From assembly GCA_024644515.1 (NCBI GenBank), contig JAHEHN010000029.1, positions 1 to 46,622 on the forward strand: DNA of 46,622 bases, read 5' to 3'. Made by a program: the position numbers and the translations under genes. Each line of letters opens with the position of its first letter. Position 1 is the first letter of the stretch. The stretch comes from Gammaproteobacteria bacterium. Its GTDB lineage: Bacteria > Pseudomonadota > Gammaproteobacteria > Pseudomonadales > Pseudohongiellaceae. The notes beneath the pieces are model-generated. The model made no database searches and was not told the origin of the DNA. It saw only the letters and a program-made list of their open reading frames with translations. Shown piece after piece: positions 1 through 46,622 of the stretch.

Positions 1-289
1 CGGCGTTTTCCAGAACCTCACAGAACTGGTGATCTCTCCATTTTTAACTCTGTCTTGCAGGGATTTTGAAAATTGCATGCTGACTTGGTTCTTTGGAATA
101 ATCTGTTGTTGAGCGGCAAAGGAGTATACCTGAAGAGCTATTAAATCTCGTCAGCAGGATCAAAGCGGAGACTTTAAAAGTCATTTTCTTTGCAAATTCC
201 AGGCTGGTATTGGCGTTTAAAGGTCATATAATGCTTTAGTTTGTTAATTTTTACATGGTCTATTTATAGATTGTGCTGGGGGGGGGATC
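1..289. other. Leading stretch without a recognisable gene
   Basis: I see no supportable coding region here. The stretch is AT-rich towards its right end and finishes in a run of nine G (278-286) three bases before the ATG of the next gene. It probably holds the promoter and 5' UTR of that gene, but no clear -35/-10 pair stands out. Confidence 0.5.
278..286 (+). repeat. G9 homopolymer at the ribosome-binding position
   Basis: Nine consecutive G lie three bases upstream of the ATG at 290. The tract could act as an over-long Shine-Dalgarno sequence and is a candidate slippage site. Similar tracts precede other genes in this window. Confidence 0.7.
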
Positions 290-1387
290 ATGAAAATTAA
301 AATCACTTTTTTTGCCAGTCTTTTACTGGCAGCCTTGACTACATCCTGGCCGGCTTCCGGTCATCACAGTTTTGGTGCCGAGTTTACAGAAGAGCCGGGA
401 GAAATCTCGGGCGTGGTAACACGTGCCAGTTACAGGAATCCACATCCACGTTACCAGGTGGAAGTCACCAATGCCGACGGCTCGAAAGAAACCTGGGAGT
501 TACAGGCAGCAGCAGTCACCGGTTTGCGCAATGCTGGCTGGGATAGGGATTTTGTCCAGGTAGGTGATGTAGTTACCGTGCGGGGTTCCTTGGGAAGAAA
601 TGGCTCGAAAAAACTTTTTATCCGCGGACTTACCAAGGCCAATGGAGACACTTATCCCCAGCGTTCAACTGCTACAACTGATCGCAATAGTGTTAATGCC
701 ACCTATGGGAAAAATTACGGCTATGCCAAGCTGAATCCGGATGCTCCGTTTGATATTAGCGGACCATGGCGCAACTCCTATCGTTTTCAGGTAACGGTTA
801 ATGACCTGGAGCCAAAACCAACACCCTTCACACCTGAAGCAGCGGAAATTTACGCCAGTACGGTTCATTATGATGATTATTCCCTGCGCTGTGTAGCTCC
901 AGCATTACCAAGAATTTTTGGTGCTCCTTACGACATGGATATTGTTGATGCGGGTTCCCATTACCAGTTCGTTTATATAGAACACAATACGCCGCGCCGA
1001 ATTTACATGGATGGCCGCCAGGTTCCGGAAAATTACCCGGACCGTCCCATGGGATATTCAGTGGGACACTGGGAAGGTGAAGAGCTGGTGATAGAAACTA
1101 CCAATCTGGCCGAGGGCTTCTGGCTCGATGGGTCCGGTCTGCCCATGTCTGGTGGTGACGGTACCCGTATTGTTGAGCGTTACACCATGGCGGATGACCA
1201 GCTTTCCATGGCAAGAGTCATGACGATATATGATGATTATTATACTGAGCCTTTGGTTCGCAGACGCTGGTCAGCCCGGGATGACAACCTGTTAATTGTT
1301 GAGCATGACAGTTGTGATCCTTCCAGTTATTACTCGGATATTCTCGAGGATGGTTCGCTGGAAAGTCGACTCGACGAACTGCTGTAG
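290..1387 (+). CDS. Exported two-domain protein: DUF6152 + SVGHWE-type domain
   Basis: This 365-residue protein has an N-terminal signal peptide (about residues 1-24) ending in PASG, followed directly by HHSFGAEF. Residues ~25-120 match the DUF6152 pattern: His-His at the mature N-terminus, a Gly-Val strand, then the NPHP motif around residue 51. Residues ~155-345 form a second domain with RIYMDGR and YSVGHWEGEELVIETTN, which recurs in three other genes of this window. Cysteines occur before the PRIFG segment and near the C-terminus (HDSC), as in the paralogues, so a disulfide is plausible. The protein is expected in the periplasm or at the cell surface. Its function is unknown. The ATG follows a G9 tract that may serve as ribosome binding site. 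A terminator follows closely, so it looks monocistronic. Confidence 0.85.
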   Translation: MKIKITFFASLLLAALTTSWPASGHHSFGAEFTEEPGEISGVVTRASYRNPHPRYQVEVTNADGSKETWELQAAAVTGLRNAGWDRDFVQVGDVVTVRGSLGRNGSKKLFIRGLTKANGDTYPQRSTATTDRNSVNATYGKNYGYAKLNPDAPFDISGPWRNSYRFQVTVNDLEPKPTPFTPEAAEIYASTVHYDDYSLRCVAPALPRIFGAPYDMDIVDAGSHYQFVYIEHNTPRRIYMDGRQVPENYPDRPMGYSVGHWEGEELVIETTNLAEGFWLDGSGLPMSGGDGTRIVERYTMADDQLSMARVMTIYDDYYTEPLVRRRWSARDDNLLIVEHDSCDPSSYYSDILEDGSLESRLDELL

Positions 1388-1392
1388 CAATG

Positions 1393-1427
1393 AAAACCCG
1401 GATCAGGAAGTTCTGCTCCGGGTTTTT
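1393..1427 (+). terminator. Rho-independent terminator after the DUF6152 fusion gene
   Basis: AAAACCCGGA pairs with TCCGGGTTTT, with an inner CAG/CTG extension, and is followed by a T run. It begins five bases after the stop codon at 1387. Confidence 0.9.
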
Positions 1428-1582
1428 ATAAAATTTCCCCCGTCCTCTGATTGATTGTGCAAATACTGTGGAATATAGGTATTTTTTACAGTATTTTTCC
1501 CTATGAACACTCTCAAATGACGGTAATGTCCTCGACTACCTTATAATTCTCTTCTTGTTAAAACGTGTTTCTGGATCCACTA

Positions 1583-3886
1583 ATGCAGTTGTTTTCTTTT
1601 CGCCACTTTCTTGCCAGTTTTTTCAGACGCAGCCTGATCCGACCAGTCCTCCTTTCAATATTTGCGCTGATCACCTTATTTCCGTTATCCGTCACTGCAC
1701 AGCTAACAGCCGGAAGTGATGGCGGAAAAACCATCGTGATTCCCAAGCTGGATGCCGAGGTCCGAATTGATGGTGTGCTCGATGATGATGCCTGGTCACA
1801 AGCACTGTTAATTGATGACTTTCATCAGTATGAACCTGTTGAATATGCAGAACCTTCCCAGAAAACCGAAGTGTGGATTTTTTACACCAGCGATGCGCTT
1901 TATATAGCCAGCCGTTTTTGGGAAACCGATCCCGATCTGATCAGTGCCAATATTCTGCGTCAGGGCCAGAGCCTTCAGGCCGATGATCTGCTTGCGGTAA
2001 TTCTTGATCCATACCTGGATCGTCGCAACGGATATCGCTTTGAGGTCAATGCCAATGGCGTACGTTGGGAAGGGTTATTTCAGAACATTACGAATATAGA
2101 AAGTAGTTGGGACGGCATCTGGCAAACCAATGCCACACGTGATGAAACTGGCTGGTACAGTGAAATGCGCATTCCGTTCCAGACCATTTCTTTTAATCCT
2201 GATTCTGATTCCTGGGGAATAAATTTTCGTCGCGCGATTCGCCGTAGTAACGAAAGTATAGGTTGGGTCTCACGTAATCGAACTATCAACCCCAGTATTG
2301 CCGGCACCATTACCGGCCTCGAAGGGCTTGAACAGGGAAAGGGGCTTGATATCGTGCCCTCCATGGTGCTCAGGCAGGATCGGGTGATCGGGCCAGCCGG
2401 GTTCACTGAAGAAAATTTTGAGCCTCAGCTTGATGTGTTTTACAAAGTTACTCCGCAGTTGAATGCCGCATTGACTTTGAATACCGACTTCTCTGCCGCT
2501 GAAGTTGATTCCAGACAAGTCAATCTGACACGCTTCAGTCTTTTCTTTCCGGAGAGGCGTGACTTTTTTATCCGTGATTCCGATATTTTTGAATTTGGCC
2601 AAATCGGTACCGGCGGTTTTAATCAGGGTGCCGGTAGTGGTAACCCTGCGGTTCCCAATGCCGCTGCGCAAAATGCACGGCCTTTTTTCTCACGACGCAT
2701 AGGCCTGAGTACATCCGGAGCCCCTGTGGACATCAATGCCGGGGCGAAACTTAGCGGGCGGGTAGGAGACTGGAATGTTGGAACTCTTATCATCAGCCAG
2801 GGCGAGGATGAAAACAGTGGTGTTGAGGCATCCGAAATTTTTGTGGGCCGGGCCGCCCTGAACGTATTGCAGGAATCCCAGCTTGGTGTCCTGGCTACCA
2901 GCGGTGACCCCCAGTCCAATCTTGATAATAATCTTATTGGTGTGGATTTTCGCTATCGTAATTCCCGCCTTCCTGGTGGCAGGGTGCTCCAGGGGGTAGC
3001 CTTTTACCAGAAATCTGACACCGAAGGTAAGACCGGAGATGATGCCTCCTATGGATTTGGTATAAGTTATCCGAATAACCAGGGCTGGCGTGGCGGTTAT
3101 GATTACAAGCGGGTCGAGAAAAATTTTGACCCGGCAGTAGGGTTTGTAGCCCTGACTGATATGGAAGACCATGCTCTGAATTTTGGCTATCGGCATTTCT
3201 TTCGGCCCGGCGGCTATATGCGTTCTTTTTATGCCGGATGGGATGCATACGAATCACGGGATCTTACTGATGGTGAGGTGATTTCCTCGAATATGGGGTT
3301 ACGCCTTACGACGAATAATAATTCAGGTGAAAGCGCCTTTGCCCGCATCATGAAAAGTCGGGAAGTGTTGCGGACCAATTTCACTATTAATCGAGCATCC
3401 GACGGTAGTCGCGTGATTGTCATTCCTGCAGGGGATTATTCCTTTGATGAATATCTGCTGGGTCTGCAGATAGGAAACCAACGTGCTGTATCCGGGCGCA
3501 TAAGTACTCGTTTTGGCGATTATTATAGCGGCACGCGCTGGCAGCGCGGTGCCGGTCTGAACTGGCGTCCTACGCGCAATTACGATATCGGCGTGAATTA
3601 CACCGAGACTGAAATCAATTTACCTGAGGGTGATTTTACGGTGCGCTTGTTTACACTGGATACCAAGATTGCGTTCAGCTCCAGATTATCCTGGAGCAAT
3701 TTAGTCCAGTATGACAATGTATCGGAAGTGATGGGGTTTAATTCACGCCTGAACTGGATTCCTGAAGCTGGACGTCAGGCATTTCTTGTTTTTAATTACG
3801 GTCTTGCTGATCTGGACAAGGATAATACCTTTCAGTCTACGGGGTCAGATTTGTCACTTAAATTTAATTACACCTTCAGATTTTAA
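1583..3886 (+). CDS. DUF5916 outer-membrane protein with CBM9-like N-terminal domain
   Basis: The protein is about 767 residues long and starts with a long signal peptide ending in SVTAQ. The next ~200 residues resemble a carbohydrate-binding family 9-like domain: IDGVLDDDAWSQA, YTSDALYIASRF and the GYRFEVNANGVRWEG segment. The remaining ~500 residues have the alternating pattern of a beta-barrel and match DUF5916, including the conserved FFPERRDFF motif. It ends in Phe (YTFRF), the usual C-terminal signal for outer-membrane insertion. Family members are outer-membrane proteins of unknown ligand; binding of a polysaccharide or peptide is inference. A paralogue lies at 22243-24468. I chose the ATG at 1583; an in-frame GTG at 1565 is possible and neither has a strong ribosome binding site. 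Confidence 0.88.
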   Translation: MQLFSFRHFLASFFRRSLIRPVLLSIFALITLFPLSVTAQLTAGSDGGKTIVIPKLDAEVRIDGVLDDDAWSQALLIDDFHQYEPVEYAEPSQKTEVWIFYTSDALYIASRFWETDPDLISANILRQGQSLQADDLLAVILDPYLDRRNGYRFEVNANGVRWEGLFQNITNIESSWDGIWQTNATRDETGWYSEMRIPFQTISFNPDSDSWGINFRRAIRRSNESIGWVSRNRTINPSIAGTITGLEGLEQGKGLDIVPSMVLRQDRVIGPAGFTEENFEPQLDVFYKVTPQLNAALTLNTDFSAAEVDSRQVNLTRFSLFFPERRDFFIRDSDIFEFGQIGTGGFNQGAGSGNPAVPNAAAQNARPFFSRRIGLSTSGAPVDINAGAKLSGRVGDWNVGTLIISQGEDENSGVEASEIFVGRAALNVLQESQLGVLATSGDPQSNLDNNLIGVDFRYRNSRLPGGRVLQGVAFYQKSDTEGKTGDDASYGFGISYPNNQGWRGGYDYKRVEKNFDPAVGFVALTDMEDHALNFGYRHFFRPGGYMRSFYAGWDAYESRDLTDGEVISSNMGLRLTTNNNSGESAFARIMKSREVLRTNFTINRASDGSRVIVIPAGDYSFDEYLLGLQIGNQRAVSGRISTRFGDYYSGTRWQRGAGLNWRPTRNYDIGVNYTETEINLPEGDFTVRLFTLDTKIAFSSRLSWSNLVQYDNVSEVMGFNSRLNWIPEAGRQAFLVFNYGLADLDKDNTFQSTGSDLSLKFNYTFRF

Positions 3887-4187
3887 AAGCAGGAAAAGCT
3901 GCAAGCAGTCTTGCTGGTTAAATTTCCAGCGGCTAAGGCTTGTTTTTTGTCCTGATACCCATTGTCCAGCGATCGACCAGGCATTAAATTTTTTGCGTCT
4001 GGAATGTCTCTTATTTTAATTAGCGTGGGAGTGGTTTATATTTGGACCAGCTACTGCATTCAGACCGTACTATTATTGTCTGATCTTCCTTGCAAACAGG
4101 CATGAAATTTATATGCACACCAACCTGATATTCACCAGGATTTTCAATTTTCGCTCTCCCTACAGGCGGGGGGGGCAAGCATATTCC
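3887..4187. other. Intergenic stretch with a G8 tract
   Basis: No gene is supported here if the DUF4159 start is 4188. Apart from the G8 run at 4168-4175, I see only short imperfect hairpins and no convincing terminator after the barrel gene. Confidence 0.5.
4168..4175 (+). repeat. G8 homopolymer upstream of the DUF4159 start
   Basis: Eight consecutive G end 12 bases before the ATG at 4188. If the upstream ATG at 4113 were used, a length change here would shift the frame of the N-terminal extension. Confidence 0.65.
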
Positions 4188-4988
4188 ATGATAGCGCTAT
4201 TGATTATCTTTAGCCTTTTGGCTGGTCAATTCGCTTTAGCTCAGGGCTCCATGACAGTGAATCCGGGTCTTTCCGGCAATACTCAGGCAGACCGTGATGG
4301 TTCGGAGTTCCAGTTTGCCAGACTTCAGTACAACGGAAATAATCTGGGAGGTCGGGGAGGTTGGGGACGTGGATCATGGACTACTGACTGGCCTGAGGCG
4401 GAACACTTCCTGACAGAAGGTATTTCCAGATTAACCAATGTAGATGTTACCCAGGTGGCCCTTTACAACGGAGAAGGTGGTGAGCGCATTAATCTCGCCG
4501 ATGATGCCATTTTTGACTATCCCTGGCTTTATGCTGTGGAAGTTGGGCGCTGGGCTTTTAATGCCCTGGAAGCGGACAAATTGCGCGAATACCTTTTACG
4601 CGGTGGGTTTCTGATGGTTGATGATTTTCATGGCAGCTATGAATGGAGCCAGTTTGAAATAGGCATGAAACAGGTTTTCCCGAACCGTCCGATCAGGGAT
4701 ATTCCTGATAATGATGAAGTGTTTCATGTTCTGTATGATCTGGATTCTAAAATTCAGATTCCCGGACTGGGCGCTTTTTACCGTGGTGTGACCTATGAAC
4801 AGGATGGGTACGATCCTCACTGGCGGGGGATTTATGATGATCATGGCAGGCTGGTAGTTGCCATTAACCATAATATGGACCTTGGTGATGCCTGGGAGCA
4901 TGCTGATACACCCGGCTATCCTGAACCCATGACAGCATTGGCTTATCGCTTTGCCGTTAACTACGTTATTTATTCGATGACCCACTAA
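4188..4988 (+). CDS. DUF4159 domain exported protein
   Basis: The signal peptide (MIALLIIFSLLAG, ending ALAQ) sets the start at 4188. An in-frame ATG at 4113 would add 25 residues that do not look like a signal sequence. The mature part matches DUF4159: WTTDWPEAEHF, a 'LREYLLRGGFLMVDDFHG' segment typical of the family, and a C-terminal half rich in aromatic residues ending near NYVIYSMTH. DUF4159 proteins have a glutamine-amidotransferase-like fold and often sit near MoxR/DUF58 gene clusters. None of those partners is seen here, so this copy stands alone. It is expected in the periplasm and its function is unknown. Confidence 0.88.
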   Translation: MIALLIIFSLLAGQFALAQGSMTVNPGLSGNTQADRDGSEFQFARLQYNGNNLGGRGGWGRGSWTTDWPEAEHFLTEGISRLTNVDVTQVALYNGEGGERINLADDAIFDYPWLYAVEVGRWAFNALEADKLREYLLRGGFLMVDDFHGSYEWSQFEIGMKQVFPNRPIRDIPDNDEVFHVLYDLDSKIQIPGLGAFYRGVTYEQDGYDPHWRGIYDDHGRLVVAINHNMDLGDAWEHADTPGYPEPMTALAYRFAVNYVIYSMTH

Positions 4989-5016
4989 AGAGAAAGTTTT
5001 TTGAACTTATCCCTCT

Positions 5017-5093
5017 CTATCTTCAAACTATCTTCAAACTATCTTCAAACTATCTTCAAACTATCTTCAAACTATCTTCAAACTATTTTTCAA
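5017..5093. repeat. 11-bp tandem repeat, six perfect copies plus one degenerate
   Basis: The unit CTATCTTCAAA is repeated head to tail six times (5017-5082), followed by a diverged seventh copy (5083-5093, CTATTTTTCAA). It starts 29 bases after the DUF4159 stop and ends about 70 bases before the dipeptidase start. The unit length is close to one helical turn, so the short A-tracts are in phase and the DNA is probably curved. Confidence 0.95.
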
Positions 5094-5164
5094 GCTGTAG
5101 ATTCTAACTCCTGATGATTGAATTATAAGCAATATTTCCAATACGCCAGAAACTTCCAACCAAT

Positions 5165-6277
5165 ATGGTTTTTACTATGACAAGATTATTTTCTTTTTCC
5201 CTAATTATTTTTTCTTCACTTGTGTCATTAAGCGTTAAAGGGGCAAGTGAGGCGGATTTGATAGCCCGTGCCCGAGCTATTCATGACAATGTAATGGCCC
5301 TGGATACCCATGTCGATATCCCTCTGAATTTTGCTACCAGTGAACATGACCCGGCAAACGCCGAAGCCCAGGTGACACTGGACGCCATGCATAGCGGTGG
5401 TCTGGATGCTGCCTTTTTTATTGTTTATGTGGGGCAGCAGGAAAGAACAGAAGAAAACTATCGTAAAGCCAGAGCGGATGCCGTGGCAAAATTTGATGCC
5501 ATCCATCGCATGACAGAATATATGTACCCTGATCAGATAGGACTGGCTGATACTGCGGCAGAAGTCAGAGCTTTATCTGCACAGGGTAAGCTGGTTGCCC
5601 TGATCGGAATAGAAAATGGTTTTGCCATGGGCCAGGATTTGTCCCTGCTGGAGGGTTACCGCGAGCGCGGTGCCCGTTATATGACCCTGGTACACAATGG
5701 ACATAATGACATTGGTGACTCAGCTCAACCGCGACCGCAGTTTGGTGACATGGATACGGAGCATGGTGGGCTGAGCGAATTTGGCTATGAAGTGGTCGAT
5801 GAATTAAATCGCCTGGGTATATTGGTAGATATTAGCCATGTCAGCCGACAGACCATGCTCGATGCAACGAGTGCGTCGAAAGCCCCGGTTATTGCCTCCC
5901 ATTCAAGCGTTACTGCGCTGACTGATCATCCGAGAAACATGAATGATGAGCAGATGCTGGCCTTGAAAGACAATGGCGGTGTAATGCAGATAGTCGCTTT
6001 TAACCCCTATGTCAGGGAGGGCGGAGATGCCACGCTGGAATTATTTGTTGATCATATTGATTATGCAGTCGATTTGATCGGCATAGACCATGTGGGAATT
6101 TCATCTGACTTTGGCGGCGGTGGAGGTATTTCCGGTTGGAGCAATGCCACTGAAACCTTCAATGTCACTCTGGAACTGGTCAGACGTGGCTATTCAGAGG
6201 ACAGTATTCGCAAAATCTGGGGCGGTAATGTCCTGCGTATCCTTGAAGAAGCAGAGCGCGTGGCCCAAAGCTACTGA
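5165..6277 (+). CDS. Membrane dipeptidase, peptidase family M19
   Basis: The product is 370 residues long with an N-terminal signal sequence (about residues 1-26). It matches the zinc-dependent M19 renal-dipeptidase family. Visible motifs include DTHVDIP (metal-binding HxD), LIGIENGFAMG (bridging Glu), LVHNGHND, VDISHVS and PVIASHSS, in the usual order, and a late GIDHVGISSDFGGG segment. The enzyme should hydrolyse dipeptides, perhaps including D-residues, in the periplasm. Length is normal for the family. The ATG at 5165 has no obvious ribosome binding site and a second ATG lies at 5177. The 11-bp repeat array lies in its upstream region. Confidence 0.93.
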   Translation: MVFTMTRLFSFSLIIFSSLVSLSVKGASEADLIARARAIHDNVMALDTHVDIPLNFATSEHDPANAEAQVTLDAMHSGGLDAAFFIVYVGQQERTEENYRKARADAVAKFDAIHRMTEYMYPDQIGLADTAAEVRALSAQGKLVALIGIENGFAMGQDLSLLEGYRERGARYMTLVHNGHNDIGDSAQPRPQFGDMDTEHGGLSEFGYEVVDELNRLGILVDISHVSRQTMLDATSASKAPVIASHSSVTALTDHPRNMNDEQMLALKDNGGVMQIVAFNPYVREGGDATLELFVDHIDYAVDLIGIDHVGISSDFGGGGGISGWSNATETFNVTLELVRRGYSEDSIRKIWGGNVLRILEEAERVAQSY

Positions 6278-6414
6278 TAAAACACAAGTGCGGTCCGGCC
6301 TGCACGGACTTTGCCAAAGGGGGCGTAGGTGCACGAATAACTAAGGGCGCGCCTATGTTGTTGTGCTTTTCTCCTCAAATCATTGATTCTGATCATGATA
6401 TTTTTTACTCCGGC

Positions 6415-6442
6415 TTGACATAACGCCCCACAATCCCATAAA
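6415..6442 (+). promoter_or_regulatory. Sigma70-type promoter of the ilvI leader
   Basis: A perfect -35 TTGACA (6415-6420) is followed after 16 bases by CATAAA (6437-6442). It is the only clear promoter between the dipeptidase and ilvI. The expected start of transcription is near 6449. Confidence 0.55.
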
Positions 6443-6660
6443 GTGCCGCACTTGGTGGACGGGCTGACAGGTGATCCCTTGTTCAGTCGCCAGGACCAAT
6501 CGATCCTAAATGGATGTTGGTTGACCCCCAGAGATCAGCTTCAACTGAGCAACTAAACTTGGAACGGGTTTAGAAAAGGTTAAGCTTCCCGGCACCTATC
6601 TTGTGCTGGGCCTCTAAAGGTTCAACCAGAGCCTGGCTTTTAAAAAAGGATGCAGGAACC

Positions 6661-6681
6661 ATGTTGCAAGAGACAAGCTGT
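6661..6681 (-). repeat. Heptamer repeat, three units, in the ilv leader
   Basis: Read on the minus strand, the units are ACAGCTT, GTCTCTT and GCAACAT. GTCTCTT recurs exactly in the array at 45135-45162 and GCAACAT in the array at 9020-9067, so this belongs to the same repeat family. Confidence 0.6.
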
Positions 6682-6793
6682 TAAACAGCAGTTTCGTGCT
6701 TTGCGTTTTCTGTAACCGCGCGTTTGATTAATATTTTTTGAACTTGAGATTCCCTCACAATGCAGGGGAATTAATTATTTAGAGGACTTAACT

Positions 6794-8521
6794 GTGGAAA
6801 TGCTCTCCGGTGGAGACATGCTGATTCGTGCCTTGCACGATGAAGGTGTTGATTTGATTTTCGGGTACCCAGGTGGCGCCGCCTTGCACATCTATGATGC
6901 GATTTTTAATCAGGACAAGGTGGAGCACATCCTGGTGCGACATGAACAGGCAGCCACTCATGCTGCCGATGGTTATGCCAGATCAACTGGCAAACCCGGT
7001 GTCGTGCTCGTCACTTCCGGTCCGGGAGCTACCAATGCCATTACCGGTATTGCGACAGCCTATATGGATTCCATTCCCATGGTAGTTATTTCCGGTCAGG
7101 TTACGCGAGACTCCATCGGCTCGGATGCGTTTCAGGAAACTGACATGATTGGTGTATCCCGTCCCATCGTGAAACACAGCTTTATGGTGCAGAATGCTGA
7201 AGATATTCCTGCCATCGTGAAACAGGCTTTTCATATTGCCACCACTGGCAGGCCGGGTCCTGTTGTTATTGATATTCCCAAGGATGTCACAGACCCTGGT
7301 GAGACCTTTCCCTATGCATACCCGGAAAGCATCAAGATCCGCTCCTATGCGCCACCTACAAAGGGTCATTCCGGACAAATAAAAAAGGCTGTAGAAATAC
7401 TGATGAGCGCCAGAAGGCCGGTTCTTTATACCGGTGGCGGCGTTGTTCTGGGTGATGGTTCCGAATTACTGACGCAACTGGCAAGAGCCCTTGGTTTTCC
7501 GATTACCAATACACTGATGGGACTGGGTGCTTACCCCGCAACGGACCCACAGTTTCTTGGCATGCTGGGAATGCATGGTACCTATGAGGCCAATATGGCC
7601 ATGAGTGAGGCAGATGTTATTCTTGCAGTTGGCGCACGCTTTGATGACCGTGTGACAAACTCCGATGTCTCCAAGTTCTGTCCGAATGCGACGATTCTCC
7701 ATGTGGACATTGACCCGGCTTCCATTTCCAAAACAGTGACAGCCCATGTCCCCATTGTGGGTCCGGTGGTTCCTGTTCTTGAAGAAATGCTGGAGCAGGT
7801 GAAGGCGTCAAAAATCAAGATTGATGCAGAAGCTCTGGCGGCATGGTGGAAGAAAATTGATCACTGGCGTGAGCGTGACTCCCTTGGCGTCACACCTGCA
7901 GAGGGAGAAATGATCAAACCACAGCAGGTCATTCAGGCACTTTACAAAGTGACCAATGGTGAGGCTTATGTCACTTCTGATGTGGGACAGCATCAGATGT
8001 TTGCTGCCCAGTATTATCACTTTGATCTGCCCAGGCGCTGGATCAACTCCGGAGGTCTGGGCACCATGGGATTCGGACTACCCGCTGCCATGGGTGTGCA
8101 GCTGGCTTTTCCGGATGCCATTGTCGCCTGCGTTACCGGTGAAGGCAGTATTCAAATGAATATCCAGGAACTGGCTACCTGTAAACAATGTGCCTTGCCA
8201 ATAAAAATCGTTAATCTCAATAACGAAGCACTGGGCATGGTAAAACAGTGGCAGGATATGCAATACAGTGGTCGTTATTCGCAAAGCACCTATGCCGATT
8301 CACTACCTGATTTTGTTGCCCTGGCCGAGGCCTATGGACATGTCGGTATTCGTATCGAAAAAATGAGTGAGCTGGAAAGCAAAATGAAGGAAGCCTTCGC
8401 CATGAAAGACAAGTTGGTCTTCATTGATGTGGCTGTGGATCCAAATGAGCATGTTTACCCCATGGCTATCAGGAACGGTGCAATGAGTGAAATGTTTTTA
8501 AGCAAGACAGAGAGGACTTAA
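6794..8521 (+). CDS. ilvI: Acetolactate synthase, large (catalytic) subunit
   Basis: This 575-residue thiamine-diphosphate enzyme condenses two pyruvates to acetolactate, or pyruvate with 2-oxobutyrate, the first common step of valine, leucine and isoleucine synthesis. Visible motifs are [13 protein letters not shown], the catalytic Glu in [16 protein letters not shown] (E51), the [15 protein letters not shown] segment and the ThDP/Mg motif starting GEGSIQMN (G449-E450-G451), with NNEALGMV at its end. The GTG start at 6794 has AGAGGA seven bases upstream. Length is normal. ilvH follows after one base, so the two subunits are co-transcribed and probably translationally coupled. Regulation probably acts through the long leader upstream. 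Confidence 0.97.
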
Positions 8522-8522
8522 G

Positions 8523-9014
8523 ATGAGACGCATTATATCTATTCTTATGGAAAACCAGCCTGGTGCCTTGTCACGGGTGGTAGGTCTTTTCTCGCAACGC
8601 AGCTATAACATTAATTCCCTGACAGTTGCACCCACAGATGATCCTACGCTATCGCGGCTGACCGTCACTACCATTGGTGATGACCGCAAGATAGAGCAAA
8701 TTATCAAACACCTGAACAAGGTGGTGGATGTGGCAAAACTGGTTGATCTGACTGAGGGCAGTCACATTGAGCGCGAGCTTATGCTGATCAAGGTCAAGGC
8801 AACCGGTGCCCAGCGTGCTGAAGTAAAACGGGTAGCGGATATCTTTCGAGGCGATGTGGTCGATATAACACCGACCATGTATACGATTCAGCTTACCGGT
8901 ACAGAAGAAAAACTGGACGGCTTCATTCAGGCTCTGGCAGGAACCACTATTCTGGAAGTGGCTCGCACCGGAGTGTCGGGTGTTGCTCGCGGTGAGAAAA
9001 TACTTAGCCTTTGA
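8523..9014 (+). CDS. ilvH: Acetolactate synthase, small (regulatory) subunit
   Basis: The product is 163 residues with an N-terminal ACT domain (MRRIISILMENQPGALSRVV, then the NINSLTVAPT segment) and the IlvH-type C-terminal domain. It binds valine, confers feedback inhibition and stabilises the large subunit. The ATG is one base after the ilvI stop and has the same AGAGGACTTA upstream context as ilvI. A bidirectional terminator and heptamer repeats separate it from the convergent ilvC. Confidence 0.97.
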   Translation: MRRIISILMENQPGALSRVVGLFSQRSYNINSLTVAPTDDPTLSRLTVTTIGDDRKIEQIIKHLNKVVDVAKLVDLTEGSHIERELMLIKVKATGAQRAEVKRVADIFRGDVVDITPTMYTIQLTGTEEKLDGFIQALAGTTILEVARTGVSGVARGEKILSL

Positions 9015-9019
9015 ATATA

Positions 9020-9067
9020 GTTACAAGTCGCATGTTGCAAGTGGCAAGATGTGAAACTGGCGACTTG
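9020..9067 (-). repeat. Heptamer-periodic repeat arm between ilvH and the terminator
   Basis: Read on the minus strand, this arm contains ACATCTT, GCCACTT, GCAACAT and GCGACTT in a seven-base period, then GTAAC. It begins six bases after the ilvH stop. Part of it (GTTACAAGTC) is the reverse complement of GACTTGTAAC at 9134-9143, so the two arms can pair around the terminator. Confidence 0.75.
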
Positions 9068-9080
9068 TTTTCTTAAGAAC

Positions 9081-9110
9081 AAAAAAAACCAGGCAATGCC
9101 TGGTTTTTTT
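9081..9110. terminator. Bidirectional terminator between convergent ilvH and ilvC
   Basis: ACCAGGC-AAT-GCCTGGT is flanked by A8 on the left and T7 on the right, so it can end transcription of both ilvH (+) and ilvC (-). Confidence 0.93.
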
Positions 9111-9152
9111 GAGACTTCAGACTTGAGACTTGAGACTTGTAACTTGCGACTG
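9111..9152 (+). repeat. Heptamer tandem array GNNACTT, six units
   Basis: The units are GAGACTT, CAGACTT, GAGACTT, GAGACTT, GTAACTT and GCGACTG, exactly seven bases each, starting immediately after the terminator T run. The array ends four bases before the ilvC stop. Confidence 0.9.
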
Positions 9153-9156
9153 ATTA

Positions 9157-10629
9157 TCAGACAACCTTCTTCATTGCTGTCATATAGCCACGCAGTTTCT
9201 GGCCTACTGCTTCAATCGGATGGTTTCTGATCGCATCATTGGCTTCTATCAGTGCGCGGTCATCAACACCATTATCCTTGGCCTGAATTCCCTTACCGAT
9301 AATGTCTGTATCCACGGCTTTCATGAAATCTTCAAGCATGGGTACAGCAGCATGGGCAAACAGATAACAACCGTATTCCGCTGTATCAGAAATTACCGCA
9401 TTCATTTCATACAGCTTTTTACGGCCAATCAGGTTGGCAATCAGTGGTACTTCATGCAGGGATTCATAATAGGCAGATTCGGCAATAACGCCAGCGGCTG
9501 TCAGTGTTTCAAAACATAACTCAACACCGGCCTTGATCATGGCAACCATCAGGATGCCGTGGTCATAATATTCCTGCTCACTGATTTCGGGCGCGCCCTC
9601 AGTTGATGACAACTCGAAAGCAGTTTTGCCGGTATCTTCACGCCAGCCAAGTAATTTGGCGTCGTTATTCGCCCAGTCTTCCATCATGCCGGAAGAGAAA
9701 TTTCCTTCCATAATGTCGTCCATATGCTTTTCGAATAATGGACGCAGAATTGACTTGAGTGTTTCACTTACTTCATAGGCTTTTAGCTTGGCCGGGTTGG
9801 ACAGGCGATCCATCATGTTGGTGATTCCGCCCTGCTTAAGACCCTCGGAGACGGTTTCCCAACCAAACTGGATGAGCTTGGAGGCATAGGCAGAGTCGAT
9901 GCCTTTTTCCAGCATTTTTTCATAGGCCAGAATAGAACCAGCCTGCAGCATGCCGCAAAGAATAGTTTGTTCGCCCATCAGGTCTGATTTGACTTCGGCG
10001 ATGAATGAGGATTCCAGAACACCTGCTCTATGGCCACCAGTAGCGGCAGCGTAGGCTTTGGCAATTTCAAGGCCATCGCCATTAGGGTCATTTTCGCGAT
10101 GCACAGCAATCAGGGTAGGGACACCAAAACCGCGTTTGTATTCTTCGCGTACTTCTGTGCCGGGGCATTTGGGCGCAACCATGATGACGGTCAGGTCTTC
10201 ACGAATCTGCATGCCTTCCTCAACAATATTAAATCCATGTGAGTAAGCCAGGCAGGCTCCTTGCTTCATCAGTGGCATCACACCCTTGATGACCGGAGTA
10301 TGTTGTTTGTCTGGTGTCAGGTTAAGTACCAGATCGGCAGTAGGGACCAGCTCTTCGATAGTGCCTACATTAAAGCTGTTTTCAGAGGCATTAACCCAGG
10401 ACTGTCTTTTTTCCTTGATGGCTGCCTCGCGCAGGGCATAGGAAATATCCAGACCACTGTCACGCATGTTCAGCCCCTGATTCAAGCCCTGTGCGCCGCA
10501 ACCCAGGATAACGACTTTCTTGCCTTTTAGCTTTTCCACACCGCCTGCGAATTCCTGTGAATCCATGAAGCGACACTTCCCGAGTTCTTCAAGCTGCAGT
10601 CGCAGGGGAAGGGTGTTGAAATAATTCAT
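9157..10629 (-). CDS. ilvC: Ketol-acid reductoisomerase, class II (long form)
   Basis: This enzyme carries out the NADPH- and Mg-dependent isomerisation and reduction of acetolactate, the second step of branched-chain amino acid synthesis. It is about 490 residues, the length of the E. coli-type class II enzyme. Visible parts are the Rossmann motif [20 protein letters not shown], the LNLTPDKQH segment, a [18 protein letters not shown] stretch and duplicated C-terminal helical metal-binding regions ([18 protein letters not shown]). I chose the start at 10629 because [17 protein letters not shown] matches the family and CCGGAG lies just upstream; the frame stays open further upstream to 10686. 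The gene is convergent with ilvIH. Confidence 0.97.
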
Positions 10630-10822
10630 TGATAACTCCGGTGGTTTTTTAGTAGTTGTATAAATCAGGGCGGCAATATTAAGCAAAAATACCCTGTTGG
10701 TAAATTAAAACTCCCCCGATTTCCCTTTCTTTTCCAGATTGTCGCCGTGTATTTGCCCAATTCGGCAGATTTAGCGCGTATAATCGTAAATCTCGCTAAT
10801 TTTACAGGATTATCAAGACCCC

Positions 10823-11794
10823 ATGAGTGACGAAAAAGAATCGGCTTCTTTCGACAAAAATGACGCAGAGAACAGTGAATCGATCCTTCTGATTGATGAT
10901 CATGAAGAAGTTGTCTCCGAAGATGGTCGCAAAGTTCGCCGCAGAGGGATTTATCTGCTTCCCAATCTGCTGACAACCGGGGCCATGTTTGCCGGATTTT
11001 ACGCCGTCATAGCCGGTATGCAGAACGATTTTAGTCATGCCTGTGTTGCCATCATCGTCGCCATGTTTCTGGATGGTCTGGATGGTCGCGTAGCACGACT
11101 CACCAATACACAAAGTGCCTTTGGTGCTGAATATGATTCATTGTCTGATCTAATTGCCTTTGGCATGGCCCCGGCATTGATCTGTTTCAGTTGGGCACTG
11201 TCAGGCCTGGGCAAGGCCGGTTGGACCATCTGTTTTATCTATGTGGCCTGTGCTGCCTTGCGGCTGGCCCGATTCAATGTCCAGTCGGGCACCACAGACA
11301 AACGCTTCTTTGTCGGCCTAGCCAGTCCCGCTGCTGCCGGATTGGTGGTTTTCATGGTCTGGGCATGCTTTGAATATAACGTTGAAGTAACGCGCTTTGT
11401 GGCCATGCTGGCTGCATTGGTCACGTTCATCGCGGGAGCCTTGATGGTACTGAATATTCGTTATTACAGTTTCAAGGATCTGGATATGAAAAACCGGGTT
11501 CCTTTTATAGTGATGATCCTGGTTGTGCTGGTTTTCGTTATCGTGTCATGGGATCCACCCATTGTGCTATTTTCCATGGCAATCATTTATGCCTTGTCCG
11601 GGCCTGGAATGGCAATATATTCACAGCGTGAAAAGTGGCTGGGTAAATTACAGCCTGCAACTGTAGCCTCAGATGATGAGAGTGATGTGAATGATGAGAG
11701 TGAAATACAAAAGGGGATGCCCGGCCAGGAAGATGTAGCTAGCAAAAGCGATTCCGCTGCGCAAAGTGAATCGGACTCAGACGTCGAAAAATAA
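10823..11794 (+). CDS. pssA: CDP-diacylglycerol-serine O-phosphatidyltransferase
   Basis: This inner-membrane enzyme makes phosphatidylserine from CDP-diacylglycerol and serine, the first step to phosphatidylethanolamine. The CDP-alcohol phosphotransferase signature is intact: D87-G-x2-A-R92, x8, G101, x3, D105, x3, D109. Several hydrophobic segments span about residues 50-260. A polar N-terminus (~40 residues) and a Ser/Asp/Glu-rich C-terminal tail (~residues 275-323) flank the core and look disordered. The gene is divergent from ilvC. TATAAT at 10779-10784 is a possible -10 element, but no good -35 is seen. Confidence 0.95.
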   Translation: MSDEKESASFDKNDAENSESILLIDDHEEVVSEDGRKVRRRGIYLLPNLLTTGAMFAGFYAVIAGMQNDFSHACVAIIVAMFLDGLDGRVARLTNTQSAFGAEYDSLSDLIAFGMAPALICFSWALSGLGKAGWTICFIYVACAALRLARFNVQSGTTDKRFFVGLASPAAAGLVVFMVWACFEYNVEVTRFVAMLAALVTFIAGALMVLNIRYYSFKDLDMKNRVPFIVMILVVLVFVIVSWDPPIVLFSMAIIYALSGPGMAIYSQREKWLGKLQPATVASDDESDVNDESEIQKGMPGQEDVASKSDSAAQSESDSDVEK

Positions 11795-11900
11795 TTTGTT
11801 TGGGAAAGTTTTCATAATATACCGGTCACAATAGTTATCAGACACAAGCAAGTAACAAGAAATATTCACAATACGAGTAAATGACAGGAGTAGTGGCCAG

Positions 11901-12938
11901 ATGATCATCAAAACCAGGAAAGAGATTCCTTCTTCAGAGATTACCCCTGAAGCCGTATATCGGGATCGACGCAAATTCCTGAAAAGTAGTCTTGCCGCAG
12001 GGATCGGTGGTACCGGACTCTTGTCTTCAACCCTCAATGCCCAGACCGGAGATGCCCTGTTTGCCAGGGCGCCCGCAGACATCAACCTGGCGTCGAAGCC
12101 CGACTGGCTGGTAGAAAAGGCCGCTGCACGCACCGATGCACCGGCAAGTGGCCCCTTTAATACTGATGAAGAGCTGACGCCGTTCGACGATGTGTCGACC
12201 TATAACAACTTCTATGAATTTGGCACCGGAAAAGATGATCCGGCTCGCAATGCCCGGGATTTCAGTATTGAGCCCTGGACGGTGAAGGTAGAAGGCGAAT
12301 GCGCCAAGCCGGGTTCCTATAGCCTGGAAGATATTCTCAAACCACATACTTTTGAAGAAAGAGTGTTTCGACTGCGCTGTGTAGAAGCGTGGTCAATGGT
12401 GATTCCCTGGGTGGGTTTTTCACTGGGTGATTTATTGAAACGTTTTGAGCCCACGGGTGATGCTAACTATGTTCAGTTCGATACCCTGGTGGACTCTGAA
12501 CAGATGCCTGCCCAGCGCTCACGATTTGCCACTATTGACTGGCCCTATCAGGAAGGCCTGCGCATGGATGAAGCAATGCACCCTCTGGCAACCATAGCAA
12601 CGGGTCTATACAACGATATTCTGCCAGCTCAGAATGGTGCGCCACTGCGCCTGGTGGTGCCCTGGAAATACGGTTTCAAAAGTATCAAATCCATTGTTGC
12701 GATTCGCTTCACCAAAACCATGCCGAACAATACCTGGAGAGATCTTCAGGCCAGCGAGTATGGTTTTTATGCCAATGTGAACCCCCAGGTCAGCCACCCG
12801 CGCTGGAGTCAGGCCAGTGAAAGGCGTCTGCCCACCAGCCTGTTCATGCCACGCCGCATTGATACCATGATGTTCAATGGCTATGCCGATGAAGTAGCGA
12901 GCCTGTATGACGGTATGGATTTACGCAGATTTTATTAA
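11901..12938 (+). CDS. msrP: Methionine-sulfoxide reductase catalytic subunit, periplasmic
   Basis: MsrP is a molybdopterin enzyme that repairs oxidised methionines of periplasmic proteins, using electrons from MsrQ. The N-terminus carries a twin-arginine signal, DRRKFLKSS around residues 22-30, so it should be exported folded by Tat. The molybdenum ligand is Cys160 in FRLRCVEAWSM, followed by a VPWKYGFKSIKSI segment of the sulfite-oxidase fold. Length (345) is typical. msrQ follows after 27 bases, so the pair forms an operon. Earlier symbol: yedY. Confidence 0.96.
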   Translation: MIIKTRKEIPSSEITPEAVYRDRRKFLKSSLAAGIGGTGLLSSTLNAQTGDALFARAPADINLASKPDWLVEKAAARTDAPASGPFNTDEELTPFDDVSTYNNFYEFGTGKDDPARNARDFSIEPWTVKVEGECAKPGSYSLEDILKPHTFEERVFRLRCVEAWSMVIPWVGFSLGDLLKRFEPTGDANYVQFDTLVDSEQMPAQRSRFATIDWPYQEGLRMDEAMHPLATIATGLYNDILPAQNGAPLRLVVPWKYGFKSIKSIVAIRFTKTMPNNTWRDLQASEYGFYANVNPQVSHPRWSQASERRLPTSLFMPRRIDTMMFNGYADEVASLYDGMDLRRFY

Positions 12939-12965
12939 ATTCCTGATAGCGGCAGGGCCGAACTG

Positions 12966-13583
12966 ATGAGCTTTCTGGCCAAACCTGTCATTTTCCTGCT
13001 TTGTCTGGCACCAGGTGCTTATCTGGCGTATGCCGTTTATCTGGCATTTACCGGTGGCGAGAATCTGCTCGGCCCTGACCCGGCGCAGTTTCTGTCTTTG
13101 GAGACCGGTGAGTGGGCCATCCGCTTGCTCATATTATCCCTGGCAATTACACCGCTGAGATACCTGTTTAACTGGCCTGTTTTATTTCGCTTTCGGCGCA
13201 TGATCGGTTTATTTGCCTACTTCTATGTATGCCTGCATCTGCTGGTGTTTCTGATGTTTTTGCTACAGTGGCAATGGGGTGATATCGGGACCGAAATTGC
13301 TGAAAGGCCTTTTATTACTATCGGTTTTGCTGCCTTTATAATTCTGACACCACTGGCCGCGACTTCATTCAATATCGCCCAGCGTAAACTGGGCAGAAAT
13401 TGGAAGCGTTTGCACAGGCTGTCTTACGCAGCATCAATTCTGGGTGCTTTACACGTGATCTGGATTGTCAGATCGAGCTATTTTGATGCCGTCTTATACG
13501 GGGGACTGGTTGCCCTTTTGCTCGGATATCGCCTGTTGCGGAAGTACAGCAAGGCCGTACAGCAGTTCAGCCTGTTAAAGTGA
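12966..13583 (+). CDS. msrQ: Heme-binding membrane subunit MsrQ
   Basis: This 205-residue inner-membrane protein with about six hydrophobic segments belongs to the ferric-reductase-like transmembrane family. It passes electrons from the respiratory chain to MsrP. Visible features include the LAITPLRYLF and FRRMIGLFAYFYVCLHLLVF segments with heme-ligand histidines (CLHLL, the RLHRLSYAAS region and ALHVIW). It directly follows msrP. Earlier symbol: yedZ. Confidence 0.95.
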   Translation: MSFLAKPVIFLLCLAPGAYLAYAVYLAFTGGENLLGPDPAQFLSLETGEWAIRLLILSLAITPLRYLFNWPVLFRFRRMIGLFAYFYVCLHLLVFLMFLLQWQWGDIGTEIAERPFITIGFAAFIILTPLAATSFNIAQRKLGRNWKRLHRLSYAASILGALHVIWIVRSSYFDAVLYGGLVALLLGYRLLRKYSKAVQQFSLLK

Positions 13584-13607
13584 TCTACGCTTTTTAAATC
13601 AAAGCAC

Positions 13608-13635
13608 TTGTCTGGCTAAGCGTAATAAGTATAAT
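13608..13635 (+). promoter_or_regulatory. Stable-RNA-type promoter of the tRNA-Ile locus
   Basis: TTGTCT (13608-13613) and a perfect TATAAT (13630-13635) are separated by 16 bases. The -10 is followed by GCGCCC, a GC-rich discriminator typical of stringently controlled stable-RNA promoters. The first tRNA-like copy starts 40 bases further on. Confidence 0.8.
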
Positions 13636-13675
13636 GCGCCCTTCTATTTTTCCGAGAGAGCCCTGAAGGAAATTT

Positions 13676-13773
13676 GGGTCTGTAGCTCAGTTGGTTAGAG
13701 CGCACCCCGGGCACTTGTAGAAAGCAGGGTGAGGTCGGTGCAGGGTATACCTGAATCCGACTGAACAAAAATT
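13676..13773 (+). pseudogene. Degenerate tRNA-Ile copy
   Basis: The first 33 bases are identical to the intact tRNA at 13774. The six-base segment TGATAA, which carries the anticodon, is replaced by an 18-base segment (13709-13726). Then 14 bases (GGGTGAGGTCGGTG) match again. The T arm and acceptor 3' strand are replaced by unrelated sequence with a small CAGG/CCTG hairpin. It cannot fold as a tRNA. The leader upstream of it (CTGAAGGAAATTT) resembles the leader of the intact copy, which points to tandem duplication. Confidence 0.85.
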
Positions 13774-13834
<61 letters not shown>

Positions 13835-13850
<16 letters not shown>

Positions 13851-14010
13851 ATTTTTGTTCCTCACTTCGAAAAGTTTCCTATAGGTCCTGCTATTCAGCT
13901 CCAGTCCGCAATCACAGATTGCGGTCGTTCCCGGCATATGAAGCTGCCGCTTCATGAAAGACATGCCGGTTTACCCACCCAGCCCCATCCATTTTTGTTC
14001 TTCTCTTCGA
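13835..14010 (+). repeat. Direct repeat of the tRNA 3' end and trailer
   Basis: The segment 13835-13870 (tRNA tail plus trailer) recurs at 13975-14010 with 31 of 36 bases identical, including ATTTTTGTTC exactly. The copies lie 140 bases apart. The arrangement is like att sites formed at a tRNA 3' end, or a further decayed tandem tRNA copy. Confidence 0.75.
13906..13969 (+). other. Two adjacent hairpins between the tRNA-tail repeats
   Basis: CCGCAATC-ACA-GATTGCGG (13906-13924) is a perfect 8-bp hairpin. It is followed by a nested one: outer stem CCGGCAT (13931) with ATGCCGG (13963), inner stem ATGAAG (13938) with CTTCAT (13950). There is no T run, so it is not a normal terminator. Confidence 0.7.
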
Positions 14011-14107
14011 TCCTATTGCTGTAAATCTGTCTCTGCAGCACTTTCATATAAAATTTATGCTAATGTCACCAGAGCAGGTTCTGTACTTAATCTATTTGGA
14101 CAATGAC

Positions 14108-15118
14108 GTGATTTCAGGTTTGAAAAAATTTATTACCTATACCCTGTTTTTCGCCGCGGCGTGGGCTTCACCATCGTTCTCCCATCATGGCAATTTCACT
14201 TATGATGGGAATACTGTCATCACCTTGCAGGGTGAAGTAATCAAATTCAACTACACCAATCCCCACGGCTCAATAATTCTCAGGACAGAGACTGGTCGTG
14301 AGGTTGATATTGAAGTGGATGGTCCCTCGTTAATCGCTCCCATGGGGACTGACAGAAATGCCCTGCAGCCCGGAGACAGGATAGTTGTCTATGTAAGCCC
14401 CAATAATATAGGCCGGGAAAATGAAGTTCTGGGCAGGGAAGTAATCCGTGAAGATGGTTCCATTGTTCTGGTCTCTGTTGCCTATGCACGTCAGCAGGAA
14501 CGGGATAATGTGGAAAAAGCAGAAACGGTTCTGGGCACCTGGGTGCCGGTTAGAACCAATCTGTTCGCTTTTGTGGACAGCAGTTCCGATTGGCTGCTAA
14601 CGCCAGCCGGGCAGGCCTCATTTGATGCCTATGACACCAGCAAAGCCTTCGCCCAGGCTCAATGCATTGCTGCAACCAGTCCAACACTGATGATGTATCC
14701 CACGGCGAACAGACTGACAGTGGTAGGCGGGCACATTGAAATCAATGCGGACTGGATGGGTGCCACACGCACGGTGTATATGGATGGACGTGAACACCCA
14801 GGTTTGGAGAGCCGTTATTACCAGGGGCACTCAGTGGGACATTGGGAAGATGAAACTCTGGTGATTGAAACGACAAATTTTACTGACAATCCTATAGGCA
14901 ATATTTTCAGTATTGGATCAGGGGCTGGCAAAAAACTGATAGAAAGAATTTCACTGGATGCTGATGGCAGCACAGCTACCTATTCATTTACTCTTATGGA
15001 TCCAGATTATCTGGCACAACCGGTAACAGGCAGTTACCAATGGGATTATCGGCCAGATGTGAGTATGAGCAGTCAGGAATGTGATCTTGAAGCAGCCGCT
15101 CGCTACCTGCAAGATTGA
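14108..15118 (+). CDS. Exported two-domain protein: DUF6152 + SVGHWE-type domain
   Basis: This protein of about 336 residues has a signal sequence (LKKFITYTLFFAAAWASP) ending SFS, then HHGNFTYDG as predicted mature N-terminus. Its DUF6152 half carries the NPHG motif (YTNPHGSIIL). The second half (last ~185 residues) has TVYMDGREHPG and GHSVGHWEDETLVIETTNF. Its cysteines (AQCIAATSP and SQECDLEA) correspond to those of the paralogues. It has the same architecture as the gene at 290-1387. The start is uncertain: the GTG at 14108 or the TTG 12 bases later gives a proper signal peptide, while the reading frame is open with an ATG from 14063. It heads a run of four related genes. Function is unknown. 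Confidence 0.8.
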   Translation: MISGLKKFITYTLFFAAAWASPSFSHHGNFTYDGNTVITLQGEVIKFNYTNPHGSIILRTETGREVDIEVDGPSLIAPMGTDRNALQPGDRIVVYVSPNNIGRENEVLGREVIREDGSIVLVSVAYARQQERDNVEKAETVLGTWVPVRTNLFAFVDSSSDWLLTPAGQASFDAYDTSKAFAQAQCIAATSPTLMMYPTANRLTVVGGHIEINADWMGATRTVYMDGREHPGLESRYYQGHSVGHWEDETLVIETTNFTDNPIGNIFSIGSGAGKKLIERISLDADGSTATYSFTLMDPDYLAQPVTGSYQWDYRPDVSMSSQECDLEAAARYLQD

Positions 15119-15309
15119 GTTTTATCGGCCTGGGACCTAGCTAAACAGAATTTGCAAGGATAAAGGATTCGGGTGCCAGGCCTTTACTCCATGCAAATGG
15201 CAGTGATATAAAAAACACATGTATGTCTATATAGCGCCGCTTTTTTAGCTGAAGTGTTGTATAAAGAAAAAATAAGAAAGTGACTATCGATTAATCGCAA
15301 TTGAATTGT

Positions 15310-15329
15310 CACATCAAGTCACATCAAGT
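15310..15329 (+). repeat. 10-bp direct repeat, two copies
   Basis: CACATCAAGT occurs twice head to tail, just upstream of the G8 tract and the next gene. Confidence 0.8.
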
Positions 15330-15337
15330 AATAAAGA

Positions 15338-15345
15338 GGGGGGGG
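15338..15345 (+). repeat. G8 homopolymer upstream of the SVGHWE gene
   Basis: Eight consecutive G end 24 bases before the ATG at 15370. The tract is too far away to be a normal ribosome binding site for that ATG. Confidence 0.6.
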
Positions 15346-15369
15346 CGATTTTCAATCGCCAAAGTCATC

Positions 15370-16167
15370 ATGCAGCGTGCCATAATTTTTTTGTTGCTCA
15401 GCCATTTTGCCTTTATTGGTTCTGTAAATGCCCAGGAACTGCCTGACTGGAGTGGCGTGTGGGCCATGATGGGAGGCACCATTTTTGACCAGGACACCAA
15501 AATTGGCGACGGCGGATCAACCGCAGTAGGGGTTCGCGAACACCCTCCATATAACGATGCATATGAAGCGAAGTATCTGGCTAATCTGGTGCTTCGTGAT
15601 GCTGGCGTCTTTCCCGATCCCAATTCATTCTGTGGTATTCCCACCGGCTTTCCCCGATTAATGAATTTGCCGGATGTGTATGAATTTGCCGTTACGCCGA
15701 AACAAGTCTGGATCATTACTGAAAACGGACCCAATGTGATGCGTATTTATACCGACGGCAGGGAGCATCCCGCGGCAAATGATATGTGGCCAACCCATAC
15801 AGGTGATTCTGTTGGTTATTGGCAAGGTGACACACTCGTGTTTGATACCCTGAGTTTGCATAGCTCTGAAAGTGGCAATACCATCATTGATCGAACCGGC
15901 CTGGTACTCAGTGATGCAGCTCACATCGTCACCCGCATGCATATAAATGATGATGGCATGATGGAAGCACAAATGACTATCAATGATGCCAAGGCTCTGA
16001 CTGCACCCTGGGTAGTCACCAAGCGCTATCGAAAACTGGAAGAGGGCGCACGCGTGTATGATTATGCCTGTAATGAAAATAACAGAAATCCTATTGATCC
16101 CAATACCGGCTGGACATATACCATTGGTACGGATGGGAAGATAATAGATATTAATCCGGGCCAGTAA
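15370..16167 (+). CDS. Exported SVGHWE-type domain protein
   Basis: This 265-residue protein has a signal peptide (MQRAIIFLLLSHFAFIGSVN, cleavage after NAQ or nearby), so I place the start at 15370; the frame is open from 15301. It has no DUF6152 part. The domain shows SFCGIPTGFPRLM, then RIYTDGREHPA, TGDSVGYWQGDTLVFDT and a final DYACNENNRNP. The paired cysteines match those of its paralogues. It lies 29 bases upstream of a stand-alone DUF6152 gene, so the two domains that are fused elsewhere are adjacent here. It is expected in the periplasm. Function is unknown. Confidence 0.8.
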   Translation: MQRAIIFLLLSHFAFIGSVNAQELPDWSGVWAMMGGTIFDQDTKIGDGGSTAVGVREHPPYNDAYEAKYLANLVLRDAGVFPDPNSFCGIPTGFPRLMNLPDVYEFAVTPKQVWIITENGPNVMRIYTDGREHPAANDMWPTHTGDSVGYWQGDTLVFDTLSLHSSESGNTIIDRTGLVLSDAAHIVTRMHINDDGMMEAQMTINDAKALTAPWVVTKRYRKLEEGARVYDYACNENNRNPIDPNTGWTYTIGTDGKIIDINPGQ

Positions 16168-16196
16168 AATAAGGGCTATCGGTAACAGGGGTGAAG

Positions 16197-16589
16197 ATGA
16201 TGAAGAGTTCCAGATTATCAAAGAATATGTTTTTGCTTGTCTTGTTAATGGCAAATATGGGTATAAGTCCTGCGTTTTCCCACCATTCCAATGCCATGTT
16301 TAACCAGGATGAAGTGCTTGCACTCTCAGGGACTATCAAGGAATTTCAGTTCACTAATCCGCATACCTGGATACAACTGATGGTTAAAGATGAGAGCGGA
16401 AAAGAGGTGGAGTGGAGTCTGGAATGGGGCAGTCCAAATAATCTGGGTCGACAGGGTGTCAGGCCATCGACATTTCCTGCCGGGGCCGATGTCACAATCA
16501 AGACCTACCCCATGAAAGATGGCTCTCCCGGAGGGCTTTTCATTGGCGCTCAGTTTAGCGACGGCAAGACAGTCGGCCGCTGGGAGTAA
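16197..16589 (+). CDS. Stand-alone DUF6152 exported protein
   Basis: This small protein (~131 residues) has a signal peptide ending PAFS, then HHSNAMFNQ. It consists only of the DUF6152 domain: the SGTIKEFQF strand, TNPHTWIQL, VEWSLEWGSP and a Gly-rich end, MKDGSPGGLF. AGGGG precedes the tandem ATGs (16197 and 16200), so I prefer one of these to the GTG at 16191. It lies between two stand-alone SVGHWE-domain genes. The fusion genes in this window suggest that the two domain types act together. Confidence 0.85.
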   Translation: MMKSSRLSKNMFLLVLLMANMGISPAFSHHSNAMFNQDEVLALSGTIKEFQFTNPHTWIQLMVKDESGKEVEWSLEWGSPNNLGRQGVRPSTFPAGADVTIKTYPMKDGSPGGLFIGAQFSDGKTVGRWE

Positions 16590-16651
16590 CTACTATTAGC
16601 TTCTAACTAGCTGAAAAATAGTAGAAAATAAACATTTTACAAGATTACGAA

Positions 16652-16679
16652 ATTTAGTAAGTACAATTTAGTAAGTACA
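16652..16679 (+). repeat. 14-bp direct repeat, two copies
   Basis: ATTTAGTAAGTACA occurs twice head to tail, ending 33 bases before the next start codon. Confidence 0.85.
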
Positions 16680-16712
16680 ATAAGAGTCAAGGAAATATAG
16701 AGAGGGGAAGTA

Positions 16713-17504
16713 ATGAAAAAGCTCATAACAATTTTTACCATGGCAGGCATGCTATTGTGCACTGGCGCTGTTTTTGCGCAGCGTCCGGCCGAGGATAGTC
16801 CCAGAACACCAACACCACGACTGCCTGATGGCACTGTCGATCTGGGTGGTAACGGAGTCTGGAATTTACCCTATGTCACTAATATTGCTGCCCGCATGGA
16901 AGGCTTTGATGAAGGCAAACGTCCGCCTTTTCGTCCCTGGGCACAGGCCATGTGGGCCTATAATCGCTCCAACCTGGTGAAATATGACCCGGAAGGTTTC
17001 TGCCTGCCTCCCGGCGGCCCACGTTCCATGGGCACACCTTATCCTGCAGAAATAATCCAGAACCGTGATCGTATTCTGATTATCTTTGAAGGTGGCGGGC
17101 ATGTGTGGCGAGAAATTCATATGGATGGTCGCGAACATCCGCCACTGGAAGAATTGAACCCAACCTATTTCGGCCATTCTGTTGGCCATTGGGAGGGTGA
17201 TACGCTGGTGGTTGATACTATCGGTTATAACGAAAAAACCTGGATAGATTACAACGGGCATATGCACACAGAGCAGTTACACACAATTGAATACATAACC
17301 CGGCCCTTCAAGGAAGTCCTGCATTATGTTGCTGTAATTGATGATCCAGGGGCCTACACCGAACCATGGACAGTGCAGTGGAATATCAACTGGAATGATG
17401 ACCAGGAACTTCAGGACTATGTTTGCCAGGAAAATAACAAATTCCTGCTGGATATGGTTGACGATGAAGGCAATCCATTCTTTCAGAAAACCAACGGACT
17501 GTAA
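16713..17504 (+). CDS. Exported SVGHWE-type domain protein
   Basis: This 263-residue protein has a clear signal peptide (MKKLITIFTMAGMLLCTGAV, ending FAQ) and a good ribosome binding site, GAGAGGGGA, eight bases or less upstream. It shows GFCLPPGGPRSMG, EIHMDGREHPP, GHSVGHWEGDTLVVDTIGYN and DYVCQENNKF. It is most like the gene at 15370 in its C-terminal CxENN motif. It is the last gene of the run and converges on nnrE with an eight-base gap. Related proteins are, as far as I know, common in acidobacteria and marine proteobacteria and remain uncharacterised. Confidence 0.85.
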   Translation: MKKLITIFTMAGMLLCTGAVFAQRPAEDSPRTPTPRLPDGTVDLGGNGVWNLPYVTNIAARMEGFDEGKRPPFRPWAQAMWAYNRSNLVKYDPEGFCLPPGGPRSMGTPYPAEIIQNRDRILIIFEGGGHVWREIHMDGREHPPLEELNPTYFGHSVGHWEGDTLVVDTIGYNEKTWIDYNGHMHTEQLHTIEYITRPFKEVLHYVAVIDDPGAYTEPWTVQWNINWNDDQELQDYVCQENNKFLLDMVDDEGNPFFQKTNGL

Positions 17505-17512
17505 CGATCTGA

Positions 17513-18208
17513 TCAGGGCGTGGCCGGGGCGACATGGGAGTATATCTCCCCGGGCACACCAAGATCATCAAAAACCAGTTCACCGCAAATAGCAGGACCC
17601 TGCTCAATAGTTTGCCCCAGTTTCCTGCCAATAAACGTCACGATCATTTCCGCCTTCACTGCAATTCCGAGAATCCTGCCGCTATCACTGCATAGCCCGG
17701 AAGGAATGTCTGCCGCCACCACTGGCAAAGGTAAGGCGTTTATCAGTGCGATGGCATCCCGGTAATCCCCTCTGACATTCCCGGTCAAGCCAGTTCCCAG
17801 CAAGGCATCAACAATAACGCCCTGGTTTTTTGAATCGGAAAACAGTGTGCTGGAATCCAGCTTGTCATATAAGACAATATCGACCCTTTTTTCCGCGGCC
17901 ATGTCATAGGCCAGGCGCGCATCACCGGATAACCTGTCCGGATTACCCAGCGCTACAATCGTCGTGTTAATTCCTTTTTCTGCAGCCAGCTTAGCAACTA
18001 CATAGCCATCGCCGGCATTATTTCCACTGCCACAGAAACAGATAATGTGTTTTGTTGCAGGCCATTTCCCAAGCAAGGCGGAAAAAACTGCATAGCCGGC
18101 GCGTTTCATCAGGGTAAACCCGGGAATATGGTGTTCCTCGATGGCAAGGCGATCAAGCTCTCTGACACCGGCGGCCAAATAGAGGTCATTAGCAGGGTTC
18201 ACAGCCAT
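17513..18208 (-). CDS. nnrE: NAD(P)H-hydrate epimerase (YjeF N-terminal domain only)
   Basis: NnrE epimerises R-NAD(P)H hydrate, a damaged cofactor, so that the S form can be repaired by the dehydratase NnrD. The 231-residue product covers only the YjeF_N domain: the MKRAGYAVF segment, FCGSGNNAGDGYVVAKLA, VDALLGTGLTG and the VAADIPSGL motif. In E. coli and many bacteria this domain is fused to the ADP-dependent dehydratase (about 500 residues in total). Here the protein stops right after the epimerase domain, eight bases from the convergent gene. It is downstream of the SIMPL gene with a two-base gap, so the two are co-transcribed. Confidence 0.92.
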   Translation of the reverse strand: MAVNPANDLYLAAGVRELDRLAIEEHHIPGFTLMKRAGYAVFSALLGKWPATKHIICFCGSGNNAGDGYVVAKLAAEKGINTTIVALGNPDRLSGDARLAYDMAAEKRVDIVLYDKLDSSTLFSDSKNQGVIVDALLGTGLTGNVRGDYRDAIALINALPLPVVAADIPSGLCSDSGRILGIAVKAEMIVTFIGRKLGQTIEQGPAICGELVFDDLGVPGEIYSHVAPATP

Positions 18209-18210
18209 GA

Positions 18211-18951
18211 TCAGGGTGAAAGTAATGCTCTTGCGCTGACGGTCAGGCTAACCTGTGTGGTTCCTGGCTCGGCCACCGGTACCGCCATGCTTTCCATGGA
18301 ATCCATGGCCATACTTGCCCTTGCTCCTCTGAAAAGCTGGTTATTACCGCCATTCAAACTTACTTCCACCAGGGCTGAAGTTGACTTGTTAAGAGTGCTG
18401 GCAGCTTCGTTGGCGCGTGCCTGAAGCTTTTGTAATGCGGCATTCATCAGCGAGTCTGATACTTCTTCGTATTTTTCACTGGATAAACTGTAATTCATGG
18501 AGTTTACCGTCAAACCCCGTTGCTGCAGTCTTGCCGTCACCACAAGCAGTGCTTCGGTATTTATGCTACTCATCTGAATACTTTGCTGGGCACGCCAGGT
18601 TGGGGTTTGATTGTTTCTGCCCTGCATATTGTAAACATGGTACTGCTGGGTGGAGTGCTCGATGTTATTTGTAGCCTCCAGAATTTCAAGGGCCTGCCGC
18701 ATGGCTTCATTAACTTCGTTCTGCAGCGCTGAGGTATTTCTGCCCTGGGCAGAATATTGCATATAAACATTCAGCGTATCCTGGTCAACACTGAGTTGTT
18801 CAGTAGCGCTGAGATTCAACACTAATTGACCTGCCTGCAGTTCGTTCAGGTTGAACTGGTTTTGTGCAAGCAGGGGAGATGAGCAGGTCATCACCACTAG
18901 CAGGGATAATAAATAGTTATAAGAGTATCTGTCCAGGCAAAGGTTTTTCAT
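18211..18951 (-). CDS. SIMPL domain (DUF541) periplasmic protein
   Basis: The product is about 246 residues with a signal peptide ending SSPLLAQ. I chose the ATG at 18951, preceded by GAAACAGAG; the frame is open to 18984. The mature protein matches the SIMPL/DUF541 family: LNLSATEQLSVDQDTLNVY near the start, a YSLSSEKYEEVSDSLMNAAL region and a C-terminal VSLTVSARALL strand. Family members are periplasmic or outer-membrane associated and have been linked to oxidative stress in some species. The actual role is unknown. nnrE follows two bases downstream. Confidence 0.88.
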   Translation of the reverse strand: MKNLCLDRYSYNYLLSLLVVMTCSSPLLAQNQFNLNELQAGQLVLNLSATEQLSVDQDTLNVYMQYSAQGRNTSALQNEVNEAMRQALEILEATNNIEHSTQQYHVYNMQGRNNQTPTWRAQQSIQMSSINTEALLVVTARLQQRGLTVNSMNYSLSSEKYEEVSDSLMNAALQKLQARANEAASTLNKSTSALVEVSLNGGNNQLFRGARASMAMDSMESMAVPVAEPGTTQVSLTVSARALLSP

Positions 18952-19073
18952 CTCTGTTTCCCTTAGAAAATTTTTAGCAAACATTACAGCACTATTTTTA
19001 ACTGATGCTATTTGAGCCTATAGTGGTTCAACCCGGATGAATAATAACTGAACCCGGTGAATAATTTATTGTG

Positions 19074-19104
19074 AAAAAAAAGAGCCGGCAAGCCGACTCT
19101 TTTT
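19074..19104 (-). terminator. Terminator of the cytochrome c gene
   Basis: On the minus strand AGAGTCGGC pairs with GCCGGCTCT (one G-U pair) and is followed by a T run. It lies 25 bases past the stop codon of the cytochrome gene. Confidence 0.88.
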
Positions 19105-19128
19105 CAATACCTTTCTCAATGAGAAGAA

Positions 19129-20478
19129 TTATTTCATGCGTAAGGTGAAGATATCATCATTACGACTTGGGTCTGAAGCCTCTCGCACTTCAGTAACCTG
19201 GGCAGTGCTTACTGCTGAGCCCTTATGTCCCCAGGCGGAACGAATATAGGTTAGCACGTCCGCAATTTCCGCATCACTCAGTAACTGTCTGAAATAAGGC
19301 ATGTCGTTCACGTCCGGGCCCTGCTCGGCAATAACGCGCAGCGAGCCATTTAGCGTGATGTTGATGAGTGAGCTGGGATCAGGATCCATTATGACCGGAT
19401 TGCCTGCCAGCGGCGGCTGATATGGGTAGTAACCCATGCCGTCGGTACCATGACAGTTGGAGCAATATTCATAGTAATCCTGTGAACCAGGAGCATTGAA
19501 TTCCAGAGCGAGTAAATTTTCTGTGGTGCCACCTTCATAATTCCATGGCGTAGCATTGACTTCAGCCACCGGCGGTAAGGATTTAAGGTAAACGGCCATG
19601 GCAATGAGATCCACATCACTCATGTGCTGGGTACTGTTGTTTACAACTTCCACCATGGTGCCAAAAGCGGTACCGAAACGGTTATGGCCAGTACCGAGAA
19701 ATTCAGCCACTTCCTCTTCTGTCCAGCGGCCAAGGCCGCTATTAAAATCGCCATTCAGGCTGGAAGCTGACCAGTGGTCAAGCGGAGCACCTGCGAGATA
19801 GGAAGAGTCACCTTCATCAAGTCCTTTTTCCTGCTGCAACAGGCCACGTGGTGTATGGCAAGCGCCACAGTGTCCAAGACCCTGAACCAGATAGGCGCCA
19901 CGATTCCATTCATCACTCTGGTTGCTATCAGCTACGTAGGGCTCATCATCCATAGTGAGCAGGTTCCATATGCCCATTGCCAGACGTGCGTTATCTTTCC
20001 ATCCCGGAATTTCAGCAGCCTGGTTTGGCTGATTGACGGGTTCAATTTCAGTCATGAAAAAGTCATACAGGGCACGCATGTCCTGTTCTGACATTTTGGC
20101 ATAGGAAGGATAAGGCATGGCTGGATACATACGTTGGCCGTCTTTTTTCACACCGAAGCGCATGGCACGGTCAAATTCCTCGAAACTGTAATCGCCGATA
20201 CCTGTTTCAGGATCAGGGGTGATATTGGTGGTGTACAGATTACCCAGCATGGGCACTGCCATTTTCAAACCCCCGGCCAGTGGCTCCCCTTCAGGAATAC
20301 TGTGACAGGCAACGCAGTTACCCAGGCGTGCAACATATTCTCCGTGGGAAATTCCCGCGGCAGCTGCCTGAGCGGCACTGTCTGTGGCAAAACTGGATTC
20401 CGTGCTGACAGCACCGGAATCACAAGAAGTGACAAGAACTGACATACCAATAATTGTCAGCAACTTTCTGATGTCCAT
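19129..20478 (-). CDS. Triheme cytochrome c lipoprotein (alcohol/gluconate dehydrogenase subunit-like)
   Basis: This 449-residue protein has a lipoprotein-like signal (LLTIIGMSVLVTSC, Cys19) and three CxxCH heme motifs: C55-V-A-C58-H, C204-G-A-C207-H and C339-S-N-C342-H. The spacing resembles the cytochrome subunit of membrane-bound alcohol, gluconate or sorbitol dehydrogenases, which hands electrons to ubiquinone or an oxidase. No matching dehydrogenase subunit is in the window, so its partner is unknown. It is expected to be periplasmic and membrane-anchored. It is transcribed alone, divergent from the hydroxyacid dehydrogenase gene. Confidence 0.9.
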   Translation of the reverse strand: MDIRKLLTIIGMSVLVTSCDSGAVSTESSFATDSAAQAAAAGISHGEYVARLGNCVACHSIPEGEPLAGGLKMAVPMLGNLYTTNITPDPETGIGDYSFEEFDRAMRFGVKKDGQRMYPAMPYPSYAKMSEQDMRALYDFFMTEIEPVNQPNQAAEIPGWKDNARLAMGIWNLLTMDDEPYVADSNQSDEWNRGAYLVQGLGHCGACHTPRGLLQQEKGLDEGDSSYLAGAPLDHWSASSLNGDFNSGLGRWTEEEVAEFLGTGHNRFGTAFGTMVEVVNNSTQHMSDVDLIAMAVYLKSLPPVAEVNATPWNYEGGTTENLLALEFNAPGSQDYYEYCSNCHGTDGMGYYPYQPPLAGNPVIMDPDPSSLINITLNGSLRVIAEQGPDVNDMPYFRQLLSDAEIADVLTYIRSAWGHKGSAVSTAQVTEVREASDPSRNDDIFTLRMK

Positions 20479-20688
20479 AATTTTCCCCTGAAATGTTAAG
20501 TGGTTATTTATTGTTTTAACTACGAGATAGTGGTGAGATTACCATTAACAGAAAAAAATTAACATCTCTGGAACCATCGTATTCACTGGTTTGACGGGTT
20601 TTACCCAGGGGGAAGCCCGGATGGGTTTCCCTGTGCATTCATTTCTTCTATGCTTGCGTTCTCTATCGGAATGAACCGTTCCCGGATT

Positions 20689-20698
20689 CCCCCCCCCC
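20689..20698 (+). repeat. C10 homopolymer upstream of the hydroxyacid dehydrogenase
   Basis: Ten consecutive C lie directly before AACTGGAG and the start codon region. It is the longest homopolymer I noticed in the window and a candidate slippage site in the 5' UTR. Confidence 0.75.
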
Positions 20699-20713
20699 AA
20701 CTGGAGTATGATT

Positions 20714-21682
20714 TTGAGTAAGCCAAAGGTATTAATTACAAGACGCTGGCCCGAAAAGGTGGAAAAGGCGATGGCATCAAATTTCGATGTCACCCTGAAT
20801 ACCGATGACAAGGCGATGTCCATGGAACAGCTGGCACAGTCACTACAGGAATATGATGCAGTTTGTCCCTGTGTTACCGATAGTATGCCGGAGAGTCTGT
20901 TTGCTGCCGGTGATTTTAAAGCCAGCATAATTGGTAACTATGGTGTTGGTTATAACCATATTGCTGTGGACGCCGCCAAAGAAAAGGGACTGGTTGTGAC
21001 CAATACGCCTGATGTGCTGACCGATGCGACCGCGGATCTGGCCATGACCCTGATGTTAATGCTGGCCAGAAGGGCCGGAGAAGGTGAAAGGCAATTACGG
21101 GCAGGAGAATGGACTGGCTGGTATCCCACACATCTGATGGGATCAATGGTAACAGGCAAGACCCTGGGTATTGTCGGAATGGGACGTATTGGTCAGGCGA
21201 TGGCTGAGAAAGCCCATTTTGGTTTTGGCATGAAAATTCTTTACCACAACCGTAAGCCCTTACCAGAGAATGAGTCCAGACGCCTGCAGGCTGAATACTG
21301 TGCTGAACTGACATGGTTGATGAGCAAGTCCGACTTTGTTGCTGTGCATTGTCCCAGTAGTCCGTTAACCAAGAATATGATCAATGAAAAAACGTTGGCG
21401 TATATGCGGCCCGAATCCTTTCTCATCAACACCTCGCGTGGCGATGTTGTGGAGGAGAAAGCATTGATCAAGTTTCTTAGGAAAAAGTTGATCGCTGGCG
21501 CAGGACTGGATGTTTATGAAAATGAACCGACAGTTCCTCAGGAGCTGATTGATCTGGATAACGTTGTGTTACTCCCTCATCTGGGTAGTGCCACTGAAGA
21601 AGCCAGAGAGGCAATGGGAATGCGGGTGCTGGATAATCTGAATGCCTTTTTTAATGGTGAAGATCCGCCCGATAAACTTTAA
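20714..21682 (+). CDS. D-2-hydroxyacid dehydrogenase (glyoxylate/hydroxypyruvate reductase type)
   Basis: The product is about 322 residues and matches NAD(P)-dependent D-2-hydroxyacid dehydrogenases. The nucleotide-binding motif is LGIVGMGRIGQAMA. Catalytic residues occur in the expected places: Arg in NTSRGDVVEE, the Glu of the YENEP region, and His in LLPHLGSAT. The likely substrate is glyoxylate or hydroxypyruvate, but phosphonate or other 2-oxoacids cannot be excluded. I prefer the TTG at 20714 because TGGAG lies seven bases upstream; the ATG at 20708 is only one base from it. Confidence 0.9.
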   Translation: MSKPKVLITRRWPEKVEKAMASNFDVTLNTDDKAMSMEQLAQSLQEYDAVCPCVTDSMPESLFAAGDFKASIIGNYGVGYNHIAVDAAKEKGLVVTNTPDVLTDATADLAMTLMLMLARRAGEGERQLRAGEWTGWYPTHLMGSMVTGKTLGIVGMGRIGQAMAEKAHFGFGMKILYHNRKPLPENESRRLQAEYCAELTWLMSKSDFVAVHCPSSPLTKNMINEKTLAYMRPESFLINTSRGDVVEEKALIKFLRKKLIAGAGLDVYENEPTVPQELIDLDNVVLLPHLGSATEEAREAMGMRVLDNLNAFFNGEDPPDKL

Positions 21683-22242
21683 AGCGCCTTGGGCAGCCCT
21701 GAAGGCGGCCGGGGGAATAGCGGGCATTCATCTTTCCAGTGTCGCTCGCTACCAGTTTATTTGAAATCACCGGTTATTCTCTCGTCCTGGTCTGGAATTC
21801 AATCTTGATTTTGAAAAGCGTCACAAGGTCATCATTGACCGCTTCGGGCGTTATCCCCATCGCAACGAGATTCTTGGCAGGCAGTCTAGCGCCGAAGAGC
21901 AAGAGTTTCTTAAACAACCAGGGTCTGCTTTTTAGCAATCACGTCTTGTTGCTGGTCCCGATCCTGCTTTTTGTTGTTATTGACGCAAGCAATTTATTTC
22001 AATTCCAGCTTTTCTCGAATAAACAGATCTGTGAATGGAACAAATGCGTATCACTAATATCATGATTTAATTGATGTTTCATCATAGTGCAGGGTGCCTT
22101 GTTAAGGCGCATGACGGCTTTCAAACAACTAAAATTGTGAATATTCAGGGGATTTTTATGCGAATCTCGACTGATAGCTTTACATAGCAGAAGTCATCGC
22201 TATACTCGCCCACAACCTCTCTAACTGCCATTTATCTTGCTC
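21683..22242 (+). other. 560-base stretch with only a gene remnant
   Basis: Just after the dehydrogenase stop is a strong hairpin (CGCCTT..GGGC/CCCTG..AAGGCG, about 21685-21709) without a T run. The DUF924 remnant follows. From 21936 to 22242 I see nothing I can support beyond the presumed promoter of the next gene. Confidence 0.5.
21765..21935 (+). pseudogene. C-terminal remnant of a DUF924 family gene
   Basis: In frame before the TAG at 21933, 57 codons are open with no start codon of their own and a stop just upstream. They encode FEKRHKVIIDRFGRYPHRNE followed by ILGR and end in FLKQPGSAF, which is the conserved end of DUF924 proteins (normally about 180-200 residues). The N-terminal two thirds are absent or unrecognisable. 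It is a decayed gene. Confidence 0.82.
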
Positions 22243-24468
22243 ATGCTGCAATACTTGAATACGAAAAATATCTTATTCGTAACGGCACTTTTTTTTGTGC
22301 CATTTGCATCCGCGCAGCTACCGGAAAGTGAATTTGGTACAGACATCCGCAATGAGTTTTCCGGGACTCTTGATGCCGACCAGGGGCGCAAAAGGATTTC
22401 AATCGCACGTACCACAGATGCACCAGTCATTGATGGCGTACTGGACGATGCGATCTGGCAATCTGCAACAGTAATTAGTGATTTACACCAGTTCCAGCCT
22501 GTAGATCATGGTGAGCCCTCCGAAAGTTCTGTTTTTTATATTACCTATAGTGATCGGTTCTTTTATGTAGCTGCCAGGCTCAATGACAGTGATGCGGATG
22601 CGATCATTGCACGTCAACTTATTCAAGGTGGTGGACTGGGCAGTGATGATTCCTTTGAGTTCATTCTCGATACCTTCAATAACGGCAGAACCGGTTACCA
22701 CTTCCAGGTAAACCCGAATGGTATTCGACGCGAAGGCATTTATGAAAACCCCAATGATCTGAATCGTGACTGGACTGGAATCTGGCAGGTAGAGTCGCAA
22801 ATTGATGAGCAGGGCTGGACAGCCGAAGTCGCTATTCCTTTTAACACACTGAATTTTGATCCCGATACCGAGGAGTGGGGATTCACCATAGCGCGAACGG
22901 TTTCGCGCAAGCGTGAAGATATGGCCTGGTCATCATTTAATCGCCGTATTAACCCGACTACAACGGGCTTGATATCGGGGATTCGTGGTATTCGACAGGG
23001 CAAGGGGCTGGATATTATTCCTTCCATAACTGCTGCGACTAACGAAAATTATACAAGTAATGTTACTGGCCAGCGTTATGACCCGTCGTTAAATGTCTTT
23101 TATAAAATCACTCCGAATCTCACGGGGGCGATGACGTTTAATACCGATTTTTCCGCCACCGAAGTTGATAATCGTCAGGTCAACCTTAGCCGCTTTTCTC
23201 TATTTTTTCCTGAAAAGCGCGACTTCTTTCTGCAGGATCTTGATATTTTTAGTTTCGGCGGTCTGAACCAGAATGGTATTCCTTTTTATTCCAGGCGTAT
23301 TGGCCTGAGCAGAAGGGGCACACCAGTAGATATCAATGCGGGTGTCAAATTGACTGGCCGGGTGGGTCGCTGGAATGTCGGTGGGCTGGGTGCCAGGCAG
23401 GGGGATTTCGATGGCCTGGATAGCCAGAATGTCTTTGTCGGTCGAGCAGCGGCAAATGTGCTGTCAGAATCCAGTGTGGGCGCTATCTTTACCCATGGTG
23501 ACCCCACCAGTGATACTGACAACATGCTGGGCGGGGTAGATTTTCGTTATCAGAATACCCGTTTTTCCGAGTCTCATAGCCTCAGAGGTAATGTCTGGTA
23601 TCAGCAATCCGATACACAAGGTCTGGACGGTGATGAGAAGGCTTTTGGTATTGGGGCTAATTTTGATACCCAGAACAATGGTTTTGGCGGTTCTATAGGC
23701 TATGAATATTTTGGTGATGACTTCAATCCAGCGCTGGGTTTCGCCAATCGTACCGGTGTCGACAATCTGGATTTTCGTGGTTCGGGACGCTATTTCTTCA
23801 AAGGCCATAAATGGCTGCGAAATGTTTTTACTTTCATGCGTTTTGGCCATACCCGTTTTCTTGATACCAAGGAAATGCAAAGTGAGAATTTTTTCTGGCG
23901 TATGCTTAATTTCAATACCCACCGAGGCGATCAGGTGGGTTTTGGAGGATTTCGTAACAGGGAAGGGCTGCGCAGAGATTTCACCATCAGGCCCGGCATC
24001 GTTATTCCTGCAGGCAACTACACCTTTAGCGGCTTCAATATGGAAGCAAGACTATCCAATCAGCTGGAATTCTCACCAGGAATAAGCTTTAACATTGGCG
24101 ATTACTACGATGGTGAACGCATGCAGGTCAATGCCAATATAGACTGGGCCCCGAATGAGCATATCAACATTGGTTTTAATTATAATTATCAGGATATTAC
24201 CCTTCCCCAGGGTTCCTTTGACGTGCGTCTGGTATCGGCGAATGCGAACTACGCCTTTAATTCAAAATGGTCCTGGATTAACCTGATTCAGTATGACAAT
24301 TTTTCCGATGTGGTAGGGATTAATAGTCGTCTGCGCTGGAATCCGCAGGCCGGAGAAGACCTGTTTCTGGTAATTAATTACAATTTCGACGCGGAAGGCG
24401 TCTTTGCCGATCTGAATTCCAATAATGCGGAAATTGTTTTGAAATACACCAAAACTTTCCGTTTCTAA
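22243..24468 (+). CDS. DUF5916 outer-membrane protein with CBM9-like N-terminal domain (paralogue 2)
   Basis: This protein of about 741 residues has a signal peptide ending FASAQ and the same architecture as the gene at 1583-3886. The CBM9-like part (~residues 50-250) shows PVIDGVLDDAIWQSA, YSDRFFYVAARL and GYHFQVNPNGIRREG. The barrel part shows FNTDFSATEVDNRQVNLSRF and LFFPEKRDFF and ends in the aromatic C-terminus KTFRF. Long stretches align with the first paralogue, including PAGNYTFSGF against PAGDYSFDEY and the D-x-FSD-V-x-G-x-NSRL-x-W segment. Ligand is unknown. The ATG at 22243 is preferred to a TTG six bases earlier. Confidence 0.9.
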   Translation: MLQYLNTKNILFVTALFFVPFASAQLPESEFGTDIRNEFSGTLDADQGRKRISIARTTDAPVIDGVLDDAIWQSATVISDLHQFQPVDHGEPSESSVFYITYSDRFFYVAARLNDSDADAIIARQLIQGGGLGSDDSFEFILDTFNNGRTGYHFQVNPNGIRREGIYENPNDLNRDWTGIWQVESQIDEQGWTAEVAIPFNTLNFDPDTEEWGFTIARTVSRKREDMAWSSFNRRINPTTTGLISGIRGIRQGKGLDIIPSITAATNENYTSNVTGQRYDPSLNVFYKITPNLTGAMTFNTDFSATEVDNRQVNLSRFSLFFPEKRDFFLQDLDIFSFGGLNQNGIPFYSRRIGLSRRGTPVDINAGVKLTGRVGRWNVGGLGARQGDFDGLDSQNVFVGRAAANVLSESSVGAIFTHGDPTSDTDNMLGGVDFRYQNTRFSESHSLRGNVWYQQSDTQGLDGDEKAFGIGANFDTQNNGFGGSIGYEYFGDDFNPALGFANRTGVDNLDFRGSGRYFFKGHKWLRNVFTFMRFGHTRFLDTKEMQSENFFWRMLNFNTHRGDQVGFGGFRNREGLRRDFTIRPGIVIPAGNYTFSGFNMEARLSNQLEFSPGISFNIGDYYDGERMQVNANIDWAPNEHINIGFNYNYQDITLPQGSFDVRLVSANANYAFNSKWSWINLIQYDNFSDVVGINSRLRWNPQAGEDLFLVINYNFDAEGVFADLNSNNAEIVLKYTKTFRF

Positions 24469-24759
24469 CTGAAAGATTTCTTTAAAAATCCTTTCTTTAT
24501 TCCTTTAGTATGATTTCAGTTTTTAATCTGGTCTTTTGACTTGAATTAATGCAAATTATTTTTCCCTGTTATTAGAATACAGGTGCGCTTTAAATAGATC
24601 CTGGGCATATAATTGGCGGAGCATTTGTTGTTACTCATCGGTGAATTGGCTGTTAGGGTAGTAAGGAATTGGGCAAGCAAGACAAAATGAACAAGTATGA
24701 TGATGGGCTGCTCTTCACTGAGGCAAAGAAACCTGAGCACAAGGGGGCATTTTAAGCAT

Positions 24760-25293
24760 ATGAAAACTCGTTTTATAACTGGTATTTTCCTGTCACTGGC
24801 TACCTGCCTGCTGTTTGTTAATTCCTCTCAGGCCCAGCAAGCACGAACCGGCACCCATTTAAACTCCAAAGCGCAGCCTTCGGAGGTTTTGCTGCTTGAG
24901 GTCCCGGATGAGGTAGAAAATATTCGACAGATGCTATTGAGCGGTCGAAAAAATGAGGCTCTGCTTTCAGCAGAGTCCTATATTGAGGAAGTGGAACGTT
25001 TAAGCCTGCGCCATGAAACATTGCCAAGATATTATGCCTGGAATGCCTACTGCACGGTGTTGACCAGCCTGCAGCGGGTTGAAGAGGCTATAGCGGCCTG
25101 TTCTTCAGCCATGGGATTTGAGCCAGGCAAATGGTCAGCCTTGAACAACCGGGGTACAGCGAAATTTGTAGGCGGTCGAATAGCGGAAGCGTTATCAGAC
25201 TACCAGGCAGCACTTTTGATGGTGGATGAGTCAAACGAGAGAGTGCGTGCGACCATTGAGCATAATATCTCACTGGCCATGCAGCAACAGTAA
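24760..25293 (+). CDS. Small exported TPR-like protein
   Basis: The product is 177 residues from the ATG at 24760, with a signal peptide ending SSQAQ; the frame is open from 24697. The C-terminal ~110 residues contain two or three TPR-like helical pairs (RRVEEAI-type, WSALNNRGTAKFVGGRIAEA, then LSDYQAALLMVDE). The function is unknown. No partner is obvious from its neighbours, and it ends about 125 bases before the convergent serC. Confidence 0.75.
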   Translation: MKTRFITGIFLSLATCLLFVNSSQAQQARTGTHLNSKAQPSEVLLLEVPDEVENIRQMLLSGRKNEALLSAESYIEEVERLSLRHETLPRYYAWNAYCTVLTSLQRVEEAIAACSSAMGFEPGKWSALNNRGTAKFVGGRIAEALSDYQAALLMVDESNERVRATIEHNISLAMQQQ

Positions 25294-25417
25294 ACAAGTA
25301 AAAGCAACAGAAACCGTAGCAGCAAAAAGAAACAGAAAGCGTTACAGCAAATAGTGGCTTCAAGCAGTCCGCAGAAAGAGTCTATTGTTCGTTCTCTCTT
25401 CGATAGTTACTCGCCAG

Positions 25418-26509
25418 TTATCCGTTAGTGCGCTCGAATTCCTGCATAAAGTCAGCCAGTAGTTTACATCCGGCCATCGGCATGGCGTTATAAATTGACG
25501 CCCGAATACCTCCTGCTGCCCTGTGTCCCTTCAGTGCATACAGCCCATTTTCAAGTGCTTCTGCAAGAAAGCGTTGTGTCAGATCTTCATTGGGTAAAGT
25601 CCAGGACACATTCATCAAGGAGCGGTCTTCCCTGGCAGCGATGCCGTTATAAAAATCAGTGCTATCAATAACCTGATACAGGGTATCGGCCTTCATTTGA
25701 TTCTTCACTGCCATGGTCTCCAGGCCACCTTCATTTTTCAGCCATTCCATGACAAGACAAGTGGTATAGATCGCAAAGGTATTATTGGTGTTCGCCAGGG
25801 AGTGTGACTTGTCATAGACAGAATAATCCAGCAATGAAGGTGTTAGCTCCATGGCATAGCCGATCAGATCTTTGCGAATGAGGACAAGCGCCGTCCCTGC
25901 CGGTCCCAGGTTCTTTTGCAAGCTGGCAAACATGATGCCCAGGCCGGTAAAGTCCACCGGACGGGAAAAAATATCTGATGTAGCATCAACTACCAGAGGA
26001 ATATCGCCCAGCTGTGGATAGCTTTTGTATTGGGTTCCATAAATGGTGTTATTGCTGGTGATATAGGCATAGGACGCATCGTCAGAGACCATATCGCGAT
26101 TCAGTGGGGGTAGCTTGCTGTAATTACAATCCTCTCCACTGCTAGCCACCTCGATGTTGCCATAGCGGGCTGCTTCAACATTGGCCTGCTTGGAAAAATT
26201 ACCGGTTTCACTGTATACCGCTTTATGTGCCGGTTTTAATGGCAGCAGGTTCATGGGGATTGCCGAAAACTGCATCCGGGCGCCGCCATGGGTATAAAGA
26301 ATGCTGTAATCGTCAGGCAGGTTGGATATCTCCCTGATCAACTCATCACAGCGATCAAGGACTGCCTCGAATTCCTTGGAACGATGAGAGATTTCAATCA
26401 CAGAAACACCCATGCCCTTGTAGTCCAGAAACTCTTCCTGAATTTGTTTCATGACCGGAATAGGCAGAATTGCCGGACCGGCACCAAAGTTATAAACCTG
26501 CTTGCTCAT
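25418..26509 (-). CDS. serC: Phosphoserine aminotransferase
   Basis: SerC transfers an amino group from glutamate to 3-phosphohydroxypyruvate in serine synthesis and also acts in pyridoxal phosphate synthesis. The 363-residue product shows YNFGAGPAILP at the start, the PLP-lysine segment FASLQKNLGPAG and the closing HRAAGGIRASIYNAMP region typical of class V aminotransferases. It lies 47 bases downstream of serA on the same strand, so the two form a serine operon. Confidence 0.97.
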   Translation of the reverse strand: MSKQVYNFGAGPAILPIPVMKQIQEEFLDYKGMGVSVIEISHRSKEFEAVLDRCDELIREISNLPDDYSILYTHGGARMQFSAIPMNLLPLKPAHKAVYSETGNFSKQANVEAARYGNIEVASSGEDCNYSKLPPLNRDMVSDDASYAYITSNNTIYGTQYKSYPQLGDIPLVVDATSDIFSRPVDFTGLGIMFASLQKNLGPAGTALVLIRKDLIGYAMELTPSLLDYSVYDKSHSLANTNNTFAIYTTCLVMEWLKNEGGLETMAVKNQMKADTLYQVIDSTDFYNGIAAREDRSLMNVSWTLPNEDLTQRFLAEALENGLYALKGHRAAGGIRASIYNAMPMAGCKLLADFMQEFERTNG

Positions 26510-26556
26510 AATATGAATATCTTTTTGTTTTTGTGATTTACGTGACTAAATAAACT

Positions 26557-27726
26557 TTAGATTGCCCAAACCTTAATGACATGCGGGATAGCCCGGATGT
26601 CGTTAAGGGTTTCTTCTGAAGGTTCTAATTCGATATCAATCAGATTATAGGCAATTTCATCGCGGCTCTTGTTCAGCATATCAATTACGTTGATATTCTT
26701 GTCGGCAAGAATGGATAAAATCTGCCCCAGCATACGAGGAACATTTTCATTGATTATGGCAATACGATGGCCTTCGGATTTTTCCAGCGTCAGCGAGGGA
26801 AAATTTATGGAATTTTTGATGGTACCGTTTTCAAGAAAATTACGCAGTTGATCAACAGCCATTATCGCGCAGTTTTCTTCAGCTTCATCCGTGCTGGCGC
26901 CAATATGAGGCAACAGGAATGCTTTTTTACTTTTTAATAGGCCGGGAGTAGGGAAGTCGGTTACGTAGCTGGACAGGCCGCCGTTATTTAATGCTTCAAG
27001 CAGGGCTTCTTCGTCAACAAGCGCATCTCTGGAGAAGTTCAATAGTACTGCCCCAGATTTGAAATAGTTGATTAGTTTTCTGTCTATCAGATTTCTTGTG
27101 GATTCCAGAACAGGCAAATGCAAAGTCACATAGTCCGAGCGGGAGATCAGGGAGGTCAGATTCTCCTGTTTTTCGATCTGGTTAGCCAGTCGCCATGCAG
27201 CATCTACTGAAATTGTCGGGTCATATCCCAGGACTTTCATACCCATCTGGATTGCTGTGTCTGCCACCATTGCGCCAATAGCACCCAGTCCAACAATTCC
27301 AAGGGTTTTTCCTTTCAGTTCCATGCCCTTGTATTTTTTCTTCTCAGCTTCTACCAGCTTCGACATTTCTGCCGCATCCAGTTCATGAGAAAGACTGTTT
27401 ACCCAGTTAATGCCTTCAATAATTCCTCGAGAAGACAAAAGCAGGCCACAAAGCATCAGTTCTTTGACTGCATTGGCGTTGGCACCCGGAGTATTAAAAA
27501 CTACGATGCCTTCCCTGGTATAACTATCGACAGGGATATTGTTGACACCGGCACCGGCCCGTGCCACGGCCTTCAGGTTGGGATTTATATTTTCAGCAGA
27601 CAGTTTTTGACTGCGTACAAGTAAGGCATCAGCATTTTCTACATCGGGAGATACAAGGTAATCCTTTTTGGGAAAACGTGCGAGCCCCTTGTCAGAAATC
27701 TGATTGAATGTCTGAATCTTGAGCAT
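26557..27726 (-). CDS. serA: D-3-phosphoglycerate dehydrogenase, short form with ACT domain
   Basis: SerA oxidises 3-phosphoglycerate, the first step of serine synthesis. The 389-residue product has the Rossmann motif LGIVGLGAIGAMVADTA, the catalytic Arg in NFSRDALVDEEAL, His in LLPHIGASTDEAEEN, and a C-terminal ACT domain (~residues 315-389) starting around HRIAIINENVPRMLG for serine feedback. It lacks the intervening domain of the long form, so it is of the ~390-residue type. It precedes serC in an operon. Confidence 0.95.
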   Translation of the reverse strand: MLKIQTFNQISDKGLARFPKKDYLVSPDVENADALLVRSQKLSAENINPNLKAVARAGAGVNNIPVDSYTREGIVVFNTPGANANAVKELMLCGLLLSSRGIIEGINWVNSLSHELDAAEMSKLVEAEKKKYKGMELKGKTLGIVGLGAIGAMVADTAIQMGMKVLGYDPTISVDAAWRLANQIEKQENLTSLISRSDYVTLHLPVLESTRNLIDRKLINYFKSGAVLLNFSRDALVDEEALLEALNNGGLSSYVTDFPTPGLLKSKKAFLLPHIGASTDEAEENCAIMAVDQLRNFLENGTIKNSINFPSLTLEKSEGHRIAIINENVPRMLGQILSILADKNINVIDMLNKSRDEIAYNLIDIELEPSEETLNDIRAIPHVIKVWAI

Positions 27727-27772
27727 TTGATGGTCTTCCCTTGAGGTGTTATTGACTTGAATGCCGGGCTTG

Positions 27773-27779
27773 CCCCCCC
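27773..27779 (-). repeat. C7 (G7 on the coding strand) upstream of serA
   Basis: On the serA coding strand this is a run of seven G, 46 bases before the start codon. It is shorter than the other tracts and may be chance. Confidence 0.4.
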
Positions 27780-27880
27780 GGAAAATTTAGGGGCGGATTT
27801 ATACAGGGAAATCGTCAAAATTTCCAGTTAAAACCTTTGTCTATGAGATAATGAGGGGAAATACCAACACTGGTTTGGCC

Positions 27881-28198
27881 ATGAATTCTGACTGGTTTGT
27901 CTACATATTGCGCACGGCTGGCGGCGCCCTGTACACCGGGATTACGACTGATGTGTCGCGGCGCCTGGATGAGCATGCCGGAATCGGTGCCGGGGCAAAA
28001 GGGGCGAAGGGTGTTAAAAGAAAAAAAGGGGCAAAAAGTCTGCGTGGTAAAGGCCCTCTGGAGCTTGTCTGGCATACCGCTGTCAAAAATCGCAGTGAAG
28101 CGTCTGTACTTGAAGCGCGGATCAAGAAATTGTCGCGAAATTCCAAGGAGCAGCTGGTAAGTGGCGATCGGGGAGTACTTGAGAATATGTTTCCCTGA
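27881..28198 (+). CDS. GIY-YIG nuclease superfamily protein (YhbQ/UPF0213-like)
   Basis: The product is 105 residues from the ATG at 27881, which gives the usual N-terminus [12 protein letters not shown]; an ATG at 27851 would add ten residues. The GIY-YIG motif appears as VYILRT followed by [16 protein letters not shown], and the conserved Glu is in [15 protein letters not shown]. Between them is a Gly/Lys/Arg-rich insert (about residues 39-63) that looks flexible and may bind nucleic acid. Family members are small DNA-binding or nuclease proteins of uncertain role. Confidence 0.9.
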
Positions 28199-28258
28199 AT
28201 GCCTCAATGTTCATTCTGGGGTATAATTCGTTTTTTTTAAAACATGATCAGGTTAAGT

Positions 28259-29533
28259 ATGACTGAGGCGAAAAACATCGTCCCACTGCAAATGCAGGAA
28301 CTCGGAAAGAATGCTCGAGCGGCTTCCCGTGTTATGGCAGCAGCAGACACGGCTGTTAAAAATGCAGCCCTGCTTGCAGCTATGGACGCCATTGACTCAA
28401 CCCATGACAAGCTTGCCAGTGCCAATGCCAGGGATCTGGAAGCCGGCACTAAAAAAGGGCTGGATCCTGCCATGCTGGATCGCCTGGAGCTCACGCCTGC
28501 GAGAATTGAGAATATGCTGGATGGTTTACGGCAGGTTGCAGCCCTGTCAGATCCTATTGGGGAAATAGGCGAGATGCGCTATATGCCTAGCGGCATTCAG
28601 GTAGGCAGGATGCGAGTTCCGTTGGGAGTGATCGGGATTATTTATGAATCCAGGCCCAATGTGACTGCCGAAGCCGCCAGTTTATGTTTGAAATCCGGCA
28701 ATGCCACCATTTTGCGTGGCGGCTCGGAAGCATTTTATTCCAACCAGGCCATTGCAGACTGCATACGTCAGGGGCTTGAGACAGCCGGATTGCCGGCAGC
28801 TGCTGTGCAGGTGGTTGGGACTACAGATCGCTCCGCTGTTGGTGAGCTGATTACCATGCCTGAATACGTTGATGTCATTGTTCCCCGGGGTGGTAAAGGT
28901 CTGATTGAAAGAATAAGTAATGAGGCAAAGGTGCCTGTGATCAAACATCTGGATGGAATCTGTCATGTTTATATTGATGATGGGGCAGATATCACGAAGG
29001 CGGTAAATATCGCACTTAATTCAAAGACCAACCGCTATGGTGTCTGTAATGCAATGGAAACACTTCTGGTTGCTGAGTCCATGTCTGCGGAGGTGCTGCC
29101 GCAACTTGAGCAGGTCTACAGTGATTTCGATGTGGAGATACGCGGTTGTAAAAAGACCTGTGTATTAATGGTAAGCGCGAAGGAAGCCAGTGAAGAAGAC
29201 TGGAGCACAGAATACCTTGCTCCGGTGCTTTCAATTCGTGTCGTTTCCGGTATTGATGAAGCCATTGACCATATCAATACCTATAGCTCCCAGCATACGG
29301 ATACGATTGTTACGGAAGATTATAGCCGCGGTCGGCGTTTCCTCAGGGAAGTAGATTCCAGTTCAGTGATGATTAATGCATCAACGCGTTTCGCTGATGG
29401 TTTCCAGTATGGGTTGGGCGCAGAAATAGGTATTTCTACAGACAAAATTCATGCGCGTGGACCAGTGGGGCTCGAAGGTCTCACTTCACAAAAATATGTT
29501 GTGCTGGGTGATGGTCATGTCCTTGAGAAATAG
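28259..29533 (+). CDS. proA: Gamma-glutamyl phosphate reductase
   Basis: ProA reduces gamma-glutamyl phosphate to glutamate-5-semialdehyde with NADPH in proline synthesis. The product is about 424 residues, a normal length. It shows [36 protein letters not shown] and the catalytic cysteine in [15 protein letters not shown] place the start at 28259 ([10 protein letters not shown]) because the five extra upstream codons have no support. It heads the cluster proA-nadD-rsfS-rlmH, with nadD eight bases downstream. Confidence 0.96.
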
Positions 29534-29541
29534 AACTTGCA

Positions 29542-30210
29542 GTGAATGAAAGTACTGCGTCAGCGCTGGATCTAGGCTTGATGGGTGGGATGTTTGATCC
29601 TGTCCACCAGGGGCACCTTAAAATAGCACTCACCTCCCTTGAGAATTTACAACTTGATGCAATCCGACTGCTACCGTGTGGCAACCCGGTCCATCGGGGT
29701 GGGGTGTTTGCTTCTGCGCAAAATCGCCTGGCTATGCTGAGATTGGCGGTTGAAAGTTATCCGGATATTGGAATAGATGATCGTGAACTTAACAGCAATG
29801 ACCCTTCCTTTACCCTGACAAGTTTGCAAAAAATAAAACAGGAGCAGCCCGATGCAAGGCTTTTCTTCATTATGGGTCAGGACGCTTTCAATAATTTTCA
29901 TACCTGGCATCGATGGCACGACATATTTTTGTTAACTCACATTATTGTTGCTGCAAGACCTGGCTATCAGCTTAATCCTGTTAAAGAATTAGAGAGTGAA
30001 TTAAAAAAACGAATAGTGCCATCAGTAGAAAAATTGAAACAGACAGAAAATGGAAAAATTCTGGTTACAGAATATGACTTGCTGGATATTTCCTCATCAA
30101 TGGTAAGGCAGGCCATCTTTAGTCAAAAAAGTGTGGCGGAGTTGGTGCCAGAAAAAGTTGCTCATTATATAGATACTCACAAGTTATATGCCCGGGAGGC
30201 TGACATTTGA
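29542..30210 (+). CDS. nadD: Nicotinate-nucleotide adenylyltransferase
   Basis: NadD converts nicotinate mononucleotide and ATP to deamido-NAD in NAD synthesis. The 222-residue product has the nucleotidyltransferase signature GGMFDPVHQGHL near the start, FFIMGQDAFNNFHTWHRW in the middle and the ISSSMVRQ motif (ISSTxIR-like) near the end. It starts with GTG and its stop overlaps the TTG start of rsfS, so translation is likely coupled. Confidence 0.96.
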   Translation: MNESTASALDLGLMGGMFDPVHQGHLKIALTSLENLQLDAIRLLPCGNPVHRGGVFASAQNRLAMLRLAVESYPDIGIDDRELNSNDPSFTLTSLQKIKQEQPDARLFFIMGQDAFNNFHTWHRWHDIFLLTHIIVAARPGYQLNPVKELESELKKRIVPSVEKLKQTENGKILVTEYDLLDISSSMVRQAIFSQKSVAELVPEKVAHYIDTHKLYAREADI

Positions 30211-30545
30211 ACGCTGAAAACCTCAAAGATATTGTTATTAATACTCTTGACGATATGAAAGGCAGGGAAGTGACCTGTTTACATGTTACTGATATTACGA
30301 CCATTACCGATTATATGGTTGTAGTTACCGGGACATCATCAAGGCATGTCAGATCCCTGGCTGAAGATGTTGCGAAAAAAGTCAAAGACAGTGGTAGTCC
30401 GGTCTATGGTATGGAAGGTCAGAATCAGGGTGAATGGGTTTTACTGGACCTGGGTGATGTTCTGGTTCATGTAATGACAGAAGATATTCGAAAAATGTAT
30501 GACCTTGAATCGCTCTGGGATATGAAGCCTTCCGATAAAAAATAA
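30207..30545 (+). CDS. rsfS: Ribosomal silencing factor RsfS
   Basis: This 112-residue protein of the Iojap/RsfS family binds ribosomal protein uL14 and keeps subunits apart when nutrients are scarce. Visible features are CLHVTDITTITDYMVVVTGTSSRHV and GQNQGEWVLLDLGDVLVHVM at the expected places. The TTG start overlaps the nadD stop by four bases. Confidence 0.96.
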   Translation: MNAENLKDIVINTLDDMKGREVTCLHVTDITTITDYMVVVTGTSSRHVRSLAEDVAKKVKDSGSPVYGMEGQNQGEWVLLDLGDVLVHVMTEDIRKMYDLESLWDMKPSDKK

Positions 30546-30591
30546 AGTTTTGTGACGCCAGAAACGTTACTTTTCCCTATACGCCCTGAAT

Positions 30592-31065
30592 ATGAAAATA
30601 AAGCTCATTGCAGTTGGAACAAAAATGCCGACCTGGGTTGAAACGGCAGTCAATGAGTATCAAAAACGTCTGCCAGGAAACTTTCAGTTAATCATCACCG
30701 AGATTCCCCTGGCGAAAAGATCCAAAGCCAACTCAGATATAGCAAAACTTTGTGAAGCCGAGGGAAAAGCACTATTAAATGCCGTTGCGCCGGGTGATTA
30801 TCTGGTAGCGCTGGATGTAAAAGGGAAGTCTCTGGCAACCCAGATGATGGCCAATAAAATTGGTGCATTAAAGGATATTGGTCAGGATCTGGCATTACTG
30901 GTGGGTGGTCCGGATGGACTTTCAGAGAAATGCCTTGAGTCAGCTCAGGAAGCATGGTCACTCTCTGCTTTAACAATGCCGCATACTATTGTTAGAATCG
31001 TGGTAGCAGAGCAGATTTACAGGGTCTGGAGTGTTTTGGCAGGGCATCCCTACCATCGGGAATAG
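30592..31065 (+). CDS. rlmH: 23S rRNA (pseudouridine1915-N3)-methyltransferase
   Basis: RlmH is a SPOUT-class methyltransferase that modifies pseudouridine 1915 of 23S rRNA. The 157-residue product starts MKIKLIAVGTKMPTWV and has the knot region ALLVGGPDGLSE and SALTMPHTIVRIVVAEQIYR, with the conserved end GHPYHRE. It follows rsfS by 46 bases in the usual order. Confidence 0.97.
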   Translation: MKIKLIAVGTKMPTWVETAVNEYQKRLPGNFQLIITEIPLAKRSKANSDIAKLCEAEGKALLNAVAPGDYLVALDVKGKSLATQMMANKIGALKDIGQDLALLVGGPDGLSEKCLESAQEAWSLSALTMPHTIVRIVVAEQIYRVWSVLAGHPYHRE

Positions 31066-31100
31066 CTGAAACTGGCTAAAAACAAAAGTCTGCTGGATTC

Positions 31101-31116
31101 ACCGATCAGTATCGGT
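31101..31116. other. Perfect hairpin after rlmH
   Basis: ACCGAT-CAGT-ATCGGT lies 35 bases after the rlmH stop. It has no T run, so termination here is doubtful. An inverted repeat TACTAT/ATAGTA (31137-31156) follows before mrdA. Confidence 0.5.
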
Positions 31117-31202
31117 AAATAAAGAAGAACTACGGATACTATAAATCCAGATAGTATAAACTCAGGTAGTTAAATACAGGCAGTACACCAAAGTGGACTT
31201 AC

Positions 31203-33242
31203 GTGATATCAGTAATGACTGAAAAAATCACAATACAGGATCACCAACTCGAACGGCAAATAGTTTTGTCGAGAATCATCGTCGGCGGCGTAATCGCATT
31301 CTTGTTAATCCTTGCCTTGATTGCCCGACTATTCTTCCTTCAGGTCAATCAGCACGATTATTATTCAACCAAGTCTGATAATTATCGAATTCATGTTCAG
31401 CCCATCGTTCCTACAAGGGGGTTAATTTACGATAGAAATGGTACCTTGCTGGCAGAAAACGTGCCCAGTTTTACGCTTACCCTCGTTCGGGAACATGCTG
31501 GTGATGTTGATAAGGTGGTTGATGTAATTGAATCTCTTATCTCTCTGACAGAAGAAGACAGGGAAAAGTTACGTGGTCGCTTGCGAAGTCGAAGTATTCC
31601 TCACTCCTCTGTTCCAGTTCGTTTTAATCTAAGTGAAGAAGAGATTGCCAGAATTTCTGTGAATCAGTTTCGCTTGCCAGGTGTCAGCGTAGAGGCTCAA
31701 CTTGTGCGGCATTATCCGGAAGGCGAAATTTTTGCTCACTCAGTTGGCTATCTGGGCAGCATTACAGAAGACGAATTAAAAGCAGTTGATCCTGTCAATT
31801 ACAGTGGTACCCATCAGATAGGCAAGCAGGGAATTGAGAAGTTTTATGAAGATATTCTCCATGGCCAGGTAGGTTATCAAACCGTCGAAAAAAATGCCCG
31901 CGGTCAGATCATGAGCGTTCTGGACAGAACTGATCCGGTTCCTGGTCAGGATATTGTGTTGAACCTTGACAGTAATATACAAAAAGCCGCAGTAGAAGCG
32001 TTGGGTGACTATCGTGGCGCAGTAGTGGCAATTGATCCTGAGACCGGTGGTATTTTAGCTTTGGTGAGTAAACCTGCGTATGACCCGAATCTTTTTGTAC
32101 AGGGAATCAGTCGAAAAGATTATGCCTCTCTTAATGATCCGGTAAATTCGCCCTTATTTAACCGCGCACTGGCCAAATATGCGCCGGGCTCCACAGTAAA
32201 ACCTTTTATCAGTCTTGCAGCGCTGAATGAAGGCTATCGTACTCCGGAGGATACTGTAGATGACCCCGGCTACTATCAATTGGGTAATCATAAACACTAC
32301 GACTGGACCTGGTGGTCGAATAAGACCGGTCATGGCACAGTTGATATGCAAAGAGCAATCTATCAGTCATGTAATGTGTATTTCTGGGATCTTGCCATGG
32401 ACATGGGTATTGACCAGATGCATGACTTCCTTTTCCGTTTTGGTTTTGGGCGAAATGTCAGCCTGGATTTGCCACAGGCCAGCACCGGTACCTTGCCTTC
32501 ACGGGAATGGAAATTGAATGCCATTGGTGAGCCCTGGTATCCCGGAGAAACAATTAACTCCTATGTCGGACAGGGTTATACAGAAGCAACCCCGTTACAA
32601 CTGGCGACGGCAACCATGCTTATGTCCAATAAAGGAAAATGGCATCGCCCTGCAGTGATGAGGCAAATCGGCACGGACTCCTCACCGGTCATAGAGTCCA
32701 CTTTTCTTCCGGATATAGAAATTAATAATCCGGATTACTGGGACTTTATAGCCGAATCCATGGAGATGGTTGTTAGCAGGGGATATGGCGGTGAATACAG
32801 AACCTATGGTTCTGCCTATCCCTATATTGCAGCCGCAGAACCTTTGAAATACCGCATGGCCGGTAAATCCGGTACAGCCCAGGTTATTGCTATTCTGGAA
32901 AATTACGACAGAGCCGATGAGGTACCGGAAAAATACCGGGAACATGCATGGTTTATTTCTTTTGCACCGGTTGATAATCCCAAAATTGCCCTGGCGGTTT
33001 TTGTCGAACATGGCGAGGCTGGCAGCTCTGTTGCTGGCCCTATTGCCAGAAATGTTCTTGATGCCTACCTTCTTGATGAGCAGGGTGAATTGAAAGCGGA
33101 ATTTATTTATCCGCAAATTTCAGAAGAGGATGAAGGGGCTGAATCAGCAATGCCGGTTAAAGAGTCTGTCGTTGGTTCAGCAAGCGACACAACGGACTCG
33201 CTTGCGGAAGAAAATGTGAATCTTGTCAGCGTCAATCAGTAG
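31203..33242 (+). CDS. mrdA: Penicillin-binding protein 2 (peptidoglycan D,D-transpeptidase)
   Basis: This 679-residue inner-membrane transpeptidase of the elongasome cross-links peptidoglycan during rod growth. One membrane segment lies near residues 24-46. A dimerisation domain follows, and the transpeptidase motifs are S330-TVK333, S389-C-N391 and K555-SG557. The tail after residue ~640 is Glu/Ser-rich and probably disordered. The GTG at 31203 is five bases after AGTGGA; an ATG at 31215 is an alternative. rodA follows 24 bases downstream, as usual. Confidence 0.96.
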   Translation: MISVMTEKITIQDHQLERQIVLSRIIVGGVIAFLLILALIARLFFLQVNQHDYYSTKSDNYRIHVQPIVPTRGLIYDRNGTLLAENVPSFTLTLVREHAGDVDKVVDVIESLISLTEEDREKLRGRLRSRSIPHSSVPVRFNLSEEEIARISVNQFRLPGVSVEAQLVRHYPEGEIFAHSVGYLGSITEDELKAVDPVNYSGTHQIGKQGIEKFYEDILHGQVGYQTVEKNARGQIMSVLDRTDPVPGQDIVLNLDSNIQKAAVEALGDYRGAVVAIDPETGGILALVSKPAYDPNLFVQGISRKDYASLNDPVNSPLFNRALAKYAPGSTVKPFISLAALNEGYRTPEDTVDDPGYYQLGNHKHYDWTWWSNKTGHGTVDMQRAIYQSCNVYFWDLAMDMGIDQMHDFLFRFGFGRNVSLDLPQASTGTLPSREWKLNAIGEPWYPGETINSYVGQGYTEATPLQLATATMLMSNKGKWHRPAVMRQIGTDSSPVIESTFLPDIEINNPDYWDFIAESMEMVVSRGYGGEYRTYGSAYPYIAAAEPLKYRMAGKSGTAQVIAILENYDRADEVPEKYREHAWFISFAPVDNPKIALAVFVEHGEAGSSVAGPIARNVLDAYLLDEQGELKAEFIYPQISEEDEGAESAMPVKESVVGSASDTTDSLAEENVNLVSVNQ

Positions 33243-33266
33243 CTATCAAATCGTGATGGAGAAAGT

Positions 33267-34415
33267 TTGAGTAGTCAGGATTTTATCAGGCATATGGGCT
33301 ATATCGGTAAAGACCTTGGGCGCCGCAAGAGTGTCTGGAAATATCTGCATATCGATTTTCCTTTATTGGTTGCCCTTCTGATATTACTCGGTTTTGGTTT
33401 GATGGTGCTGTACAGCGCGACAGATGGCAACATGTCGATGATGGGGCGCCAGATAACCTTTATTATTGTTTCTTTGGGCGCAATGCTGTTTATGGCCCAG
33501 CTGGAGGTCAGAATTCTCAGGCGTTGGGCGCCCTGGATGTATCTGGGGGGAATGGCCTTGCTTGTGGCTGTCATTTTCTATGGCAGTATCGGTGGCGGTG
33601 CCAGGCGCTGGATTGATTTGCCATTACTCCCCCGCTTTCAGCCCTCTGAAATCATGAAAGTAGTCTTGCCGCTTTGTGTTGCCGGTTACTTTTCCAAGCG
33701 AGCAATACCCCCGCGTCTTAAACATATTTTTTGGGCCTTGGCAATAATCATGCTGCCTACAGCTCTCATTGCTATTCAGCCAGATCTTGGGACTGCCTTG
33801 CTGATAGCCGTATCAGGCCTTTTTGTTATTTTGCTGGCAGGTATTAACTGGAAATTGGTTTTTTCTTTTCTGGGCGTGGCCATCCTCTCCAGTCCAGCAC
33901 TATGGATATTTTATATGTCCGATTATCAGAAGCAGCGAGTGAAAACCCTGTTTGATCCGCAAAGTGACCCGCTGGGTACCGGATGGAATATTATCCAGTC
34001 ACAAACAGCAATTGGATCTGGCGGTGTCTTTGGCAAGGGCTGGCTAAACGGTGTGCAATCGCGTCTGGACTTTCTTCCGGAAGGGCAAACTGACTTTATA
34101 GTAGCGGTACTGGCGGAGGAATTTGGCTTGCTGGGAATGCTGTTCCTGCTTCTGTTGTATATCGCTATTATCGGACGCGGACTTTATATCGCGGCAACTG
34201 CCCAGGATACTTACAGCCGTTTATTGGCAGGCAGTATCATTCTTACTTTTTTTGTCTATGTATTCGTTAATATAGGTATGGTGAGTGGAATTTTGCCTGT
34301 TGTAGGTGTGCCTTTGCCCATGGTTAGTCTGGGGGGCACTTCAATCCTGACCCTGATGGTAGGCTTTGGCATTCTGATGTCTATTCATACACATAACAAG
34401 ACCCTTATTCCCTGA
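33267..34415 (+). CDS. rodA: Rod-shape peptidoglycan glycosyltransferase RodA
   Basis: RodA is a SEDS-family glycosyltransferase that works with PBP2 in lateral wall synthesis. The 382-residue product has about ten membrane segments and the family motifs ALIAIQPDLGTALLIAVSG, WNIIQSQTAIGSGG, LPEGQTDFIVAVLAEEFG and the PMVSLGGTSILTLM end. The TTG start at 33267 has GGAGAAAG upstream. The stop codon lies in a hairpin (34403-34421). Confidence 0.97.
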   Translation: MSSQDFIRHMGYIGKDLGRRKSVWKYLHIDFPLLVALLILLGFGLMVLYSATDGNMSMMGRQITFIIVSLGAMLFMAQLEVRILRRWAPWMYLGGMALLVAVIFYGSIGGGARRWIDLPLLPRFQPSEIMKVVLPLCVAGYFSKRAIPPRLKHIFWALAIIMLPTALIAIQPDLGTALLIAVSGLFVILLAGINWKLVFSFLGVAILSSPALWIFYMSDYQKQRVKTLFDPQSDPLGTGWNIIQSQTAIGSGGVFGKGWLNGVQSRLDFLPEGQTDFIVAVLAEEFGLLGMLFLLLLYIAIIGRGLYIAATAQDTYSRLLAGSIILTFFVYVFVNIGMVSGILPVVGVPLPMVSLGGTSILTLMVGFGILMSIHTHNKTLIP

Positions 34416-34427
34416 ATAAGGTATAAT
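34403..34427 (+). promoter_or_regulatory. Hairpin over the rodA stop with adjacent TATAAT
   Basis: CCTTATTC-CCT-GAATAAGG encloses the rodA stop codon and is followed at once by TATAAT (34422-34427), a possible -10 element for rlpA. No convincing -35 is seen, and there is no T run. Confidence 0.4.
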
Positions 34428-34476
34428 TTGCGCTATTTTGATGAAACCAAGACTCTGCTGAGGAGTGAATATTCAA

Positions 34477-35388
34477 GTGTCTTTTTGGTCTAGCTTGACC
34501 AGATTCCTGATTATCGCCCTGGCTGCCACTCTGGCAGCTTGTGTAAGTCCAACTACCCCTCAAAAAACTGGTTCAGGCCGTTATGAAATGGCTGATGACA
34601 GCCCGGTTCTTGAGCCTATTGACCTCTCGGCAGTGCCACCCGTTATTCCTGAACCTGTGACTCGAACCATTGCTGGAAACAAAAGCCCCTATACAGTTAA
34701 CGGGATGACTTATTATGTAATGGATTCAGAGGAAGGCTATGAGGAAACTGGAATGGCTTCCTGGTATGGCCGAAAATTTCATGGTCACCTGACTTCCAAT
34801 GGTGAGATCTATGACATGTTCACTCTGACCGCGGCCCATAAATCGCTACCCATCCCCAGTTTTCTCGAGGTTACCAATCTGGACAATGGCAAAAGTGTGG
34901 TGGTCAGGGTTAATGACAGGGGCCCCTTTCATGATGACAGAATCGTCGACCTATCCTATGCCGCGGCTGCCAGTCTGGATTATGCAGCTAACGGTACTGC
35001 CCGAGTCAGGGTAAAGGCATTGTTACCTGATTCGCCTGCTGAATCTCCCCGCTTTACACAACAGAGCGCCTCGTCAGAAAGTGGTCCTGATGCGCAGGCA
35101 ACCCAGGAACTGGTGCTGCAGGAACGAAACCGCATTGAGCAGGGGGCTGGACTGGATTTTCTCCAGGTAGCGGCATTTAGCAACGAAAATAGCGCTATAG
35201 AACTGATGAAAAGGGTAAAACTACTCACCTCGCTGCCGGTATTTATTCGTAGCGATAGTGATGGCGGGACGGGAAACCTGTTGCATCGAGTGCGTCTTGG
35301 CCCCTTAAATGAGACAATAGATCTGCGCGCACTGATCACATTAATTGTTGATGCCGGTCTGGGCACGCCGTTCAGGGTCAGGCAATAA
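34477..35388 (+). CDS. rlpA: Septal-ring lipoprotein / lytic transglycosylase RlpA
   Basis: RlpA is an outer-membrane lipoprotein that in Pseudomonas cleaves peptide-free glycan strands at the septum. The product has a lipobox (LAATLAAC), a double-psi beta-barrel domain (GMASWYGRKFHGHLTSNGE, then VRVNDRGPFHDDRIVDLS) and a C-terminal SPOR domain (about the last 80 residues, DFLQVAAFSNENSA) that binds denuded glycan. The start may be GTG 34477, with AGGAG 11 bases upstream, or GTG 34465, where AGGAG overlaps the codon. In many relatives mltB lies between rodA and rlpA; it is absent here. Confidence 0.93.
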   Translation: MSFWSSLTRFLIIALAATLAACVSPTTPQKTGSGRYEMADDSPVLEPIDLSAVPPVIPEPVTRTIAGNKSPYTVNGMTYYVMDSEEGYEETGMASWYGRKFHGHLTSNGEIYDMFTLTAAHKSLPIPSFLEVTNLDNGKSVVVRVNDRGPFHDDRIVDLSYAAAASLDYAANGTARVRVKALLPDSPAESPRFTQQSASSESGPDAQATQELVLQERNRIEQGAGLDFLQVAAFSNENSAIELMKRVKLLTSLPVFIRSDSDGGTGNLLHRVRLGPLNETIDLRALITLIVDAGLGTPFRVRQ

Positions 35389-35455
35389 ACATAATGTTGC
35401 CATTTTTTAGACAGACAATTATTAGACAATTACCAGATAAGATCACAGACCTCAG

Positions 35456-35477
35456 ATTGCAAATTTCAAATTGCAAT
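35456..35477. promoter_or_regulatory. Dyad upstream of dacA
   Basis: ATTGCAA-N8-TTGCAAT is a perfect 7-bp dyad 73 bases before the dacA start. It has the size of an operator for a dimeric regulator, but no regulator is identified. Confidence 0.3.
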
Positions 35478-35549
35478 GTAATAGACTGAACCAGAACAGA
35501 GATTAAATCCTTTGACCAGAAACTGAAAACAATTTTCATGAGGACAGAA

Positions 35550-36743
35550 ATGGTGAGTTTGCGAACATTTTTCACATCTATTACTTCGGTAAATTCCAGG
35601 AGGTTCCTTGGGGTATTACTGTTAGCGAGTGTTTTTGTTGGACAGGTTGATGCCCAGCAGTCAATCATTCCTCGTGCTCCCCAGATAGCTGCAACCAGCT
35701 ATATTCTTATGGATGCCAAAACCGGTGAAATACTGGTTGAAGAAAATGCCGACATTCCGTTGCCACCGGCCAGCCTCACTAAAATTATGACTTCCTATGT
35801 TGCTGCCAATGAAGTCACTCAAGGTAATGTTTCTCTTGATGACCAGGTTCATGTCAGTGTCAAGGCGTGGCAAATGGAAGGCTCGAAGATGTTTATCCAG
35901 GAAGGAACTCAGGTACGTCTGGAAGACCTTCTACGAGGCATGATTGTTCAGTCTGGAAATGATGCCAGTGTCGCCATCGCCGAACATATTGCGGGCAGCG
36001 AAGCCGCATTTGCCGACATGATGAATCAACATGCGGAATTATTGGGATTGAATAACAGTTATTTTTTGAATGCATCGGGTTTGCCCATGCCCCAACATAC
36101 CATGTCAGCAAGAGATCTGGCGTTGCTGTCGAAGGCACTGATAGAAAACTTTCCGTCTCATTACGCCATGTATTCCGAGAGGGAATTTACCTTTAACGAA
36201 ATACGCCAGCCCAACAGAAACAGTCTGCTGTTTCGAGACCGTAATGTAGACGGCATCAAAACCGGCCATACTGATGAAGCGGGTTATTGTCTGGTGGCAT
36301 CAGCGACAAGAGACGATATGCGTCTTATTGCCGTGGTAATGGGGACTGATAGCACTGATGCCCGTGCCATTGAATCGCAGAAGCTGCTTACCTACGGCTT
36401 TCGTTTCTACCAGACCCTGCAGTTATTCGAAAACAGTGAAGTTCTCTCCACCGAGCGCGTTTGGTCCGGTAAAAACAATGCCGTGGATATTGGTATCACC
36501 GACGAGGTTTACGTCACAATTCCACGCGGTCAGGAAGATAACCTGGTCAGGGAGCTGGTGATAGATGAAACCCTGAAAGCGCCGATCAGCGCCGGGCAGG
36601 TACTGGGTAATATTAAAATCAGTCTGAATGATCAGGTTTTTTATGACGGCCCTGTAGTGGCTATGGAAGTCATTGAAAGAGGTAGTTTTATCAAGCGTAT
36701 CATGGACTTTCTGCATTTGTTTTTCCTTAATCTGTTTGGCTAA
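35550..36743 (+). CDS. dacA: D-alanyl-D-alanine carboxypeptidase (PBP5 family)
   Basis: This enzyme trims the terminal D-Ala from peptidoglycan pentapeptides in the periplasm. The product is about 397 residues, with a signal peptide ending VDAQ. Active-site motifs are PPASLTKIM (SxxK), QSGNDAS (SxN) and DGIKTGHTDEAG (KTG). A beta-rich C-terminal domain ends in an amphipathic helix, FIKRIMDFLHLFFLNLF, which anchors it to the inner membrane. I prefer the ATG at 35550 because GAGGACAG lies just upstream; the ATG at 35538 would overlap that site. Confidence 0.95.
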   Translation: MVSLRTFFTSITSVNSRRFLGVLLLASVFVGQVDAQQSIIPRAPQIAATSYILMDAKTGEILVEENADIPLPPASLTKIMTSYVAANEVTQGNVSLDDQVHVSVKAWQMEGSKMFIQEGTQVRLEDLLRGMIVQSGNDASVAIAEHIAGSEAAFADMMNQHAELLGLNNSYFLNASGLPMPQHTMSARDLALLSKALIENFPSHYAMYSEREFTFNEIRQPNRNSLLFRDRNVDGIKTGHTDEAGYCLVASATRDDMRLIAVVMGTDSTDARAIESQKLLTYGFRFYQTLQLFENSEVLSTERVWSGKNNAVDIGITDEVYVTIPRGQEDNLVRELVIDETLKAPISAGQVLGNIKISLNDQVFYDGPVVAMEVIERGSFIKRIMDFLHLFFLNLFG

Positions 36744-36795
36744 GGAAGAGAAATATCAGGACGCTGAACGTTCAGGAGCAAATAAGATACGTAGC

Positions 36796-37065
36796 ATGCA
36801 ACAGGAAGAATCTCCAAAAATAGAATATCCTTGCCGTTATCCTATCAAGGTCATGGGACTTGATGTCGATGAATTCAGTAGCGCTATTATTGATATTATT
36901 CGTCAACATGCACCGGAACTTGCAGAAGAGGACATCAATTTTCGACCCAGTCGGCATGGGAAATATCTGGCTGTGAATGTCATTATCACGGCCCGCTCAC
37001 TGGAGCAGATTAAGGCCATCTTTGACGATCTGAAGGCCAGTGGCCGTGTTGCCATGGTCATTTAG
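36796..37065 (+). CDS. ybeD: DUF493 family protein YbeD
   Basis: This small cytoplasmic protein (89 residues from the ATG at 36796) belongs to the ACT-like DUF493/YbeD family. It shows EYPCRYPIKVMGLD, SRHGKYLAVNVIITARS and a last helix with the QIKAIFDDLKASGRVAMVI end. It sits between dacA and lipB, as in many gammaproteobacteria. Family members may be regulatory; the exact role is unknown. The frame is open upstream into dacA but that part has no family similarity. Confidence 0.92.
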   Translation: MQQEESPKIEYPCRYPIKVMGLDVDEFSSAIIDIIRQHAPELAEEDINFRPSRHGKYLAVNVIITARSLEQIKAIFDDLKASGRVAMVI

Positions 37066-37137
37066 ATTTTTATATAGAGATTGTCAAACTGACCCTCAAC
37101 CACCAAAGTTGGGCAACATCATTCTTTAAGGGGTAAT

Positions 37138-37782
37138 GTGACCAGCATTCTTGCACCAAGTCATGTTGAAGAACTGATATTCAGGGATCTGGGTCTGGCT
37201 GACTATTCAGAAACCTGGAATGCCATGAAATCATTCACGATTGATCGCAATCCCGGACAACAGGATGAGTGCTGGTTACTCCAGCACAGTCCCGTTTTCA
37301 CCCTTGGTCAGGCTGGACTGAAAGAACATATTATCGATCCTCATGGTATTCCCGTGGTTGAAAGCGACAGGGGTGGGCAGGTGACCTATCATGGGCCAGG
37401 ACAACTGGTTGCCTATCTGCTGCTTGATATAAAGCGACGAAAGAAAGGCATTCGACAACTGGTAGATATCATTGAGCAAAGTATTATCGACGTGCTTGCT
37501 GATTTTTCCATTTCTGCTTCAACCCGCAAGGGCGCACCCGGTGTCTATGTCGGGGATGACAAGATTGCCGCGCTTGGCTTGAGAATCAAGAATGGCTGCT
37601 CCTACCATGGCTTGAGTCTGAATGTTGATATGGATCTTGAGCCATTCAGTTATATTAACCCCTGTGGTTATCCCGGACTCGGGGTTACCCAGATTCGCCA
37701 GTTTGTTACGGATTACCCGACCGATCTCATGGCAGATACCAGCGCCAGGTTAACTAAGGTGCTGTCAGACAATCTGCTATAA
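37138..37782 (+). CDS. lipB: Octanoyl-[acyl carrier protein]:protein octanoyltransferase
   Basis: LipB transfers octanoate from acyl carrier protein to the lipoyl domains of 2-oxoacid dehydrogenases. The 214-residue product shows [39 protein letters not shown] (with the catalytic Lys) and the catalytic cysteine in [12 protein letters not shown]. It starts with GTG at 37138, after AAGGGG. lipA follows. Confidence 0.97.
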
Positions 37783-37814
37783 TTCTTACCTTTTAACTTC
37801 TCAGTAGCCTTATT

Positions 37815-38774
37815 ATGCCAAATACAGAAAATATCAAACCTGTTGTACAGGGAGAAAAACTCCGTGGTGCAGACAAGGTAGCGCGAATTCCAATAAAGAT
37901 TATTCCGACCGTTGAAATGCCTCGCAAACCGGAATGGATTCGTGTCACTCTCGGCAATAATGAAAAAGTGGACAAGATCCGCCAGACCCTGCGTAAGCAC
38001 AAGCTCAGCTCGGTATGCGAGGAAGCCTCCTGTCCTAACCTGGGGGAATGTTTCAGCAGTGGTACGGCTACTTTCATGATTATGGGCGATATTTGCACGC
38101 GCCGCTGTCCGTTTTGCGATGTTGCCCATGGCCGGCCGAATGCCCTGATGGAAAACGAACCCCTGGAACTTGCTGAGGCAATCGCAGAAATGGGGCTCAC
38201 TTACGTGGTGGTGACCTCAGTGGACAGAGATGACCTGCGTGATGGGGGTGCTGATCATTTTGCTCGCTGCATCGCGGAAACCCGTCGTCTTAATCCGGGT
38301 ATCAAGGTGGAGGTATTAGTGCCTGATTTTCGTGGCAGGGGCGATATTGCAATCGACATTCTGTCGCGTACCACCCCGGATGTGTTTAATCACAATCTGG
38401 AAACTGTGCCCAGGCTGTATAAACAGGTTCGACCCGGTTCAGATTATCAGTGGTCCCTTGATCTGCTGAAAAAATATAAAGACATGGCCCCTGATGTGCT
38501 GACCAAATCAGGAATCATGGTTGGCGTGGGTGAAACCAGAGAAGAAGTGCTGCAGGTAATGGAAGATATGTACGCTCACAACATTAATATGGTTACTATC
38601 GGGCAGTATCTGCAGCCATCACGGGATCATTTGCCTGTTGATCGCTTCGTTCACCCGGATGAATTTGAGGAATATGCGCAAATTGGCGAGAAGATGGGGT
38701 TCCATCATGTTGCCAGCGGTCCCATGGTGCGCTCCAGCTACCACGCTGATAAACAGGCAAAACTATCAGACTAG
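37815..38774 (+). CDS. lipA: Lipoyl synthase
   Basis: LipA is a radical-SAM enzyme that inserts two sulfurs into protein-bound octanoate. It has two 4Fe-4S sites: the auxiliary cluster cysteines C68, C73 and C79 ([12 protein letters not shown]) and the radical-SAM triad C94, C98 and C101 (CTRRCPFC). Other motifs are [17 protein letters not shown] and the [10 protein letters not shown] segment. The C-terminal part carries the conserved RSSYHAD serine that ligates the auxiliary cluster. The length (319) is normal. Confidence 0.98.
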
Positions 38775-38779
38775 CCCCG

Positions 38780-39574
38780 GTGAGCAGATTACTGAACAAG
38801 GTTGCTTTCATTACCGGTGCCGCTGGCGGTATTGGTTTGGCTGCGGCAAAACTTTTTTTACAGGAAGGTGCCTCGGTCATTATGGCTGATCGGGATGCAG
38901 ACCTGTTGGAAGATGCCAGGGCAAGCATGGAGGAACTGACCAGTGCAGAAGGCAGTTTTAACATAGTAAAAACAGATGTCACCAGCCAGCAAGAAATTGA
39001 GCAAACCGTCGCTCATATTCAAAGAAAGTTTAATCGTATTGATATAGCCGTTCTTAATGCCGGCATACCCGGGGCCAACATGCCGCTGGAGGACTATCCG
39101 GTAGAGTTGTTTGACCAGGTGATGGCGGTGAATATGCGTGGTGTCTGGCTGGGAATGCGTGCGGTTATACCGCTAATGAAGCAGCAGCAAGGCGGCAGCA
39201 TCATCATGACGTCTTCCATTCAGGGCTTGTCGGCATTGCCAGGCACAACAGCGTATACCACCAGTAAACATGCTTTAGTCGGTATGATGAAAGGGGCGGC
39301 ACTGGAGTTGGCTGAATTTGGCATCAGGGTCAATGCCATTCATCCCGGTTATGTTGAAACACCGATGATGGAGGCTATTCATCACGCCGTGGTGCCGGAT
39401 GCTCCGGAAAAATTCCAGGCTAGTATTGCCTCCTCGGTACCTATGGGGCGCTATGCCAAAGCGGATGAAATTGCCCGGCTGATGTTGTTTCTGGCCAGTG
39501 ATGAATCCAGTTATTCAACGGGTAGCAGCTTCCTTGCTGATGGTGGTATTTTAGCCGCCTTGCCAACCTTCTAG
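38780..39574 (+). CDS. Short-chain dehydrogenase/reductase (SDR)
   Basis: This 264-residue classical SDR has the cofactor motif TGAAGGIG near residue 13, NAGIPG, the catalytic Ser in MTSSIQG and Tyr/Lys in YTTSKHA, and the closing FLADGG. Asp in MADRD after the second strand favours NAD over NADP. The substrate is unknown. The GTG start lies five bases after the lipA stop, so it may be the last gene of the operon, though it is not part of lipoate synthesis. Confidence 0.9.
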   Translation: MSRLLNKVAFITGAAGGIGLAAAKLFLQEGASVIMADRDADLLEDARASMEELTSAEGSFNIVKTDVTSQQEIEQTVAHIQRKFNRIDIAVLNAGIPGANMPLEDYPVELFDQVMAVNMRGVWLGMRAVIPLMKQQQGGSIIMTSSIQGLSALPGTTAYTTSKHALVGMMKGAALELAEFGIRVNAIHPGYVETPMMEAIHHAVVPDAPEKFQASIASSVPMGRYAKADEIARLMLFLASDESSYSTGSSFLADGGILAALPTF

Positions 39575-39637
39575 ATTTTCCCAATAATTTCTTGCCCAGA
39601 CTGCAACGCCCCCGCGAACAGCGGTATTTTGCCTGCG

Positions 39638-40669
39638 CTAATTCGTGACGGCCTCGATGGCCGTGTGAGTACCGGTCAGATCGAGAATCATGCTGGTCAA
39701 TTCATCCCAGGGTTTGAGATTCATCAAACCTTTTACCGACTGATCGACATTGCGCGCCTTGATCAACATATTTTCCAGGCTGCTTATGCTGTGACTACGA
39801 AGCGCATGGCCGACAATGGGCATTCTGTTTTGCCAAACTCTTTCTGATTGCATAACGCCATTAATATTCTGTCCCTGGCTAATTTTTTCCTGCATACGTA
39901 AAAGGGTCCTGATTTCACGGATAAGAAAAAACAGTATTTTCAGGGGATCATCACCTTCGGCGCGTAAATGATTAAGTATATTCAATGCCTTGCCGCCATG
40001 ACCGGCGAGGCTGGCATCAGCCAGGGCAAAAACGTTGAAGCGTGAACTGTCAGCGACAGCCCTGGCGACAAAATCCCGGGTCAGCATTCTGTCACCTGCC
40101 AGCAGTGCCAGCTTGTCAATTTCCTGGGCAGCAGCAAGTAAATTGCCCTCCACCCGCTGACAGATAATATCGATACTGTCCTGATCGGCAGAGAGCCCGA
40201 CGCGTTTTATTCGTTGGGCTACCCAAGCGGGTAGTTGTTGGGCATTAACCGGCCATACCTGAACCACGACACCTTGGGACTCGATAGCCTTGAACCATTT
40301 TGTGGAAAGGGCCGGTTTATCAATTTTACCGCTGCTAATCAGCAGTAAATTATCCTCCCCGGGGTTCTCGGCATAGGCCTGTAAGGCCTTTTTTGCCTCG
40401 TTATCCAGTTTTGGTGAATGTAGTCGCAGATCAATGAGTTTGCGATCTGCAAACAGGGACAGGCTGTTGGCAGATTCCAGCAGGATATCCCAGTTAAACT
40501 GGGCGCTGACATCATGTACTTCGCGTTCGCTAAACCCTTGCTCTTTGGCAATGTGCCGCACGCTATCGAGAGTTTCCTGCACCAGCAGGGTCTCATCACC
40601 GGAGATCCAGACAAGTGCAGGCAATTGTTTTGCCAGTTGGGAAGTGAGTTGTTCAGGTTTGACGATCAT
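39638..40669 (-). CDS. holA: DNA polymerase III subunit delta
   Basis: HolA is the clamp-loader subunit that opens the beta clamp. The 343-residue product shows PALVWISGDETLLVQETLD at the N-terminus, where it contacts the clamp, an AAA+-like region (NLLLISSGKIDK) and the helical C-terminal collar with LKILFFLIREIRTLLRM. In many gammaproteobacteria leuS and lptE precede holA. Here the sequence just upstream is a rearranged junction and neither gene is present. Confidence 0.95.
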   Translation of the reverse strand: MIVKPEQLTSQLAKQLPALVWISGDETLLVQETLDSVRHIAKEQGFSEREVHDVSAQFNWDILLESANSLSLFADRKLIDLRLHSPKLDNEAKKALQAYAENPGEDNLLLISSGKIDKPALSTKWFKAIESQGVVVQVWPVNAQQLPAWVAQRIKRVGLSADQDSIDIICQRVEGNLLAAAQEIDKLALLAGDRMLTRDFVARAVADSSRFNVFALADASLAGHGGKALNILNHLRAEGDDPLKILFFLIREIRTLLRMQEKISQGQNINGVMQSERVWQNRMPIVGHALRSHSISSLENMLIKARNVDQSVKGLMNLKPWDELTSMILDLTGTHTAIEAVTN

Positions 40670-40735
40670 GTGCCATCATTCTAGCGAAGGCCAATGATGC
40701 ATAAAAGCATAATCATGTTTCTTTGCTGGCAAAGT

Positions 40736-40960
40736 TCAGCTTTCACTTTCAGTAACTGGACTTTCTTCGTTATCTGCAAGCGTTTGCTGTGCATCCTTCA
40801 ACAGCTCAATATTGGTCTGATCACTGACTTTCGATTCAATGACTTCACCTTCTGCATTACGCTGGAGTGATTCCCTGACTGAATTCAGTCGTCTTGCGGC
40901 TTTCCACGTATGACGGCATCCACGTTTTACCTGATTGGCGTACTGCAGCAAGATATCCAT
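40736..40960 (-). CDS. Unrecognised short ORF, possibly the end of a truncated gene
   Basis: This frame gives 74 residues from the ATG at 40960: helical and basic in the first half (QYANQVKRGCRHTWKAARRL), acidic at the end (ESPVTESES). The frame stays open further upstream without a start codon, through about 41040 and then antisense to the symporter remnant. The part before the ATG (TYDEVEKKYDTLKEAILLN) looks like real coding sequence. I do not recognise the family; there is a weak resemblance in layout to small helical proteins such as XseB, not enough for a call. It may be a gene cut off at the same junction that truncated the symporter. Confidence 0.35.
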   Translation of the reverse strand: MDILLQYANQVKRGCRHTWKAARRLNSVRESLQRNAEGEVIESKVSDQTNIELLKDAQQTLADNEESPVTESES

Positions 40961-41065
40961 CTGGGAGATATCCAGATTGCCAAACGAGGCATTCAGCAGA
41001 ATAGCTTCTTTCAGGGTGTCGTATTTCTTCTCAACCTCATCATAGGTGACCGCGAAGACAAACTC

Positions 41066-41518
41066 AATGTCAGACCTTCCATTGCCGAGTTTGTTATTCC
41101 CATCGGTGCGACCATCAATATGAATGGCACGGCGCTGTATCAGGGCGTTGCGACTATTTTTCTTGCGCAGGTTTATGGCATAGAGCTGAGTGCCAGTGCA
41201 TTAATGTTACTGGTAGTGGTAGCAGTAGGGGCCAGTATTGGTTCGCCAGCAACTCCTGGAGTCGGTATCGTAATTCTTGCCATGGTACTTGGTACGGTGG
41301 GCATCCCTGCCTCAGGTATAGCGCTGTTGTTGGGAGTGGATCGTATACTGGATATGTGCAGAACAGCGGTCAATGTTGCCGGTGACCTGGTGGCTTGCCT
41401 GGTAATGGACAAGTGGGTAGGAGGTTCCAGTACCAGCGAAGAGGAAACCCGGCAACAGAAAGATCTGCAGAAAGAACGCCTGCTAACCAATGAAGATGTC
41501 ATCGTCAGGGAAGTATAG
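41066..41518 (+). pseudogene. C-terminal fragment of a dicarboxylate/glutamate:cation symporter (SDF family)
   Basis: This fragment encodes about 150 residues matching the last third of GltP/DctA-type symporters: FVIPIGATINMNGTALYQGV, the GSPATPGVGIVILA hairpin region and LLGVDRILDMCRTAVNV. Full-length members have about 400-450 residues with eight membrane segments; here the first ~270 residues are missing. The open frame extends upstream to 40910, but those ~50 residues have no similarity to the family. It cannot form a working transporter. Confidence 0.88.
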
Positions 41519-41573
41519 AAAATTTTCACGGCCTACAAATTGACAGGTTGTATTTTTATCTTGTAGCGGTAAT

Positions 41574-42236
41574 TTATTTAAGTGCAGTCAGTAACAGACT
41601 GTTCAATGACTTGCTCAGCGTTTCCAGAGTTGAAGGACTGCCGCCACAGCCCTGGGTAATATCTATCTGCAGTTCTCCATTTTCCCGTTTGAACGCCTGG
41701 ACTGGTTCCGAGCGTGCTATCAGTCCATCTTCAGTAGCAAAGACCTGGTATTGGAATGAGGGGTCGATAGCAAGATAGACTGAGGATCCATAGCGGGTAT
41801 CTACCAGCCAGCCCTGTTTACCCTGCGGGGCTGCTTCATCAAAAAAATCGAACAGTACATCCGGGGCCAGATTATGGGAAATGCTTTCAAGGCTATTTTG
41901 GGCATTGAGGTCGCTATACCTGCCTGATAGTCGATCCAGTCGGTAACGGGGCTCGAATCCCAGTAAGACACCCAGGCCTTTCCATTTTACAAAGCCGGCA
42001 TCCAGCTGAAACTGATCACCGAGTATGGTGAATTGTGAGTTATTACAGAAATCACCCTGTTGTATTTGGACTATATGATTAAAATCTGCAGTTTTGGTGA
42101 AAGACAGGCGGGCTACCGGAACTTCCTGATTAAAGCGGTCGTAAATATAAAACGGGGCGGATGACAAAAGGGCCATAACAACTATCAATGCCATCAACAG
42201 CAATCGTCGCAGATATTTTAGCTGGCGCCTGAACAA
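41574..42236 (-). CDS. Unrecognised membrane-anchored protein
   Basis: This 220-residue protein has one N-terminal membrane segment (LLLMALIVVMALLSSAPFYI, about residues 12-31) after a basic start (MFRRQLKYLRR). The rest is predicted periplasmic, with many beta-prone stretches and two cysteines (DFCNNSQF and TQGCGGS) that could pair. I do not recognise the family. It lies 67 bases downstream of the polysaccharide deacetylase on the same strand and may be co-transcribed with it. Confidence 0.7.
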   Translation of the reverse strand: MFRRQLKYLRRLLLMALIVVMALLSSAPFYIYDRFNQEVPVARLSFTKTADFNHIVQIQQGDFCNNSQFTILGDQFQLDAGFVKWKGLGVLLGFEPRYRLDRLSGRYSDLNAQNSLESISHNLAPDVLFDFFDEAAPQGKQGWLVDTRYGSSVYLAIDPSFQYQVFATEDGLIARSEPVQAFKRENGELQIDITQGCGGSPSTLETLSKSLNSLLLTALK

Positions 42237-42303
42237 GTGAATAATCCTGTAGTGTCGTTTGGACTATTCTCGTTCAGAAGAAAGGTTTTGTATACAGAGG
42301 CTT

Positions 42304-43065
42304 TTAGCTGGACCGGGAAGCGTTGATTAATTGTTCCAGAGTAACAATTTCAAAGTCGTTGTGGGATGTGACATGCTTGAGAATACGCTCACCCACCTTG
42401 AGACGATCTGCATCAATGCCCATGACATGAGGATGCCAGATAAAGAGAAAGTATTTGTCTTCCGTCGCCGCTGTATCCAAAGCCTGCATCCAGTCCTGTT
42501 CGACAGCAGCATTGTCTTTTTTCTGCCAGAGCCAGTGACTGGCATCAACACCTTTCCATTCCCAGGGTACCGACCACAGTGTTTTAGTGAGCTGGCAGAT
42601 TTCGCCACCATCCTGCCCTGAAGGGCAAAGGCTTGAATCAATGGTATAGCCTAGATCAGTAATAATTTCGCTGGTAAAGCGGGTGCGTTTACCTCCCGGG
42701 GCGCGGAAAGCACGCGGACGTGAACCGGCTCTCTCGATAGCTTCGGTAGCACGGGCGGCTATTTCAAGCGCCTGATCATAATCAAGCGCTGTCCACAATT
42801 CATGCTGCCAGCCATGCATGCCCAGGCTGTGGCCATCATCTAATATGCTTTCAATTCTGTCAGGGTAAGCCTCGGCACTCCAACCTTCGATAAAGTGGGT
42901 AATACGGACGTTATAGCGGCGATAGAGGTCGAGAAGGGCGGGAAAGCCTTTTTCTAGTGCTGGACGTTGCCCCGGCTCACGGGGCTGACTGATAACGCCC
43001 CGACCAAGGTCAGCAGCATCACCCAGATTGTCCATTGTAAAACAAATTTTAGCTGTCACAGGCAT
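42304..43065 (-). CDS. Polysaccharide deacetylase (NodB) family protein
   Basis: This 253-residue protein without a signal peptide matches the carbohydrate esterase 4 / NodB fold. It shows the metal site Asp in FTMDNLGDAADLG, the His pair in LGMHGWQHE, and the RAPGG motif (FRAPGGKRT). The usual second Asp of the first motif is Asn here, as in some cytoplasmic relatives. It probably removes N- or O-acetyl groups or acts on a related amide, but the substrate is unknown. Confidence 0.88.
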   Translation of the reverse strand: MPVTAKICFTMDNLGDAADLGRGVISQPREPGQRPALEKGFPALLDLYRRYNVRITHFIEGWSAEAYPDRIESILDDGHSLGMHGWQHELWTALDYDQALEIAARATEAIERAGSRPRAFRAPGGKRTRFTSEIITDLGYTIDSSLCPSGQDGGEICQLTKTLWSVPWEWKGVDASHWLWQKKDNAAVEQDWMQALDTAATEDKYFLFIWHPHVMGIDADRLKVGERILKHVTSHNDFEIVTLEQLINASRSS

Positions 43066-43269
43066 ACGATAGCTGATACGGGAAAGGCGCGAAGGATACT
43101 TGAGCCGGAGCTAAAAATCCATTGCTTTGCTTGCTTAACCCCCCTGTGCTTGCATTATCAACGGTTGGTTTTATGCTGATTTCCCCTGAATCATGGGGCG
43201 CAGAAAAAAAATATCGCCGCCATGGTCAGTGTGAAAATAAGCCTTTTTTACATGCGCGTTTAAACGGGC

Positions 43270-45102
43270 TCATGTAATAAGCGGATTCCCCATTATCTGA
43301 TTGATTCTGTTCAGTAATTGCACCGGTGAAAAAGGCTTGGCCAGAAATGATTCTGTGCCGCGTTGAATGCCTTGCAAGACAAGCTCATCCTCTGGGTAGC
43401 CTGAGATGTATAGCACAAGAATTCCCGGATATTTTTTGGTGATCAAGTCAGCCAGTTCGCCTCCATTCATTCCCTTCATCATTACATCGGTTATCAGCAG
43501 ATCAACAGGTTTATCAAGCTCGGCCAGTAAATCAAGAGCCTCAACTCCTGATGCAGCTGTTATTAATCGATGACCGGCTTTTTCCAGGACTGAACTGGTG
43601 TATTCTTTTATTTCCTTTTCATTTTCAACGACCATAATTGAATAGGATTTGTTTTCCAGAGTGAGAAAAAACTCTTCAGTTTCCTGGCTCTTCTCCTCTA
43701 TATCTGTTTCAGGCAAATATACCGTGAATGTTGACCCTCCACCTTTTTCACTGTTAACCCGAATTGCTCCCATTGATTGCTGAATAATCCCATATACCGT
43801 GGATAGCCCCAATCCGGTTCCGGTGTCTTTGGTAGTGAAAAACGGGTCAAAAATATGTTTGCTAATATTGCTGTCCATACCGATACCATCATCACTTACT
43901 GCCATTTCAATATAGGTACCAGTTTCAATTTTCAGAGGAATAGCTGCTTCGGGAGAAATGATAGTCTCTCGACAAATGATTGTTAATTTGCCGCCATCAG
44001 GCATTGCATCTTTTGCGTTCACGACAAGATTCAGCAAGACCTGCTGCAATTGCCCGGGATCGGCAAAGACTTTCTTGTTGGAGTCTTCCAGTTCGAGCTC
44101 CAGAACAATGTTTTCTCCCAGAACACTCCTGATCATCTCTGCTGAATCTTCCACCAGCATCCCTATCGTGACGGGGACTTGACGCACCGCCTGTCGACGG
44201 CTGAAAGTGAGCAGACTCTGGGTTAATTCTGCTGCTCGATTACCGGCCTTTTTGATTTGCTCAAGGATTCTGGCATCAGCTTCATGTTTGCTATGATCTC
44301 CCAGAAGTACTTCACTGTAGCCATTTATGAAGGTGAGTAGATTATTAAAATCATGAGCAATACCACCGGCCAGCCGCCCTATAGATTCCATGCGCTGACT
44401 TAATTCCAGCTGTTGTTCCAGTTGGGCTCGTTCTTCCTCGCGTTTTTTTTGTGCAGTGATGTCCTCTACGGTTGACTGAAGTAGTAATCCATCCTCGGAT
44501 TCGAAAGCCATTAAATGTATTTTACCCAGCCATTTTTCTCCGTTTGGCCTGATATGCCACCACTCAAATGTTGTCCGTCCTGTCGCCATTGCTTTGTTTG
44601 TATTTTCCTTAAAGGCATCTGCGATGCTTCCGCCGATGTCCTGCTCTTTTGCAGAGAGCTCTATCAGGGGTTTGCCTATCAATTCCTCTTTGCTTTGATA
44701 CCCGTACTGCTTCACGGCTGCGATATTCATATCCAGAAAAGCCTGCTGACTCTGATCAACAATAACCATGGGGATATGGGAACCTTCAAAAATACTCTTG
44801 CGATAGTTTTCTGAACTGCGAAATTTTTGACTCAGACTCAAGCTGCTCAGTAAACCTGCACTGATTAGAATGATGACCACAACGAGTGCCAGCGTCACGG
44901 TATAGATATTATTATTTAAATATTGTCGCAGCGTCAGCTCACCCAAACTGGCAAAAGGTCCCAGCCGAAGGTCACGCATCAGGAGCTCGACTTCTGTATA
45001 GGGGAGCGGGGCAGTAAAACCGCTGATATTTACTGCCCTGGCTATGTCGCTGCGCGGCTTCAAGGGTTTTTTGTAGGTCGGATAAGGACCGCAGGGACGC
45101 AT
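43270..45102 (-). CDS. Hybrid sensor histidine kinase, 5'-truncated
   Basis: The frame encodes 610 residues. Residues ~17-60 (SGFTAPLPYTEVELLMRDLR, then LGPF and GELTLRQY) look like the end of a periplasmic PhnD-like binding domain. A membrane segment covers ~66-92, a PAS domain ~103-220, the phospho-acceptor H250 is in GGIAHDFNN, the ATPase domain spans ~340-465 (DDGIGMD, DPFFTTK, GTGLGLS) and a receiver domain ~487-608 with D539 in ITDVMM. The only upstream start codon (45102) lies inside a REP-like palindrome, so most of the sensor domain, about 250 residues in relatives, is missing. Initiation may instead occur at the ATG near 44979. It is probably a non-sensing remnant or pseudogene. Confidence 0.85.
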   Translation of the reverse strand: MRPCGPYPTYKKPLKPRSDIARAVNISGFTAPLPYTEVELLMRDLRLGPFASLGELTLRQYLNNNIYTVTLALVVVIILISAGLLSSLSLSQKFRSSENYRKSIFEGSHIPMVIVDQSQQAFLDMNIAAVKQYGYQSKEELIGKPLIELSAKEQDIGGSIADAFKENTNKAMATGRTTFEWWHIRPNGEKWLGKIHLMAFESEDGLLLQSTVEDITAQKKREEERAQLEQQLELSQRMESIGRLAGGIAHDFNNLLTFINGYSEVLLGDHSKHEADARILEQIKKAGNRAAELTQSLLTFSRRQAVRQVPVTIGMLVEDSAEMIRSVLGENIVLELELEDSNKKVFADPGQLQQVLLNLVVNAKDAMPDGGKLTIICRETIISPEAAIPLKIETGTYIEMAVSDDGIGMDSNISKHIFDPFFTTKDTGTGLGLSTVYGIIQQSMGAIRVNSEKGGGSTFTVYLPETDIEEKSQETEEFFLTLENKSYSIMVVENEKEIKEYTSSVLEKAGHRLITAASGVEALDLLAELDKPVDLLITDVMMKGMNGGELADLITKKYPGILVLYISGYPEDELVLQGIQRGTESFLAKPFSPVQLLNRINQIMGNPLIT

Positions 45103-45107
45103 CCGAC
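45072..45107. repeat. REP-like palindrome
   Basis: GTCGGAT (45077) pairs with ATCCGAC (45101), with an imperfect GGACC/GGGAC core between them. The sequence has the look of the repetitive extragenic palindromes of gammaproteobacteria (TAGGTCGGATAAG..GCATCCGACA). It forms the upstream edge of the truncated kinase frame. It is the only copy I see in the window. Confidence 0.75.
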
Positions 45108-45134
45108 AAGGCGACTAATTTAGTCGCCTTTTTT
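45108..45134 (+). terminator. Rho-independent terminator without an upstream gene
   Basis: AAGGCGACTA-ATT-TAGTCGCCTT is followed by T4 to T6 on the plus strand. No plus-strand gene lies upstream, so its gene seems to have been lost. Confidence 0.88.
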
Positions 45135-45162
45135 GTGACTTGTGACTTGTCTCTTGCATCTT
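45135..45162 (+). repeat. Heptamer tandem array GNNNCTT, four units
   Basis: The units GTGACTT, GTGACTT, GTCTCTT and GCATCTT begin right after the terminator T run, in the same position as the array at 9111-9152. Confidence 0.85.
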
Positions 45163-45189
45163 GACCCGCCAGAAGCCACTATCTGCAAT

Positions 45190-45894
45190 ATGGAAATCTC
45201 TCCCATTGCTTACATAAAATCTCCTTATAAACAGAAATTTGCCATTCCGCGGCAGCCGGGACTGGTGAAGGCTGCACTAGGCGAAATTATTTTTGAAGCA
45301 GATTATGCGGATGTGAACTGTCTGCGCAAACTGGGTGAGTTTAGTCACCTGTGGCTGCTTTTTCGTTTTCATGAAACCGTGGAAAAAGGCTGGACTCCTA
45401 CAGTACAACCACCGCGACTGGGCGGTAAGGAAAAGGTTGGAGTATTTGCAACCCGCTCAACTTTTCGTCCTAACGGTATCGGTTTATCAGTGGTTGAGAA
45501 TCTTGGCTGGCAGCAGCAAGGCAAGGAACTTTTATTACGGGTAGGCAGTATAGATCTGCTGGATCAAACGCCGATACTCGATATAAAACCCTATATTCCC
45601 TATGCCGACAGTATTCCGCAGGCCAGGGCAGGTTATGCAGAAGAAGCTCCGACTAAAATTGAAAAAGTAGAATTTTCTGACAGCGCTGAACGTCAGCTTG
45701 ATGATTTTGAAGAGAAATATCCCCGATTACGGGAACTGATCATCTCTGTTTTGATTCAGGACCCCAGACCTGCATGGCGGCACAAACAACCTGATGAAAA
45801 ACAATATGGCATGAGCTTGTATGAGCTGAATATAAAATGGCGCGTGGAAAGCGACGGGATCAAGGTGTTAGAAATAAACCTGGAAAATGATTAA
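45190..45894 (+). CDS. trmO: tRNA (N6-threonylcarbamoyladenosine(37)-N6)-methyltransferase
   Basis: TrmO (TsaA, YaeB) methylates the t6A37 base of tRNA-Thr(GGU) using SAM. The 234-residue product starts at MEISPIAYIKSPY; the frame is open from 45142, but that part runs through the heptamer array. Motifs are FSHLWLLFRFHE, FATRSTFRPNGIGLSVV and the LDIKPYIPYAD segment. A C-terminal domain (about 160-234) with DPRPAWR is present. The length equals the E. coli protein. Confidence 0.95.
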   Translation: MEISPIAYIKSPYKQKFAIPRQPGLVKAALGEIIFEADYADVNCLRKLGEFSHLWLLFRFHETVEKGWTPTVQPPRLGGKEKVGVFATRSTFRPNGIGLSVVENLGWQQQGKELLLRVGSIDLLDQTPILDIKPYIPYADSIPQARAGYAEEAPTKIEKVEFSDSAERQLDDFEEKYPRLRELIISVLIQDPRPAWRHKQPDEKQYGMSLYELNIKWRVESDGIKVLEINLEND

Positions 45895-45954
45895 GCAAAA
45901 CCAGAATTACAACTAATTAAAAAAGAACCTGCATCTCATTTATGAAGGAGAAAC

Positions 45955-46622
45955 TTATTTGAGCTGCATAAGGTTGAGTAACAGGTTTCGACAAGTGCTG
46001 AGGTGTTGCTGCCGGTAATCACTTATCAGGCTATACAATTTTTGATATAGCTGGTGAGTGTAGGCTCGAGTACAAAGTAGCTGTTGTTGATGTAAAAAAT
46101 TTTCCAGAATTTTCTGATCGTTTATTTTGCCCAGTTCATCACCGAGGCTGTCAAGGATTTCAATTATTTTCAGTTCTGCCGGCGTCTGGTTTCTGATCAT
46201 CTTGTGCTGATACATTAATCTTTTTATTTGTTTGCGCCAGTCATGCAGCTCCTCCCAATCTGTTATTTCTGAAGAAAGGATTTCCTCGCCTTTTTCGCAT
46301 AATTCTGACAAGCGTAGTTTCAGAATCGGCTTGATATCATTTTCCGCCGGTTCCTTGCCAAGAAGTTTGTGCGTTTTCTTTTTAATGTCTCTGGTTAAAC
46401 CCAGTACGTGCTTCAGTTCTGATGGTGGCAGTCGCTTGTCTTGCAGTTTCTGCTTCAACTCAGTCATCAAGGCGAGCAGCTCGGCGTCATCAGCTTCGCT
46501 GGTCATGTTCTGTAATAAGGAATACAGCACATCAGCATCCCGTTGAACAGAAAGCATCCTTGCCAGTTTTTTAACTGCTGTTCTTAAGTTTTCAGTTTCC
46601 TCTTGCTGTCCTTCAAGTTGCC
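45955..46622 (-). CDS. CHAD domain protein, 5' end beyond the window
   Basis: The minus-strand frame is open to the right edge of the window, so the N-terminus is missing. The visible part (about 222 residues) matches the CHAD domain: ENLRTAVKKLARMLSVQRDADVL fits the conserved helix with Arg-Asp, and WRKQIKRLMYQHKM the second His/Lys/Arg-rich helix. CHAD domains are alpha-helical, positively charged and bind polyphosphate granules. It often occurs with a CYTH domain, which could lie outside the window. An internal ATG at 46557 is not the true start. Confidence 0.85.
   Translation of the reverse strand, partial: QLEGQQEETENLRTAVKKLARMLSVQRDADVLYSLLQNMTSEADDAELLALMTELKQKLQDKRLPPSELKHVLGLTRDIKKKTHKLLGKEPAENDIKPILKLRLSELCEKGEEILSSEITDWEELHDWRKQIKRLMYQHKMIRNQTPAELKIIEILDSLGDELGKINDQKILENFLHQQQLLCTRAYTHQLYQKLYSLISDYRQQHLSTCRNLLLNLMQLK

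Follow-up and report, generated by a model that had tools for sequence, protein, structure and literature searches.

We found that some uncultured bacteria carry dozens of copies of an undescribed pair of exported protein domains, one of which probably holds a metal ion with its very first amino acids while the other is predicted to be cup-shaped for small molecules, and that the two domains evolve together as a unit. The first domain is DUF6152 (Pfam PF19649; hereafter D1), and the second (D2) has no Pfam or NCBIfam model. The pair was first noticed in a stretch of 46,622 nucleotides from a gammaproteobacterial genome (contig JAHEHN010000029.1; hereafter the window), in which five open reading frames encode proteins of this type:

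290-1387, + strand: D1-D2 fusion (365 aa); predicted mature His-His encoded at 362-367, followed by the DUF6152 domain, a linker, and the predicted D2 barrel
14108-15118, + strand: D1-D2 fusion (336 aa from the GTG at 14108; an in-frame ATG at 14057 is also possible); predicted mature His-His at 14183-14188
15370-16167, + strand: D2-only exported protein (ATG at 15370; TTG at 15301 upstream)
16197-16589, + strand: D1-only (DUF6152) exported protein (GTG at 16191 also possible); predicted mature His-His at 16281-16286
16713-17504, + strand: D2-only exported protein

We first examined the domain composition of these proteins. DUF6152 was detected above its Pfam cut-off of 27 bits in the frames at 290 (56.6 bits), 14108 (53 bits), and 16191 (100.8 bits), whereas no Pfam family was found up to E 1 in those at 15301 and 16713, and no NCBIfam model reached its cut-off in any of the five. 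A profile grown from the 16713 product detected D2 in the window frames 16701, 15295, 248, and 13958 with E-values of 6e-100, 2e-57, 2e-54, and 1e-42, respectively, and a D1 profile gave the same split, i.e., two proteins with both domains, two with D2 only, and one with D1 only. These results confirm the preliminary description, which had reported five exported proteins built from two modules fused in some genes and split in others, except that its motif [IV]YxDGR fits 290, 14108, and 15370, while 16713 reads IHMDGR. As for export, a hydrophobic stretch and an AxA-type site precede the His-His of D1 across the family, and a crude signal-peptide finder detected a signal-peptide-like start in 42 of 42 D2-only frames of the genome. 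The window shows only a small part of the whole: the 2.7 Mb genome has 45 D1 places, all above the Pfam cut-off, and 54-56 D2 places or frames, with 14 fusions, which is far more than chance.

Next, we sought to examine whether the two domains are functionally linked, as the preliminary description had inferred from fusion in one place and adjacency in another. In a sample of 149 genomes from another phylum (that of a genome whose record is titled Bryobacteraceae), 12 genomes had both domains, none had D1 only, 1 had D2 only, and 136 had neither (Fisher 9e-16 without the index genome). In the window's own genome, 28 of 31 lone D1 lie within 300 bp of a lone D2, and 59 of 66 lone D1 are likewise adjacent in the loci picked by D2; here, adjacency was based on stop-to-stop frames, some of which overlap. 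Furthermore, neighbouring D1 and D2 diverge in step: their distances were correlated with r 0.67 in the own genome (26 pairs) and 0.75 in other genomes (57 pairs), compared with 0.63 for the fusions (14), and 0 of 2000 permutations reached these values in each case. D1 comes first in 13 and D2 first in 13 of the 26 own pairs, showing that adjacency is kept in both orders. In contrast, one sample did not support the link: among 274 genomes of the window's own class, 6 have D1 and 3 have D2 (one at E 6e-4), and only the window's genome has both (Fisher 0.06); the five other D1 there are a distant lone type. Overall, these data support a functional link between D1 and D2. Moreover, in the literature searched, no paper mentions DUF6152 or PF19649, and no function is described for this family in Pfam.

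A feature not seen in the preliminary description is the position of the His-His motif of D1. It directly follows a signal-peptidase-type site in 128 of 129 complete proteins, where position -1 is A/S/G in 127 of 128 and P in 1 (A 87%), -2 is A in 12%, -3 is A/V/L, and -4 is often P; the exception is one complete fusion (positions 4024-5178 of our locus L148), which lacks His-His. Locus L086, being cut, was left out of this site profile. The same was found in 80 of 80 D1 fetched by their listed Pfam places (the better-scoring ones) without regard to His-His, in 7 of 7 D1 looked at in sister genera with 1-2 copies, in 5 of 5 distant lone D1 (one matches in part only), and in 6 of 6 looked at on plasmids, of 25 records with a match. 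The crude finder put its site upstream of His-His in many proteins and was replaced by the position profile; even so, it placed His-His near its site in 32 of 42 own D1 and 55 of 73 other D1 with a site, against 0 of 42 and 0 of 94 D2-only frames and 7 of 898 other frames. The mature chain is thus predicted to start with His-His. In an alignment of 216 D1, from which proteins without His-His or cut by a contig end (L125 1-966 and L137 1-1005) had been left out, His28 of the NPH motif, which was not selected for, is present in 216, Pro27 in 214, Trp45 in 206, and Glu48 in 205 sequences. A mutual-information analysis of these sequences (effective number 173) recovered the beta2-beta3 pairing and coupled residues 4-7 with 30, 78, and 84-88, but it is confounded by subfamilies and phylogeny and serves only as a hint; a mean-field coupling analysis of 136 sequences was discarded because invariant columns gave artificial top scores.

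We then turned to structure prediction. In the AF2 model of the mature form of the 290 fusion, D1 is predicted as an OB fold, with structural similarity to PriB (4apv; Z 10.7, rmsd 2.3, 81 aligned). The top Foldseek matches of the fusion were lysyl-tRNA synthetases with poor overall superposition, which we take as OB-domain matches. The model of the D2-only 16713 product (pLDDT 91.4, pTM 0.87) shows an antiparallel barrel with helices between the first and second strands, and the closest structural matches are FABP/CRBP-type barrels (best Z 9.0, rmsd 3.2, 124 aligned). Support for this predicted fatty-acid-binding-protein-like barrel is moderate, because Z 9.0 is only a little above what models without a clear match reach, and D2 alone has no Foldseek match at E 0.001 or better (best 1.1e-3) in a list that also contains outer-membrane phospholipase barrels. 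Profile searches of solved structures found no credible homologue for either domain (D2 none up to E 1; best D1 E 0.22).

The genomic surroundings of the pairs were also examined. Neighbours within 1200 bp in the own genome (106 proteins) and within 450 bp elsewhere (118 of the 204 within 1200 bp) include tannase, LigB dioxygenase, amidohydrolase, and PQQ dehydrogenase. However, no single enzyme family recurs beside the pairs, since at most 4 of 106 and 5 of 118 neighbours, respectively, share a Pfam family, and PQQ dehydrogenases are expanded in the whole family, D1-poor genera too (12-36 hits), and were therefore regarded as background. On the other hand, in 6 of 7 loci of sister genera with 1-2 D1, the D1-D2 pair lies within about 1.3 kb of a HupE/UreJ_2-type gene (Pfam-confirmed in the 3 tested, by motif in 3), whose product has a His right after a signal-peptide-like stretch. 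HupE/UreJ-2 permeases with an N-terminal-His domain bind copper (PMC12537917), although the HupE/UreJ_2 proteins found here have only a short stretch before the membrane domain, not a whole metal domain.

Taken together, we tentatively propose that D1 and D2 are the two halves of one periplasmic module. In this view, D1 is a small predicted OB-fold barrel whose signal peptide is cut directly before His-His, and the free amino end and His1 (with His2), together with the invariant His28 and possibly Glu48, hold a metal ion, most likely Cu(II). D2, with an invariant GxW on its first strand, a helical lid, and two invariant cysteines that probably form a disulphide, would hold a small, probably hydrophobic or aromatic molecule. 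D1 may thus supply the same metal chemistry everywhere and D2 the specificity, so that the pair is duplicated as a unit for different molecules; there are 18-75 D1 copies in three genera of this family and 12-129 in 25 genomes picked by D2 (27 loci), of which three look the same as relatives already counted. The D1 counts from these genomes are not an independent sample, because the 80 loci from which they come are the best of 578 confirmed and were found by D2. We consider it most likely that the metal site acts on, or coordinates, the molecule held by D2, but metal binding, the identity of the metal, the ligand, and any catalysis are inferred from sequence and models without measurement or knowledge of the distance from His1/His2 to His28. 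If this is right, paralogous families of up to 129 members in a genome of Acidobacteria and uncultured Gammaproteobacteria, now of unknown function, are a metal-plus-ligand system, which would add an OB fold to the folds that carry an N-terminal-histidine metal site. An even more far-reaching but unlikely possibility is that the pairs constitute an undescribed class of periplasmic copper enzymes, with the metal on the His-His terminus of an OB fold, the substrate in a separate FABP-like barrel, and tens of versions per genome (up to 129 D1) each acting on a different small molecule, as a modular bacterial counterpart to cytochrome P450 expansions.

Other explanations were also considered. A less likely one is that the module captures or delivers metal without chemistry of its own, in which D1 picks up Cu, Ni, or another ion (or the ion in complex with a small chelator held by D2) and hands it to permeases or periplasmic metalloenzymes. 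This would suit the above HupE/UreJ_2 neighbours and, by sequence start in 6 of 7 of the same loci, a solute-binding protein (SBP_bac family in the one tested, possibly of an iron type). In addition, a lone D1 (locus L256) lies beside DUF411, a family that is probably tied to copper, two plasmid D1 loci lie within about 3 kb of siderophore receptor or transport genes, and DUF4198, DUF6702, and anglerases, which share the N-terminal His, behave as metal binders with little activity (PMC12537917). However, tens of copies, up to 129 in one genome, are hard to explain by metal supply; the window's genome has two HupE/UreJ_2 places, neither within 10 kb of a D1 or D2 place; and no metal-transport family stands out among the neighbours apart from TonB receptors (3 of 106).

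It is also possible, but unlikely, that this is a periplasmic solute-binding or sensing family, in which D2 barrels bind diverse molecules for uptake or sensing, D1 is a docking or oligomerisation domain, and His-His is a docking or structural feature rather than a metal site. The large paralogue numbers and varied catabolic neighbours suit many ligands, OB folds tend to bind other molecules, and D2 is the more numerous domain, kept at 6-23 copies in sister genera with only 1-2 D1. Nevertheless, this does not explain why His28 is invariant and His-His all but invariant while mean identity is 33-45%, nor why His-His sits exactly at the predicted cleavage site. Least likely, in our view, is that the conservation reflects only the leader peptide and folding, with His-His and NPH being structural and the genes being together through inherited gene order. 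A shared ancestral cassette explains some adjacency, and D1 comes first in 43 of 57 pairs of other genomes; on the contrary, both orders are equally common in the own genome, there are 14 fusions, and adjacency persists over 28 lone D1 spread over many contigs.

Finally, we compared the pair with known systems. The N-terminal-histidine metalloproteins found by signal strapping (PMC12537917) likewise have His directly after the signal-peptidase site (79% for DUF4198, 65% for DUF6702, and 100% for Ang-1 and Ang-2), but Ang-1 is an immunoglobulin-like beta-sandwich, while D1 is predicted to be an OB fold and to start with His-His, has a second domain as partner, and occurs in tens of copies. Histidine-brace copper proteins (LPMO, CopC, pMMO; PMC10952591) also combine an N-terminal His (predicted in D1) with a further invariant His; the five proteins have no Pfam match to them, and the predicted fold does not appear to be theirs. 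CusF and SilF, periplasmic OB-fold Cu(I)/Ag(I) chaperones (PMC10656224), are exported five-strand OB barrels, as is predicted for D1, but their site consists of one His, two Met, and a Trp inside the chain, whereas D1 has no conserved Met and a predicted free His-His terminus. Compared with FABP/CRBP-type barrels (calycins), of which GxW is probably a mark, D2 is exported, has a longer helical insert between the first and second strands, and carries the two invariant Cys. NlpE/CutF appears to be a two-domain envelope protein of a lipocalin-like and an OB domain, linked to copper, but its domain order would be opposite to that of the 14 own fusions, in which the predicted OB domain precedes the barrel. 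A lipobox-like motif was found in only 2 of 42 own D2-only frames, although the D2 partner in 7 of 7 sister-genus loci looks like a lipoprotein by eye, with [LV]xAC.

Pfam recognises DUF6152 (here D1) in the proteins encoded at 290, 14108 and 16197, but no Pfam family was found up to E 1 in those encoded at 15370 and 16713, and no NCBIfam model reached its cut-off in any of the five. We then built a profile from the 16713 protein, which found a shared second domain (D2) in the products of 290, 14108, 15370 and 16713. The preliminary description, in which two of these proteins carry both modules, two carry only the second and one carries only the first, is thus right in its anatomy; only the motif that it gave for the second domain, starting with [IV]YxDGR, needs the note that 16713 reads IHMDGR.

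Next, we searched the whole genome for the two domains. D1 has 45 places, and D2 has 54 to 56 according to three searches. In the fetched regions, the 45 D1 and 56 D2 frames include 14 fusions, with D1 before D2 in each, and one frame has two D2. Of the 31 D1-only frames, 28 have a D2-only frame within 300 bp, 26 of them on the same strand; the exceptions are in the loci L044, L059 and L060, the last of which (HHGW) resembles a distant lone type of D1 described below. In addition, six long D2 proteins (470–508 aa) share an extra N-terminal region of roughly 180–220 aa of unknown kind; one of them was scanned without a Pfam match. They are located as follows:
L052, 4418-5884, long D2 protein
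L047, 2967-4490, long D2 protein
L073, 198-1607, long D2 protein
L072, 4567-6045, long D2 protein
L050, 6190-7602, long D2 protein
L064, 5858-7333, long D2 protein

To examine whether the two domains also occur together in other genomes, named genome contigs were scanned with a D2 alignment, and 80 loci were kept, which by their titles are mostly from Gammaproteobacteria and Acidobacteria. These loci hold 87 D1 and 135 D2 frames with 21 fusions, and 59 of 66 D1-only frames lie within 300 bp of a D2-only frame. One of them, L157 (CALQCC020000002.1), is a MAG record titled Bordetella parapertussis that carries two adjacent D2 genes and whose genome has 46 D1 places; the label is probably wrong. 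Among 37 relatives, both domains occur in the same 24, which are the 24 members of the window's family in the sample, while the 13 genomes of other families have neither. Within the family, D1 is present at 45–75 copies in the window's genus, at 18–22 and 37–53 in two other genera, and at 1–2 in five genera, where D2 still has 6–23 copies (the counts correlate at 0.92). In a sample of 149 genomes from the phylum of the genome behind locus L110, D1 was found in 12, and D2 in the same 12 and one more. In contrast, in 274 genomes of the window's class, D1 is in 6 and D2 in 3, with only the window's genome shared, which speaks against the association.

We next asked whether neighbouring D1 and D2 diverge in step. 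For adjacent pairs, the D1 and D2 distance matrices correlate at 0.67 (26 pairs of the own genome) and 0.75 (57 pairs of others), while the fusions, in which the pairing is certain, give 0.63 (14 proteins); none of 2000 permutations reached any of these values. Because the distances are uncorrected and the permutations ignore the tree, the size of the effect rather than a p-value should be considered here. In the own genome, D1 precedes D2 in 13 pairs and follows it in 13, whereas elsewhere D1 is first in 43 of 57.

The predicted mature N-terminus of D1 was then examined. In all 35 aligned D1 of the own genome, the His-His follows a small residue, and the same was seen for all 45 in a second analysis. 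Over 128 proteins, the positions before it read as a textbook signal-peptidase I site: -1 is Ala in 87% (A/G/S in 99%), -2 is Ala in 12%, -3 is Ala/Val/Leu, and -4 is often Pro; a hydrophobic stretch precedes in 124 of 128. One complete protein, a fusion in L148 (4024-5178), keeps NPH but has no His-His after its signal peptide, thereby representing a natural test of what His-His does. Eighty further D1, fetched by their listed Pfam places, all have His-His, preceded by A in 76, G in 2, S in 1 and T in 1; so do 7 of 7 D1 looked at in sister genera, 5 of 5 distant lone D1, and 6 of 6 looked at on plasmids of Paracoccus, Sinorhizobium, Comamonas and Azospirillum. The His of NPH is invariant (216 of 216; the motif is PPH in most of the plasmid proteins), and Trp45 (206) and Glu48 (205) are nearly so. 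An N-terminal His is a natural chelator, and signal strapping has used this mark to find metalloproteins (PMC12537917); that the site of D1 binds metal is, however, an inference.

For the predicted folds, the mature 290 fusion was modelled from 106 sequences, which gave a D1 core with pLDDT mostly above 90, a loose linker at 102-123, and D2 (mean pLDDT 81.9, pTM 0.71). In this model, D1 aligns to OB folds (PriB, SSB; Z 10.7, rmsd 2.3, 81 residues) and D2 to CRBP/FABP and NanoLuc barrels (Z 9.8, rmsd 3.4, 121 residues). D2 alone (16713, modelled from 102 sequences) reached a pLDDT of 91.4 and a pTM of 0.87. It aligns to FABP-type barrels (Z 7.9–9.0); however, the TM-scores are near 0.5, no Foldseek match is at E 0.001 or better, and the Foldseek list also holds phospholipase A barrels. 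The invariant G-x-W of D2 lies on the first strand, as the GxW of calycins probably does, and two Cys are invariant and may form a disulphide.

The neighbours of the many copies are varied. Among 106 neighbouring proteins of the own genome, PQQ dehydrogenase and cytochrome c were found 4 times each, TonB receptor, SMP-30 and metallo-beta-lactamase 3 times each, and tannase 2 times; among 118 neighbours in other genomes, metallo-beta-lactamase was found 5 times, amidohydrolase and SIMPL 3 times each, and tannase and arylmalonate decarboxylase 2 times each. This suits many small organic molecules but names no partner. Furthermore, a third small exported protein (GxW near the start, often QEGHPL..W) recurs beside D1/D2 genes in 19 loci (4 of them in the own genome), including L132 (1768-2181), L044 (14258-14665) and L059 (12569-13021); the one tested has no Pfam match. 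By eye, the protein encoded at L072 1687-2820 looks like such a domain fused to D2.

In sister genera with 1–2 D1, on the contrary, the pair has a steady place. In 6 of 7 loci, a HupE/UreJ_2-type gene (Pfam-tested in 3) lies within about 1.3 kb, and its product has a His right after a signal-peptide-like stretch (6 of 6 found; L160, L161, L163, L164, L165 and L166), as anglerases do, but with only a short stretch before the membrane domain. In 6 of 7, the start of the same kind of solute-binding protein (Pfam-tested in one) is seen. The D2 partner in these loci (L160-L166) ends its leader in [LV]xAC in 7 of 7, judged by eye, so it may be a lipoprotein, unlike most D2 of the window's genome. 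The distant lone D1 have another neighbour: a small membrane protein, annotated DUF6644 or DUF2214, lies directly downstream in 6 of 6 annotated plasmid loci (L260, L261, L262, L265, L266 and L267), out of 8 regions opened, of which 2 are without annotation. Another locus of this type, L256 (7391-9058), has a similar gene (DUF6644 just below cut-off) and DUF411 upstream. These data suggest that D1 works with more than one partner, and that D2 is the partner in the expanded lineages.

Taken in this way, D1 may be the constant half, inferred to hold a metal, and D2 the variable half, inferred to hold a ligand, with the pairs duplicating and diverging together. We tentatively favour the possibility that the metal reacts with the ligand, partly because tens of copies fit substrates better than metal supply, although the metal may instead be the cargo itself. 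The separate elements (N-terminal-His metal sites, OB folds and FABP barrels) are already known, but their combination and scale appear to be new, since no paper mentioning DUF6152, PF19649 or DUF6644, or “histidine brace” together with “OB-fold”, was found in the literature searched, which excludes most subscription papers and all bioRxiv preprints.

A possible link to copper was noticed just upstream of the 14108 fusion, where the following features lie:
11901-12938, molybdopterin oxidoreductase (Oxidored_molyb)
12966-13583, ferric-reductase-like membrane protein (Ferric_reduct)
13774-13850, tRNA-Ile, separating these two genes from the fusion

The two genes are probably an MsrPQ pair, a name that we infer. 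In E. coli, MsrPQ keeps the OB-fold copper chaperone CusF working (PMC9302797), which is suggestive but a single case; another fusion (L067, 4904-5953) also has an Oxidored_molyb neighbour. Elsewhere in the window, two proteins with CBM9-like and DUF5916 domains are encoded at 1565-3886 and 22237-24468, one of them directly after the 290 fusion.
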